Positions 1 through 64,000 of a stretch of DNA of 64,000 nucleotides are shown in pieces (position 1 is the stretch's first letter; every line of letters begins with the position of its first letter). The position numbers were made by a program, and so were the translations under genes. The notes beneath the pieces were generated by a model. The model was not told the DNA's origin, searched no databases, and saw nothing but the letters and a program-made list of their open reading frames with translations. The DNA is taken from contig CAIIXF020000006.1 of assembly GCA_903813345.2 (NCBI GenBank), positions 932,001-996,000 of the forward strand, in the 5' to 3' direction. Source of the DNA: Owenia fusiformis (lineage: Eukaryota > Annelida > Polychaeta > Sabellida > Oweniidae).

Positions 1-420
1 ATCTGCCGTCGGCTTGAAATTGAACAATTCAAACAATTTTCCTAATGGTTCACATAATGTATTTATTTTTGATATCATACAATTTTTATCTCTACAAACA
101 ACAATACAAAGAACAATAAAGTAAGTAAGAAGCTAAACCTTATTAGATTTACAGATTTAGACCTTAATACAGTAGTTTCCTTCAAAATATTTCAAAAATA
201 ATTTGATGTAAAAATAAAGATGAATGTTCATAACACAGGTAGGGTTATATGGATAGCTGAGACAACACTACATGAACATTGTAGTTCAGAATCTCATGTC
301 AAGTGTGACTTAATAAACAAATGTCACATTTTATGACAATATACATCAAATGAGACATTATTTTGTCATTGTCATGAGTTTTGTCAATTGTAACATTAAT
401 AGGGTCCATTCTATGTCAAA
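1..420. other. AT-rich flank, no gene seen
   Basis: No convincing open frame, RNA gene or repeat was seen. The sequence is AT-rich and leads into the 25-bp minisatellite. It lies downstream of the 3' end of the minus-strand LIM-homeodomain gene. Confidence 0.6.
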
Positions 421-1117
421 ATGTAATGCATGTCGCTCAGCGTGACACAATGCAATACTGCTCAGTGTGACACAATGCAATACTGCTCAGTGTGTCACAA
501 TGCAATAATGCTCAGTGTGACATGATTCAATACTGCTCAATGTGACACAATGCAATACTGCTCAGTGTGTCACAATGCAATAATACTCAGTGTGACATGA
601 TTCAATACTGCTCAATGTGACACAATGCAATACTGCTCAGTGTGTCACAATGCAATGCATGTCGCACAGTGTGACACAAAGCAATACTGCTCAGTGTGAC
701 ACAATGCAATACTGCTCAGTGTGACACAATGCAATACTGCTCAGTGTGACACAATGCAATACTGCTCAGTGTGTCACAATGCAATGCATGTCGCACAGTG
801 TCACACAATGCAATACTGCTCAGTGTGTCACAATGCAATGCATGTCGCACAGTGTGTTACAATGCAATGCATGTCGCACAGTGTGGCACAATGCAATGCA
901 TGTCGCACAGTGTGGCACAATGCAATACTGCCCAGTGTGACACAATGCAATTCTGCTCAGTGTGACACAATGCAATACTGCCCAGTGTGACACAATGCAA
1001 TTCTGCTCAGTGTGACACAATGCAATACTGATCAGTGTGACACAATGCAATACTGCTCAGTGTGACATGATGCAATACTTCTCAGTGTGACACAATGAAA
1101 TACTGATCAGTGTGACA
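421..1117. repeat. 25-bp minisatellite, about 27 copies
   Basis: Tandem array of a 25-bp unit close to TGACACAATGCAATACTG followed by CTCAGTG. Variants carry TGTCACAATG, TGACATGATTC or GCATGTCGCACAG. Around 485-634 three successive variants form a 75-bp higher-order unit that is itself repeated, so the array grew in more than one step. Because 25 is not a multiple of 3 and the unit lacks stops on several frames, long Cys/His/Met-rich open frames appear on both strands. They are artefacts of the repeat. Confidence 0.95.
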
Positions 1118-2610
1118 TGTCTACAATATAGAGTTACTATTTTAACTGCTTACATGTACATGATAAATATAAACACGTAAATGCTAGGAATGTACAAATA
1201 CTTTATATATAGGCACCATGTATTTTGTATACATCCCCCTGTTATTCATTAATTCGATAAATTGAATAATTTGCATTTTGATATACAGCAACTTGTATGG
1301 TTAAAGCCCTACAGCTTTGCTAAATCTCTCATAAGGGTATTTCTTTAGTAGTATGAGCCTTCAATGTATATATGTTTTTACATCTAAAACTATTTAAACT
1401 GTCATAAATGTGATATTATTTATCAATCAAATTATTCAATTTTAAAGAATACTTTTTAGGGGGACCTCATAAATACTGCTCTACTTTCTAAATATAAACT
1501 ACTAAAACATAGTGTTGTCATGGATAGGCATCAATCGTAATAAAACATTTATTTCACATTTTCTCATTTTGTGATGGAGAAATAATGACCATTTAATATT
1601 CCACTAATCTCTGGAAAGTTGGAAACCCATCATATGGCATTAAAACATTTCAAATGCACCATGTTCAAACTGTTTATACTTAATACTTATAGAGCAAATA
1701 TATGCGTACTTGAGATTCTAATCATGCATCTCAAAAACCCTGTTTGAGACTTGTATAAAATAATATACACTTTGGCCAAACGTTGAATTACTTGACACTG
1801 GAAATGTACTATACAACATTTTCTGGATAAATATACTATAATAACAAAATACAGGTTAACCCCTTGTATACCATTACCAAACCATGTGGCATATATTTAT
1901 GATTGGTCTGGAAGGGGTTACTTATGGAATGGTGGATTACTTATAGTAATATACGTTCTTCCAGTAATTTAAAACAGAATATTTACATCATTTACTCTAC
2001 AATCATGCCACATATTGTACTTATTGTACCAAACTAGGCTAATAATTACGGAATGAATAAATTAAATAATAAATATATAAATACATATTACACAACTCCC
2101 TTATTCTGAGCAAAATGTTTCAACTTAAACAACTCGATTAGACAACCTTATCTGTACAGTAATAAAGATCGTCGTCATTTCAGTCTGCACCAATTTTGTA
2201 TGGAATATTGTTAATCTGGCAGTAAAGGTCATCCTCAATAACTCAATTTTGATACTTCCCGGGAAAAACTCATTTTACCCTGAACGAAATGAATTTTCTC
2301 CAGAGAATTCACTTTGGTTTGTTTGGAAGAATTTAGGCAAGAATTGCATGTAACACATCTCAGTCGACTAGCTCGTCAGTTGCACCTTTTTGGTTAAACC
2401 ATTGCACCAATATATGTATGCACCTAGGACCTACAAATTGAGGACCTACTAATCGTTCATAGTCTACAAATAAAAAGTGGACTATAAACACAAGAACTAC
2501 GTTGGTCTCGAAATACTGTTTTAATTTTGTTACATATTGTAATTCTGAGCATAAGCTCTGGATCCATTACATTATCTGTGGCATTTTCGAATATTGATTT
2601 CGGTCTGCAT
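1118..2610. other. AT-rich spacer, nothing recognised
   Basis: Between the minisatellite and the 3' end of the LIM-homeodomain gene. No gene, RNA gene or clear transposon end was recognised. Part of it may be 3' untranslated sequence if polyadenylation occurs beyond the first candidate signal. Confidence 0.5.
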
Positions 2611-2616
2611 TTTATT
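2611..2616 (-). terminator. Candidate poly(A) signal of the LIM-homeodomain gene
   Basis: TTTATT on the plus strand reads AATAAA on the minus strand, about 300 nt past the stop codon at 2917. It is one of several possible signals in AT-rich sequence, so the assignment is tentative. Confidence 0.35.
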
Positions 2617-2916
2617 TTTGAAATAATGTCTTTAGTAGCCCAGGCATCATGCTTTTGGGAAATCTGCGCGGTGTCTTCAGTTCTCCCATTTGCGGTAGTA
2701 ATGTACAATCTCCTAGCTATAGCTTGTAGAGAAGGTCCCCAAATTCACAATGGTTGTTACTATTATGCCCTTGATTGAACATAGCTATCACTTTACCAGG
2801 GTCTCGAACAGAACTATAACGTCATTTTCGTTATGTCCACATCAACGGGAAAGGCTACCCATTTGGTACACGGGTGTAACCCCTTCCCGTGTGTACCCCG
2901 GTAAAATCTGGTTATT

Positions 2917-5900
2917 TCAAAGCATTGCTAGATTTGTGTATGTTATATCAGAGTTCCAGGATTGTGATGACGACGTCACAATGGTGTCATTAATCCCCAA
3001 CAAACCCTGATAATCCGACCCTCCCAGAGCAGACTCTGCTGTAAACGGTACGGTTGCCTGTAGCTCGCCTTGATTGTCTGTGTAGCTGTTGAAGCCGTAT
3101 CCGTTTTCTTGACCGTAATTCTCCATTGGTGGGGTATCATAGTTGTAAAGGACAACATCTTTGTTGATCACGCTCTCACCTCGTGACTTCTTGGCAGGAG
3201 AGAAGCCTCCATCTTGGTTTGATCCATTCTGTGCTGTTGGCTTAGCACGACCTCCATTGGCGTTTGCTGGAGCTGGAGCCGCTGCAAGAAAATATGAGTG
3301 AAAATATCGTTTTTATCAAAGGTCTGGTCATATAACTCTAGAGTTTCCTTACTAGACAAAAGCTGATCCTGTAGACCCATTTGACCGTCATTTAAATAAG
3401 GGCTTGGAATTATTTATGTTTTTCTAATATGACTCTTTGGAACGAAGTGATGAAATCACTTAGCTGTCAGGCAATGGAGCGTAAATAATAGGATATAATC
3501 AACTTTGTGTCGGAGATCATCAATAATCCATTCTGGTGTATTATATTTTACCACCCTTTATCTGAGCCTATCCATAGATTAATAAAGGGAACTGTGCATA
3601 TATGTGACGGGAATGACATCAAACGCTATGACAGTCATCTTGTAACTATGTCATTCTTTATTTGGAGTATGGGCGAAACATGATAACTTGAGACACTATG
3701 GTATTTCATTATCCAGATTCGTGTATCTTATATGTAAATAGACCCTATATGAACGTACGTCTTTTCTTGGCAGGTGTCAGTGGAGGCGCAGGGGAATCAC
3801 TACTGTGTGGAGGACTTTCACCAGCCTCATCATCGTCAGCGTCACCATCAGCACCTGGCTCGCCTGTCCATTTACCCTCACGCTTTAGCCTAAACAAAAT
3901 GGGTGAATAAAGATGTAAGTTCTCTGTTGTTCTATCTATCATTTATTTTTGCCAAAAATTATTTTATTTTAGCAATACAATCAAATGTTTATTTGAAATA
4001 ATTTTCCGGAGAACCATTGTTATTAGCAAATAAAAATACATAATATGAGAATACTGTATGCATTTCGAAACAAACATTTTTCGTTTGATGATTATTGGGT
4101 CAATCATTGCTTTGGCTGTTTACCTCTTTTCTTTAGCACGTCTGTTTTGGAACCATACTTGGATGACTCTCATATCGAGCCCGGTTCGACTGGCCAGATC
4201 CTCCCGCAGTTGACGGGTGGGTTTGGGAGTGTGTTTGTATGTCTTTTTGAGAACGTCAAACTGTTGAGGTGTTAAATTGGTCCTGGGTCTTTTGTCTCCT
4301 TTATCCCCCTCATCGTCAGAGTTAGGATGGCCGCCTGTAAGATGATCAAAACATGTTAATAAGTCAACGTACGGCTCCTAAATATTTTTGCGAGGGAAAA
4401 CTGAGCGTGGTCATGGACAAACTGATAAACATATTAAGAAAGTAGTAAGACATTTAGGATGGGTTTTAATACACCCACAATGCAAACATCCCCAGTCCCT
4501 CTGGCGTTTATACCAAGTTACTTTCTCCCCTGAATATATGTTGGGTACTGAATTAAAATGCCATTTAGATCATTCTATCTTAGACCATTATAATGATATT
4601 GTTCCAAATGGGGGAATTTTAACCTCATGTAGGCTACCTGAAGATGGGGCGTTGCTAACATTGTCGCTGGCCGTTTGGTTCTGGGTTAAGTTCTGCCTTG
4701 TAGCGTTATAGTCATATTTACACAGGAGGCGATTGTCGTCTGCTATGTAAAACTGACCTTCAGGGTCAAGGTCAGTTTTGCATATTTTGCACACGAAACA
4801 ACGTGGGTGGTAGGCGGTGGTGTCGGTTCTTATTATCTCTCCCGATGGGGGTATCATCACCCCACACGAGTCGCATTTTGTACCAAATCGTCTACAAGAT
4901 AAAGTAAAATTATGAAAATGAAATTTTAGAAATTATTAGAAAGTGTTAACAACACCATTAATAATATTTCTCTTCAATTACAAATGCCACCCATGGACTT
5001 GCTTCGGATTAAGATTACAAAGATAAATTAAAAACGCATTGTAACAGACTGTCAACATAAATCATGGACTTCGTGTCAATATTCATAAATGATCTAGTTA
5101 CCTGAGGAAATCATCTTTACAAAATACGTTGTTTCCTTTTGAGAAGCATTTGCCTGCCAATTGGATGCCACAGTCTGAGCACTTGAGGCAACGTGAGTGC
5201 CACGGTCGATCCAACACTTTGTGAACGAACCGATCGAGAATGGGGTCTCCGCATCCCGTACATCGGAAAATGGAATCTGAAAATATTGTGCAATCAAATT
5301 AAATAAAATGGCCTTTATGATTGCAATGCTCCTTTTACTTTATATGTTGCATTTACATTTTAGCCGACTCTATACTTCGTATTATGATCTAAAGGATGAG
5401 GTTCAATGATACTGACTCTTTGTCTCAATTCAAATAATAGATGTCACCTCGCTCAATACATGACTCCCTAACAATAATTAGATGCTTTTATTTACAACAC
5501 TAGGTAAAAGGTGGCTCGCCAATCGATACACTTACAGTTGGGTAAGTAGTATGGCGACGTTAAGCACAACCCTATACTTCCATTGACAACTTAAAATACT
5601 TTCTATTGACATTTTTCGAGTGGAACAAGCAACTTCAGTAAAATAGGAAATATTTACAATACGTACACTTGAATACTTGCGTCATTGTCTTGTTTATGAA
5701 TAAGACATTTGCGTAAACTAGCTGAATAAATATAGCATGTGTACTGACACTTTTCTTTCTTTGCATTTACGGCAGCATAGATAGATATGCATCGATATGA
5801 ATGAGTGAATAAATTGTATGAACTGACTTGATGAAACAGATAAATCCAATAAAAATACACAAACGTGCTTGTTCGAATCGATCGCGATCGATAATGATAA

Positions 5901-8900
5901 GCGTTTTTGAATTCAAAACAAACTTCGCTCGTGAATTCATGCGGATGTATTCTATATTAATATGGTGGTTATAATAGCCTATATAATTATTTTCGTTTAT
6001 ATGATCGAAATTATATTCAAAATTCTTATCGTGATATACATGTAGATAAAAGCTACATTTGACAAATGTCATTTACTGTTTAAATATTTTAAATTATAAT
6101 TCGGCTGTGGCATGGGGATTCTGAGTTCTGACCTTGTGATATATACAATTAAAATATCATTATTATTGTTTATAATGCTATAGCAATTATTGATATTGTA
6201 TAAAAGGTCAAAAGAATCACTGACAAATTCAAAAAAATGAAAAATGCCTGATTTCAAATTTACATATGATAGAAGTACCATGACATGAATTGTCATTTAA
6301 TTACTCTACAGCTATGTATCAATAGTGTACTTTACTGTACGTAGTTGTCATTATAATAGCTCATAACACATTCATTATCTGTAAATTGTACTGCCGATCT
6401 AATGTCACTATCACCGTGGGAAACCAATCGCGATCTAATATGATTTAAAAGTGGGTGATATCATTAATAATATCAAGATGAAACGAATAACTTCTTGATT
6501 AGCAAAAAGTACACATTGAACGAATGAACATAGCCATGTTTTATTGGTTTCATCATTTTTTCAATTGTTTACTAAAATTGATCAATCACTATATTTGATA
6601 CTGCTGAATGATAAACCTCATGATTTCTTTCTTTTTAGTTTATGTCGAAGAGTTCTGTCGGTCAATTTTGAATTTAATCACACATGCTAGCACCGGTCCT
6701 GTTACTTTTTGGACTCATGTGAGTCAGAGATGTCTGATGTTAAAAAACTAAAATTAAAATTGAAAACTACTCAGTGAGTTAAATTTTGTAAAACACTTTC
6801 GAAGTTCAAAGGAAACCTGGCCTTTATTGTTACACGATGGGTCTCTCCCCGGTGTACACGAGTGTACGCTAAGCAGTAATCTTACACTTCGGCCCTTATA
6901 GTCGTTTCACCAATTCCTAGATTTTTTTGTTTTTTGTTTTTTTGTTTTTAGGATATCAATAATGTTGTCACTAGCATGACGAGGTAATAAAGAACATAGT
7001 TCCTTCCCATAGCTGATCACATGACTGATCACATGCAAACGGCTCAATGATTGTCAAATCAAACACGAAGCATCATGGGATATAAAACAAGCTTTGCGAA
7101 AATATCTTACTCTGAGAAAGAATAATTTCCAGATTATGCATCTTTAAGACTAAGTAAGTTTGAGTAAGAAATGAAATCTCCTCTATACAAACAGAGGAAG
7201 GACATTAATTAGTGGCGAAACCAAGATTGGCGACATAAACAACTCGAGTGACGCAAATGAAAAGAGGGACGGTCCATGGATCCCATTTTGTTTCAAAAAT
7301 GTCATATCGACAATGGAAATACCCTGCCCAGTCCATTTCTTCGATTGCTTGATTGTGACTTTTATGAGGGGTCTTGTATTGACTATTTTTGAATAAAATA
7401 CAAAGATTAGAAAATAAGAAATGCAATAGCCGTGCCCCCTTGTCTTTATCCTTCCTTCTCTCGCAAATGGCAGATAAGAGGGGCTCTGGCATACCAGAAT
7501 GAGAAATCTTGAAATTTGAATAGTTGAAGCCAAAAGAGCCAACCAGTAAACACGATTCTCAATAAGATATTACAATCAAGATAAGTCTTGAAAACAAATA
7601 AATAAGCATAACGAATATTTCCAGTGTTTTCACATTCATCAGTATAAAGAGACATGTTTATAATGATAGGCTAACATCAATATTTCGTAAATCTAAACCG
7701 ACTTTATTACTTGTGCTGAATCAAATGAAAATCAATGACATTTTCTGAATGTTTGAATCCATGGCTCAGTATACTGTTTGCGGGCTTTGAAATACAAATT
7801 ATTTTTAGCAAACAAACAAACAAACAAACAAACAAACAAACAAACAAACGGACAAGATCTAAAAAGATGCCAGTGATACTGATATCTATTATATGATTTG
7901 GTGCTGACGCAACTAGTTCTGACAATAAATGTGATTTCAACGAGTTCATAGCTCAGAGCTCCACGACAGGAAATTTGAAAAACGAACCGTATTGTTCAAA
8001 ACAAAGCCTGCTAGTGTCAGGTTCACACACAAACGGCTTGATGTTCGTTTCAAATAAAAGAGCTGTCACCCAATATTAAACCCTTCGCACAATTGAGACA
8101 TTTAAGCCTAGTAATACTTTTTCAGATTCCGAGGAAAATAATAAATTGACTTTGATAGGAGAGAAAACTTTCTGAAGTTGTTAAAAATACATCAGTAGTC
8201 GAAATCGACATTGGAAGCGCTGAAAATATGACTATGGTCGCTATCGGCAGTCGGCACCAATGTTTTTCGTTCGGTGCAATCGTGCCCTCTTACTTGTAAG
8301 GGACGTACTGACGAACTGCCATATCGAGACACTGCATGGGAGTTCGCCATATAGGATCGACACCCATCCTGTTTCTTTATTCACGACTGAGATAGTAATG
8401 GCTATAGCAGTATTTTAAAGAATTTGAGCACGTTGGGATCACAAATCAATAAAATTCAATTTCGTGCCATCAGATAAGTGGAATCTCATCTCGAGACTTG
8501 GAAATCTGACTGACCTCTTATAGTGACGCACGCTGACTCAGGATTTCTTTTTTTAATTGACTCAGTTGTGTCTTCAAACAACTACTTCTTTTGTACATTT
8601 CGGTCATTTACAATTAACTTCAATTTAAAAAGAAACATTCATCTGAAATTTTCAGTAATATGATTATAAATACTAGATTTGATATAAATCAAATGACAAT
8701 TTAGTCTCTTCTACAACGGACTAACTTATTTTACAAAGGTCAACATTATTTTTCTGATAGCAGATGCCAGATGGGTGATTTGAAGTTGAATTGAATGTTT
8801 TACATTGTCATTTTATTTTGCATGGTTTAACATTTTAACTCTGACATTTTTATACAAATAGAACACCATTTTGTTTGCGCAGCTGTTTATCTATAGGCCA

Positions 8901-11900
8901 CTGCAGTTCGTTTGCACGATACAGGATTTGCATATTTAGTTTTGTTTCTGTTTATATGCAGGTTTTGTGCCATTGTAAAACATCACCTTGAGAGCATTGA
9001 TAACTAAACTCATGGAATTACTAATGGTGGTCTTGTTCCTGAGTTTATCATTTTATTTATACCATGTTCACATGCTTGTAAACGATTATTCGTTGACATG
9101 GACCAACCCTAAACACAATGCCTGAACACACTTGTAAATTAATATGTCTTTTTTCAATTCCACAAGCATACCCCTATAACTGACACAGTGTATACACAAT
9201 CCCTGGGATACCTCGGTATCAGACTATTAGCCCGCTGTAGCCGCAATGAAGATGTCCCAATACCATCATGTATACGAGTCATTTAGTCTTATGTCATTGC
9301 CAAAATGAAGTAATTCTCACAAAAATAAACCAATGAGAGAGGTTCATCGCAGTGTCAGAAATCATGCGATACCCTGGACCATCCTATTAAAGATTATATA
9401 ATCATAGAACCAAGACAACCAATTATTTTCTGTAATTGGAAACCGGGCTTACTGGATTCTTCATACAATGGAGATGTAATATGTTCTTAGTATATATATA
9501 TACACAAATAGGGTATCATTTGATTTGTTGGATCACACCAAACATCTCAGTATACGATACAACATTTGGAAAAGAGGCTCTCAACTAAAAACAGTCATCC
9601 TAATGAACTGAAATGCACCAAAACTTCTCCAATCGATTAACTCTTGCTATCACTTCAATCCACTCTATTATACTTTGTTCTTCCTCGACCTAGCATGATA
9701 TTTCCAAATCTATCTTCGAGCATTGGACTTTGTGTGCTTACAATTCTTTTGTGTCTGCCAGGAAATGAAAATGGATGTGAGTCTCTCTTTGATATGATTC
9801 TCTGTTTGTTTCTGACTAAAAGTGAAATTATTCTAAACTGTCAATACACGTCCCTCACAATCAAATCACCAAAGATATAATAGTAATTATTCAATTCAAT
9901 TAAATCAATGGTATTAATATGCCTTCGTTAAAAATCGACGTACGACAACGATGTGGATAATTTGCAAGGGGTTCACACGTAAGGAAATGACTCAGTGTTA
10001 CAGCATCCCCCGTCTAAAGAGAAGTTCGTCCTCTAATGAGAATGATTGAGAAGTAGAATCTGAGTGATGTGCATCGAACAATAGAGAATAATAGACTTGT
10101 ACATTGCTCGTCAAATGTCAAATAGGATACCAGTAGAAATGTATCATACTCTTATAATTTGATGGCGAATAGCATTTATAAATATTCTAAAACTATAAAT
10201 AGGTATATTTGGAAATGAATACAGTAAAATTGCGAGCGCGATACTTTTCTGGTATTACGTTCGCTGTACACCAAGCTATGCTCTAATAACTCGTCATTTA
10301 GTGTCAATTATCACGTGGCATTAGTCAACAATTCCTAGAATTATCTGACGATACAAACACAAATCAAAGTAGTCCCTAAATTTTATTTAAAGAGTTAATC
10401 GAGTAACAAATAACAAAATGGAAAACCGTAAATGTACAATAAGATCTCCAATCGTGTTTGTTATGATTAATAAGTTGTGATAACTTGATTTTCATTCTAA
10501 TCGAAAATACTTTATAACGCCAACCATGTCATTGCGTATTTAACCGTTTAACATGTTTAACAAGCATTTGACAAACACTTCAGATTAAAACATTCATTTT
10601 GTTGATTGCTACGAATATGAGACTGATTTGAAGGCTTCTATTACAGAGTAAGCTTTGAAGATTTTTACCCTGTAATTCAATCATGATCAACGGGACTACA
10701 GAGTACGCGAATTATCTTCTACTGACGACAAAAATAGCCTCGATATCAAATGCTGAAAACAAGGGCGTATGAGTTTTGAGATAATCCCAGTCTTAGAGAA
10801 TTTTATTAAAAATAAGAAAGAGAAAACTTTTAAAAACAACTCATTATACGCTGCCTATTAGTTGAGAATGAGAGAGAATGATTGTTTTAAAATGGCTATA
10901 TTCAGTTGTTTTTCGTTTAGTTCGTGTTGATGACATTCACAGAGGACAAACTTTTTTCTAAGAGGGGAATGTTGCAACCGATGTTGAGACTTGAATACAT
11001 CTGATATATGCATGTGCTGGTTGCACACATACTGTTAAACATGTCATGTGACTTAGGCTGACCAATCAGATTTCAAAAGCCCTAAGAAATACGCCGATTG
11101 TGCTGGGAACGTTGGGCATTTAAGTGGCTTCAAGCTTTATGGACCACTAAGTGTTAACCTAGGTTTCCTCTATTTTATCACGAAGGCAGCTGCAACTCTG
11201 TATATTAATGAAAAATATCGATCCAACTTGGCTAATGTAGGGAAACCTTCCCTTGTACAAGTCACATTCACTAATGGCTCAACCCAACTAGAAACAACAG
11301 GATTCCGTTTTCATACCCATTTGACATTCATTATATATTTGTGGAGTTTCAGGGTATTATGCCTTTGTAGCCATACTCTATTTCGATGTCGTTATTATAT
11401 CACACGCCTGGATCAAATAACATTTTGTTTGTTCAGTATTTATACACTGTCTCTATTTGGGGAATAAGTATTCAAAAGATTACAGGATTTGCAAGGGACT
11501 CTGATCATTCTCTTGTTTTATGGAACACCTGAAACCACAAACCATAAACATCACAATAACATATATATCACAATAATATATGTATCACAATAGCATATGT
11601 ATCACCATAACATCTATCTAGGTTGCATACATTGGATTAAATATCAACAAGCTAATTGTTTTGAAACATAAGAATTTGATCACTGTGGCTTGCTCTGTTG
11701 GATGGTTTTACTCATAATACTGAAGCATTTATTCGCAGCCCCCTGGGCTTATTGACTAATGTGTATCATATTTACGATATTATTTTTTTACTTGAATACT
11801 ACATCCTTACTCTAACAGCATCCGAGGTATTTCCATGTTTGAAGTAAACTCACAAACATTTAGTATTTTAGTAAATGTTGTGGAGGACTACTATCACGAG

Positions 11901-14900
11901 AGTGTGCGTTTGTAAAACAAATTCAAATTACTAATCAAGGGTAAGGGTTCGGTTAGAAAAAACGTTTTGAAGTATTCTCATTATAACCCTTTCGATAACA
12001 AATTAATGGAGTGGTATTAAGATATAAAGCAAGGTTAATTTAATCCAATGAACACTCATATTCATCAAATCACGTCAATGTTTTCATCTGATTCATGATC
12101 AAACATTATCAACCGGCAATGCATTGCACGGTCAATCGTTAAAATTACTGACCGGCTATTGGCCAATCAGAATTGAGAAATTCAATCGAGTATATAACAA
12201 AAGTGTAGGTTTTGTATAGCAATACGTACTTTAATACCCTTTGCATTCGTTCGACTTTGCTTCTCAAAAGAGAGCTTCGTCTTCTTGTAGTTTTTAACTA
12301 GACGCGCAGGGTAGTACTTAAACGAAATGGCGTACATTTCGGGATACCTGTACGGTTTGTAAGATGAATATATTCATATACAATATATCGAGAACTAAAA
12401 AAGGTTTAAGTCAGTCTGTTCACGATCTCGAAATAAAGGGCAGATGGTGTGTGTGTTCATACTGGGTACTACACAAGAAGTGTAGAGTGCATGCCATCTG
12501 CTACAATACCCTTACCTACTGCTTACCAAAGTGATCACACTTGCATATGGAATAGAAAACAAACGTGATCAGTCTCAAAACGCAAATGTACATGAATCGT
12601 ACATGAATATGATGTTGAAACGTTATTACTTGTGACCTTATACATTATTTTTTAAGTAGATATTTTTTATTGGCAGGGAATTGAACTTCACTCAGGGTGC
12701 GAGGATAACCAAACTGTACCACATGTTCCGTTCAACATTCTCGACGTTCACATAACATTTTAGTATAATGTTTTATAAACATACTCGATGGTATATCGAA
12801 AACGTGTCAATAGTCATGGTTGCCTTAACACATCAATTTTATTCCCCTCCCATTGCGATGAGGATCCTACCTTCGTTCTACCCTAAATCACAAATGAATA
12901 CTGGTATTGTTTGTTACCAATCAACATTTCCGGAAATTTTGCAGTTGAAACGGGAATGACTGAACAATACCGTGTTGAAAACTAATGTGTATTTTCTCCT
13001 TCAACATCATCATTCAAATATCTCCCTCAATATATCACCTAGTATCTCCTTTAGCATCATCATTACCAAGACTATGTATGGTACATTATTACAAGTATAG
13101 ATTACCACGACACACAGGCATTTTCCTCACAAATATCTTTACCATACTAAAAGTCCCAAACCAGGAAATTCAAGAGACAAAGTAGTGTAAGTAAATACTA
13201 TGTTAATTATATCGTAGTCCTGCATCAAGCCCCTACTATACTTTTACCGAGAATCAAGGCAACATTTACTTACATTATTTATGCACTGTTCTACATATAA
13301 ATAAAAAACTGTTTATAAAAAATGATATATTATCACATAAACTTTCGACTAGAAACATTCGTATGATTTTTATATGTGACTAAAAATAAAATTAAATTGA
13401 AATATTTTAAGAGTTCTTAAGTCTTACCTAACAACATATTTTTGCTACTCTTTGTCCGTTTCAAATACCAGAGGCTACATAGAGTTATATATTATAAACT
13501 ATATATCACAATCGGCCCACACACGTTATATATATATATCCATCCACTGTTTTTTACCACTACTAGAGACGTATACAAAATGTTGTTATTGGTGATGAGT
13601 GTTTCCTCACACTGTACTATTGCAGTACTAGACATCAGAAGTGATCAAAACATCCGGTGATTTTCGGGGGGGGGTGCTCATTATAGTTGCAGTTGCAATA
13701 TGTCATCAAGTTGATTGAGTGTTGGATAGAAATTCATATGATATCAATGTGTCTGCGTGATGATGAATTAGTGGGAAGCTGTGATCATGATTTAGCTAAT
13801 GAAGTAATCAAATTATCAGTTTCGGTTTTAAAAACACTGCTGTTGTGTGTATTCGTGATGATAGAGTTTTTGGACCAATTACAATCAATATTTGGCTATA
13901 TCCAGTTATAGATAGAGAGTGAGTAGTCTTGCTTAAAAGACCCTGTATCCCCCCCCCCTTTATCCTTCTCTCTATCTCTGCATATTGCCAGGTAAAGAGA
14001 GTGAAGGTGACGGGGGTGGTGGATACAGTCTTTGAGTAAGACTAGAGAGTGAGCTTTGAAAGTTGGACTTCGCTAGCAATTCTGTTCATTTTCATACTCA
14101 TCACAATTACTTGTACATCCTTCTGTTTTGAATCTAGTAACATACTTGCTTCTTAAAAGCAAATTGATTGAAGGCACTCGAGTTCTATGATCCTGGACAT
14201 AAGCTCGTTTTCATCTATATTAGACCCACGATTAGACCTTACCATCAATTTCCGAAAAAACGTTTTTTGGCAGGATACTTGTTTTCAAAGATGGACATCG
14301 ACTGTTACATAACGTAACAGAAATGTGTCAGAAAATGACAAAACTGCATATTTTGATTGTTTTGCGTTATACTGTTCATTGGGATTAGCAATTGCGCAAC
14401 AACTTATATATAGACAATGTCGATATTTAACTCATGGTATTATTTGTGCATTATACACGATATAATTATAATGTAAATCAATCAGACTCCAATCTTAATA
14501 TTATAACTAAAATACTTGTTATATTATACTTGAGTAACAGTATCTTATAATGTGACCAGATATTCCAGGGTAAAATGCAAATACCTACGTCAATATTGCA
14601 AAATGGACTGTTCGCTTTTCTTATGGTTTTCACCTGTTTTCCGAACGAAGGTACAAACTACAACAAATAATCCATCAACATTATCAGTCCTAATATTATC
14701 TGTAATTCTGACAGTCATGGTATGATTAATTAAACAAATGAGCTTTTGTTTATTGTAAAGTAAATACCATTGACACATCAGCTGAACTTTTTTGAAGGGT
14801 TTGAAAAGTGAAATGCATCCATGCGAACATGGTACACAGTGTGATGCGTTTACAACTCGTTTGCATATATCATAAGAATCAAATGTAAATCAATATGGTC

Positions 14901-16931
14901 GAGGACTGCTCACTCTGGAATTCAAATATTGTCATATCAAGAAGTCTAAAACCTACCATTTCCTATAGCTTAATTTTGCCTCCTAAAAGAGATGTTCATT
15001 CACGAAATGTACCAAGCTCAGGCACAAAGGATATCTTAAACGAAGTATGATATTCTGATTTACCAGTCTCTCTATTTAACTACAGCCCCGGGGCTAGATC
15101 CTTGCGAGAGATCGTTGCTTACAATTTGTTCTTAGTATGGGCTGTGTATCAAAATAAATTTTGGGATTTGTTCGAACGTGCCATTATTTTTATTGATCGA
15201 TCACTGAAGCATTCCATTATAACTACAAAACAATCTGTTTTGGTTCCTTTGCAAGCGAAAAATAAATTAAATATTTAGCACATGAGGTTTGTGACCTCAT
15301 ATACAACCGGTTGCAGACCGTGGGTGAAAGGAACACCCAGACAGCAAACTATCCGTGGGTGTGAACTGTGAATCGGTCTCAAACAAACATGGGCACCAAA
15401 GAAATAATTTAACATATCTTTCCCGATGAGGAAAATATATACAAATTATTATCTATACTAACAAAATGTCTTTAACATTTCATATTTTCATATTTCTTAA
15501 GTGAAGCGAAATGTTAATTTCAAAAGAGAATGAAGATTGAAGACTGAGCTTTGATGCATATCAATATGATAAGTAATAATTCTTTATTTGTTCTTATAAT
15601 TTGTTCCATTAGGATATAAAGAGATCAATTCATCTTTATTTGTAATGCTCAAATAGCGAAGTAGGCCAAGAGTGTTAGGTATTGATTCATAATTTTGTCT
15701 CATTAATTATACAGGTACTAATCCCTATTAATTATGCATGGCAGTTTTCTTTACACATACCAAAACATGGGCTGGTATGTATGTATCTTTGAAAATGAAA
15801 TCCTGACAACAGTGACTTATGAGGTGACGAGTATAAGGAGGAAAATAACGTCAAGTTCTATTTTTAATGATATGCTTGTTTATAGTTGTTTGAATTTTTC
15901 TAATTCAACTTATTCCTGGTTGCCTACCTAGCCGATGACAAATAGAGGGAGATGGTATTTACAGACTCAATGATCGTCATTAATGAAGTGAATATATCCT
16001 CAATCCAGATAGTTTTACTTAACTTTTAAGATTATTTTATTACTATATTTTATTACTAAGATTGATCATCTTGAATTAAAAATCAAACTCATAAGCCCAG
16101 ATTGCGATTTTTCATAATGTTTATCAAAACAGATATAAATATTAGTAGAAACCACGTAATTGAACATGCTTTGGAAAACAGACGTTGTTGTCTTGGAGGA
16201 TGCCAGTTATTTGTAAAAACGCTATCTCTTTGCTATTTTTGGCAGTGATACGTTTCTTATAGTTTAGGACGTTCTGGCTTTTTCTTTGTATTTCTTTTTC
16301 ATCCTATAATCTCAATTCACTTTTAAGGTTTCATCGAGCATGTGCTTTATATTGTTAATGTTTAATAGTAATATAATATGTTAGTCCGTAGATACCAGTT
16401 AGCGCAATCATTAATATAATGACTGAACATGTTGTAAACCATTATCGCAATGTACTCAATTATAAATATGTATTTTATATATTCGAAAACACTATCAGCA
16501 ATCATGTAATCGCCTCTGGCAGGCGTTGACAAACTGTAATGTTTTTATTCCCGTATAAAGTAATATTAAAGAGGCCACCTGGCGGTTATTAGCTGTACTT
16601 CGCTTCAAACAAAGGATCTCACGTAATTATTGATATGCCTATATAGAATTGTTATTGCAAAACACGTGTGAGCCAATTCGTTATTAATAAAGCTTACTCC
16701 AGTTATATTAAATTAGATCTCTAATTTTCTCAAACCTAGCGCATCGTGGATTTATATTTGATTTTTAATTTAGAAGCTTACCATGAACGCGATTTTCTCG
16801 AAATAGACACCATATTGGAGTGGTAAGATACGTGGATCGTAGACAATACAGAGCAAAAAATAGGATTCTGGCTAATATCTAACGTTTAACTTACCGTCTG
16901 TAGGTAATGATGGGGTTTCCATGGAAGGCAT
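2917..16931 (-). CDS. LIM-homeodomain transcription factor, Lhx3/4 (Lim3)-like, six exons
   Basis: Exons on the minus strand: 16895-16931, 5102-5276, 4638-4891, 4124-4334, 3759-3889 and 2917-3281. All junctions are GT-AG and phases agree, giving 1173 nt or 390 residues. LIM1 spans about residues 18-68 and LIM2 about 77-131, with all Cys/His/Asp zinc ligands visible. The homeodomain is about 169-228, with recognition helix [18 protein letters not shown] (Gln50). LIM1 ([21 protein letters not shown] then RFGTKC) and the RRAKEKRLK end match the Lhx3/4 class rather than Lhx1/5. These are nuclear factors that specify neurons and pituitary cells in other animals. Oddities: the homeodomain N-half is divergent, the usual Lhx3/4 block after the homeodomain (W-G-Q-Y-F type) is not seen, and an acidic stretch with two S/T-P-A-K-K motifs follows. 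The start is the first ATG before an ACG|GTAAGT donor; a second Met lies at codon 4. A divergent paralogue is possible. Confidence 0.92.
7809..7849. repeat. (AAAC)n microsatellite
   Basis: About ten perfect copies of AAAC inside intron 1 of the LIM-homeodomain gene. On the minus strand it reads as a Phe-Val-Cys-Leu repeat inside a spurious open frame. Confidence 0.9.
12226..12322. mobile_element. 79-bp MITE, TACCCT ends, 9-bp target duplication
   Basis: The element occupies 12235-12313, starting TACCCTTTGCATTCG and ending CGCAGGGTA. It is flanked by GTACTTTAA (12226-12234) and GTACTTAAA (12314-12322), a 9-bp target duplication with one mismatch. It belongs to the same family as the copies at 25038 and 36058. 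It has no coding capacity. Confidence 0.85.
13915..14050. repeat. Imperfect inverted repeat, MITE-like
   Basis: Left arm with AGAGAGTGAGTAGTCTTGC and CTGTATCC, right arm with GGATACAG and GTAAGACTAGAGAGTGAG. The arms surround C-rich and G-rich centres. It is probably a short fold-back element inside the LIM-homeodomain intron. No target duplication was resolved. Confidence 0.5.
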
Positions 16932-16952
16932 CAGTGGTAGTGAATCTACGCT

Positions 16953-16958
16953 ATATAA
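16953..16958 (-). promoter_or_regulatory. TATA-like motif upstream of the LIM-homeodomain start codon
   Basis: TATATA on the minus strand lies only about 22 nt upstream of the ATG at 16931. That is too close for a normal 5' leader, so either translation starts at the second Met or the motif is incidental. Confidence 0.2.
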
Positions 16959-16999
16959 GTCCTAGTCTCCTCTCTCTGGAGATCGCTGTCGATCCCTCG

Positions 17000-19900
17000 A
17001 TTCACAAGATAATATTATTCTAATGTATGGAGCTCTGTGCTACTTGCCTATACTGTAGCACTAGCCTCATTTACACACTGTTGTATACTTGGGATCGAAG
17101 CCGCAAAATGTAAAGTCCGTGTACCCAATCTGTATAATTCTCACGTTTCTATGGCAACCTTTAGTCGCTAATGTCAGTTTCATAGGAAAATGTCACTTCC
17201 AGAGAGTACATAAGAGAAATATTTACTAGGCTCTCTCTGAATCGGAAAATTCCTGAATTAACCTTTACTCTAGCTATGGAGTGGTCTGTCTCGATCTGGC
17301 TTCAAATGAATGGCTCTAAACAATGGTCCCCGCTTTCTATTGTTGTGCGTGGTTCCTGGTGAGTCTCAGCCGAGAGTTTTGCTGTTGTTAACGGGTTCTT
17401 TGTAGAACTGACAGATCTGTCGTGTGTGTTTGGAACCAATGGGTTGACCAAACCAGTATTCAATCAGTATCTCAGTGCTAGCGCTAATTAGTATCTCTAT
17501 GCAGCGTGTAATGTGATTCATAATTAGACCAGTATCAGATGTTGGTTGGTCGGTGTAAAGCAAGGTGGCGCAACCAGACCCCTTATTTTGACTGTTTGGT
17601 GTCTTTGTCTTAGCTGCACTACTTAGTCCACCACCTGTTTCCGAAATGTGAATTGGACGGATTTAATAATTATGTAAATATTACCCCCTAACCTGGTCTT
17701 GTCTTGCATTGATTACAGTGATTGCATGATCTGAAAAATAGTTTTACTTTTAGTAGTCAAAATTGTCAGATTTAATAGATCTGTATGAATAGTTCACTAT
17801 ACTATACCAGCGTTCTATGTATCATTGTTTGAATGGAGCAACGCTATTTATTGGACACCACCAAATCATTTGTATCAATTATAAACAGACGACCTTGAAA
17901 TTTTTATTTAATACAGCCAAATAAATCCTGTATTATGATAGAGTTGAAAAAATCGAAATGAAATACCTAAACGGCGATCAAATCAAAGAGTCTTAAGTGA
18001 TGAAAAATTACCATGGAATACGATGAATAGCGCGTTTGAAGATACAATCAATGCCCTTTTATAGAATAAGATGTAGGATTATTTGACATTGCATTAATTA
18101 TTCTGTCCTTCCATTTATCAATGCATGGATTACATAGGTAATCACAACATTTCTGTACTACAAATAGACATTGGTTTGCACTTTATAAAATATATGAGTT
18201 GTAATAGGTTCCATGCAAAAATCAATTAATATGAAATGTCTTTGTCAAAGAAGGTCCTTTAAAGGTAAACTTTGAAGTAATGTAGACCTTACAAAAAATC
18301 CAAGTGACTTCGAATTGTACGTTGTCAAGAAAAACAAAAGTATATGAATTATTATCAGCAATCAAACAATACTTTAAATGGTTACTGACAATTCCTTAAA
18401 GCAGTTAGTAATAAGTTTAGTAAACATTATGTCCATACATTCATTTCTGACATGTAAATGTAAGATTTTGTGAAGGAGCTGAAAGGCAATCAGAGGTCGC
18501 ATGGCAGTCGCGTGCGACAGCTGGTTAAAATGATAACAAAACCTTTCAGTTCGTTTTCAGCTGCCTTCTAATCAGAGCAATTGGGTACAATCAAGCACTC
18601 GATGGGTAATAGTCAGTGTACCTGTAGTATTTGTTGGATTGGAGTTGATATTATTGTAAAACCACAATCAGTGATTTTGGAACACCGGTCATTTTTCTCT
18701 GATCTGTAGCTGATGAGATAACATTCTTATTATGTTATCCTCATAATATAATACAGCGTAAATGTTTAAATTTATAAATAAAGAAGGAAAAACAAGTTCT
18801 TGAAAAGGCTAATCTTACATTAAGTCTCTGGGTGTGGTCCCCGTGTATCTTGAATTCCCTGTGATTACCCCAGTTCTCTACCCAGAAAAACGTAATGGGG
18901 GGAGGGGGGGGGCAAGGGATTGATTAGGGTTTGCTGACTGTCTCAAATCATAAAAAATGTCTCAGATGATAATAGTATCATTAACTTTGTGTATTAACTG
19001 TCTTCTTACAAAAAACAATAATAATATAATAATAGTACTGTCTTATCTGTGTATTTAATGTCTTACATAATATTTTTATGTTATTATCTTGACCAAGGAC
19101 GTCAAGGTTGACGTCCTCGTCTTGACCAAGGACGACAAAAAGAAGGTCGCCTTTTCATATAATTGTAATTATATCATATACCGCTGTGTATTTTATACCA
19201 CAAACTTGGAAGACTACCATGTGTACTTTCCTTTGCAAGTCCCTGCTTAACAGCATGTCAATTGACATGCAGTTTTTACAGAACATCCTTTACATCAGAT
19301 GATTCTCTGGTCAGTTTATCAAGAACATCTAATATCCTGGATTGAATAAGGGCGTAAGCTGCAAAACATGCTTAGCATCTGTAATAATAAAATGTTTTGT
19401 TGCTAGATAGATGATTCTGAGTGTAGAAGGCTTATTCTCTAAAAGCAGGAATTCAGACTCTGGGACACCTCGCACTCTAAGACGGAGGAAGGGACACAGT
19501 TGATGATTTCTGAAGCATGGATCCGTGTCGCGTACGCAATTGAATATGTGACTAATTCTAGCTCGAGTCAGCTAGGGGGTGAAAAGATTGCAAGCAACAT
19601 TTAAGACTAATCAAATCATCTCCTTCACTTTTAAAATCTAGCCAACATGTGATGTCTCAAAAATGATCAATGTATATTGTTGATTAAAGGCATGTACGAA
19701 AGGAAACATTTATTTGTGCATCACACTTTAAAATATTCTGCCTCTCTTGTAAGCTTTCAGTAAATATATTAAATCATAAGATATGCCTATTTTCGAAGTC
19801 CAACAGTTCTAAGTTTAAGAATCGAAAGAGAATGTCCCTTTTTCAATTCTTTGGAATTTAGACATAGATGCATCTTAAATCATGAATAACATTTATATAT

Positions 19901-20609
19901 CATGTTTATTTCATTAGATATCTCATTTATTAATTCAGAAAATAAGATTAGGAATTGTAAGAAAGATATTGGCATAATTTTTGAAAAGTTTGCTTCCGAT
20001 ATTTTATCCTCTGTAATGCATATCTCTCCCTTCAAATTCATTTAAAATGAAGTTATTGAAAGTTATTGATTTATTGGCAACCCATTTGAGCAAAAAATCA
20101 ATAAAATGTCATGTAGACATCCACATTTATTATTTTCAGAACGAAATTCATGAATATTTCTGTCTTTAAATTCCCTATTTTAGCGTTTTTTTCGTTATTT
20201 ACAGGATGACAAGGAATGGCATGACAAGGAATGATATGAGACTGTAGATATTGTATAACCTATTTTGGGGGAAGTTACTCACTAGATCCGATTATATTGT
20301 TTTTTCAAATTCAATTAATGTAGAAAATACAATAAATTTATTCTCTTATCCATGAGAGGATACATTTATTCATTTGCTTTTTTATCTCAGTTTCAGTCCT
20401 ACTGTAACATAAAACTACAGCGGTGACATCACAAACAAAAAATTGCGGTAAATCGAAATTTTATTTTATCAGGATGATCAAGCAACCATTCACTTTTCCT
20501 TATGATTATGTATCTTGTAATATTAATATTTTTATATTAAGTATCATGATATTGTATAGCAAATATGACCCAACACGTGTTGCCATCTATTAATATTAGT
20601 ACTTACTAT
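17000..20609. other. Upstream flank of the LIM-homeodomain gene, no gene seen
   Basis: AT-rich, non-repetitive to the eye apart from a short G-run near 18899 and a duplicated motif at 19090-19137 (GACCAAGGACG, with a GACGTC palindrome). No splice-consistent coding exon was found. It presumably contains the promoter of the minus-strand gene. Confidence 0.5.
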
Positions 20610-21137
20610 TAACACCCCAGTCACATTTGTCGTACAGAGGCCGTGCGTCGACCGCAGATCAATTAAATCAGTGAAATTCTGCGGCGAGCGTAGAAAAACT
20701 ACGCTCGCCTTGCGGTCTCCGTACGGCGTATCCAGTTTTTTTACAGGCACAGAAAGGTCCAATTGTGGCCGCACGTCGGATTTGCCGTTGACTTGCGTCT
20801 GCTGTAGGGTTTGATGAGTAATGTACATTTGGAAACAGTTTTTATGTCCGTTTTCGGTCATATATTTGCTGTAAACACAACACAAAACGTATACTGTTTA
20901 ATATAAGGTGTAAGGTCACTGATACCACAGCAACTTATATTTCACTTGCACTTTTTATTCGATACTATATCGTAATCCTTAATCAACAGAAATTCAAAAA
21001 CTCGCCGTGCGACTGCCGTAGAAAATGTGACTGCAAAAGTATCCGACCGCAGAAATTCCACGGCGAGCGTAGAAAAGTTACTGACCGCAGAATTAATAGA
21101 CCGCACGGTCGCCGTAGGAAATGTGACTGGGGTGTTA
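20610..21137. mobile_element. 528-bp MITE with TAACACCCCAGTCACATTT inverted ends
   Basis: The left end TAACACCCCAGTCACATTT at 20610 is matched by its reverse complement ending at 21137. The outermost TA could be the target duplication, as in Tc1/mariner-type insertion. The interior contains a near-perfect hairpin, GCGAGCGTAG around AAAAA with CTACGCTCGC, at about 20682-20708. It also has repeated GCGGCGAGCGTAG and CCGCA motifs. No transposase frame is present. Confidence 0.8.
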
Positions 21138-21705
21138 GTGATGATAGAAATTATTCTGTCTACGTACTATCGTAATACCTGATGTATCATTACAAAATCA
21201 TACCCTGAAGGTAAACCATATTATACTAGGCTCTTAATAGGGAAACAATCCATGTTTGATGCTTGGTGGTGAAAGATCCAGAGTAGTATTTACAAAATGC
21301 TAGCTACCACAATTTGGAACAAAAATAAATGCAAATAAGAAAGACAAGTCACTCCTCACAAACGTTGAAGTAATTCAATAATCTATACATTTGTTTTATC
21401 TATTTGTTATTTCTTTTATTTATTACACATATAATTTATTACACATCCTGTGTCACAGTTACAGTCTTACCAACCGCTTCATTATTTGTATATAAATAGA
21501 ATATTGTATACTCAATACAACATATATCAGGGTTTATACCACTCTAAGTCCAATTACAGTTGTATAACATGGGTCTATAACAACGATATACAGTGGAGAG
21601 TGGTATATCGTCATCGTATACAACTCCTCCGTATACACTCCAGCGTATACCACTGTAGAAGTGCATTCTGGGAACTAATGAATAAAAAAATCATGAAAAT
21701 TTTCA

Positions 21706-21786
21706 TGATTTCCTAGAATCAAGTGACGTCATAAATGGTTCCGGCATGATTTGCTAGAATCAAGCCACGTCATAAATGGTTCGAGA
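21706..21786. repeat. Two-copy tandem repeat, about 45 bp, with ACGTCATAAATGG
   Basis: Two successive copies of GATT(T)CCTAGAATCAAG then ACGTCATAAATGGTTC. The first copy contains TGACGTCA, a CRE/ATF-type palindrome; the second has CCACGTCA. No nearby promoter is evident. Confidence 0.6.
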
Positions 21787-21890
21787 TCAACATCAGCATT
21801 ATTGAGTTGGCTATGGGATATTTTTATGGTTTTTAATTGTTATGATTGTGTTCGAATCAACTGTACTTGAACTGAGAGTGGCATAATAAG

Positions 21891-22036
21891 ATTATATAAT
21901 GGTTCATTCTGTATATCGTGCATTTTATACTCTCGTGAGGATATAATATATTCACTCGTTCGCTACGCTCACTTGTGAATATATCATATACTCACTCGAG
22001 TATAAACACGATATACAGAAAGAACCATTATATAAC
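21891..22036. repeat. Fold-back palindrome
   Basis: Arms of about 65 bp, starting TATATAATGGTTC and ending GAACCATTATATA, around a short centre TTCGCTACGCTC. The arms differ by small substitutions and indels. It could form a long hairpin if transcribed. Its centre resembles those of the palindromes at 20.7 kb and 38.1 kb. Confidence 0.8.
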
Positions 22037-22097
22037 CTCATAGTATATATCCTTCACACTTCATATCAACTTCATATATCACCCGCATGCTTCATCT

Positions 22098-23410
22098 AGG
22101 GGAGGCCGGGGCAAAACGGGACACAGTTTCAGGCAGGCTGTCAGACAAAAATGAATACACATTACATTTGGCATTCTAATTAATGTTTACTTTTAAATAA
22201 ATTCAAGAAGAAATGGAATGATATATCTTTTGAATACAGCGAATTTGTTAGGGGTAACCGGGGTAAAATGGAACATCAATATAAACTTAAACTTCAAAAT
22301 GTACCATTACCTCAGATGATATACATATTATTTGATTCAATCGATTCAGTACTTTTAAATTATTTCATTATTTTGTATTTTAACTTTGAAGGTATTAATG
22401 AGATCTTGATGTATTGGGTATTTTTATTTTTTTAGAAAAATAATGTTTAATTTTTTTTATAAAATAAAATATTTTCTTTACTGGACATATTTTTAGTTTG
22501 TATAACTATCAGATACATAGGGGTAATATTAAAAGTGAACCACTAAAACTGATAAATATTCAAGTTTAAGGGAACCGCAATACCCAGCTGCCATCGATGT
22601 TATTTCCCCAGAATTAGCCACCTGGTGGCGAAACAGGTACCTACTCGCATCTAAGTAATTTAAATGAAAGCGATGCGATTAACCAGGGTGGTCTAAAATT
22701 TTAAGTTAGTTCCGCAATAATTTCAACTATATTTTAAAACCTTTGAAAGTAACGAATATGACAAATTGTCATATATAAAGATATCAAGAAGGTGTGTTTT
22801 GGTTCAAAAATGAAAACTTGAACTAAAACTAAAAAACAATTATCACCGCTGGGTTTCGAACCCACTCCATCATAGGCTAAGCAAATGGGCTCATAAAAGG
22901 CCCAAACATCCCAAAAATTGCAACAGTTTTTAAATTAGTCTTATATTATGTATTGATATCAGTTGAAAAACATATCAAAAGTATAGAAAAATGTATGCAG
23001 TGGACAAATATGAAATTTCACTTCCTAGGTACCCCCTACAGCCCTACCCCAAAATTGAGTATTGGTAGGAAACAATTTTTTCTTCCCAAATGGAATACTT
23101 TAGTCAAGTATTCAAGCTTTATTATGATAGATAACATATTCACAAATAATTAAAATATTATTTTAATCATTTTTGAGACCAGTAATTGGTCATTTGACCC
23201 CAAAGTATAACAAAATAGGCACAAAACAGGCATGTTATCACATATCTATTTAGATATTTTAGGATCAGTTTGTCAGAAAAACATGAAAAAAATCATGGTG
23301 TTACATATTCATATGAACTTCATATTTGGAGAGTGTCAGAATTCTAACGTGTATACTTAGGAAGAAAAAAATTACTTCATTTTCATAGTTTTGCCCCACC
23401 CACTATAGGG
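22098..23410. mobile_element. Degenerate transposon-like segment with GGGGCAAAAC ends
   Basis: Begins with AGGGGAGGCCGGGGCAAAAC and ends with GTTTTGCCCCACCCACTATA, suggesting eroded inverted ends. It includes GGTATTAATGAGATCTTG, also found in the fold-back at 40.7 kb. It also includes a block (22905-23037) repeated in inverted orientation at 26982-27110. No coding capacity was found. Confidence 0.45.
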
Positions 23411-24300
23411 GAGACTATAGTTTTTATGACTAACTCCCACAATGCATCACATTTGTGTTAGAGTTGACATCTAAATCGTTTATATAGGCTTGTCATCATC
23501 TAAAATACAAGTTTTGTGAAGGTTTATACCTTATTAGTATGAAAAATAGGAATTATTAGTTGCACCAGGTGTGACCTCACTTTTATTTGATGAATAATTA
23601 CAAATCACCACTTTGATATTAGGGTATTAGGGTATTTGATAACTGCTATACTAGGCTTATCTAAATAAATAATGTAAGTTGTAGTTTCTGTGCAATTTAA
23701 TATTGTTTAAATTAAAATTATTAATTACAATCCGCAATTACAAAATTTGCATATATTTAAATCCATCAGATAAATAAATCATCACATAGGAGTACATTAC
23801 TATGGAACTATCAATTGGATGTATAATGCTGTAGAAACTAATTTATGGTTATTAAACGGAATTTAAACTGATAGAGCACATTTAAATCTCAGATATCTGG
23901 GGAGTCTTTCATTAATATAATTTCAGTGCGTAGGAATGATGGTAATTCTGTCTGTCAGGTTGGAAAACATTGAGTGTGCATGTGCTACATTCAGAATCGG
24001 ATGCAGATATTGTGATTGTGAAAACTGTAATCCAAAGTGTCCAAACCTCAAATACAGTTCTCATACAGATCTCCTTGTGTACACAAACTTCAACATTTTC
24101 CTCAAACCTGAACCAAAAGCAGTAACCCAAGAAACAAAATGTTGGAATATAAATGAAATAAGATTGTCTTTTGTTTATCTTTTCTGGGGTGTGACACCGC
24201 ATTCTGGTTATACCTGGCATAGACAAGAAGCTATCATTGAGGCAGATAAAAAAGATAGAGTTCTTGAGAAAACAAGCGGTTGTTTTTAAATTACCAAATG

Positions 24301-24777
24301 GGTCGTTTCGGTAACAAAATGTCTAAACGTCGAAGGTACGATTTTTCTTTTTTCTTTTTTTCACGCGTTATAGGCAGAATCCCCACGATGTTTTTTCTTA
24401 CCATCGTGATCGTGTATCAGTATCATATGTTTTAGAAAATGTACATGTTTGCGCAAAATTAGCTCAGAAGACAACAGAATTGTTGATTTAATTCCTTACT
24501 AAGTTACATAAACGATTTGGGTCAAAAGTGCAGATCTTAACTGTTTATCGAAATACCGTTTATGTAAATAAAGTGAGGAATTAAATCGACGATTATGTTG
24601 TCTTCTGAACTATTTGTTCGCAAATATGTACATTTTTTAAACACATAATACTGATACAATTTTGTGATAACAATGTTGTGGAAATTCTGCCTACAACGTG
24701 TGAAATAAGGAAAAAAGAAAAATCATACCTTCGATGTTCCGACATTTTGTTACAACGTAATTAAGTGGAAACCAGTG
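24301..24777. mobile_element. MITE, GTTTCGGTAAC family, copy 1 (left end eroded)
   Basis: Long inverted arms: GTCGAAGGTACGATTTTTC on the left and GAAAAATCATACCTTCGAT on the right. The right terminus is CCAGTG at 24777. The left terminus has lost CACTGG, yet AAATG flanks both sides (24296-24300 and 24778-24782). Same family as 31556-31943 and 32841-33259. Confidence 0.8.
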
Positions 24778-24996
24778 AAATGCAAGCAACTCTGTCATTG
24801 CAGAGGAACATGCTCTTTTGTCAATTTAAGGTGGAAAAACGGTGAAACCCTAACTGAACTTAGGCTTCAAAAATTCTATTAAAAGAGAACAGCAAGATCT
24901 GAATTATTGCAGCCCCGTGTTCTTCCTCCAATTTCTGATATTTGTGCAAATACCTCCATTACTGATTATGAAAATAATGGTGACTAAATAATGAAC

Positions 24997-25372
24997 ACTG
25001 GCGGATCTGGGGGCCGCGCCCCCCCCCCCCCTTGGGTTACCCTTTGCATTCGTTTGACTTCACTCCTTAAAAGAGAACTTCGTCTTCGTCTGTAGTTTAA
25101 CTAGACTCTGCACGCAGGGTACCCTTGGGTGGGCCCAGAAAAAAATAGGGCCTGAAAAAGGCCTTAAGGCCCCGAAAAGTGGGCCTTTTTGGTCATTAGT
25201 GGGCCTTTTAAGGCCTTATTTTTTAATTACAGGCCACATTTGAAGATAATGGGCCTCAATGTTTCAAAATTTAGGGTTTTAGGGGCCCAAATTTTTTTTC
25301 CCGCGCAAGCCCAGATGTTTTTTTCTCAGACCTGAAATTTGCCCCCCCCCCTTGTTGGTTCCCAGATCCACG
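24997..25372. mobile_element. hAT-like MITE with GGCGGATCTGGG ends, interrupted
   Basis: Starts CACTGGCGGATCTGGG and ends with CCCAGATCCACG. The interior is homopurine/homopyrimidine-rich (GGGCC, AAGGCC, GGGCCC runs). It contains a nested 84-bp MITE at 25038-25121. A second family member lies at 53449-53723. It is non-coding. Confidence 0.65.
25029..25130. mobile_element. 84-bp MITE, TACCCT ends, perfect 9-bp target duplication
   Basis: The element at 25038-25121 starts TACCCTTTGCATTCGTTTG and ends CACGCAGGGTA. It is flanked by a perfect CCCTTGGGT duplication (25029-25037 and 25122-25130). It inserted into the hAT-like MITE, so it is the younger of the two. Confidence 0.92.
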
Positions 25373-25698
25373 TACCCTTAATGAAGTTTGGTGATAGACA
25401 AGTTTGTAACTGATTGTTGCCATATATGACGGTTAAGATTACAAAATTAAGGCAGCTTTTTGACAATGAACATAACGTAATCGAACCATGCCCTGTATAA
25501 AGACCCCGATAAAGACCAGGGATTTACTTTGTTTTACACTAGTTAACTCAGTAGGATTTATTAACGTAGAAACCTTTTCCTCATTAATTATTGAATTTCA
25601 TCTTGAAATCCAATTCTTCAGTTGAACTTCTTCATTTCATTTCTCAATATCACTGTGTGGTTAAGAACACCTTAGTCAAAAGTAACAATTTTTCCTTA

Positions 25699-26245
25699 TA
25701 CAGGGCGAGCCAAAAAGGTAACCCAAACAAATCTTAATAACTCAGTCCAGTCATCCTGCATGAGTTGAGTCTTGGTCAATGTATTATCAATCTACCCAAT
25801 CTCAGTGGTCTATCTCTAGTGGTCACGATTTTATGGCCATTTTATACCATGCCATGAAATATGGGTGTCATGCCTGGAGGCCAACTTGAACGTATCGTGC
25901 GTAGTTGTTCAAATCAAGAGCATAAAAATCTTGTGTTATGGCTCTCATCTTCATTCTTATCTCTTGTTTTAATGTTTCAAGTGTTGCTAGTATAGAAGAA
26001 AGGTCCACAGATAAAAAAAACTTGACTTGGCATTGATGTCCAGTCAGTTAGGCACATTTCGATATTTTGAGCACAGTTTGTAAATGGCCATAAAATCGTG
26101 ACTATTAAGGATAGATCAATGACACTAAGCAGAATGAAAGAACATTGAACAAGGTAATTGTGCCAAATATGATGTCAAACCCATGCTGAATGACTGGGTT
26201 ATTAACAAACATTTGGTTGGGTTACCTTTTTTGGCTCATACTGTA
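25699..26245. mobile_element. Tc1/mariner-type non-autonomous element with TA flanks
   Basis: The element at 25701-26243 has inverted ends CAGGGCGAGCCAAAAAGG... and ...CCTTTTTTGGCTCATACTG, each flanked by TA. The ends match for about 30 bp. The 543-bp interior has no transposase frame, so it is a non-autonomous mariner-like copy. Confidence 0.85.
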
Positions 26246-26981
26246 TTAATAAACTGATGACAGGGACAGGGATATTTAACATTTTGTTGCCTTTTCAAGG
26301 ATATTTTTAGACCACTGATTCTACTTAATTTCTAACAAATCGTTCTCTGTTCTACCAGAAAAGGTATATTATATATCAAATTGAATTTAAAGGGAAAAAC
26401 ATTTGATAATTTAGCAGTTATCAACTAAAAGTAGGGCTTCCCCTATATTTCACCTGGCATTTGCTGTTTTTTTTTACTTTTTTTTACACAATTCTTTCCT
26501 GAAAACATCAAAAAACTGATTTCAGGACAAAATAAGCCTTTACAAATAATTTAGTTGTGCTATTGAGTTCAAATATGACATATCTTTGAAGTAATTAATC
26601 AAAAGTAAGGTCACCCCAAAAGTGGGTGTGGTAAAATATTGAAATTTCAAATATTATTTTCACCCTTAATATTCACTTAATGACCCTGATACTTATCAAA
26701 TACAATGGTCAGGTGTACAATAACCTCCTTGATTTTTTTCATGCAATTCAGATAAATTGATACAGAAATAGATACATTGTTAAATTAAATACGGGCTATT
26801 TGATGGCCTATTTTCGGATAATTGGGGCTAGAAATGCCAATTTTTGCACTCAAATAGTTGGTTAACAATTTTTAGTTGCTCTTATGTCAGTAAACTATCA
26901 TAATATTACTCGTTTAGTTGACAAGAGCATTCTATTTTGAAATAAAAAAATATTTACAATCCCATACTCAAATTTGGAGGG

Positions 26982-27110
26982 GGGTACCTAGAATGTGACA
27001 TTTCACATTTGTCCACTGCATATATTTTTCTATATTTTTGATATGTTTTTCAACTGGTATCAATATACAATATAAGCCTAATTTAAAAACTGTTGCAATT
27101 TTTGGGATGT
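26982..27110. repeat. Inverted duplicate of the 22905-23037 block
   Basis: Contains GGTACCTAGAATGTGA, GTCCACTGCATATATTTTTC and TTGCAATTTTTGGGATGTT. These are reverse complements of segments in 22905-23037, with substitutions. It probably reflects two insertions of one element in opposite orientation. Confidence 0.75.
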
Positions 27111-27960
27111 TAAACTTCCATTTGCCTAGCCTATCAAGGTCGTCTATACATTAGCCAATATATTATATTTAGCCACTAAAATATTGTATCACTGTTTGAT
27201 CGTGGGATTTTTTGCAAAAAATCGGCAAAAAATTAACCTTTTTAAAAAAATTTCAGCCATTTAATTAACATTAATTTGTCCATCTGTCTCGTAAAATCCT
27301 TGGACCTTGCCTTAAAACCTCTATCGATAGGATTCCAGTTTTAAGTTAGTTTTGTTCAACATCAATACAAAAAACTCTCCTATGACTCCTGGTTCAAAAG
27401 CTCGCCTATTGGTCGACATTTTTGTCTCGTGGAATTCACTTTTGGCCCATTCCCTAACTTTACAAATAATTCCACGTGTCCTGCATTGTAAAAAGCCATG
27501 CCATGTTAAGAGTAGCTATATAAAATAATTTTGTTACAAAAAGCTGGCAAAAAATTATCCGTTTTTTATTTGTTGTCATTTTAGCCATCATTCACTTTTG
27601 AGCAACACCATGTGAGCCAAGTATCCACGGTACTATTTTTTTCTTTAGGGGGAAGGGCAGAATATTTAAAGATGTCATTTTAAAAGCAAAAAAGGCTCCA
27701 AAACGTAATAAAATATGTAGTTTGGATGTTCATTTATGTCTGTGAATTATATTTTATACCACAAACACTTATAAATACCTGAAATTTGCAATAAAAGTGC
27801 CCAAATATTGTTGTTTCGAAATTCCCCATTTTTCCTGTATCGCGGTAGTCACGTGACCCTTACGCGGAGCAGGCAATGCCTAGTATTACAGATATTACAG
27901 TACATATTTCAACATGTTCAATATGGCAAACATCAGCGATTCTGACTCCCGGGTTCTAGG
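27111..27960. other. AT-rich spacer, nothing recognised
   Basis: No gene, RNA gene or bounded repeat is supported here. It ends at the TATA-like box upstream of the decayed ORF at 28036. Confidence 0.45.
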
Positions 27961-27966
27961 AAATGG

Positions 27967-27978
27967 CTATATATAAAT
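27967..27978 (+). promoter_or_regulatory. TATA-box-like motif
   Basis: GGCTATATATAAATCGG is a close match to a TATA box. It lies about 60 nt upstream of the ATG of the broken ORF at 28036, a plausible core-promoter spacing. It could have arisen by chance in AT-rich sequence. Confidence 0.35.
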
Positions 27979-28035
27979 CGGCGAGAGGGTGTTATTTAAG
28001 GAGGACAATTTAAGGAGGGGAAATATGTCCAAGTA

Positions 28036-28600
28036 TGCCAGTAAAAGAGCAGATATGGACTTTAGACAAGTACTATGACGGAGAATCAACTAAAAAATGT
28101 GCGTTCTGGAATGAAGACCCGTTGCCATTGACTGAGAATCCCAGCGATCCTATAATCCTACTCAGTTTGAATTTAGACGCGGAAAACAGGTTATGAAAAC
28201 GGGCTCTCTGCAAAGTTATCAAATTTAGAAAATATGGATCTTGTTTTTGAGTGGCTTAACAAGCATTCGGATACAAGACTTGGCGCTATCTCTTGTCAAA
28301 TACACGCAGACTTGCAGTAAATTGGCCATTGCAAATTGCAAAATCAGATCGTCAAATTAATCGCTTCGTTTTTAAACGTATACTTCATATCTTCATCCAA
28401 AACTTTAGGATTCGATAGAGATAAGTTAAAACTTGTACAGGAAGAAATGGGAGATCCTACCTTAATTTAGAATCGCTGATTTCTCTGGACAAATTCCGAG
28501 AAGAAATTGTTCAACATCGCGATCAGCTCAGACTAAACTTACATGTCGTGCATGTCACTCTGAACTCACGTGATAAAATACGGCATTTTGATTGGTTACT
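28036..28600 (+). pseudogene. Decayed ORF of unknown family
   Basis: An ATG at 28036 opens a frame of about 55 residues starting MPVKEQIWTLDKYYDGES, with ordinary protein-like composition, ending at TGA near 28194. A second frame then carries on with protein-like sequence (SNLENMDLVFEWLNKHSD) to a stop near 28320. Further fragments occur in shifted frames around 28420-28600 (LGFDRDKLKLVQEE, ISLDKFREEIVQHRDQ). Frame changes with coherent sequence on each side suggest an intronless coding sequence or retrocopy broken by indels. I do not recognise the family, and no splice sites clearly repair the frame. Confidence 0.35.
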
Positions 28601-29500
28601 ACTCGTGTTGTCATGACGCGAAAAACAATAGTAAACACTGAATATGTTAATGAACTGTCATATATGGAGCAATTGTCTTTCTGATTGGTTAACTTTACAC
28701 GCCTCCTAAATGAATATAGTAGTCGTAGTAAATGATTCATTGATAACCCTGAAAGTGGGCGTGACCAGCTTTATTTTGACACCAAATTCAAGATGTTTCA
28801 AATAAAAATGGCCCCGCAAGACGAGGTTGAAATATCGGCAGTTTGATACTGATATGGTCTACGATAGATCAAAATTGACTGCCCCGCGTCATATGTCACG
28901 TGAGCCTATATTTGTTGAAAAATGAAAGAGATAGTGACACTTTTTAATCTTAAGTTAATACCAATATTACAAACACATATCTATTTTTTTTATTAAATAT
29001 TTATTTCTTCATTATACATACATTTGTTTTACACTGCATTGATTTATTTTTGCAAAACCTTTGCTATTAGATCTTTAAATAACACACTTCGAGAATATAC
29101 TAGAATAGTACCACATTAACCACAGCTTCCTTTCCTCCAAGTAGATCTCCCAAATAGATAGTTCGTTATGTTTTATGTTATCATTAAGTTTCATGTCATC
29201 ATTATCATTAAATTAAGTCAATAGGCAGCTATCATCTGTCACAGTCTGTACTAAATATTGACATAAACAATATTGACACAAAAAGCAGAAGTCAATATGC
29301 CATGGTATATAATACACAATTACATATAAAATTGCAACGAGAAGTATAACGTATTCGGGAGAAACTGTGGGGAAAATATACCTAAAATGCTGAGGGCGTT
29401 ATACTTCATAGCACTTCTCTACCATGGATCGATGACAGTAGAGTGTTTGGAGAAAAATGGAGTAAAATGTAAGTTTGCAAATGTTGACAGTACAATGTAA
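28601..29500. other. AT-rich spacer, nothing recognised
   Basis: No coding exon or clear transposon end is supported. Two CACGTGA motifs (near 28568 and 28897) sit in repeat-like sequence. Confidence 0.4.
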
Positions 29501-29509
29501 AAACACCCT

Positions 29510-29640
29510 GTCCCTACACATAAACCTTTTTCAAAAAACGTTCATTTATTTGGATGAGGGGAAAACGTAAAAATGGATCATTGTGTTTGAGGATGTATTG
29601 CTCTTGATTATAATATATACATGTGTATCTCATACTTAAG
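29510..29640. repeat. Dispersed direct repeat, copy 1
   Basis: Contains CCTTTTTCAAAAAACGTTC, GAGGGGAAAACGTAAAAATG and GAGGATGTATTGCTCTT. The same order recurs, diverged, at 30128-30260. The pair brackets the palindrome at 29985-30115, suggesting long terminal or flanking repeats of one composite element. Confidence 0.65.
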
Positions 29641-29984
29641 TGGGTTTGGGGTAGATATCACTCGGGAATATATATCATATCTGAGGAGCGGGCAGGATAT
29701 ATTGTATATGTCCCGCTCCAGGCCAAATGCGGGTAGATATAATATATCCATCCCACTCCCGGGAATTTTTCAAAAGTTTAAAAAAGTTTAAATATCAAAA
29801 GTTTTAATTTTTTAATTTTGATTTTAAAATTTTAATTTTTTAAGTTTAAATGTTACAATTTCATTGTATTGAACAAAAAGAATATTACGAAAATGTTAAA
29901 TATAAATATCTTGTCATTTGAAAAAGGTGGAAAAGAATATATCTACCCTAAACCCACTCAAGTATGAGATACACCAGTTATGCA

Positions 29985-30115
29985 CGGTCGGTTTGGATAC
30001 ATGGAATATCCCTTGGGATATACAATACATCTTCCCTCGGTCACTTCGGTCCCTCGGGAAGATATGTTGTATATCCCTCGGGATATTCCCTGTATCCAAA
30101 ACCTCCCAGTGCATA
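29985..30115. repeat. Fold-back palindrome with CTCGGTCACTTCGGTCC centre
   Basis: The left arm contains GGATACATGGAATATCCC and ATACATCTTCCCTCGG. The right arm contains CCGAGGGA-type complements and GGATATTCCCTGTATCC. The symmetry explains why open frames appear on both strands here; none is considered coding. Confidence 0.8.
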
Positions 30116-30127
30116 ACCCCTATATAA

Positions 30128-30260
30128 GTCCCTGTACATTTAAACTTTTTTCAAAATACGTTCATTTACTTAGATGAGGGAAAACGTAAAAATAAATCAT
30201 TGTTTTTGAGGATGTATTGCTCTTCATTATAATATAAACACGTTTATCCCATACTTGGAC
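30128..30260. repeat. Dispersed direct repeat, copy 2
   Basis: Second copy of the block at 29510-29640, sharing GAGGATGTATTGCTCTT and TTATAATATA motifs with scattered changes. Confidence 0.65.
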
Positions 30261-30379
30261 GTGTTACAGGTACATAAAGCCGGTTTGTAAAAACTTATAT
30301 TTTCATCAGCGGGCAGATATAGCTTTACGTCCCGCTCCGAGCGGGCAGATATAGTATATCTGCCCGCTACGTCAGAATC

Positions 30380-31550
30380 ACTGTTCCCGTCGTATTGGTT
30401 CTTGGTTCTTTGTTTGTAACGCTCGCATACTGTAAACGACAATGGAGAAAAACGCAGGCAATCGCGATCTGTTTGATGCTTTAAAATAGGGAAGGAGCAG
30501 TATGCTGCGGAGGAGCTCCATAAACGTACCTCCGCACCCAATATTTAGAGGGGGCTCATATCTGAAGAACATTTCCGAATTTTTATAAAATCACACAGAT
30601 ACTGCCTGGCTTCCAAGATGCAAAAATAATTTGCATGGGTAGTGTATCTTGAACACCATTTTTTATGAATGCTGGGGACGCAGTATTAAAAGGATAGTCT
30701 CAAAATATATAGGTCTGGGAAATGTTTAAGGCATACTGCGTCGCTATAAAATGAATTGCACTACTATTTTCACAATTTTATTGATATTTGGTGTCAAATA
30801 CACATATCTTGGTATATTTGAAGTCCCAAAACGGCTTAGTTTCAGAAATATCCCAATTTTAAATTCAAAAATGACCGTTAGCTCCGCACCCTCCGCTCAT
30901 TTGCGCCGCACCCAATATTTCCCACAGGCTCTGTCTGCATAGGGTGAAATTGGGATTTTAAATTACCTTTTTTGGCAAAGTCAGTATCACAGTTATGATT
31001 CCGGCTTGACCCAAATCATAAATGTATACCGACTGTGCTTTTTGGTTATACTGGGTCTGCATAAAACACTCACACACTGACTACCGAGAAGTTTTTCACA
31101 TCTACGAATAGCCGAACACCATTTTATTAATATAACTTTTATCTACATTAATTTATTTGCTTATTATTCACCCATGTCAGAATTTTTATGTTAACACATA
31201 AATCTAACAGCCCAGGCTGTCAGTTGAGATTTTATTATTTATAATATCTTTATTTTCCCATTATTCATGGATCATTTTTCAACTTATAAACACATTAGAA
31301 AAGTGCATATTTTTACAAAGTACTGTAGTTATTTACATAATATAAACATTTTATGTCGAGCAATAAGCTTTTATACCTTGTATTGTAACTTTACATGCTG
31401 TAGTCATGTAAAATGTAACATTTAAATATTATAATATATTATTAATATATTATAATATAATGGTATATTATTCGGGGCACAGTTTTGGTTACTGATGATA
31501 TTTTGTTACTTGTACGTATGTCTTCATCAACGTTGCGATGGTCACATACT
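30380..31550. other. Spacer with a short duplicated motif, no gene supported
   Basis: Contains CCGCACCCAATATTT twice (near 30534 and 30907). Short open frames exist but have no splice context. No gene is called. Confidence 0.4.
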
Positions 31551-31948
31551 AAATCCACTGGTGATCCACTCGATTACGCTGGAACCGTTTCGGTAAAAAA
31601 ATGTCGGAACGTCGAAGGTACGATTTTTCTTTTTTCCTTATTTCGCACGTTGTAGGCAGAATTTCCACAACATTTTTATTACAAACGTGTATCAGTTACA
31701 TAAACGGTATTTCGAAAAACAGTTAAGATCTGCACTTTTAACCCCTACCGTTTATGTAACTTAAGTGAGGAATTAAATCGACGATTCTGTTGTCTTCTGA
31801 GCTATTTTTTCGAAAAAATACATTTTCTAAAACATATGATACTGATATACGTTTGTGAGAAAAAATGTCGTGGGGATTCTGCCTACGACGCGTGAAATAA
31901 GGAAAAAGAAAAATCGTACCATCGACGTTCCGGATCACCAGTGAAATC
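31551..31948. mobile_element. MITE, CACTGG family, copy 2, 5-bp target duplication
   Basis: The element at 31556-31943 starts CACTGGTGATCC and ends GGATCACCAGTG. It is flanked by AAATC on both sides (31551-31555 and 31944-31948). Inner arms contain GTCGAAGGTACGATTTTTC and its complement. The 388-bp element has no coding capacity. 5-bp duplications and CACTG-like ends recall Transib-type transposons, but this is not proven. Confidence 0.88.
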
Positions 31949-31988
31949 CCGCATGGTCATGCTTATTTTTAGTGTTTCTTTATTCTAG

Positions 31989-33577
31989 TGCAAAAACAAT
32001 TGGACAAGTTTATCCAGAAGTATAAAGATGCTATGTTGGTACAAGAATGTGCAAATAAAACGATGCAAAATTGGCCGAATTGTTCTGTGGCGGTGCAATT
32101 TTGGTCCAAAACTGCTATACTCGCACAAGTAGGGAGACCGAACATGTACGGACACACAGGTTAGAGGGAACTATTACTCCTACAAGATGGAATACATGTT
32201 CGTTCAGACAGTTATATTAAGGGAAAGCTATTTCCATTTTATCATATGCTGCTATTCTTTCTGCACGCTAATTGCAAAATTGAAGATACTGACATGATTA
32301 AATGAATAACACCGACCTACTTTCCATTCAAAATGGTCGCTCGTACAGCTTCTTTTAGCATTAAGGTTGTCTTGCTTCAACACTGTGGACCCCTGCCTAT
32401 CTAGCTTCACTAACACATCGATGCATCACTATCCTACGCGCAGAGTCTATAGTTATGAACGAAATTCATTGTAAACTGAGTGTGAATATGAAGCTCTCTT
32501 TTAAGAAGCAAAGTCAAACGAATGCGTCAAACGAGTTGGCCCAGAACAAGTATCGATGATTCAAAAGATTTAAACATTTTCCTGGCCACGAAACTGAGAA
32601 TAAAAGAAAGCGCGACTCCGATAATCAAGGTTACAGACTTGTCAAATTCCCTTTAAAATTACGGTAGATTTCAGCAAAAATACGGTATTTCACTGCCATT
32701 TCTACAGGAAAAACTAGATTCAAAAAGAAAAATACAGTAGATTTTAATAAAAAAAAATACGGGAAAATACGGTACGGTAGTTGTTAGTTTTTATTAACAA
32801 GCAAAGATTCTACGGTAGAATTCCTGTAAAAACACGGTAGCACTGGACCGGACCAAGAACGAAACGGACCATTTGGTAACAAAATGTCGGAACCTCGAAG
32901 GTACGATTTTTTTCTTTTTTCCTTATTTCACGCGTTGTGGGCAGCATTCCCAAGACATTTTTATCACAAACATATGTCAATATCATGTGTCTAAGAAAAT
33001 GTACATGTTTGCGAACAAATAGTTCAGAAGACAACAGAATTGTCTATTCAATACCTCACTATTGTTACGTAAACGGAATGGGTTAGAAGTGCAGATCTTT
33101 TAACCGTTTTTGAAGTTTGTGATAAAAATGTCGTAGAAATTCTGCCTACAACGCGGGAAATGAGAAAAAAGAAAAATCGTACCTTCGAGGTTCCGATATA
33201 TATCTTGTTATCGAAACGGACCGTTTCGGTAACCAGCGTAATCGAGTGGAGTACCAGTGGGTAGGTTGGCAGGTCTGAGATTGTATTCATTCAGTAGTAA
33301 TCGTCCATTGTGCAAAATATTCAATCCGATTGGTCTTTCGGCTACACGTCGCCGGCTAACAATCTTCTTGTGTTGTTGTATTAGGTTGCTTACGGTTGAT
33401 TTTCTTATACTAAATGCATTTACCAGGGATACAAACATGGATTGAAAACTTTAAGACGACATACCCTGACGCCTACATGATCATTGATTGGGAACGTGTT
33501 ACCGGAACAAAGAATACTGCAGTTGGGTTTGGCCTGTGCAATGCAATTTCAATGATAGAACCACTCGGTCCATTTAG
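31989..33577 (+). CDS. Two candidate exons of an unrecognised gene (partial)
   Basis: Exon A, 31989-32159, follows a good acceptor (TTTATTCTAG), is open throughout in one frame and ends ACA G|GTTAGA. Exon B, 33427-33577, follows CATTTACCAG and ends TTT AG|GTAATT. A ends in phase 1 and B starts with two bases, so they join in frame across ...MYGHTG / IQTWIENFK..., giving about 105 residues (IDWERVTGTKNTAVGFGL is typical of B). Further on, 33736-33811 holds another protein-like frame (EDGDWKFQYFAVLDDGD), but its phase does not match the donor of B. MITE copies lie just before A and between A and B. The product is not recognised. It could be a real gene missing its ends, or a decayed one. Confidence 0.35.
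32430..32535. mobile_element. Degenerate copy of the TACCCT MITE family
   Basis: Contains GCGCAGAGTCTATAGTT at one side and GAAGCTCTCTTTTAAGAAGC with CAAACGAATGCG at the other. These match the two ends of the family in the orientation of the copy at 36058. The termini and target duplication are eroded. Confidence 0.7.
32836..33264. mobile_element. MITE, CACTGG family, copy 3, 5-bp target duplication
   Basis: The element at 32841-33259 starts CACTGGACC and ends GGTACTCCACTCG-type complement with CCAGTG. It is flanked by a perfect GGTAG duplication (32836-32840 and 33260-33264). It shares arms with copies 1 and 2. The reverse-complement arms produce spurious minus-strand frames. Confidence 0.9.
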
Positions 33578-33859
33578 GTAATTCATTGTGTTATCGTTCA
33601 TGTACAGAATGCATTTTTCTTTGATGTATTGAAGTTTCATTGGTGAATTCACAATGCAAAACCATTTGCATTTTGAATGGGATAATTGTCTTCATGATTA
33701 TTTTACAAGTGGTGTTTAATTTATGGAACACTCATCTATTTCTGCAAAGAAGATGGAGACTGGAAATTTCAATACTTTGCTGTACTGGACGACGGGGATC
33801 AAATAAGAGGAAGAAAACCTTAAAAGAACTAGGAACTGAGTTTGTCGGGAACTGACCTC

Positions 33860-34335
33860 TGATAACCAATAATCTTATGATAAATAATAGAGAATTAAAA
33901 TCGGACATTTTGAAATTAAGTTTTGCTATAAAGCTAAAAATATAACTAACAATCTCATCAAGTTGTAGTTGACAACATTGATGTTGATAAAGAAATATTC
34001 ATCACAGTGGAAATGAAAGTAATAGCTAATTCAAGTGTTTCTTTTTCTTCCTCTTACTCTCTCACATGATGAAATAATATTTAAAGTGGCACCAAGAATA
34101 CATAAAAAATAAAATGTTGGCACTTGTGGTGCATGTTGAAGGATGCTTAATTTTTCCAATAATACATATAGGATTCCTTTATGGAGGAGTAGTCTTAAGG
34201 AGTTTTATTTTATTTTTTGCAAACGATTTATTGTTTAGGGATGAGTTTTTCTTGGGTGATGGTCTGCGGCGCTTTGCTGGGGATAAATATCTGACGAAAA
34301 AGTTCTTTTGGTTGATGGTTTTCAATCGTGGTTTG
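33860..34335. other. Spacer, no gene supported
   Basis: AT-rich. An open frame at 34114-34368 runs into the 53-bp minisatellite and has no splice or codon evidence. Confidence 0.4.
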
Positions 34336-34338
34336 GGC

Positions 34339-34838
34339 ATAAGTTATCTGAGAAATAGGTTATCTTGAGTGATGGGTTGCCTTGTTTTGGGGATAAGTTA
34401 TCTGAGAAATAGGTTATCTTGAGTGATGGGTTGCCTTGTTTGGGGATAAGTTATCTGAGAAATAGGTTATCTTGAGTGATGGGTTGCCTTGTTTGGGGAT
34501 AAGTTATCTGAGAAATAGGTTATCTTGAGTGATGGGTTGCCTTGTTTGGGGATAAGTTATCTGAGAAATAGGTTATCTTGAGTGATGGGTTGCCTTGTTT
34601 GGGGATAAGTTATCTGAGAAATAGGTTATCTTGAGTGATGGGTTGCCTTGTTTTGGGGATAAGTTATCTGAGAAATAGGTTATCTTGAGTGATGGGTTGC
34701 CTTGTTTGGGGATAAGTTATCTGAGAAATAGGTTATCTTGAGTGATGGGTTGCCTTGTTTGGGGATACGTTATCTGAGAAATAGGTTATCTTGAGTGATG
34801 GGTTGCCTTGTTTGGGGATAAGTTATCTAGAGATGAGT
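34339..34838. repeat. 53-bp minisatellite, about 10 copies
   Basis: Unit starts GATAAGTTATCTGAGAAATA and ends GGGTTGCCTTGTTTGGG. Copies begin near 34339, 34392, 34445, 34498, 34551, 34604, 34658, 34711, 34764 and 34817. Near identity between copies indicates recent expansion or homogenisation. Two copies carry one extra T in the TTTT run. Confidence 0.95.
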
Positions 34839-34961
34839 TCTCGAGTGAAAGAATCAGGGGATAAAAACGCCTCCAGTATTTTCGTCAGGTACAACTGGAA
34901 ATACTGGACCCAGACCTCCATCTTTTGATCCAGAGAGAGGTAGGTGTAATTTTACTCGGTA

Positions 34962-35022
34962 GCCTGTGATCGTTTTACAGTGTGTCTTTACGCCTGTGAT
35001 CGTTTTACAGTGTGTCTTTACC
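34962..35022. repeat. Two-copy tandem duplication, about 30 bp
   Basis: GCCTGTGATCGTTTTACAG followed by TGTGTCTTTAC occurs twice in direct succession and identically. Confidence 0.9.
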
Positions 35023-35648
35023 TAAAAACAGGCTCATCAGATTCCCAGTACATTGAGGAACATCCAATTCTTATAAAATGACAACTATCCATCTAGTTCT
35101 TCTGTAATGTGGGGTTAAGCACAGAAATATTTGATTTTTTTTCAGGAAATACACGAATCGAATTATATTTATTTTTATTTACCATTTCATTGACAAGATA
35201 AGCAAAGGAGGAGGGAAAGTATCGCAACAGATTTCGGACAGTCATATGTTCGATTTTGGCTATTTTCTGAGGATTTAAACAGATGCATATGCTTCACCAA
35301 TGCATTACGTCCAGGAAAAGCACTCCTAGAGATGATAAAATAATTTCACAAACGGCAGATAAGAGGGGCTCTGGCATATACCAGAATGCAACTAAAAAGA
35401 AGCTAGAAGCTTTCACATTGAGCACCACAAACTTGTTTCAGCTTTGAAAAAATACAAAAAGCCGACTGCATATGAGAAATCATTGCGTTCTATTTACATT
35501 AGTTCCTTTCTAGTTGAAAACAAAAAGATGCGATGAGTATCGTAATATAAATCGATTTTAAAAGGGTCTAGAAATTGGAATGTATGTATGATTTAAAGAT
35601 TCTCGAACTCTTCTCCAGTCTTCACCACGAAGATTAAATCATAACTGC

Positions 35649-35654
35649 TTTATT
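35649..35654 (-). terminator. Poly(A) signal of the Reeler-domain gene
   Basis: AATAAA on the minus strand starts 4 nt after the stop codon at 35659-35661. The 3' untranslated region would therefore be very short. Confidence 0.6.
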
Positions 35655-35658
35655 CAGT

Positions 35659-38600
35659 TCAGAATATGAGAATCATAGTTATGACAGGAAGCCCAAGCAA
35701 CGCCGTTGCTATTCTCAACATCCCAGCAGACCCTGAAAACAATATTTAACAAAATATAATATAATATGATCACATGTAATTTTAGTGAATCAATATCAAC
35801 AGGATTGAGTGCAATGATATCACATCGATGTCACAACCACGAGCCTGTTTATAACATGAACATCGAAATATCCTATGCTCAATGGTTCTTTTCACTCAGG
35901 CATTCTTTCCAAAACTTTGCATTCCCACTGCGCGGTCATGCAGAGATTTGAAAATAATACCTTCAGAGGAATGATTCAGTCTACAATGCTCTGAGTCCAG
36001 GGCAAAAATAAGAAATTGGGAGACCATTGTCACGGGTTACTAGAGTATCCGCGTATATACCCTGCGTGCAGAGTCTAGTTAAACTACACTCTGCCTAGCA
36101 GAGACCATATTACAGTTTAGTAGCCCCGCCCCACGACGGGTACTGGCGACAGTTTGGGTAAATCACTTTTGACCTATTGATCTACGCGCTGACCTTCCAC
36201 CAATCAGCGAGCTTGAAGAAACATACGCCAAATGCGTTCTAATTAAATATGCGCATGTCATTGGTCAATTCCGGGCTCAACGATGGCGTCAGAAGGAATG
36301 ACCATATAAAGAACGTCGGTCAAATTTGGCCGACGAACACTGATTGGCGCGGTGAGTTCACAGGTTTATTTTAGTTTGAAAGAGTGAAGACGAAGCTCTC
36401 TTTTAAGAAGTGAAGTCAAACGAATGCAAAGGGTACCGCGTATATTGAGTATGACCGGTTCTAAGCTTACGAGTGTGACCGTATTTCTGTTCCTATAAAC
36501 AGACGAGGTGAGTACTTGCTTTTTATAAACACTTTCGAACGTTTTCTTTTTATCCAACTTGGTAAAATGAATGATACTTGCTATACTTATAATGCCAGGC
36601 ATATCACAAGGGGCCTTAATCAAGAGAAAACGTATTAATATTAGATTGAAGCCGTAAAATCCTAGTTTCCAGCATCTTTGATCAGTGCCGTTCTACTCCG
36701 AAGAGGATGACACATCTTATGTATAATATATAGCTAGATCTACGAATTAGTCATGAATATTTTAAATAATTTAGCCTGCTCTGTCCAAATATGATACATC
36801 TTTGAATTTTTTAGAATACGAATGTCACTGGTGCCCCATTATTGGAGAATACGGTTGTGAAATGTCTTCCATGACATTTCACAAGCGTATCCTCTGGGAA
36901 AAGATAAATCCTTCTCTTGCTCACTCTACGGGGGATCATATAAACTGAGATTCAAGTTCAAGTTAGCCATAAAAAGGTTTGGGATTTGTTTTTTTCTACT
37001 GTGATATTAATGATTTGGCTCTAAGGCGAGAAATCTGTACTTTCTGATTGATATTCCATTATGAACAGCTACATTGCTAAAATAGCCATGTTTAACATTT
37101 TTTTGTTACATTACTATTAAATACAGCATAAACTATATTCAACAAACACAATTTCAAAAAGGATAATATAGAAGTTAACCTTTATTTTCCATTTTTAAGC
37201 AGCTGTGCCTCTCATGACTTTCCAAAACAGGTCATATTCGTAGCCTAAGAACCGGTCATACTCCATATACGTGGAAACTCTAGTAGCCCGTGATTGTGCA
37301 ATAATATATGGAAAAGTATATTTATAATGTACATGAATGACATTTGTATATTTCAGATTTTTTAGTTTTTTGTGCAATAAGCCTGTGCCGTCTTGTAATT
37401 TGAAGAATTTCAGCCATGTTAATCTTATTGAAAATAACATGGCAGATATACAAGATATACAAATGTCATTCATGTACATTATGAATATACTTTTCGATAT
37501 ATTATTGCACAATGGTCTCCCAATTTCTTATTTTTGCCGTTCTACTAACGAAATGAAGCAGTGAAATGGACTCTAGTCAATATTGATTACTTAAAAATGT
37601 AGTGCTCAATTCCAGTAGGCTGCCATCTTTTAAGATTTCACCAAGGAAGTGATGTCATCGACTCTCAACTTTGCATATAGCATTAGAAAAGGAGCTATTA
37701 AGAATAACAAAACCAGCAGAATATTTTTTCAATTTGGTCTATGATTTAAATCCTTCTGAAAATATCTTCTTTAATTCTAAGTTGACAAGCCCTGAAAATA
37801 TTTTTCCACAGAAGATAAGGGGTTCTTCTCTAGAAGTGATTTTGTGCTACTTTCCTATACTGTAATGGGCAAGGTTATGACAGGTGAGAGTTGATGACAT
37901 TTCCTGAATGAAATCTTAAAAGATGGTAGCTTACTGGAAATGAGTACTACATTTTTAAATGATCAATATTGACCATATCAAAACATTTTCACGTGTTTTG
38001 CTAAATATGTAAAGTGTATAAATGATTATAGCTTCCATATCAGGAGAGAAATAGTCTGACAAGGAATTTCCCTTTAAATTAAGGAATAAAGACCGAGATT
38101 TTATGATTTATGGCGTAATATATGACCGAAAATTTTATTCTGCTCATTGTTAGAAGACCGAAATCGCGTAGCGATTGAGGTCTTTGGCAATGGCCAGAAT
38201 AAAATTTAAGGTCATATATTTGACATAAATCATAAAATCGAGGTCTTTGTTACGATTCTAATATGATAAACAGACAAAAAAGATAACTTTTTGCATTCTT
38301 GAATTTTAGTGGTCATACATACTCCAATATAGACCAGTAAATCAATTGTTCTAGCTATTGTGACAACACGTATCATATAAGAATCCTAAGTAAAATATAT
38401 TCATTGTACGTAGAATTGCATTTGTATTTATACCCTTTGCAAGACTTGGATAATTCTGTATTCTTTTAAACACCGTGTTATGATTGGCTGGAATTTGAGA
38501 TATCATGTCGAGCCATATGTGAAAAAGTATTAATTGCACTTTCGTTGTTTCAGTGTGTTTCTTCATTGGTCGATAATAGGTGGTAGAAATTCAATGGCCT

Positions 38601-40160
38601 TGCAATTAGATATTTTCAGATATATACTGGCAGCTCCACCATATTGTAGAAATGTATAGTATTTTTGTTCAAGAACAAGTTGCAGATAAACTTTAATAGA
38701 CTTAAGGATGTCGTTCCAAGAATTTGCAATAAGAAGCAAAATTTAGTACTAGTGGCTAAAGAGTTTTATATCTATTTCTGAACTCCCGGTTCAACCAAAC
38801 GGGCTGACTCCAAGAAATTAAAACAATACACGTTCGCTAAAGCGACTTGGAAAGTCCGACGTTGGACTTACCTTTATAGTCATCAGCAGGTTTTAAAGTA
38901 GCAGATTTGTGTTCCAACCAAAAGGTATCAAATTTCTGGAGAACTGTTCCACTGAAAGAAGCAACATGATCTAATTTTGTGAATTTGCGTAATTATGAAG
39001 TCTTTTTGTTTCAGACATTAGTCACTGAGGGTGTATTAATTGTATATTTACTGTATATTTGCTGTGCAGATAAACCCACCTAGTTTAAATAAAGTGTCGT
39101 TACGGAAAGACGTCCCACTGGTCTAGTAGCCAAGATCAAAACAGGCCTGGTTAATTCCTGGTTTTATCTTACATTTCATGGAATTTTAGGCTGCAGATTT
39201 TGAATTCAATCCATCAATCTAGACGATAGCTCTCTTCAGTATTCAAGCATTTTTGGGATTTTTGGCATTTTGGGATTTTGACTCAACGTGTTCAAGAATT
39301 CTTACCACTTTTATGTTTCATGGCTGATAGAGACCTTTCATTACTTACTAGAATTCAATGTCACCATCAGCTTGGTTTGGTGGATTCCAAGAGAATTCAA
39401 TGTTTGTCTTATTATCTGGTGCGCTGTGTGTTATCGTGTCAGCGTCATTAGTGCACTTCTTTGCTTTCGTATAAGGAGGGAAATCAGCGAATTGTCCTGC
39501 GACAATAGCATTTGAGCCTTTCTTCCTGGCTTGAATCATTACGCCTTGGAAGGCCGGTCCTGTAAGCTGCACTGAAAGTGAAGAACAACAAGTGATAGTA
39601 CATAGAACTTGCTTCGCACATTATATACTATTAAATGACTTTGCATGCACCAAAAAGGGTTTCGAAAGCAAAATGGTGGAGTCGCTCTGTAATAAGTAAT
39701 TGGAAGAAATCTCTGTTGTTTATATTGCTGTTTGGCCTTTAGCGACACAATACAATCTCAGATCTAAAACACTTTCTGAACATAATGCAAATTATATTAT
39801 GGACAAGAGATGAAATATACATCTTCAAGTCCATGGATCTAAAAATATGTTGTTTTTAAGTAGCGTATAAACAGATGAATACCCCCCCCCCCCCCAAGTC
39901 GTTCTCAATGAATGACCTGTTTAAAGGTAAATTTACCCTTTTATTTTTTGATACTTACACATCACTTTCGTTCCCCGTTTATACTGAGTTGCGCTGATGA
40001 CTCTGATCGTATATGGCGACGATGACACTTGGGCAGTGTTGTTGCCATGGCGAGGCGTGAGGCTGCTACAGGCTGAGTCAGGGCCTCCATGTTTCTTCCC
40101 GAGTGTACAAATAGCACATAGTGCAATCACAATGCATAGTGAATACCAACCCATTGTCAT
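35659..40160 (-). CDS. Secreted, probably GPI-anchored Reeler-domain protein, four exons
   Basis: Exons on the minus strand: 39959-40160, 39349-39571, 38872-38951 and 35659-35732. All have GT-AG borders and matching phases, giving 579 nt or 192 residues. Residues 1-21 form a signal peptide (MTMGWYSLCIVIALCAICTL). A Reeler domain follows, with its hallmark C-x2-L-x-P-x-HG near residues 31-39, an SPY motif, YKRGTKV, LTGPAFQG and the closing FYGTVLQKFDTFW. The last exon encodes a small-residue site (GSAG) and a hydrophobic tail ending at the stop, as in GPI-anchored proteins. Single Reeler-domain proteins include insect defence proteins (noduler, l(2)34Fc type), so a surface or immune role is possible but inferred. 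A GTG 24 nt upstream extends the frame; ATG at 40160 is preferred, and a second ATG follows at 40154. The third intron is 3.1 kb and full of nested transposons. Confidence 0.9.
36001..37540. mobile_element. Large inverted-repeat element inside the Reeler gene intron
   Basis: The left end GGCAAAAATAAGAAATTGGG with AGACCATTGT is mirrored at 37510-37540. The inner arms also mirror: TACTAGAGTATCC and TGAGTATGACCGGTTCT on the left, AGAACCGGTCATACTC on the right. The left arm is interrupted by the 378-bp MITE at 36058-36435. A further inverted pair (37292-37350 against 37455-37513) lies in the right part. Non-coding. Confidence 0.75.
36049..36444. mobile_element. 378-bp MITE, TACCCT ends, perfect 9-bp target duplication
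   Basis: The element at 36058-36435 starts TACCCTGCGTGCAGAG and ends CGAATGCAAAGGGTA. It is flanked by CCGCGTATA on both sides (36049-36057 and 36436-36444). It is the longest family member here; the 79- and 84-bp copies look like internal deletion forms of it, in opposite orientation. Confidence 0.93.
37575..37974. mobile_element. Fold-back MITE in the Reeler gene intron
   Basis: Arms of about 100 bp. The left contains GTCAATATTGAT and CTGCCATCTTTTAAGATTTC; the right contains GAAATCTTAAAAGATGG and ATCAATATTGAC. The interior of about 200 bp has only a short open frame. Confidence 0.8.
38090..38252. repeat. Fold-back palindrome with ATCGCGTAGCGATT centre
   Basis: Outer arms contain AAAGACCGAGATTTTATGA and its complement. 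An inner hairpin AGACCGAAATCGC / GCGATTGAGGTCT sits at the centre. It lies in intron 3 of the Reeler gene and would form a long hairpin in its pre-mRNA. Confidence 0.85.
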
Positions 40161-40660
40161 GATTGTTTGAATTGTCCACAACACCCCGGCAGGTTAATCG
40201 GATACAAGGTATCTTAGTCACTCCTAAATCAAAACCTCGAAAATGTTACCTATTACCTGATTTCATGCAACTTAGAACTTTGTACTTGGGGAACATTAAA
40301 ACACACTCAATGTCTCAAGAGTTTTGATAAACTCACTTGAATTCGATGTCACTCCTATCTTAAAAATTAGAATAACAGGTGCATATTATGGCTAATATAA
40401 TTCTAGTCACTTAACACTGTCCAAATGTCTAACTGTCTGATTTTCCTGCCTCATCCATCACAGGCTGGTATCGAAAGATTTGTCCGCTGTGACGGAGCAT
40501 GTTATTTTTCATAAAAACATTAAGAATACTTCACGATTTATTTTTGAACTCATATGTTTCGTTATACCATACAAAATTACTTACTCCATGCAATGGATAT
40601 ATCATTTGCGCGTAAGTTTCACTTCTGTTTGAAGTCCAGTAACGATGGGAGTAAAAGCTA
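40161..40660. other. Upstream region of the Reeler gene, no other gene
   Basis: Presumed promoter and 5' untranslated region. No clear core-promoter motif was identified. Confidence 0.4.
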
Positions 40661-40668
40661 TTGAAAAT

Positions 40669-41059
40669 GGCGCCAGAGTATAATACTCCAAAATGTACCA
40701 TTTTTTAATACTTTTTAATGGCACGATAATATTTACATATGTTTTCAGCATAACTCTGAAGGTATTAATGAGATTTTGATGTATTGGGTCTTTTTAATTT
40801 TTGTATAAAAAATAAAAAAAATTGTCCGCTGTGACGAAGCAGTTGCAAATGTGAACTGTGAAACTGCTCCATCACAGTAGACAAAAAAATTTAAACATTA
40901 TTTTTTATGAAAAAATTAAAAAGACCCAATACATCCAGATCTCATTAATACATTCAGAGTTATCAGGTTATACTGAAACATATGTAAATATTATTGTGTC
41001 ACTATATCATGTCATTAAAAAAGAAATGGTACATTTTAGAGAATTATACTCTGGTGCCG
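40669..41059. mobile_element. Fold-back MITE, GGCGCCAGAGTATAAT ends
   Basis: The left arm GGCGCCAGAGTATAATACTC and the right arm ATTATACTCTGGTGCC are inverted. Inner arms contain AAGACCCAATACATC and its complement, and TCCGCTGTGACG / CATCACAGTAGAC near the centre. Part of the arm (GGTATTAATGAGAT) also occurs at about 22390. Confidence 0.8.
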
Positions 41060-41511
41060 AATCTTGCCCTTTTGATTAAATAATTGTGCCTTTTGAGGTT
41101 TCCATTTTTTAAGGAAAGCCAGATTTTGCCTCAATCAACCCCAAGAGACATAAATATGATTATTTCAGGGTTTCATTCTGTGTTTTCATTAACCATATTT
41201 TTCGTTAAATATGGAAGCTTGAAAAAACTGACCGCATAGAAAGTTGCATGAGGGCAAGTTTAAAGATCCATGGGGGGATTGATTATGATAACTTCCAGCT
41301 CAGATATATTTTTAATTTGATTACAATATACACACATTTTGCATGTAGCTGGCATGTCGACGTCTTATCTCATAGTTGAAATCAAATCTGTAAAATAACA
41401 TGTAAATATATTCATGATATTTTGCAAGTACGTAAATAAGCGATATTTGTGGAAAACGGAGAATATTGCTCGCTTGTCCATATATCAGTGTATATTGATG
41501 TCAACTGATGT

Positions 41512-42364
41512 TACACTCCCCTCCATAAGTTTGTCAACCTTAGCTCCCCCACTGAAGTACGTGTTAAAGCCTATTTACGGTTGAATTTTTATTTATTTAA
41601 CCTGCGATGAAATAACTTATAATATTGATGGAAACGTAACTTGACTTTATTTCCAATACCCCTAAATTTTCCCAATTTTTTCCTCGATTACAATAGGTCG
41701 AAATTTGATTATAAATTTGATAAATTTTGGAAAATCGTCATTCCCATGTAAACCAATGGGAAATGGTGGGTTCGGGGTTAATTAGAAATCAGGATATCTA
41801 TTTAGTAAAAGATTCAGCAAACAATTTTTTAATATAGAAAATTGAATTGTTTAACTTTTTTGTACACTGAGTGTTAAGTTTACTTGATGAATACTAAAGT
41901 TACAGAGCTTCAAAGTCTTTCGCCTCCTGTGTTATTTCAATGGGAGAGGTTTTTTAAAAAACAATTTTGACTTTAAAGACCTATAACTTTGTTGAACCTG
42001 AAGAAACGTATTAATTTTTTAAAGCTAGCGAATTCAATTGCCCACTTAAATTGTATTGTTAGCAAGGACTCAGATGGATAGATATTCTGTCATATGACTT
42101 GCGGCAAACCTACCATTTCTTATTGGTTAACATGGGAATGTAGATTTTCAAAAATTCCTCAAAATCATCAATTTTCGACCTATTGTCATTGAGGAAAAAA
42201 TTGAGAAAATTTGAAGGTTTTGGTAATAAAGTCAAGTTACGCTTCCATCAATATTATAAGTATTTTCATCGCTATTTAAGTAAATAAAAATTCAAAGGTA
42301 AAGAGGCTTTAACATGTAGTTCAATGGGGGAGCAAAGGTTGCCAAACTTATGGAGGGGAGTGTA
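41512..42364. mobile_element. Mariner-like fold-back element, CACTCCCCTCC ends, TA flanks
   Basis: The element at 41514-42362 starts CACTCCCCTCCATAAGTTTG and ends with the reverse complement. TA is present on both sides. Each arm extends about 280 bp and includes GATGGAAACGTAACTTGAC and CCATCAATATTATAAG-type complements. The 849-bp element has no transposase. A smaller relative lies at 54845-55200. Confidence 0.88.
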
Positions 42365-43150
42365 TCATTTATCATTAGACCGGAAGAACAGTTATTGTTT
42401 CGCATTATCATCCTATATTTATTTAACCCCTACCTTATATTATTTGGCAAATATAATATAACTACTGTCCAAACACAAAGGGCAACATTAATGAGAGTGC
42501 AAACCCACAGTGCCACATTGATAAAACGATTTCATGTACAACGTAAACTGAAGAATTATTGCATGTACAAAAATATATTTTTATTTCATTCAATTATCTT
42601 AATTACATCTTAAGTTAATTATGATATAATGTTATAATAAATTCAGAAGTCTATACACCTTTTTAAACATATGATGTTGAATTAACATTTCATTCTCAGG
42701 GAGGGATTTAGCAAGTGGCAAATGAGATCAATGACCTATTTCTGTCCCATGTGCCAGTACCACTCCTCGTTCCAAATCCTGAAAACACCCTGAATATTGC
42801 ACTTCAATTTATTTATGCAACATTATTCTGTGAATAACATGTTGAATAATCATGTACAAAGTATGCATCCTTGTATATTCTAAACTGCTCATCCTTTATC
42901 ATTTCTATTTATATATTGAGCAGAAAAAATGTTTACTATGAATTAATATAAGCATATTATGGGTGTTCTAGCACCATAGATATCATCTAAGATGAATAAT
43001 CAAATTCATTGATGTACTAACACTGACATCAGGTGAATGCAATGTAAAGATGAAATGGAGGCCATTATATATAATCTGTCTGTTTAGTGGCACTGCCTGG
43101 GAATTCAAAACCCCCTTGTCTAATCTTTTGTGCATACATAGCCAAGCATA
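42365..43150. other. AT-rich spacer, nothing recognised
   Basis: No splice-consistent exon or bounded repeat was found. Confidence 0.45.
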
Positions 43151-43154
43151 TATA

Positions 43155-43775
43155 CAGGGTGTCCAGAAAGTATGGCCCCCCCAAACAGACATATACCAAT
43201 GTCTCCATAGTATGTGTCATATATCATTTTAATGCTTATCCAAAGTTACATTGATTTGCCAAGTATCATGGTTCAACTCACAAATGGTAAAAAGTAACAA
43301 GCATTTCAAAACTTAGTATTTGGCCAAAAATATAGTTCATTTCAGTATCCTGGAAACAGCCCTGACCTGAATATAACCGAAAATATGGGTGCAATTGTCG
43401 CGAAGATAGGATGGATATTGAGTTCTGAAAAGAGGACATTGAAGGTAGATACTCCAAGGAAACTCTTCTTAAATGCCTTAAAAAAGTTTTATTGGGATTA
43501 CAAAATGCCACATCCCTATTTGAAGCGCGTTTAAGGTCATATATGAAAAGCATTGCTGCTGTTAACATGACCTAGGGAGACACACCGACTATTATTTTGG
43601 TGTAAAACTGACTTTAATTTTGGCAAAACAAAATGCCTGTAACTTTTTCTCTTTGTGAGTTGAACAATGATACTTGGCAAATCAATGTAACTTTGGATGA
43701 GCTTTAAAATTATATTTGACACAAAATATGGAGACATTGGTATAGGTCTGCCTAGGGGAGGCCCCATACTACTAC
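43155..43775 (+). mobile_element. Degenerate Tc1/mariner element with transposase fragment
   Basis: Starts CAGGGTGTCCAGAAAGTATGG next to TA. Inverted subterminal arms include ACATTGATTTGCCAAGTATC (left) and its complement (right). Between 43321 and 43530 a plus-strand frame encodes FQYPGNSPDLNITENMGA. This carries the PG-N-SPDLN-x2-E motif around the last catalytic residues of Tc1-like DDE transposases. Only this C-terminal piece remains, ending at TAA near 43530, so the copy is dead. The right terminus is eroded. Confidence 0.85.
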
Positions 43776-45465
43776 AATCATGTGAAATTTGCCTTGTTCG
43801 TTCTTGCCCAAATAGGTTACAGGGCTTCTATTGGAAGAACTAAGGCATAGTTCATGTGATTGTTACAGTGCCTCTAATTATAATTCGCAATATACACATA
43901 TATTTGAGCCAGGCCACAGGAAAGGGGTCTTATCACAGATTTTTTCAAAGTTTTGATTTTTTTCTTCACAATTTTCCCTTGCAGATATAGACCAAAAAGA
44001 CGGATTTGAATTTAGCACATTCCTTCTTAATCTTTGGGACATTTTTGGCTCTGTAGCACAATTTGGACTTTTGTGATAAGACTGGTTTTCATATGACGAG
44101 GCTCATTTTATGTCAATCCAGCTCATCAAAATTATAAATGGTAAATATGTAGACTATAGCGTATGGAACATTTGCCATTATAATTATATAAATAAATGAT
44201 AAGCATTTCTTTTTGGCACAATCAAAAAACATTACAAATATTTGTAAGCATGAATTTTCATAAAAATATGATAATGATAACAATTAGAATATTCAATAAA
44301 AAGTATAAAATACAAATAAATTGTACAATTATATCACAATAGTATAGTTGTTATATGCATAAATTTAAATACAAATCACAAAAAATATTTTCAGCAGTAT
44401 TTCTGATGGTTATCTATCTTAGGCCGTTAAAAGCTATATACAGCAAATTTTCAGAAAACAAACAATTTTCAAGTGGCCAAATATCTAGTTTGATGGTTTT
44501 CACTCTTGAATAATACATGTATAAAAAACTTATACAGAAATAGAGTAAAGTTTTGATTTTAATTTGTTTATTTAAATCCCACCATCCTAACATTAGACCA
44601 CCTAACAGCATGTTAACCATATAAATAATAAACTTTGAATGGCCTTAAATTATTATTATTATGGCATGCTTATTAAGAATGGAATGTGTATTTCATAAAG
44701 CATATCTCATCTCTTTTAAAAGGGTCACTTTTTTAATGAATTACAAAATGACACATTGAATCATTTACTCCAATTTTGGCTCAAAATGAATTCCTCACTA
44801 AATATTAGATCTAATTAATAAATTGTATCACACACTGAATGTATCAACCACAATTAAATGCCCCTTTAAAAATTCTTCAAATTAGTTTACAGTGTAATGG
44901 ACTGTAGAATACATGTACATTGGATACCTCCCCGGATACCTCGTCTCTTATTTGAAGTAAATGAACAAGTTCTAAATCAAATCCTTGCTTCCCCCACCAT
45001 TAGAGTGGTAGCTGAGGGGATTTCCAGAGACCTGAAGCAATATGAGGCCAATTTGTGAGTCCAATATGAAATCTTGCAAACTGACCTATTTCATGAAACA
45101 ATGTACATGTATAGGAATTAGGAGCGCCATCTATTCTCATCAGTATGTTCAATCAGTTTCTGCAAATACGAACCCTTTAGAAGCGGAGGTTGAACTTTCA
45201 ATTTCTTCGTGTAACTAATAATATACTCTCCGGCTTCTATAGTTCCTTAAGAATTATTTAATGAAAAATCATCTTCTCTTTAACAAAACCTGAAAAGTCA
45301 TAGATATTTGACCTGACCCTTTTCCTAATTTTACAATATTTTACACCTGCATTTTACAATAACCAGCTGTTAAAGTAACATGTTCCTCTTACATTTAAAA
45401 CTAAAATGTGTCAATGTGAAATAAGAGCTTTTCCACTCTGGTTCACATCCTTTTCTTGCCACTAT
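43776..45465. other. AT-rich region 3' of the R-SNARE gene
   Basis: No coding exon was seen. Part of it is probably the 3' untranslated region of the minus-strand R-SNARE gene ending at 45466; no strong poly(A) signal could be chosen. Confidence 0.45.
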
Positions 45466-46559
45466 TTAATTTAGGATTGTTGCATTTGTAGTTTGTGGTG
45501 GAGGATTTGTGCCTTTCTCCCATGGTTTAACTGTGACTGTAAATCAGAAAGATATCAGTTAATACATGCATCAATACAATTTAATTGAATTTCTCAATTT
45601 TATTGAATTTCTCAATTTTATTGAATTTCTCAAAAAGAAAACTTGTATAAATAAAGTATGCCGGGGGCCATGCTATGAAAGACAGGAGGGCCCTGACTTG
45701 TTTTTCTTGGCAATCCTAACCCCTTTGATAATGGGCCTGTTGAAAAACATGAAATGACTTTTAAATTTGAAGAAGAGTGAATTTACCAGACAATTTTCAA
45801 TCTGAAATTCCATAATAAATCTCTGATATATATGATAACTTACCAACAACAACGACAACTATTACAATAATAACAAGAATGACAATCCCAATGAGGCAGG
45901 CTGTCATCTTTGCATTTTGACGGCAGAACTTCCACTTTGCTCTATTGGCTGTCCTCTTAAATGCCTTGCTCTCTGCTTGCAAACCCTCTGGAATATAAGC
46001 CAAATACAATGGCATGAAGTTGAATGTTTTTTATATCCTTTAAACTTTTTTTGATTTTGCTTCTTCAACCAAAAGAGAGCTTCGTCTACTTTCTACACTC
46101 TTAGAATTAGATTCTTTGATTTAGCCGTTTTTGGAAATCATATTCCAGCTTCCCAATCAAAATAGCAGTCTATTAATGTTATGCTTTTCATATGTATCTG
46201 GAAATCAATTCATATTGAAAATTACATCAAAGGCCAGGTCAGCAACTTCTAGGATCATTTTGACCTTATCAAAAGTAGATATTTATTTGTCCTACAGTAT
46301 TCACGTCTCATGTGTAGGTTCTGACACTCAGATTTTACTATATAAAATCAGTCCAAACAGAATATGTTTAGTCTCGCATCAAACTCCGTCATGGCCGCCC
46401 CATTTTCTATCAAATACCTGATCTATCTTGTAAATCATCCAGTTTGTCCCCTCTTTCCATGACTTTATTCATGTTATCTTTAAGCAGGTGGGTCACTTCT
46501 TTTACTTCCCCCTGCAGCTTTTTCATCTGCACCTCACCACCACTACCAGTACCTCCCAT
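45466..46559 (-). CDS. Synaptobrevin/VAMP-type R-SNARE, three coding exons
   Basis: Exons on the minus strand: 46418-46559, 45844-45987 and 45466-45536. They are GT-AG and in phase, giving 357 nt or 118 residues. The N-terminal 47 residues hold the start of the SNARE heptads, with the zero-layer Arg in MERGDKLDDLQ. The motif continues through SKAFKRTANRAKWKFC, followed by a membrane anchor rich in Ile and Val (about residues 75-95). A lumenal tail of about 20 residues follows (PWEKGTNPPPQTT). R-SNAREs on vesicles pair with Q-SNAREs to drive membrane fusion. Size and layout suggest a VAMP3/VAMP8-type endosomal or exocytic member; exact subtype is uncertain. The first coding exon follows an acceptor at 46579 and its frame is open upstream of the ATG, so a further 5' exon exists, probably non-coding. 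The gene is divergent to the small gene at 47151. Confidence 0.9.
46055..46110. mobile_element. Fragment of the TACCCT MITE family
   Basis: Contains TTTTGCTTCTTCAACC, then AAAAGAGAGCTTCGTC, matching the subterminal part of the family. It lies in an intron of the R-SNARE gene. Ends and target duplication are absent. Confidence 0.55.
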
Positions 46560-47089
46560 TGCCTTGGGAGAACTTGACCTGCAACAAAAAATTAATGAAA
46601 TCTAGATTCATCAATTTACATGAAGATCTAAAAAGTCTCAAAACAAGTAAATGTAAACAAAAACAAGGAAAACTTTGAATTTGGAAATTATTTTGGTGTC
46701 TAACAAAAATGTTTGCTAGGTTTTATGGTCTATTCAACTAACATTTTGCAGTTCCACTGCTTATTTATCTATGAGCATCTGAAATTAACTTGATGGCTGC
46801 AATAACACTCTGTAGTATCAAGATACAAAACTTTTGTGAACTTTTCAAAAACTTTTATGAAAATGAAGACCACTTGGAGGCACGTTAATTTACGACATCA
46901 ATTTTTTATTTCTCAATTCATAATCAGGGGTACAATTACTCCCGGGAAATCCTTCGAACACCCGTGGGACCACTTGCCACGACCCCCATGTTTGATCCCC
47001 GATCATTTTTTCAATTTTTTATTTTTGCGCAAATTTCGTTTTTCACGTTCATGCCAAGATACCCGGGCTAAGTTCGCGCGTACAGTACT

Positions 47090-47103
47090 TTTACCATAGC
47101 AAC
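47090..47103 (+). promoter_or_regulatory. RFX X-box-like motif in a divergent promoter
   Basis: TTTACCATAGCAAC differs from the near-palindromic RFX consensus GTTACCATAGCAAC-type site at one base. It lies about 50-90 nt upstream of the candidate start codons of the small plus-strand gene, inside a CpG-containing stretch between it and the divergent R-SNARE gene. RFX sites near promoters are typical of cilium genes. The functional reading is inference. Confidence 0.5.
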
Positions 47104-47150
47104 GTTCTGACGTTGAACTAACGATAGAACGGAACGCAGTGCAGGCAGAA

Positions 47151-50100
47151 ATGAGTAACAGCGATGCAGCCTTTTTGCACGTTTTATGGAAAATCTTCGG
47201 CATTACCGAGGTAAGATTAAAACAATGAGTGCCACTGGAATCCTGAGATTCAGAGCTTTGACGTGGTATGAAAAAAGATCCATAAATATTGCAATTTCTT
47301 ATTGATCAAGACTCTCAAACTTTGATGAATAAAAACAGGTGCTTTTCCTCAGAGCCAGCGTCTTTTTAATTTTAAGCATTTTGCAGGAAGGTTAGACAAT
47401 TTTTATTTGGTACACATTTGGGGCACATAACAGGTAAACTTTTGAGCAACTTTGAAAATTATTCATTAAATTTTGACGGAATTATCAACCAAAGTGTTGG
47501 CGGATTTTGGTGTCATTTGCAGTTCAAATTGTTGGTTTTCAGCGTCTCTAGATAAGGGATTTTGAGGAAAAGTTGTTAAAAGCTTATTTCTGAGGGTTCA
47601 TGAATACAGGTCAATGTGTGTGTAATATCTAAGCATAACTCCTGGTAGATTTTCTCATCCATCGCCATTTGTACCCCCCGAGACGTTAAATGTGGGTCCC
47701 TAGTCCAGTTCCGATTGTTCAATTTCCTTATATGGTGTTCAGACACCATATAAAAAGTTTATATATGAATGTACATATATTCTGCTTCGTGTGTGTGTAA
47801 TAACTAAGCATAACTCCTGGGAGATTTTCTCATCCATCGCCATTTGTACCCCCGAGACCTCAAATGTGGGTCCCTAGTCTGGTTTGGATTGTTTGATTTC
47901 CTTATATGGTGTTCAGACACCATATAAAAAGTTTATATATGAATGTACATATATTCTGCTTCGTGTGTGTGTAATAACTAAACATAACTCCTGGGAGATT
48001 TTCTCATCCATCGCCATTTGTACCCCTGAGACCTCAAATGTGGGTCCCTAGTCTGGTTCGGATTGTTTGATTTCCTTATATGGTGTTCAGACACCATATA
48101 AAAAGTTTATATATGAATGTACATATATTCTGCTTCGTGTGTGTGTAATAACTAAGCATAACTCCTGGTAGATTTTCTCATCCATCACCATTTGTACCCA
48201 CCAGACCTCAAATGTGGGTCCCTAGTCTGGTTTGGATTGATCGATTTCCTTATATGGTGTTGGTCCCTAGTCTGGTTCGGATTGTTCGATTTCCTTATAT
48301 GGTGTTCAGACACCACATGAAAAGCTAGTCACATTCGGATCTTACTTCAGTATCTTACTTGTGTGTAGTAACTAAGCATAACTCTTGGTAGATTTTCTCA
48401 TCCATTGCCATTTTGCCCCCCCCCCCTTGAGAATGAGAATGATCGAATGATGGTTTGGATTGTTTGATTGCTTTATTTTTGGTAAGCATTCCACTTATAG
48501 AAGTTACAGTTGGTCCTTGGTCTCTAAAAATGATCCACTGCAAGAGGTGTTCCATCCTAAAGGTTTCGCTGTATTAATATAATCTCCAGATGAATTATGA
48601 TCTCAACATAGAGTAGTATTTTCTTCATTTTTGTCAACATGGATCTGTAATTAATTGATGTGTACAACATTCATATTTAAATCCAAATCAAAGCTTTCTG
48701 TACCTTTTCATTCTCAATGATCAATAGATTCAATATTACCAATACTGACTGAACAATCATTTTCTTCCAGCTACTGGCTGGGAATGTACATGGAGCAACC
48801 ATGCCTTGGGTCCTGTTGATTAGATATCTGTGAATGTATTGCTTACTAAATGCAATGATCCAGATCTACCATATTGCAGTATTATTTGATTCCTGAGGTA
48901 TGTATTACCATGTTAGGCCAAGAAGTAGATTCTTTATTTTGCGTTTTGGCAAAATCCAAATCATGCAAGGGTATAGGAAAACAAACACAAACTCAAGAAA
49001 AAACACAAACTTATTTGCTTAAGAAATGTACATTTTATGAGCATAAAAAGGGATGACATACACTGATGACATACCAATTTACAGTGATTACAAAAACATA
49101 TTTATACAACATATACAATATGTTTAAACATATAGATATTATTCAAAAGTAACCAAAACAAGAAAGTGCACAATGTATGCCAAAGTAATCAATAACACTG
49201 TCAATTTTGACGCACATCAAATTGTCTGTCATTTCTGATTCCGATTGAACAAAATGCAATGGTACTTCAATACCCTCGTCATTGCTATTTGGATGTGTTT
49301 GTTTTTTCTGATTTACTCAAAATCGTGCAAGCAAAATGACGCAAAACAAAGAATCTACTTTTTATGGCCTTACATAAATTGATTGTATGTTAAAGGCCCT
49401 ATATAAATGTAAAACCACTTTCGCTTATTATCCAAATGAACAATGTTCAGAAGGAATACTAGTATAGTGAAGTCCTTTGTCAATCAGTCTGTCCATCAAT
49501 CTGTCAGAACATATGTTTGGAAAATAACTTGTTTACTAAAAGACAGATTTTTTTATTATACATACAGAAATTGTAGAAATCCAATTTCCATGTCATTCAA
49601 AGTAGCATGGGAAAAATTAGACTATTATTTTCAAATTTTGCATGAGACCTTTAATAAGTAATTGATCTCATTGCCCAGGCAATCATAAAATAGATATGCA
49701 AAGTATTTGCATAACACCATATTTGAACTGATTCAAAAACCAAAAACAGGACTACTAATACTAAAAATACTTTTCATATTTTCTGATCAAGATCATTTAC
49801 AACGTTGCTTTATTTTGGTTGCAGGAGTCCAACAACCCGACACTGAGGCTTGTAGTGTAGTAAACTATTTCTGTGATATGAACTTACCTGCTGAAGTGAT
49901 CTTTAAGGTATGTACTGAAAATCATCTAATTTTTGTGATGCATGATACATGATTGAGGTGTGTACTGAATGTAAAGAGTGATCCAGAAAGCCTTTCAATT
50001 TAAATCGGTAGAGATTAAAGGTGGATTGGATCGAGTGAATTTGATTCATTTAAAAGGTGGATTGGATCGGGAATCTACAAAATATGGAATTTCTTTAAGA

Positions 50101-53100
50101 TTGTTTTTCTGTTTATTTTCCTCTTAGCTATTTCCCTCTCTGAAAATTTGATCACTTGTTCATTTGAGGAATCTGAACAAAGCAATGACAAATACATACT
50201 CTGATAAGTTGATGGAATCTCCTAAGAATTCAACTGCTTTCCCTTGTAAATGAACATTTGTAAGACATAATAAAAATCGATCTGTAGATAAAAACTGATC
50301 ACTGAGCAGTGTCAAAATATATTCAAGTCTGGATACTTCAAGACTACCATATATTTTTATGTCACCACCAAAATGTTCTTAGAAATTCAAATCTGACTTT
50401 AGATTTGACATTTCACCTTCAATGACCTTCTCAAGGTCAAAAAAGGTCAAAAAGGTATGTTTTCAACTTGCTTCAAATTGACTAAATTTTTTTTTCAAAA
50501 TCATCTACGTGTTCTCAGAAATTCAAATCTGACTTTAGATTTGACTTAAAATTTGACATTTGACCTTCAATGACCTTCTCAAAGTCAAAAAAGGTCAAAA
50601 AGGTCTTTTTTCAACTTGCTTCAAATTGACTAAATTTTTTTTTCAAAATCATCTACATGTTCTCAGAAATTCAAATCTGACTTTAGATTTGATATTTGAC
50701 CTTCAATGACCTTCTCAAGGTCAAAAAAGGTCAAAAAGGTCTGTTTTCAACTTGCTTCAAATTGACTAAAAAACATTTCAAAATCATCTACGTGTTCTCA
50801 GAAATTCAAATCTAACTTTAGATTTGACTTAAGATTTGACATTTGACCTTCAATGACCTTCTCAAAGTCAAAAAAGGTCAAAAAGGTCTTTTTTCAACTT
50901 GCTTCAAATTGACTAAATTTGTTTTTCAAAATCATCTACATGTTCTCAGAAATTCAAATCTGACTTTAGATTTGACATTTGACCTTCAATGACCTTCTCA
51001 AGGTCAAAAAAGGTCAAAAAGGTCTGTTTTCAACTTGCTTCAAATTGACTAAAAAAAATTTCAAAATCATCTACGTGTTCTCAGAAATTCAAATCTGACT
51101 TTAGATTTGACTTAAGATTTGACCCTTCTCAAAGTCAAAAAAGGTCAAAAAGGTCTTTTTTCAACTTGCTTCAAATTGACTAAATTTGTTTTTCAAAATC
51201 ATCTACATGTTCTCAGAAATTCAAATCTGACTTTAGATTTGACATTTCACCTTCAATGACCTTCTCAAGGTCAAAAAAGGTCAAAAAGGTATGTTTTCAA
51301 CTTGCTTCAAATTGACTAATTTTTTTTTTCAAAATCATCTACGTGTTCTCAGAAATTCAAATCTGACTTTAGATTTGACTTAAAATTTGACATTTGACCT
51401 TCAATGACCTTCTCAAAGTCAAAAAAGGTCAAAAAGGTCTTTTTTCAACTTGCTTCAAATTGACTAAATTTTTTTTTCAAAATCATCTACATGTTCTCAG
51501 AAATTCAAATCTGATTTTAGATTTGACATTTGACCTTCAATGACCTTCTCAAGGTCAAAAAGGTCTGTTTTCAACTTGCTTCAAATTGACTAAATTTTTT
51601 TTTCAAAATCATCTACATGTTCTCAGAAATTCAAATCTGATTTTAGATTTGACATTTGACCTTCAATGACCTTCTCAAGGTCAAAAAAGGTCAAAAAGGT
51701 CTGTTTTCAACTTGCTTCAAATTGACTAAAAAAAATTTCAAAATCAGAACTTCAAATTGACTAATTTTTTTTTTCAAAATCATCTACGTGTTCTCAGAAA
51801 TTCAAATCTGACTTTAGATTTGACTTAAGATTTGACATTTGACCTTCAATGACCTTCTCAAGGTCAAAAAAGGTCAAAAAGGTCTTTTTTCAACTTGCTT
51901 CAAATTGACTAATTTTTTTTTTCAAAATCATCTACATGTTCTCAGAAATTCAAATCTGACTTTAGATTTGACATTTGACCTTAAATGACCTTCTCAAGGT
52001 CAAAAAAGTCAAAAAGGTCTGTTTTCAACTTGCTTCAAATTGACCAAATTTTTTTTTCAAAATCATCTATATCTTTTCAGAAGTTCAAATTTGACTTTAC
52101 AAGTTCTCAGAAGTTCAAATCTGACTTTAGATTTGACCTTCGACCTTCAATGACCTTCTCAAGGTCAAAAAGGTCTTTTTTCAACTTGCTTCAAATTTAC
52201 TTAATTTTTTTTTCAAAATCATCTACATGTTCTCAGAAGTTCAAATCTGACTTTACATTTGACATTTGACCTTCAATGACCTTCTCAATGTCAAAAAAAG
52301 TCAAAGAGGTATTTTTTCAACTTGCTTCAAATTGACGAATTTTTTTTTCAAAATCATCTACATGTTCTCAGAAGTTCAAATCTGACTTTAGATTTGACAT
52401 TTGACCTTCAATGACCTTTTCAAAGTCAAAAAGGTCTTTTTTCAACTTGCTTCAAATTTACTTAATTTTTTTTCAAAATCATCTACATGTTCTCAGAAGT
52501 TCAAATCTGATTTTACATTTGACCTTCAATGACCTTCTCAATGTCAAAAAAAGTCAAAGAGGTATTTAGTTTTTAGGTTTTAGGTGGTGACATTTTGTCA
52601 TGTTAATGCCTTGTTATTATCTGCAAAGAAACCCCCTGGATCAACATTTCTTCAGCTGAAATTCCTATTGAAATGTGGTGAATCTTAAAAATCTATAAGT
52701 GGGACTCCCCTTATAGAAGCTTTGAACTGAATTTACACTTCTTAATGCTGAAATTGACAATTTATCCATACATTTTAAGAAAATAGGTATGTCAAAGAAT
52801 ATGTTAAGCCAAATATTGACCTGATTGCTCAGAAAAATATAAATTTTCGAATTTTCTCTCTGCAGTCCTTTTTGCCCCTTTAATTCCTGTAATTTGTGTG
52901 TAAGTTCTAAGTAATAAATCATTGTAATAGGTCTTTACAGTATAATATTTTATTAAAAATAAATTTTGTGAAATTTTTTATCCAAATTTTTGACAATTTG
53001 TTTTATATTTTTTGTAACACCAAGCCAGAATTAAATGTGCATTAAATCGCCTCACTTGTTTTCAGGTCACAACACAATACCTCATCAGATATCAAGCAAA

Positions 53101-53140
53101 TGAACAGATGTCAGGAATCTCCAGAAATGAAGAAGAATAA
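47151..53140 (+). CDS. Unrecognised small protein, three exons, about 60-64 residues
   Basis: Exon 1 ends at 47210 (CCGAG|GTAAGA), exon 2 is 49825-49907 and exon 3 is 53066-53140 with its TAA. Exons 2 and 3 share an open frame (NYFCDMNLPAEVIFK joined to VTTQYLIRYQANEQ) with strong acceptors TTTGGTTGCAG and TTGTTTTCAG. Two N-termini are possible. ATG at 47186 (MENLRHYR) joins exon 2 at 49825 in phase, for 60 residues. ATG at 47151 has a better context (MSNSDAAFLHVLWKIFG) but needs a second AG at 49848, for 64 residues, or an unseen exon. A poly(A) signal AATAAA lies at 53369. No domain is recognised; it is short, helical-looking and lacks a signal or membrane segment. It is divergent to the R-SNARE gene and has an X-box-like motif upstream. 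Confidence 0.45.
47615..48420. repeat. Tandem repeat, about 174 bp, four to five copies
   Basis: Copies begin near 47615, 47790, 47964 and 48138, with a shortened and partly duplicated copy at 48260-48420. Each unit has GCATAACTCCTGG, TCTCATCCATCGCCATTTG, GTGGGTCCCTAGTC and a hairpin with arms TATATGGTGT and ACACCATATA around TCAG. The array lies in intron 1 of the small plus-strand gene. Confidence 0.93.
50365..52570. repeat. Satellite, about 135-150 bp period, about 16 copies, with AGGTCA clusters
   Basis: Each unit has AAAATCATCTACATGTTCTC, AGAAATTCAAATCTGAC, TTTGACCTTCAATGACC, then AAGGTCA repeats, then TTTTCAACTTGCTTC and AAATTGACTAA. Two subtypes, one with an extra GACTTAAGATTTG block, alternate in the first half. 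Within a unit, AGGTCA half-sites are spaced AGGTCA-4-AGGTCA-3-AGGTCT, with inverted TGACCT copies upstream. The array fills much of intron 2 of the small plus-strand gene. Open frames inside it are repeat artefacts. Confidence 0.95.
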
Positions 53141-53368
53141 TATTCGCAGTATTGTCCTCAATACACATTGGATGCTTGTGGATAAAAACAAAATATCATC
53201 TATATGTAAGATTTGGACTACAGAACAACATAATTTAAGAAGAACATCTAACTTAGCCATGAACATAATTTAAGAGAAACATCAAACTGTGCCATGACCT
53301 GGGGCCATGACTGACTTATTGTTGTTGCAAAGGAGAGAGTGTAGAGTGTTTTGAGCAAATTGACAGAA

Positions 53369-53374
53369 AATAAA
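53369..53374 (+). terminator. Candidate poly(A) signal of the small plus-strand gene
   Basis: AATAAA about 230 nt past the TAA at 53140, on the coding strand. Confidence 0.4.
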
Positions 53375-53440
53375 TCCACATTTATTGAAAGAAGAACTCT
53401 ATGGAATAATCTTTGTTTTCGTTGAACAAGTATGTGTAAT

Positions 53441-53731
53441 ATGCATTACAGGGGCGGATCTGGGAACCAACAAGGGGGGTCCAAATTTCAGGTCTTAGAA
53501 AAAAAATTCCCCGCTTTGCGGAAAAAAAATTTGGCCCCTTAAAACCCAAAAGTGGGCCCAAATTTTGAGGCCTATTTTCTTCAAAATTTGGCCTGAAATT
53601 AAAAAATAAGGCCCAATAATGACCAAAAAGGCCCAATTTTTGGGGCTTTAAGGCCTTTTTAAGCCAAAAATTTTTTTGGGCCCAATTTTTTTCTGGGCCC
53701 TCAGCCCCCCCAGATCCGCCAGTGCATTATG
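53441..53731. mobile_element. hAT-like MITE, GGCGGATCTGGG ends, about 8-bp target duplication
   Basis: Element at about 53449-53723, beginning CAGGGGCGGATCTGGG and ending CCCAGATCCGCCAG. The flanks ATGCATTA and GTGCATTA match at seven of eight bases, fitting an 8-bp hAT duplication. The interior is rich in GGCC and AAGGCC. A relative lies at 24997-25372. Confidence 0.8.
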
Positions 53732-54842
53732 CAACAGAAATATATTCTAGAATAAAAAAAATATTAACTTAAAGATTGTGTGTTGCTAGATCTGATTCAT
53801 TCTTTACAACAAGTGATCTTTGGTATAGTCATTTTATATTTAGAAATCTCACTGTGAAAGATATTGTATCTTGATTTTATTGACTATGTCTACAATGCAG
53901 TATTGCCTCCGACAAAATATCTTTCACATTATGATTCAGCAGAGCCTTTAACTGAACCAACTCTAGAAGGTGTGATCACAAGTCTAGTATCAGTTGTATG
54001 AATAATGGAATAAAGGGTTTGCTAAATAGCTTTAAAATTTCATTGAAGTCTTATTTTGATATTTTCAAAATGATCTGCTTCCCTTAAAGACCATTTTTGA
54101 AATCGGAATTCTGTGTGAATTTTCTTTTAAAACACTTATTAACTTTTATTCAAATTTCCAGGATTTTCTTTTTTTTAAAGAGGTCATACTTCATCCCCAT
54201 TGACACAGTCAAAAGTTATTTACTCTTGAGTTTCTCAAATGTTCATGTTAAATCAGAAAACACATGTCAACAAGATCGTTACAGTATTCTATATCAGGAA
54301 CATGCTATGAATTAAATTGAAAAAGGCAACTTACTTAATAAAGCAAGAAATTGAATGACTTTTCGCCACTTGTCTATATTTTATGAATAATATTCTGGCC
54401 CTACCAATACATGTGCTGCGATCTGTTTATCCATCTATATGTAGAATGGTGACAATTCATTCTTTATTATTATAATTTAAGTATGCCTATGGTTAAAATA
54501 TAATTAAGACTTAAAAGATTAAGATAAGAATTAATGACTGGATATTTTCTCAATAAAATTATCTCTTCCAACCTGGGATGAAGTAGAGATTCTCATTTTC
54601 AACATTCAAACCAAAATTGGTCAAAATAGGCCAATTTTTCATGATTTTTCTGTTTCAAGTGGGTGCAAATGGATTTTCAGGTGGTTGCCTATTTTCAAAA
54701 TTATCAAATTCAAAGGAAAAATGTTAGCTCATCAAACATTCTTGTTTTTCAGTTACTAAATAACAGAGTACAATGAGATATATGTGACAAGATAAAAATC
54801 AAATCAACCTCTACCATTTAAAGCTAAAACATTCTTGTGACT

Positions 54843-55202
54843 TACACTCCCCATCAAATGTTTGGCAACGCTAACAGCCTAGTAGGAATACTATACATAG
54901 TACTGGTATATGTTAAAAACCTTTTTATGTTTAAATCCTTATTTGCACCACTTGTAATGAATCTCACTGAATAGGCTAGATATACCAAAATCTAATTTTT
55001 CTTCATTTATAATCCACCATTTATCCTTGATTTAACCTACATGGGAATGCCAATTTCAACCTATTGTAATTAAGAATTTGGAAGATTAAGTTACATATCT
55101 CCACATTTATTCAAATTGTTTTGATGGCAGGTTATGTCAAGGAATCCACCATAAACTGGCTAATGGGGACCTAAGGTAGCCAAACTTTTGGAGGGGAGTG
55201 TA
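54843..55202. mobile_element. Short mariner-like element, CACTCCCC ends, TA flanks
   Basis: The element at 54845-55200 starts CACTCCCCATCAAATGTTTGG and ends CCAAACTTTTGGAGGGGAGTG, with TA on both sides. It is related to the 849-bp fold-back at 41514-42362. No coding capacity. Confidence 0.85.
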
Positions 55203-56259
55203 CGTGTATAAGGTAGGAATAAAGCACAAATCGGTTAAAAAATTGGAAACCAGCATAAACTCATACAGATTTGTAATAAGTAACATCCATTGATATTTTC
55301 TTTTCATTCCACAGACTGAAGAGACCGATGCATCCATTTAGTTAATATAATTTATTTATCCCCGGTAAAAAACGTCATATCGCACCAGACGAAAACGCGT
55401 CTAATGGGCAACTCTATTGTTAAAATAGAAGCTGGCGGCAAACGAAAAATATCCCGAATAATGTACGCAATTGATAATTTTCGTCGTGTACCTTCAATAC
55501 TATCGTGGAATTGATGTATAGTATCGATATTGTGATTGTTTTTAATGTATTTAAGAAGGTTGTGTCCGATTTAACCGAAAGAAGGTTCTTTTAATCATCC
55601 TTCAAAGACCACTACAGAATGCCGGGAAAACACAAAATAATTTTGTTATTGGCTGGATGAAGAAAACTGTGAGACAAATACCACTATTATTGATCGAGAA
55701 AATAAGCTTTTTATGTGGTCTTTCTAGATCAAAAGAGATTGAAATTATTTTTTTATGTTAAAGGGGTCTAATTTATCGCTGAAGTAAGGGTTGTCAATGT
55801 AAACAAACATGTCGGCGAATTTGATTTCTCGTCTTTAAACAATAATATTTGTGCAATAGTTGAATATCAAATCACGGACGTTGATGATTTAGAAAGCCGA
55901 TTTCAATAGCTCCATGCTCGTATATAAAAGTCTATATATCTCCCAATATTGATGAAATGAGAAGTAATTTTCTCAAGGCTACTACAATTTTTTTCGAGAA
56001 TCCAGTGGAGCCATCTCGATACGCGCGAAGTTATCACGTCACTCCTTGGTGGGCACACGGGTGGACGAAAGCTCATTGTCCAAATCGCTCTCGTTTGCGA
56101 CGTTAAACACAGAAGACGACTTCCCCCTGTTCATAATTCAATTTCCATCTGATTCTATAAAACAATATAAAATAGAATTTTATAGATCAAATATATATTG
56201 AGGTAGAACTGTGATTTAAATTAAGCAATTTTGATATTATGTCATGCTAAAAAGCATTC
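55203..56259. other. Upstream region of importin-7/8, no other gene
   Basis: No splice-consistent exon was found. The sequence becomes more CpG-rich toward the promoter at 56.26 kb. Confidence 0.5.
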
Positions 56260-56293
56260 TGCGCATGCGCAATGGTACATTTTTTGGCGCGAC
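56260..56293 (+). promoter_or_regulatory. NRF-1 and E2F-like sites in the importin-7/8 promoter
   Basis: TGCGCATGCGCA at 56260-56271 is a full palindromic NRF-1 site. TTTTTGGCGCGAC at 56281-56293 contains the E2F-type TTTGGCGC. Both lie within 120 nt upstream of the ATG at 56378, fitting a TATA-less housekeeping promoter. Confidence 0.65.
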
Positions 56294-56377
56294 AGTGTTC
56301 GTGCTCAGAACACGTGGGTACAAAAAGCCGAAATAATCACTGAAAATTACCACTATAACTATACAAAATAATATAAG

Positions 56378-59300
56378 ATGGATCTCAACGCATTGGTGGG
56401 TGTACTGGAAGCGACTTTAGACCCAGTCCAGCAGCAAAAGGCCGAGCAACAGCTCAATGAGGTGAGAAAATATTGCGACACGTTTCAAAATGGCTGACAT
56501 TTTTTCCTCTTCATTTTGCGAGATATTTCACAATATTGTCTCGTTTACAGTGTACAGACGAATGTCGGTGTATAAAGCGTATATTCCTTTATTCATTTGT
56601 GATTTGATGGTGCCCAGATAACCATTTGAGCTATCTCAGTTGCTCATGAAAAGGAAGACCAGGAATTTCCATTGAAAACGTAATTTTCACTTTTTGACAT
56701 GAACATGTGGATAGATCTATCGGTGAATGTTGTATTTCCTATCTTATTCATAACATTAGTCATTCTTGTATGAATTCATATTCGTCCTACCTCCACAGTA
56801 ACAATAAATATATAAATTAAGGTCTCATGGAAGTTAACAGGAAATGACAAAACAGGAAGTGACAATTTTTTGGGCATTTTTAGACATTTTTTGAACAAAG
56901 ATAACAGAGTTCTGGTTTGACCTCCAGTCAATTTAACTGTTTCCACATATCATCTACATGACCAGGATCACAATGTGCATGGTCAGAATGACCCTAAACA
57001 TGATGAAATAACCTTTTTAGTCCCTTGAAAGTGTGACTGAAAAAAAGCTAAAAGTAGGAGCTAGGGAAGGTCACTGAACAGAATCTTTTGAATTTTTCAG
57101 AAAATGTGCCCAATATAATGCTCTAACTGATACAATCTTTGAAATTTTAGAAAATTGTCGTAAACAAAAATGGCGGTCATAAAAAGGAAAATAGATCGCT
57201 TTTCAAATCAGTTTTTTCATTTTTTTTCTCTTTCTATGAATGATATCAAATTTTCAAAGATTGTACCATTTAGAGCAATATATTGGGCACATTTTCTGAA
57301 AAATTCAAAAGATTCTGTTCAGTGACCTTTCCTACCTCCTTCTTTTAGCTATTTTTCAGTCACATTTTCATAGGGCTGAAAAGGTTATTTCATGATATTT
57401 AGGGTCATTCTGACCATAAACATTGTGATCCTGGACCTGTAAATGGTATCTGGACCTAGTTGAATTGACTGGAGGTCAAAAGTGAACTCTGTTATCTTTG
57501 TTCAAAAAATGTTTAAAAATGCCAAAAAAATTGTCACTTCCTGTTTTGTCATTTCCTGTTAACTTCCATGAGACCTTAATGTATCTTTTGTTTGCGATTT
57601 CTTTAGGTTCATAAAATTATTGGCTTTGGCCCAGTGCTGCTACAGGTGGTAATGTCAAATGAGCTTAAACTGCCCACAAGACAAGCTGGGGTGATCTACC
57701 TGAAAAACATGGTGGCCCAGTTCTGGCAAGAGAGGGAAGTTGAGAACCCCAGTGATCCTGTTCCATTTTCTATCCATGAACAGGACCGAGCAGTTATTCG
57801 GGAAAATATTGTCGAAGCTATCATATTCGCTCCTGATCCAATCAGGTATTAGATCTAAAATCTAATTAAGATACATTTTATTCCATGAATCAAAGAACGT
57901 TTTATCTCCAATTCAAAAATGTGTAAGAAACTAAATGTGACTGTGCCTGTATCAAATGATCGAAAATTACTCCTTTTTATTATCACAAATATACAAAGGC
58001 TATAAATATTTGGCATCATATCAAATATTCCAAAGACACAATAATTTCATCACATTTATGGGGCAAGTATATAATCGCTTTACTGATGAGAACTGTCTAT
58101 CACATCAACATTAAGTTATCAATATCTCATGACAATCAATTATTTATTCCAGGGTTCAGTTAACAGTGTGTATCAGCAACATTATCAAACATGACTTCCC
58201 TGGACGTTGGGCTGCCCTTCCTGAGAAGATTAATGCCCACCTCCAGTCTGACAATATAGCATCATGGCTAGGCGCACTCATTGTCTTATATCAACTTGTG
58301 AAGAATTATGAGTAAGGCATAGATTTATAAAATCTGAAATTTTAGAATTGACTGTTTTTCGAATAAATATGACAATATTTAAGGAAATGGGTAATATTTT
58401 CCAAAATATTATGTGGGTATTTATTCATTATTGTAGAAAAACATAGTTCAGAATCAAAATCTTGTTAAAATTATGTGAATCAACATTTCCTCAAATTTTT
58501 AAAAAAAAATTCTGAAATAGTGAACTTCCTTAGTGAAAAGCATAATTTTAACTTTGGGATTTAAACAAAGAAGTCATTTTGATTTCTCTAGCAGACTTTT
58601 AAAATGGAGTCTTCACAAAAGCTTTTTATTTTTATGGTAATCTTGATGTGATATTTTCTTAAGATATAAAAAAGCTGATGACCGCAACACATTGAACCCT
58701 GTGATGACTGTGTTCCTACCTATTATACATGAGAGATGTGTCTTATTGCGACCAGACACCTCCAATGAAAGTCACCTACTACAGAAACAGATCCTGAAAA
58801 TATTCTATGCCTTAATACAGGTAAACCGAAAGTGTGTGTCATACTTGGGTTGAATATATCATGCATTTATTCAGTTAGGCGGTTTTAAGGGTTTCGGGTG
58901 ATGTCAAAATAGAATTACCAACCCGTTGAAATTATACTGTAGATTTGAAAAAATCACTGTGAATGCGATCATTATGTCATTTATTCTCATGTAATAATAT
59001 TAACAATTATAGACTATATTTATAGAGATGATAATAGAGATATAATAAGGTGTAAATATGGGCAGAGTTCTTGACATAGCGATTACTCAGTGTGGATGAG
59101 TCATTCACTGTGTTGGAATTATTTTAGAAAAGTATGAGTTACTGTCTGGTTTCAAGAATAATAATTGTATGTTTTTAGTACCACTTGCCATTGGAGCTTA
59201 TAACAAAACAGATTTTCACCCAGTGGATGGAAGTGATAGGCCACATAATAGACGTAGAAATCCCAGATGTAAGTCATATCTTCATTGATTCTTCATGTCA

Positions 59301-62300
59301 TGCTTATGCTATGATATAATATGAGGTAATGATGCAATATGAGGTTATTATATAAGTCACATTGCATGCGTTTCATAGATTCCATAATCCTTGTAGAGCT
59401 GTGTCAAAATATCAATGATTTTCCATGATTTATTTATCAAAGCCTTACCCCCCTTGCTTGCTTATTATTGATATAATAAAGGCCTTTCATCGGTCTATCT
59501 ATCTGTCTGAAGTCTAACTTAAATACTAGTTAATAGGCTTTATTCACATTTGGGAAAAGATTTATGATTCTGTTTACTACTTGTTTTACCTCTAAAGTTT
59601 ATGGCAGATTGATATTTCAGTTATTTTTAATACATTGATAGCGTTCCCCGTGCTGTTGAAGTAATGACTGCATGGTTTTAGACTATCATAGATTAAAAGT
59701 GAAGCACTTCACCCATGGCTTAAGGCACCTAGCTAGACAGCAATGGTTTTGCTGGATACAGCCATGGCTTTGCGACTTCAAACATATTTACTTTCTTGTA
59801 CTCATCACTTGTAAAAAAAAAATGATACTGTGTTGTGTAAAGCTTTTTCTTTGCTTGAGCAGCAAAAATATTAAATCGTTTAGCTAATGGAAATAAGAAA
59901 TTCATAAGAATTTAATATAAAATCTGTCATGCTGACTGTATCATTATACTTGTTGTAGACCTACCATGCTGATAAAGATGAGGAAGAGAGACCAGAATTA
60001 CCATGGTGGAAGTGTAAAAAGTGGGCTTTACATATTTTAGCCAGAAGTTTCGAGAGGTAATATTTTTCATTGGTCTTTCCTTGTCATTTTCTTATAAGCC
60101 TGATAAAGTTTGGCTGAATAGGGTAATTACACAGGGTTACTTATAAATGCTCCAAGATCTCAAATGGCTGCAGCTTCCACTTTCCTCAGTGTTGGAGGAT
60201 ATCTGCTCTTTAAAAACTTGAGTCAGCCAGATTAATTATCCTGTCTGACCAACCAGATTACATTCATGTTCTTAATTGAGGATCACTTATGATAAGAATT
60301 TCAATAATTAGATTAAATGATAGAATACAGATGTTTCAAACTAGTATTCTATTTTTAATGGTTGGTGTGATGATGTACGCCTTTCGGGTCTGATCAGTGT
60401 ATGATTGATAACTTCCATATATGGACCCTGAACACCAACCATATACCATGTGTAATGCTGTTGAGCTGTAGCACTATTCTTGTCTTTGAATTGGTATGTA
60501 AACGTGTATATTTTACTTGATTGTAGGTATGGTAGCCCAGGAAATGTAACCAAAGAATACAACGCTTTCTCAGAGTGGTACTTAAAGAGTTTTTCAGGTG
60601 ATTATGGTTGATTTTATTTTTCACATGTACATTTCTGGCATTTGGGAGTCAGGGTATTGATTGAAAGAAGTCTATAGTAAGGTCTGTTACATAGGTCTGT
60701 GTCAGACTAAATAGTTTGTACCGTACATAATCATAGATTCTACATCCAAATTTATGTATGAGTCACATCAGTTGGAAATGTAATACCTATCTCTGGGATG
60801 TATTGCATCACTTCTGAAAGACAAATGAGCTTATGTATGTTTGAATCAACTTAGCAGTATACAGTACAGTAAATGTGACGGTCTTCTATTTTGTTTAGGT
60901 GGAATAATCAATGTGATATTGAAAGTTTTACATCGGTTCCAACAGAAACATTATGTGACACCCAGAGTTCTACAACAGGCACTCAACTACATTAACCAGG
61001 CTATCAGCCATGCTTTCTCATGGAAATACATCAAACCACATATGCAGGTAATTTTGGTTGTAACTGTTTGTCTGGTGGCCAGATTTCTTGGACATGAACA
61101 ACAAATCAACATTTTCATTGTGCCTTTGGTACTTTTGATTTGAGCCCTTTGACTTGACTTCTTCCATTTGAAAAAGGTAATTGAATGTTGAGGCATGACA
61201 TCTTTTTTTGTTACGTTTACTTACTATTCATTGATGGTGTGATGATGTACGCCTTTCGGGTCTGATCAGTGTATGATTGATATCTTCCATTTATGGACCC
61301 TGAACACCATACTTCTTGGAAGAATAAAACAACGAACCTTATATTAGCTAGCAACCTGGAAAAATTTTAAATTAACTAAGATCTGAAACCTAATAACATA
61401 CAACTACAGTAACTATAAAAAAAGCTAATATATTATATAAGCCAAAGTCATCTTATTTCACTTATGTATTTGCATTTTTCTATAATTCTATAATTTGTGT
61501 TCTATTTCAGACAATAATTCAAGAGGTTTTGTTTCCACTGATGTGTCACTCAGATGATGACGATGAAATGTGGAATAACGATCCACATGAGTATATAAGA
61601 ACAAAGTTTGGTAAGTGAACTCTCTTAGCTACACTATACATGTACAGTACTCCCTTCTAAGCTTAAACTTAACACGAGTTGCACTTTATTTGAAAATGGT
61701 GGGAGACAATTTTGAACATCTTCGATGTAAAATCAGCAGCTTTTCTTACATTTTTGTATAATAAGGTGTGATGATGTACGCCTTTCGGGTCTGATCAGTG
61801 TATGATTGATAGCTTCCATTTTTGGACCCTGAACACCATATTATATCTTGAGTCCTTGTTCATGCTGTGCATTTTATTTATATTAAATCATCCTGTTTTT
61901 ACCCTCAATATTTCTGTTCACAATACTATGTACCATTTTTAGTATCCATCTTCATTCAATTTGATATTGTTTTCCAGATATTTTCGAAGATTTTATCTCA
62001 CCAGTGACAGCTGCCCAAACAGTTCTGCATTCAGCTGTGGCAAAACGTAAAGAAGTGCTACAGAAATGCATGGGCTTCTGTCTACAGATGATGGCCATTG
62101 ATAGTGCTGCGAACCCACGCTTGAAGGATGGTGTCCTTCATATGGTTGGAGCGGTGGCTGATATTTTATTAAAGGTAGGAAGGATTTTTGTGTGAAAGGC
62201 AATCGTGAGAGATCGATGTTTGATGTGGAATTGTGTGTTCTCTGTATTTATTGCCAATGAGTTAGTATGTAAAACATCTCATCGCAAGATCCCCTTTTGT

Positions 62301-63910
62301 TTTCATCATTATGATTGAAGGTCACATAATGAGCCTGTTGGATTCGTTAGTCCGTTTGTGTGTATGTCTATCAACACTTTTTGGAAATCCATCTTTACAT
62401 TTTATAGCGCAAGATCTACAAAGACCAAGCTGAAACAATGTTAGTGACACACGTCTACCCAGAATTCTACAATGATCATGGTTTCCTGCGTGCAAGGGCA
62501 TGCTGGGTTGTACGTTACTTCTCTGAGGTGCAATTCAAGAGTGAAGCAAATCTGATCAAAGCTCTGCAGGCGGTGCAGGGTTGTCTATGTGGGGACAAGG
62601 ACCTACCAGTAAGAGTGGAGGCAGCTATTGCTCTACAGATGCTCATCACAGAGCAAGAAAAGGGTGAGTCTGCCTATACAGTATATGCTTTTGTCTGTCA
62701 TTAAAGGCAGGGATTCCTTACCATATGGTAAAATTAAACCACAACCCTATTTAATTTTGATGCAGCCTATTATGTAAACACTATAACAGTTTTATATATT
62801 ACATTACATTTTTGAAGTCAGATAGGAACTACTGTTTAAATTTAAAAGTACCATCAGATTCAGAAGATATAGTTCATGAATAACTGTGACAAAGTTAAGC
62901 TGATTCCATGCAAAAATACTAGAGATATATGGAAAAAACAGGACTGATGTGTCCGATTCTGTGGACATTTAAATTTTCAAACATGCTATTACATCATTTT
63001 CTAACTGACATTCTGCTTTTATAGTGGAGCCCTGCCTTTAAGACATTGGAGAAATGACTGACCAAAAAAATTTGCTTCAAACTAATTTTCATGATTAAGT
63101 ACTAAGATATTGTTGAATTATTGGTGTGATGATGTACGCCTTTCGGGTCTGATCAGTGTTTGATTGATAACTTCCATATATGGACCCTGAACACCATCGT
63201 AACAAATTATAATTTGATTAAGAATTCAGTTGCCTTTTTATTTTAACTAATTATGGATTTCATTTGCAGCTCAAGATCACATGCGGCCATATGTAAAATC
63301 TGTTATACTAGAAATGCTTAAAATTATTCGTGAAACTGAGAATGACGATCTGACAAATGTCCTACAGAAGCTAGTCTGTACATATGTGGATGACATCCCA
63401 CCTATAGCAGTAGAGATGACTCAACATCTTGTGAGTACTGTTGCTTGTAAAATAAATTTCATATTGAGTCATTTTAGAATTAACATCAGGGAGCTATATG
63501 ATTAAATAGTATAGAATTGTTTGTGTGATGATGTACGCCTTTCGGGTCTGATCAGTGTATGATTGATAACTTCCATATTTGGACCCTGAACACCATCATG
63601 TATTATTCTTAAGATTTGGTATCTAGACAGTGTAAGATATGATGTGGAGCTTGTAAAGAAGAGGTGTGATGTTTAACACTCAGTACAGTTAATGAAGAAA
63701 TGTGATTTCAAATGCAGGCAACCACGTTTGGTCAGATCATCCAGTCTGAAGATGGTGAACAGTCAGATGAGAAGGCAATAGCAGCTATGGGGGTTTTGAA
63801 CACAATAGATGCCATCCTGACTGTAGTGGAAGACCACAAAGAGATCATAGCTCAGCTGGAGGGCATTGTCTTGCAAGTTGTAGTCATAACCTTAAACCAG
63901 AATGTCCTCG
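56378..63910 (+). CDS. IPO7: Importin-7/8 nuclear transport receptor, exons 1-13, 3' end beyond window
   Basis: Exons: 56378-56461, 57607-57845, 58153-58311, 58664-58820, 59179-59268, 59959-60056, 60527-60597, 60899-61047, 61511-61610, 61978-62174, 62408-62663, 63270-63430 and 63718-63910. All are GT-AG and in phase, giving 651 codons plus one base of a family of about 1040 residues. The N-terminus ([23 protein letters not shown]) and [16 protein letters not shown] form the importin-beta N-terminal domain that binds Ran. HEAT repeats follow, with family blocks [43 protein letters not shown] and [11 protein letters not shown]. The protein carries ribosomal proteins, histones and signalling factors into the nucleus. 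It probably represents the single invertebrate gene before the vertebrate IPO7/IPO8 split (fly moleskin). Five of its introns host box C/D snoRNAs. The Ran-binding N-terminus is intact and no frame break was seen. Confidence 0.97.
56817..57579. mobile_element. 755-bp fold-back element with TTAA flanks in importin intron 1
   Basis: The element at 56821-57575 starts GGTCTCATGGAAGTTAACAG and ends with the reverse complement. TTAA is present on both sides (56817-56820 and 57576-57579). Arms of about 350 bp make nearly the whole element palindromic. TTAA duplications point to piggyBac- or Kolobok-type mobilisation. No transposase is present. Confidence 0.9.
60360..60440 (+). ncRNA. Box C/D snoRNA copy 1, importin-7/8 intron 6
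   Basis: A 9-bp terminal stem GGTTGGTGT/ACACCAACC closes the element. Box C GTGATGA is at 60367-60373, D' CTGA at 60390-60393, C' TGATTGA at 60402-60408 and D CTGA at 60428-60431. The guide before D' is GTACGCCTTTCGGGT. Before D a hairpin TCCA-TATA-TGGA is possible. The D box lies 95 nt from the 3' splice site, so the RNA would be made by debranching and trimming the intron. This copy has the longest stem of the five. Confidence 0.9.
61234..61310 (+). ncRNA. Box C/D snoRNA copy 2, importin-7/8 intron 8
   Basis: Terminal stem ATGGTGT/ACACCAT. Box C GTGATGA is at 61239-61245 and D CTGA at 61300-61303; D' CTGA and C' TGATTGA lie between as in copy 1. The D' guide CGCCTTTCGGGT is identical to the other copies. 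The internal hairpin loop reads TTTA here. Confidence 0.9.
61765..61837 (+). ncRNA. Box C/D snoRNA copy 3, importin-7/8 intron 9
   Basis: Terminal stem GGTGT/ACACC. Box C GTGATGA is at 61768-61774 and D CTGA at 61829-61832. D', C' and the D' guide are unchanged. The internal hairpin loop reads TTTT. It sits alone in a 367-nt intron. Confidence 0.9.
63122..63196 (+). ncRNA. Box C/D snoRNA copy 4, importin-7/8 intron 11
   Basis: Terminal stem TGGTGT/ACACCA. Box C GTGATGA is at 63126-63132 and D CTGA at 63187-63190. D' and C' are conserved. The spacer before C' has GTGTTTGATTGA instead of GTGTATGATTGA. The D box lies 79 nt before the 3' splice site, close to the distance usual for intronic C/D snoRNAs. 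Confidence 0.9.
63522..63595 (+). ncRNA. Box C/D snoRNA copy 5, importin-7/8 intron 12
   Basis: Box C GTGATGA is at 63525-63531 and D CTGA at 63586-63589, with the same D' guide. The 5' flank reads TTGTGT against ACACCA, so the terminal stem is reduced to about 4 bp. This copy may be less stable or drifting. The internal hairpin loop reads TATT. Confidence 0.82.
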
Positions 63911-64000
63911 GTAAGTCTGACACAATTTTCCCTCCCAGTATGACTTCACACTAGCATTAATATGATTTAGTTGTTGTATGCTACTGAAGTGCATATATGT

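Follow-up and report, generated by a model that had tools for sequence, protein, structure and literature searches.

The importin-7 gene of the annelid Owenia fusiformis carries in its introns at least eight near-identical elements (termed here family A), which, with a probability of about 85%, are intron-encoded box C/D snoRNAs having the function of snR39b/SNORD2 and a guide that has apparently changed together with its 28S rRNA target. An earlier sequence-only reading had proposed one such snoRNA per intron, in the sense direction, within the window--that is, within the whole 64,000-nucleotide stretch of DNA analyzed here. All five of the copies that it named are present, starting within 1-3 nt of where it placed them, and the introns beyond the window add three more (introns 15, 16 and 17); these counts come from a DNA search of the assembly and are lower bounds.

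The host was modelled as 20 exons with GT-AG introns, encoding a 1037-aa importin-7 that Xenopus importin-7 matches over its full length and to which a deposited Owenia fusiformis protein is 100% identical; the gene ends about 5.3 kb past the window. This model bears out the intron numbers (6, 8, 9, 11 and 12) originally given to the five copies (Table 1).

Table 1. Positions in the window of the importin-7 gene and of the snoRNA-like elements in its introns
Feature	Position	Strand	Basis or remark
Importin-7 host gene, exons 1-13 of 20	56378..63910	+	gene model and protein matches
SNORA79-type H/ACA snoRNA, intron 5	59636..59787	+	Rfam match
Family A copy 1, intron 6	60363..60437	+	sequence alignment, box C/D features
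Copy 1, box C	60370-60376	+	
Copy 1, guide and pairing C of box D'	60378-60390	+	
Copy 1, box D'	60390-60393	+	
Copy 1, box D	60428-60431	+	
Family A copy 2, intron 8	61235..61309	+	alignment
Family A copy 3, intron 9	61764..61838	+	alignment
Family A copy 4, intron 11	63122..63196	+	alignment
Family A copy 5, intron 12	63521..63595	+	shortest contiguous terminal stem among the eight

Over 73 nt the eight copies are 92-100% identical to one another, whereas their 50-nt flanks are 12-46% identical, in keeping with the earlier description of the surrounding intron sequence as unrelated. Box C, the guide and box D' (28 columns) are invariant in all eight, as is box D; the stretch before box D varies between copies. 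A chance motif was rejected in view of a 31-nt core that recurs without mismatch in 5/5 window copies (chance expectation 0.00) and by a C/D scanner that, at a score of at least 8, returns no match on either strand of window positions 1-56300. At the same score the scanner detects 10 of the 12 copies in importin-7 of family A and of a second family (B, see below); on the 20 kb of C6:1006001-1026000 it gives one match and misses the family B copy located there.

Box C/D snoRNAs are stable RNAs bound by fibrillarin, NOP56/58 and 15.5K, and their box C has the consensus RUGAUGA. All eight copies contain boxes C (AUGAUGU), D' (CUGA) and D (CUGA), so that, together with a C'-like motif, the four boxes named in the sequence-only reading are accounted for. 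The family A box C differs from the consensus at its last base, and a GUGAUGA occurs 3 nt upstream in seven of the eight copies. A terminal stem had been claimed for each copy: GUGU/ACAC is indeed found in 8/8, with further contiguous pairs in 7/8, but in copy 5 contiguous pairing is confined to GUGU/ACAC, and at column 13 the U-A pair is missing from copy 3. The further claim, that the stem stops exactly at the limit of similarity, does not hold for every copy; some pair further outward through copy-specific bases, by which the stem of copy 1 reaches 11 bp. The covariation score of such copy-specific pairs past the shared region was equalled by 3 of 500 shuffles, and a re-pairing control of the terminal stem gave P=0.005.

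The guide, CGCCUUUCGGGU, together with the first base (C) of box D', pairs with Owenia's own 28S rRNA over 13 nt, compared with the roughly 10 nt or more of rRNA complementarity that is characteristic of guides beside box D or D'; the Watson-Crick run includes the opening base of box D' and ends there, and a run of 13 nt at any position was attained in 6 of 2000 simple shuffles. By complementarity, the D'+5 rule points to the G that is methylated by snR39b/SNORD2 (human G1509, yeast G805), and the family A guide most likely marks this single rRNA site. SNORD2 is assigned to 28S 1509 in the literature, and Entamoeba Me-Eh-LSU-G926 and Plasmodium PFS8, which both carry CTTTCGGGT followed by CTGA as in the worm, are assigned to G805. 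Drosophila Me28S-G1083, considered as a further counterpart, was dropped because its equivalence to G805 is not established.

The target site is covered by only two genomic 28S fragments of Owenia (C108 and C501), and both have GGCGG where the eukaryotic consensus is GAUGG; the SNORD2 consensus guide, CAUCUUUCGGG, fits GAUGG and eight of eight worm guides fit GGCGG. The C108 fragment deviates from the Rfam consensus exactly at the target, and its helix partner is also changed (A-U to G-U, and U-A to C-G); since the partner bases differ too, the rRNA helix is kept. C501 reads CCTTCT where C108 has CCGTCT, so that a helix pair is broken and this fragment may be a decayed copy. The C108 fragment runs into Ns about 150 nt past the target, and neither 18S nor 5.8S was found alongside it. 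Both fragments may lie outside the expressed rDNA; judged from them, a derived change of two bases in Owenia 28S seems to have been accompanied by a matching change of the guide.

A search of the window at Rfam gathering scores assigns no family to the C/D elements. Against SNORD2 (RF01299), whose gathering score is 37 bits, copies A1 and A6 score 17.2 and 20.0, and this model is not among the matches listed for the other six; A1 scores higher against SNORD70 (21.2) than against SNORD2, and close to it against SNORD83 (16.3). The elements resemble SNORD2/snR39b in the CUUUCGGG guide before box D', in the AUGAUG form of box C, in a similar length and in the same predicted target nucleotide. The worm elements differ in reading CGCC where the SNORD2 guide consensus has CAUC, in scoring below the gathering threshold, and in being eight copies within importin-7, whereas vertebrate SNORD2 resides in intron 3 of EIF4A2. 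Because snoRNA hosts are known to change through snoRNA mobility, the EIF4A2 host was not taken as defining. A diverged single SNORD2 may exist elsewhere in the Owenia genome.

According to the mechanism proposed here, family A snoRNAs would be freed from the spliced introns of importin-7, several copies presumably feeding the RNA pool, and, with the terminal stem closing the RNA, would associate with the fibrillarin complex by way of boxes C/D and C'/D'. The stretch before box D' would then pair with 28S rRNA at GACCCGAAAGGCG, directing a 2'-O-methyl group to the G at the fifth position upstream of D'.

How many copies contribute is a separate question. It is possible that copies were multiplied by selection for dosage. 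It is unlikely, though worth weighing, that just one or two are active and that the rest are neutral or decaying duplicates free of such selection, as the reduced stems of copies 3 and 5 and the spread in distance to the 3' splice site (73 to 476 nt) might suggest; against this, boxes C, D' and D and the guide are unchanged in every copy amid unrelated flanks. As for origin, the suggestion of a recent spread by local duplication is not borne out by blastn comparisons between different importin-7 introns (E<=0.01), in which similarity is confined to the elements; this implies either an old duplication, with likeness kept by selection or gene conversion, or precise insertion. The copies do end near the RNA ends and have unrelated flanks, yet insertion of a snoRNA-derived retroposon, or of another mobile element that happens to lie in introns, is improbable: rather than being scattered outside genes, which the sequence-only reading had named as a refuting result, the matches in the genome (at least eight, and 8/8 of them in this one gene) occur one per intron and all in sense. 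Nor do they show the marks of a snoRNA retroposon (snoRT), namely dispersed copies, target-site duplications (none of the eight copies has one exceeding the shuffles, of which 108 or more out of 300 matched its length) and an A tail (in the 20 nt that follow each element the longest A run ranges from 1 to 4). Least credible is a main role in cis, in which the elements would control the splicing of importin-7 by folding with their host intron, as is described for human SNORD2 in EIF4A2 (PMC10324135). It was set aside on duplex energies with the downstream intron that do not stand out: in a low-power test, between 28 and 94 of 100 simple shuffles did equally well for the eight family A copies.

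Importin-7 introns contain other elements as well. The intron-5 element matches SNORA79 (RF00600) over its full length with 67 bits (gathering score 55), and family B, also of C/D type, occupies four further introns; among the papers listed in a search for the family B guide none concerned snoRNAs, judged by title, and a search for snoRNAs of Owenia fusiformis gave nothing pertinent. In the same low-power duplex test, 8, 16 and 6 of 100 shuffles were as good for B1, B4 and the SNORA79-type element. Intron 18 has a second C/D-like element, at about 68500-68590 if the window's numbering is continued beyond its end; its longest run against rRNA is 8 nt, and 1812 of 2000 shuffles do as well.

Returning to the guide-RNA interpretation, the observations can be joined into a broader account, for and against which the odds seem evenly balanced: guide and target both changed from AU to GC; the new guide came to be fixed in eight copies, either because gene conversion spread it or because it multiplied afterwards; importin-7 became a hub of 13 snoRNAs in three families; and copy number was perhaps raised for full methylation of the changed 28S site. 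Importin-7 imports ribosomal proteins, so that ribosome supply and rRNA modification would proceed from one transcript. The locus offers a natural case for asking how guide copies can remain the same as one another when the target moves on, and whether guide dosage is set by the number of copies within one host.

Multiplication of one guide within one host is already known from chicken U18, which recurs in introns 2, 5 and 6 of RPL4; like family A it is a C/D guide in several introns of a protein-coding gene, but it has three copies and a ribosomal-protein host, as against eight copies and a second repeated family in the worm. Human IPO7 likewise hosts a snoRNA, the H/ACA type mentioned in the sequence-only reading proving to be SNORA23 (PMC8763008); the worm gene also has an H/ACA snoRNA, of SNORA79 type. 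For the human gene, the available part of that source describes a single H/ACA snoRNA, located between exon 13 and exon 14, and mentions no C/D array. Plasmodium PFS8, assigned to Gm805, shares GCCTTTCGGGTCTGA before box D' with the worm elements, but is a single gene downstream of RPL7a.

The repeated elements, here termed family A, lie within importin-7: a gene model built by hand, with 20 exons and GT-AG at every intron, encodes a 1037-aa product that a protein search finds to be a deposited protein of the oweniid annelid Owenia fusiformis (100% identity over 1037 aa), that Xenopus importin-7 matches over its full length (1370.7 bits), and whose gene extends ~5.3 kb past the window end. Alignment and this gene model bear out the sequence-only reading of five near-identical sense elements in introns 6, 8, 9, 11 and 12, and a 31-nt family A core occurs five times without mismatch in the window (expected 0.00). 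Looking into the introns beyond the window, as that reading had proposed, adds three copies, in introns 15, 16 and 17. When one element is searched against the 498-Mb assembly, there are eight matches at E<=0.001--a lower bound, as a diverged copy would escape--and all eight lie inside importin-7, so that the scatter of copies outside the gene that had been named as contrary evidence does not appear in the assembly DNA.

snoRNA-like elements of importin-7 and of one nearby gene (C6, contig CAIIXF020000006.1; L009, importin-7 region beyond the window; L014, C6 region holding the fifth family B copy)
Feature	Coordinates	Strand	Location and remarks
Family A copy 1	window 60363-60437	+	importin-7 intron 6, ~75 nt
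Family A copy 2	window 61235-61309	+	importin-7 intron 8, ~75 nt
Family A copy 3	window 61764-61838	+	importin-7 intron 9, ~75 nt
Family A copy 4	window 63122-63196	+	importin-7 intron 11, ~75 nt
Family A copy 5	window 63521-63595	+	importin-7 intron 12, ~75 nt
SNORA79-family H/ACA snoRNA	window 59636-59787	+	importin-7 intron 5; 67 bits, gathering 55
Family B copy	L009 72-153		importin-7 intron 13, beyond window
Family B copy	L009 607-688		importin-7 intron 14, beyond window
Family B copy	L009 4366-4447		importin-7 intron 18, beyond window
Family B copy	L009 5073-5154		importin-7 intron 19, beyond window
Family B, fifth copy	C6:1019823-1019889 (L014)	minus	intron of DDB1-like gene, sense to gene

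The surrounding intron sequence is unrelated, as had also been claimed: identity among copies is 92-100% in the body and 12-46% in the in-register 50-nt flanks, and when the 19 introns are compared with one another by blastn, all between-intron matches (E<=0.01) fall on family A or B elements, overhanging them by at most ~20 nt. Neither residual flank similarity nor marks of retroposition trace the origin of family A: target-site duplications in the eight copies never exceed the length reached in shuffled flanks, and A runs in the 20 nt 3' of an element reach 4 nt at most. The elements end 73 to 476 nt from the 3' splice site. Copies 6 and 7, which sit in adjacent introns (15 and 16), both carry CA in place of the TG of the other copies. 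This points to exchange or duplication between neighbours.

Each copy opens with GGUGU-G and box C (AUGAUGU), followed by the guide ACGCCUUUCGGGU and D' (CUGA). Next come a variable spacer that includes a C'-like motif, UGAUUGA, and another variable stretch, before D (CUGA) and ACACC close the element. Between copies, only the stem bases (with small differences), position 6, the D'-C' spacer and the C'-to-D stretch vary. Box C is assigned to AUGAUGU rather than to GUGAUGA 3 nt upstream because all eight copies keep AUGAUGU, because GGUGU/ACACC then closes beside the boxes, and because in the SNORD2 consensus the aligned bases are AUGAUGG. The terminal stem does not always stop exactly where similarity stops, as had been supposed; in some copies, copy-specific pairs continue outward. 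Contiguous pairs outside the shared region number 20, versus a mean of 6.9 when flanks are re-paired across copies (P=0.005), or 25 versus 17.7 (P=0.022) when counted outward from the four invariant stem pairs. The stem covariation score is 0.234 versus 0.122 in shuffles (3/500 as high). Other points tell against the stem: it was defined from copy 1; the five pairs changed on both sides are reached by 263/500 shuffles, and further pair types are as numerous in 115/500; in copy 5 only the four invariant pairs are contiguous, and copy 3 lacks one stem pair. Single-strand folding, too, gives z -2.44 for copy 1, but the other window copies, at z -0.36 to -1.20, are unremarkable.

The guide word led to Entamoeba Me-Eh-LSU-G926 and Plasmodium PFS8, which contain CTTTCGGGTCTGA and which, in the published entries consulted, are assigned to the snR39b/SNORD2 site, yeast G805 (803 in one published table) or human G1509. 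As those entries give it, the guide precedes D' in PFS8, as in the worm, and PFS8 even has GCCTTTCGGGTCTGA in common with the worm guide, whereas in Me-Eh-LSU-G926 the guide precedes the last CTGA (box D). Searching the assembly with a 28S stretch gave four matches, two of which, on contigs C108 and C501, span the target site and there both read GACCCGAAAGGCGGTGAGC. Against GACCCGAAAGGCG the guide forms a 13-nt pairing (12 nt ahead of the box and the C with which D' begins), a length that 6/2000 simple element shuffles reach anywhere in 2.4 kb of 28S. The G of GACCCG lies opposite the base 5 positions upstream of D'.

Guide and target may, moreover, have changed together. At the site the Rfam eukaryotic LSU consensus is GACCCGAAAGAuGGUGAAC and the C108 fragment GACCCGAAAGGCGGUGAGC; the SNORD2 consensus guide CAUCUUUCGGG fits the former target, and the worm guide CGCCUUUCGGG, in 8/8 copies, the latter. 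The partner strand, with pairs read from the structure line, is CCaUCU in the consensus and CCGUCU in C108, so that the helix is preserved (A-U to G-U, U-A to C-G), which speaks for an rRNA under constraint. C501, identical to C108 at 395/400 positions before the site, counts against constraint, for its partner strand reads CCTTCT and the second helix pair is broken; this fragment may be a decayed copy. That the C108 bases come from a contaminant is argued against by derived bases shared with scraps on contig C1: one (L019), in which the site itself is absent, carries TGAGCTATGCGTGAGC just downstream of it, and another (L020) has CCGTCT. The rRNA evidence is the weak point of the co-change reading, to which we give a probability of roughly one half, the C501 mismatch, which weakens one of the two rRNA copies, being already allowed for. 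A run of 5000 N begins ~150 nt after the site on C108 and lies ~1.6 kb before it on C501, at identical coordinates (22501-27500) on both. LSU is the sole family listed by a gathering-level scan of the C108 pieces, which total 16.6 kb including 5000 N. The 28S in the assembly is broken into pieces over several contigs (L017, L018, L019, L020, L025, L026), some sharing derived bases, and no intact rDNA unit was seen among the pieces examined.

A search with family B, a second repeated C/D-like element, gives five matches in the genome, four of them in importin-7; the DDB1-like host of the fifth, identified by eye, is ~18 kb away. One base before the D' box of family B stands TTTGTTTTAATT, for which a 28S fragment on contig C10 offers a 12-nt complement in AATTAAAACAAA (14/2000 shuffles reach 12); under the D'+5 rule the predicted target would be the second U of AAUU. 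At score >=8 a simple C/D scanner finds 10/12 importin-7 copies of the two families (A3 and A5 are missed). Window 1-56300 yields no hit on either strand; in 20 kb at C6:1006001-1026000 the scanner finds one other hit and misses the family B copy. Even at >=6 the antisense strand of the 19 importin-7 introns gives none. Thirteen snoRNA-like elements occupy 13/19 introns, one per intron (P=0.0013 by chance with placement by intron length, 0.0040 with uniform placement), a count that leaves out a further C/D-like element in intron 18 (L009 ~4500-4592, ending in CTGAGAACAATTAG). This element, possibly a diverged family B copy, matches the 28S fragments compared no better than shuffles do; if real, it would break the one-per-intron rule.

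Other features were seen nearby. Intron 1 holds a foldback element (window 56802-57594) whose inverted arms, 347 nt long and 90% complementary, are separated by 99 nt; by eye, intron 14 has an insert (L009 ~858-1722), perhaps a DNA transposon, with GGGGTCACACGGTT...AACCGTGTGACCCC as its terminal inverted repeats, and the L014 minus strand (~1835-1750) a tRNA-like stretch, GTTCAGTGGTAAAGCAC...GGGTTCGATC, perhaps a tRNA-derived SINE.

Family A is most likely an intron-derived C/D snoRNA guiding 28S G methylation: each spliced-out importin-7 intron would yield one snoRNA, which, once released, would direct methylation of that G. It matches snR39b/SNORD2 at the level of the guide, but by score falls outside Rfam RF01299. 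SNORD2 is described as folding onto its host intron in EIF4A2; family A elements give no sign of folding onto their own introns in this way. A guide repeated in one host is already known from U18 in RPL4 introns 2, 5 and 6 in chicken, and the repetition of a guide across introns of a single host is described, in the published text consulted, as a general pattern. Compared with known cases, what is striking here is the copy number, the second family in importin-7, and the possible guide-target co-change.
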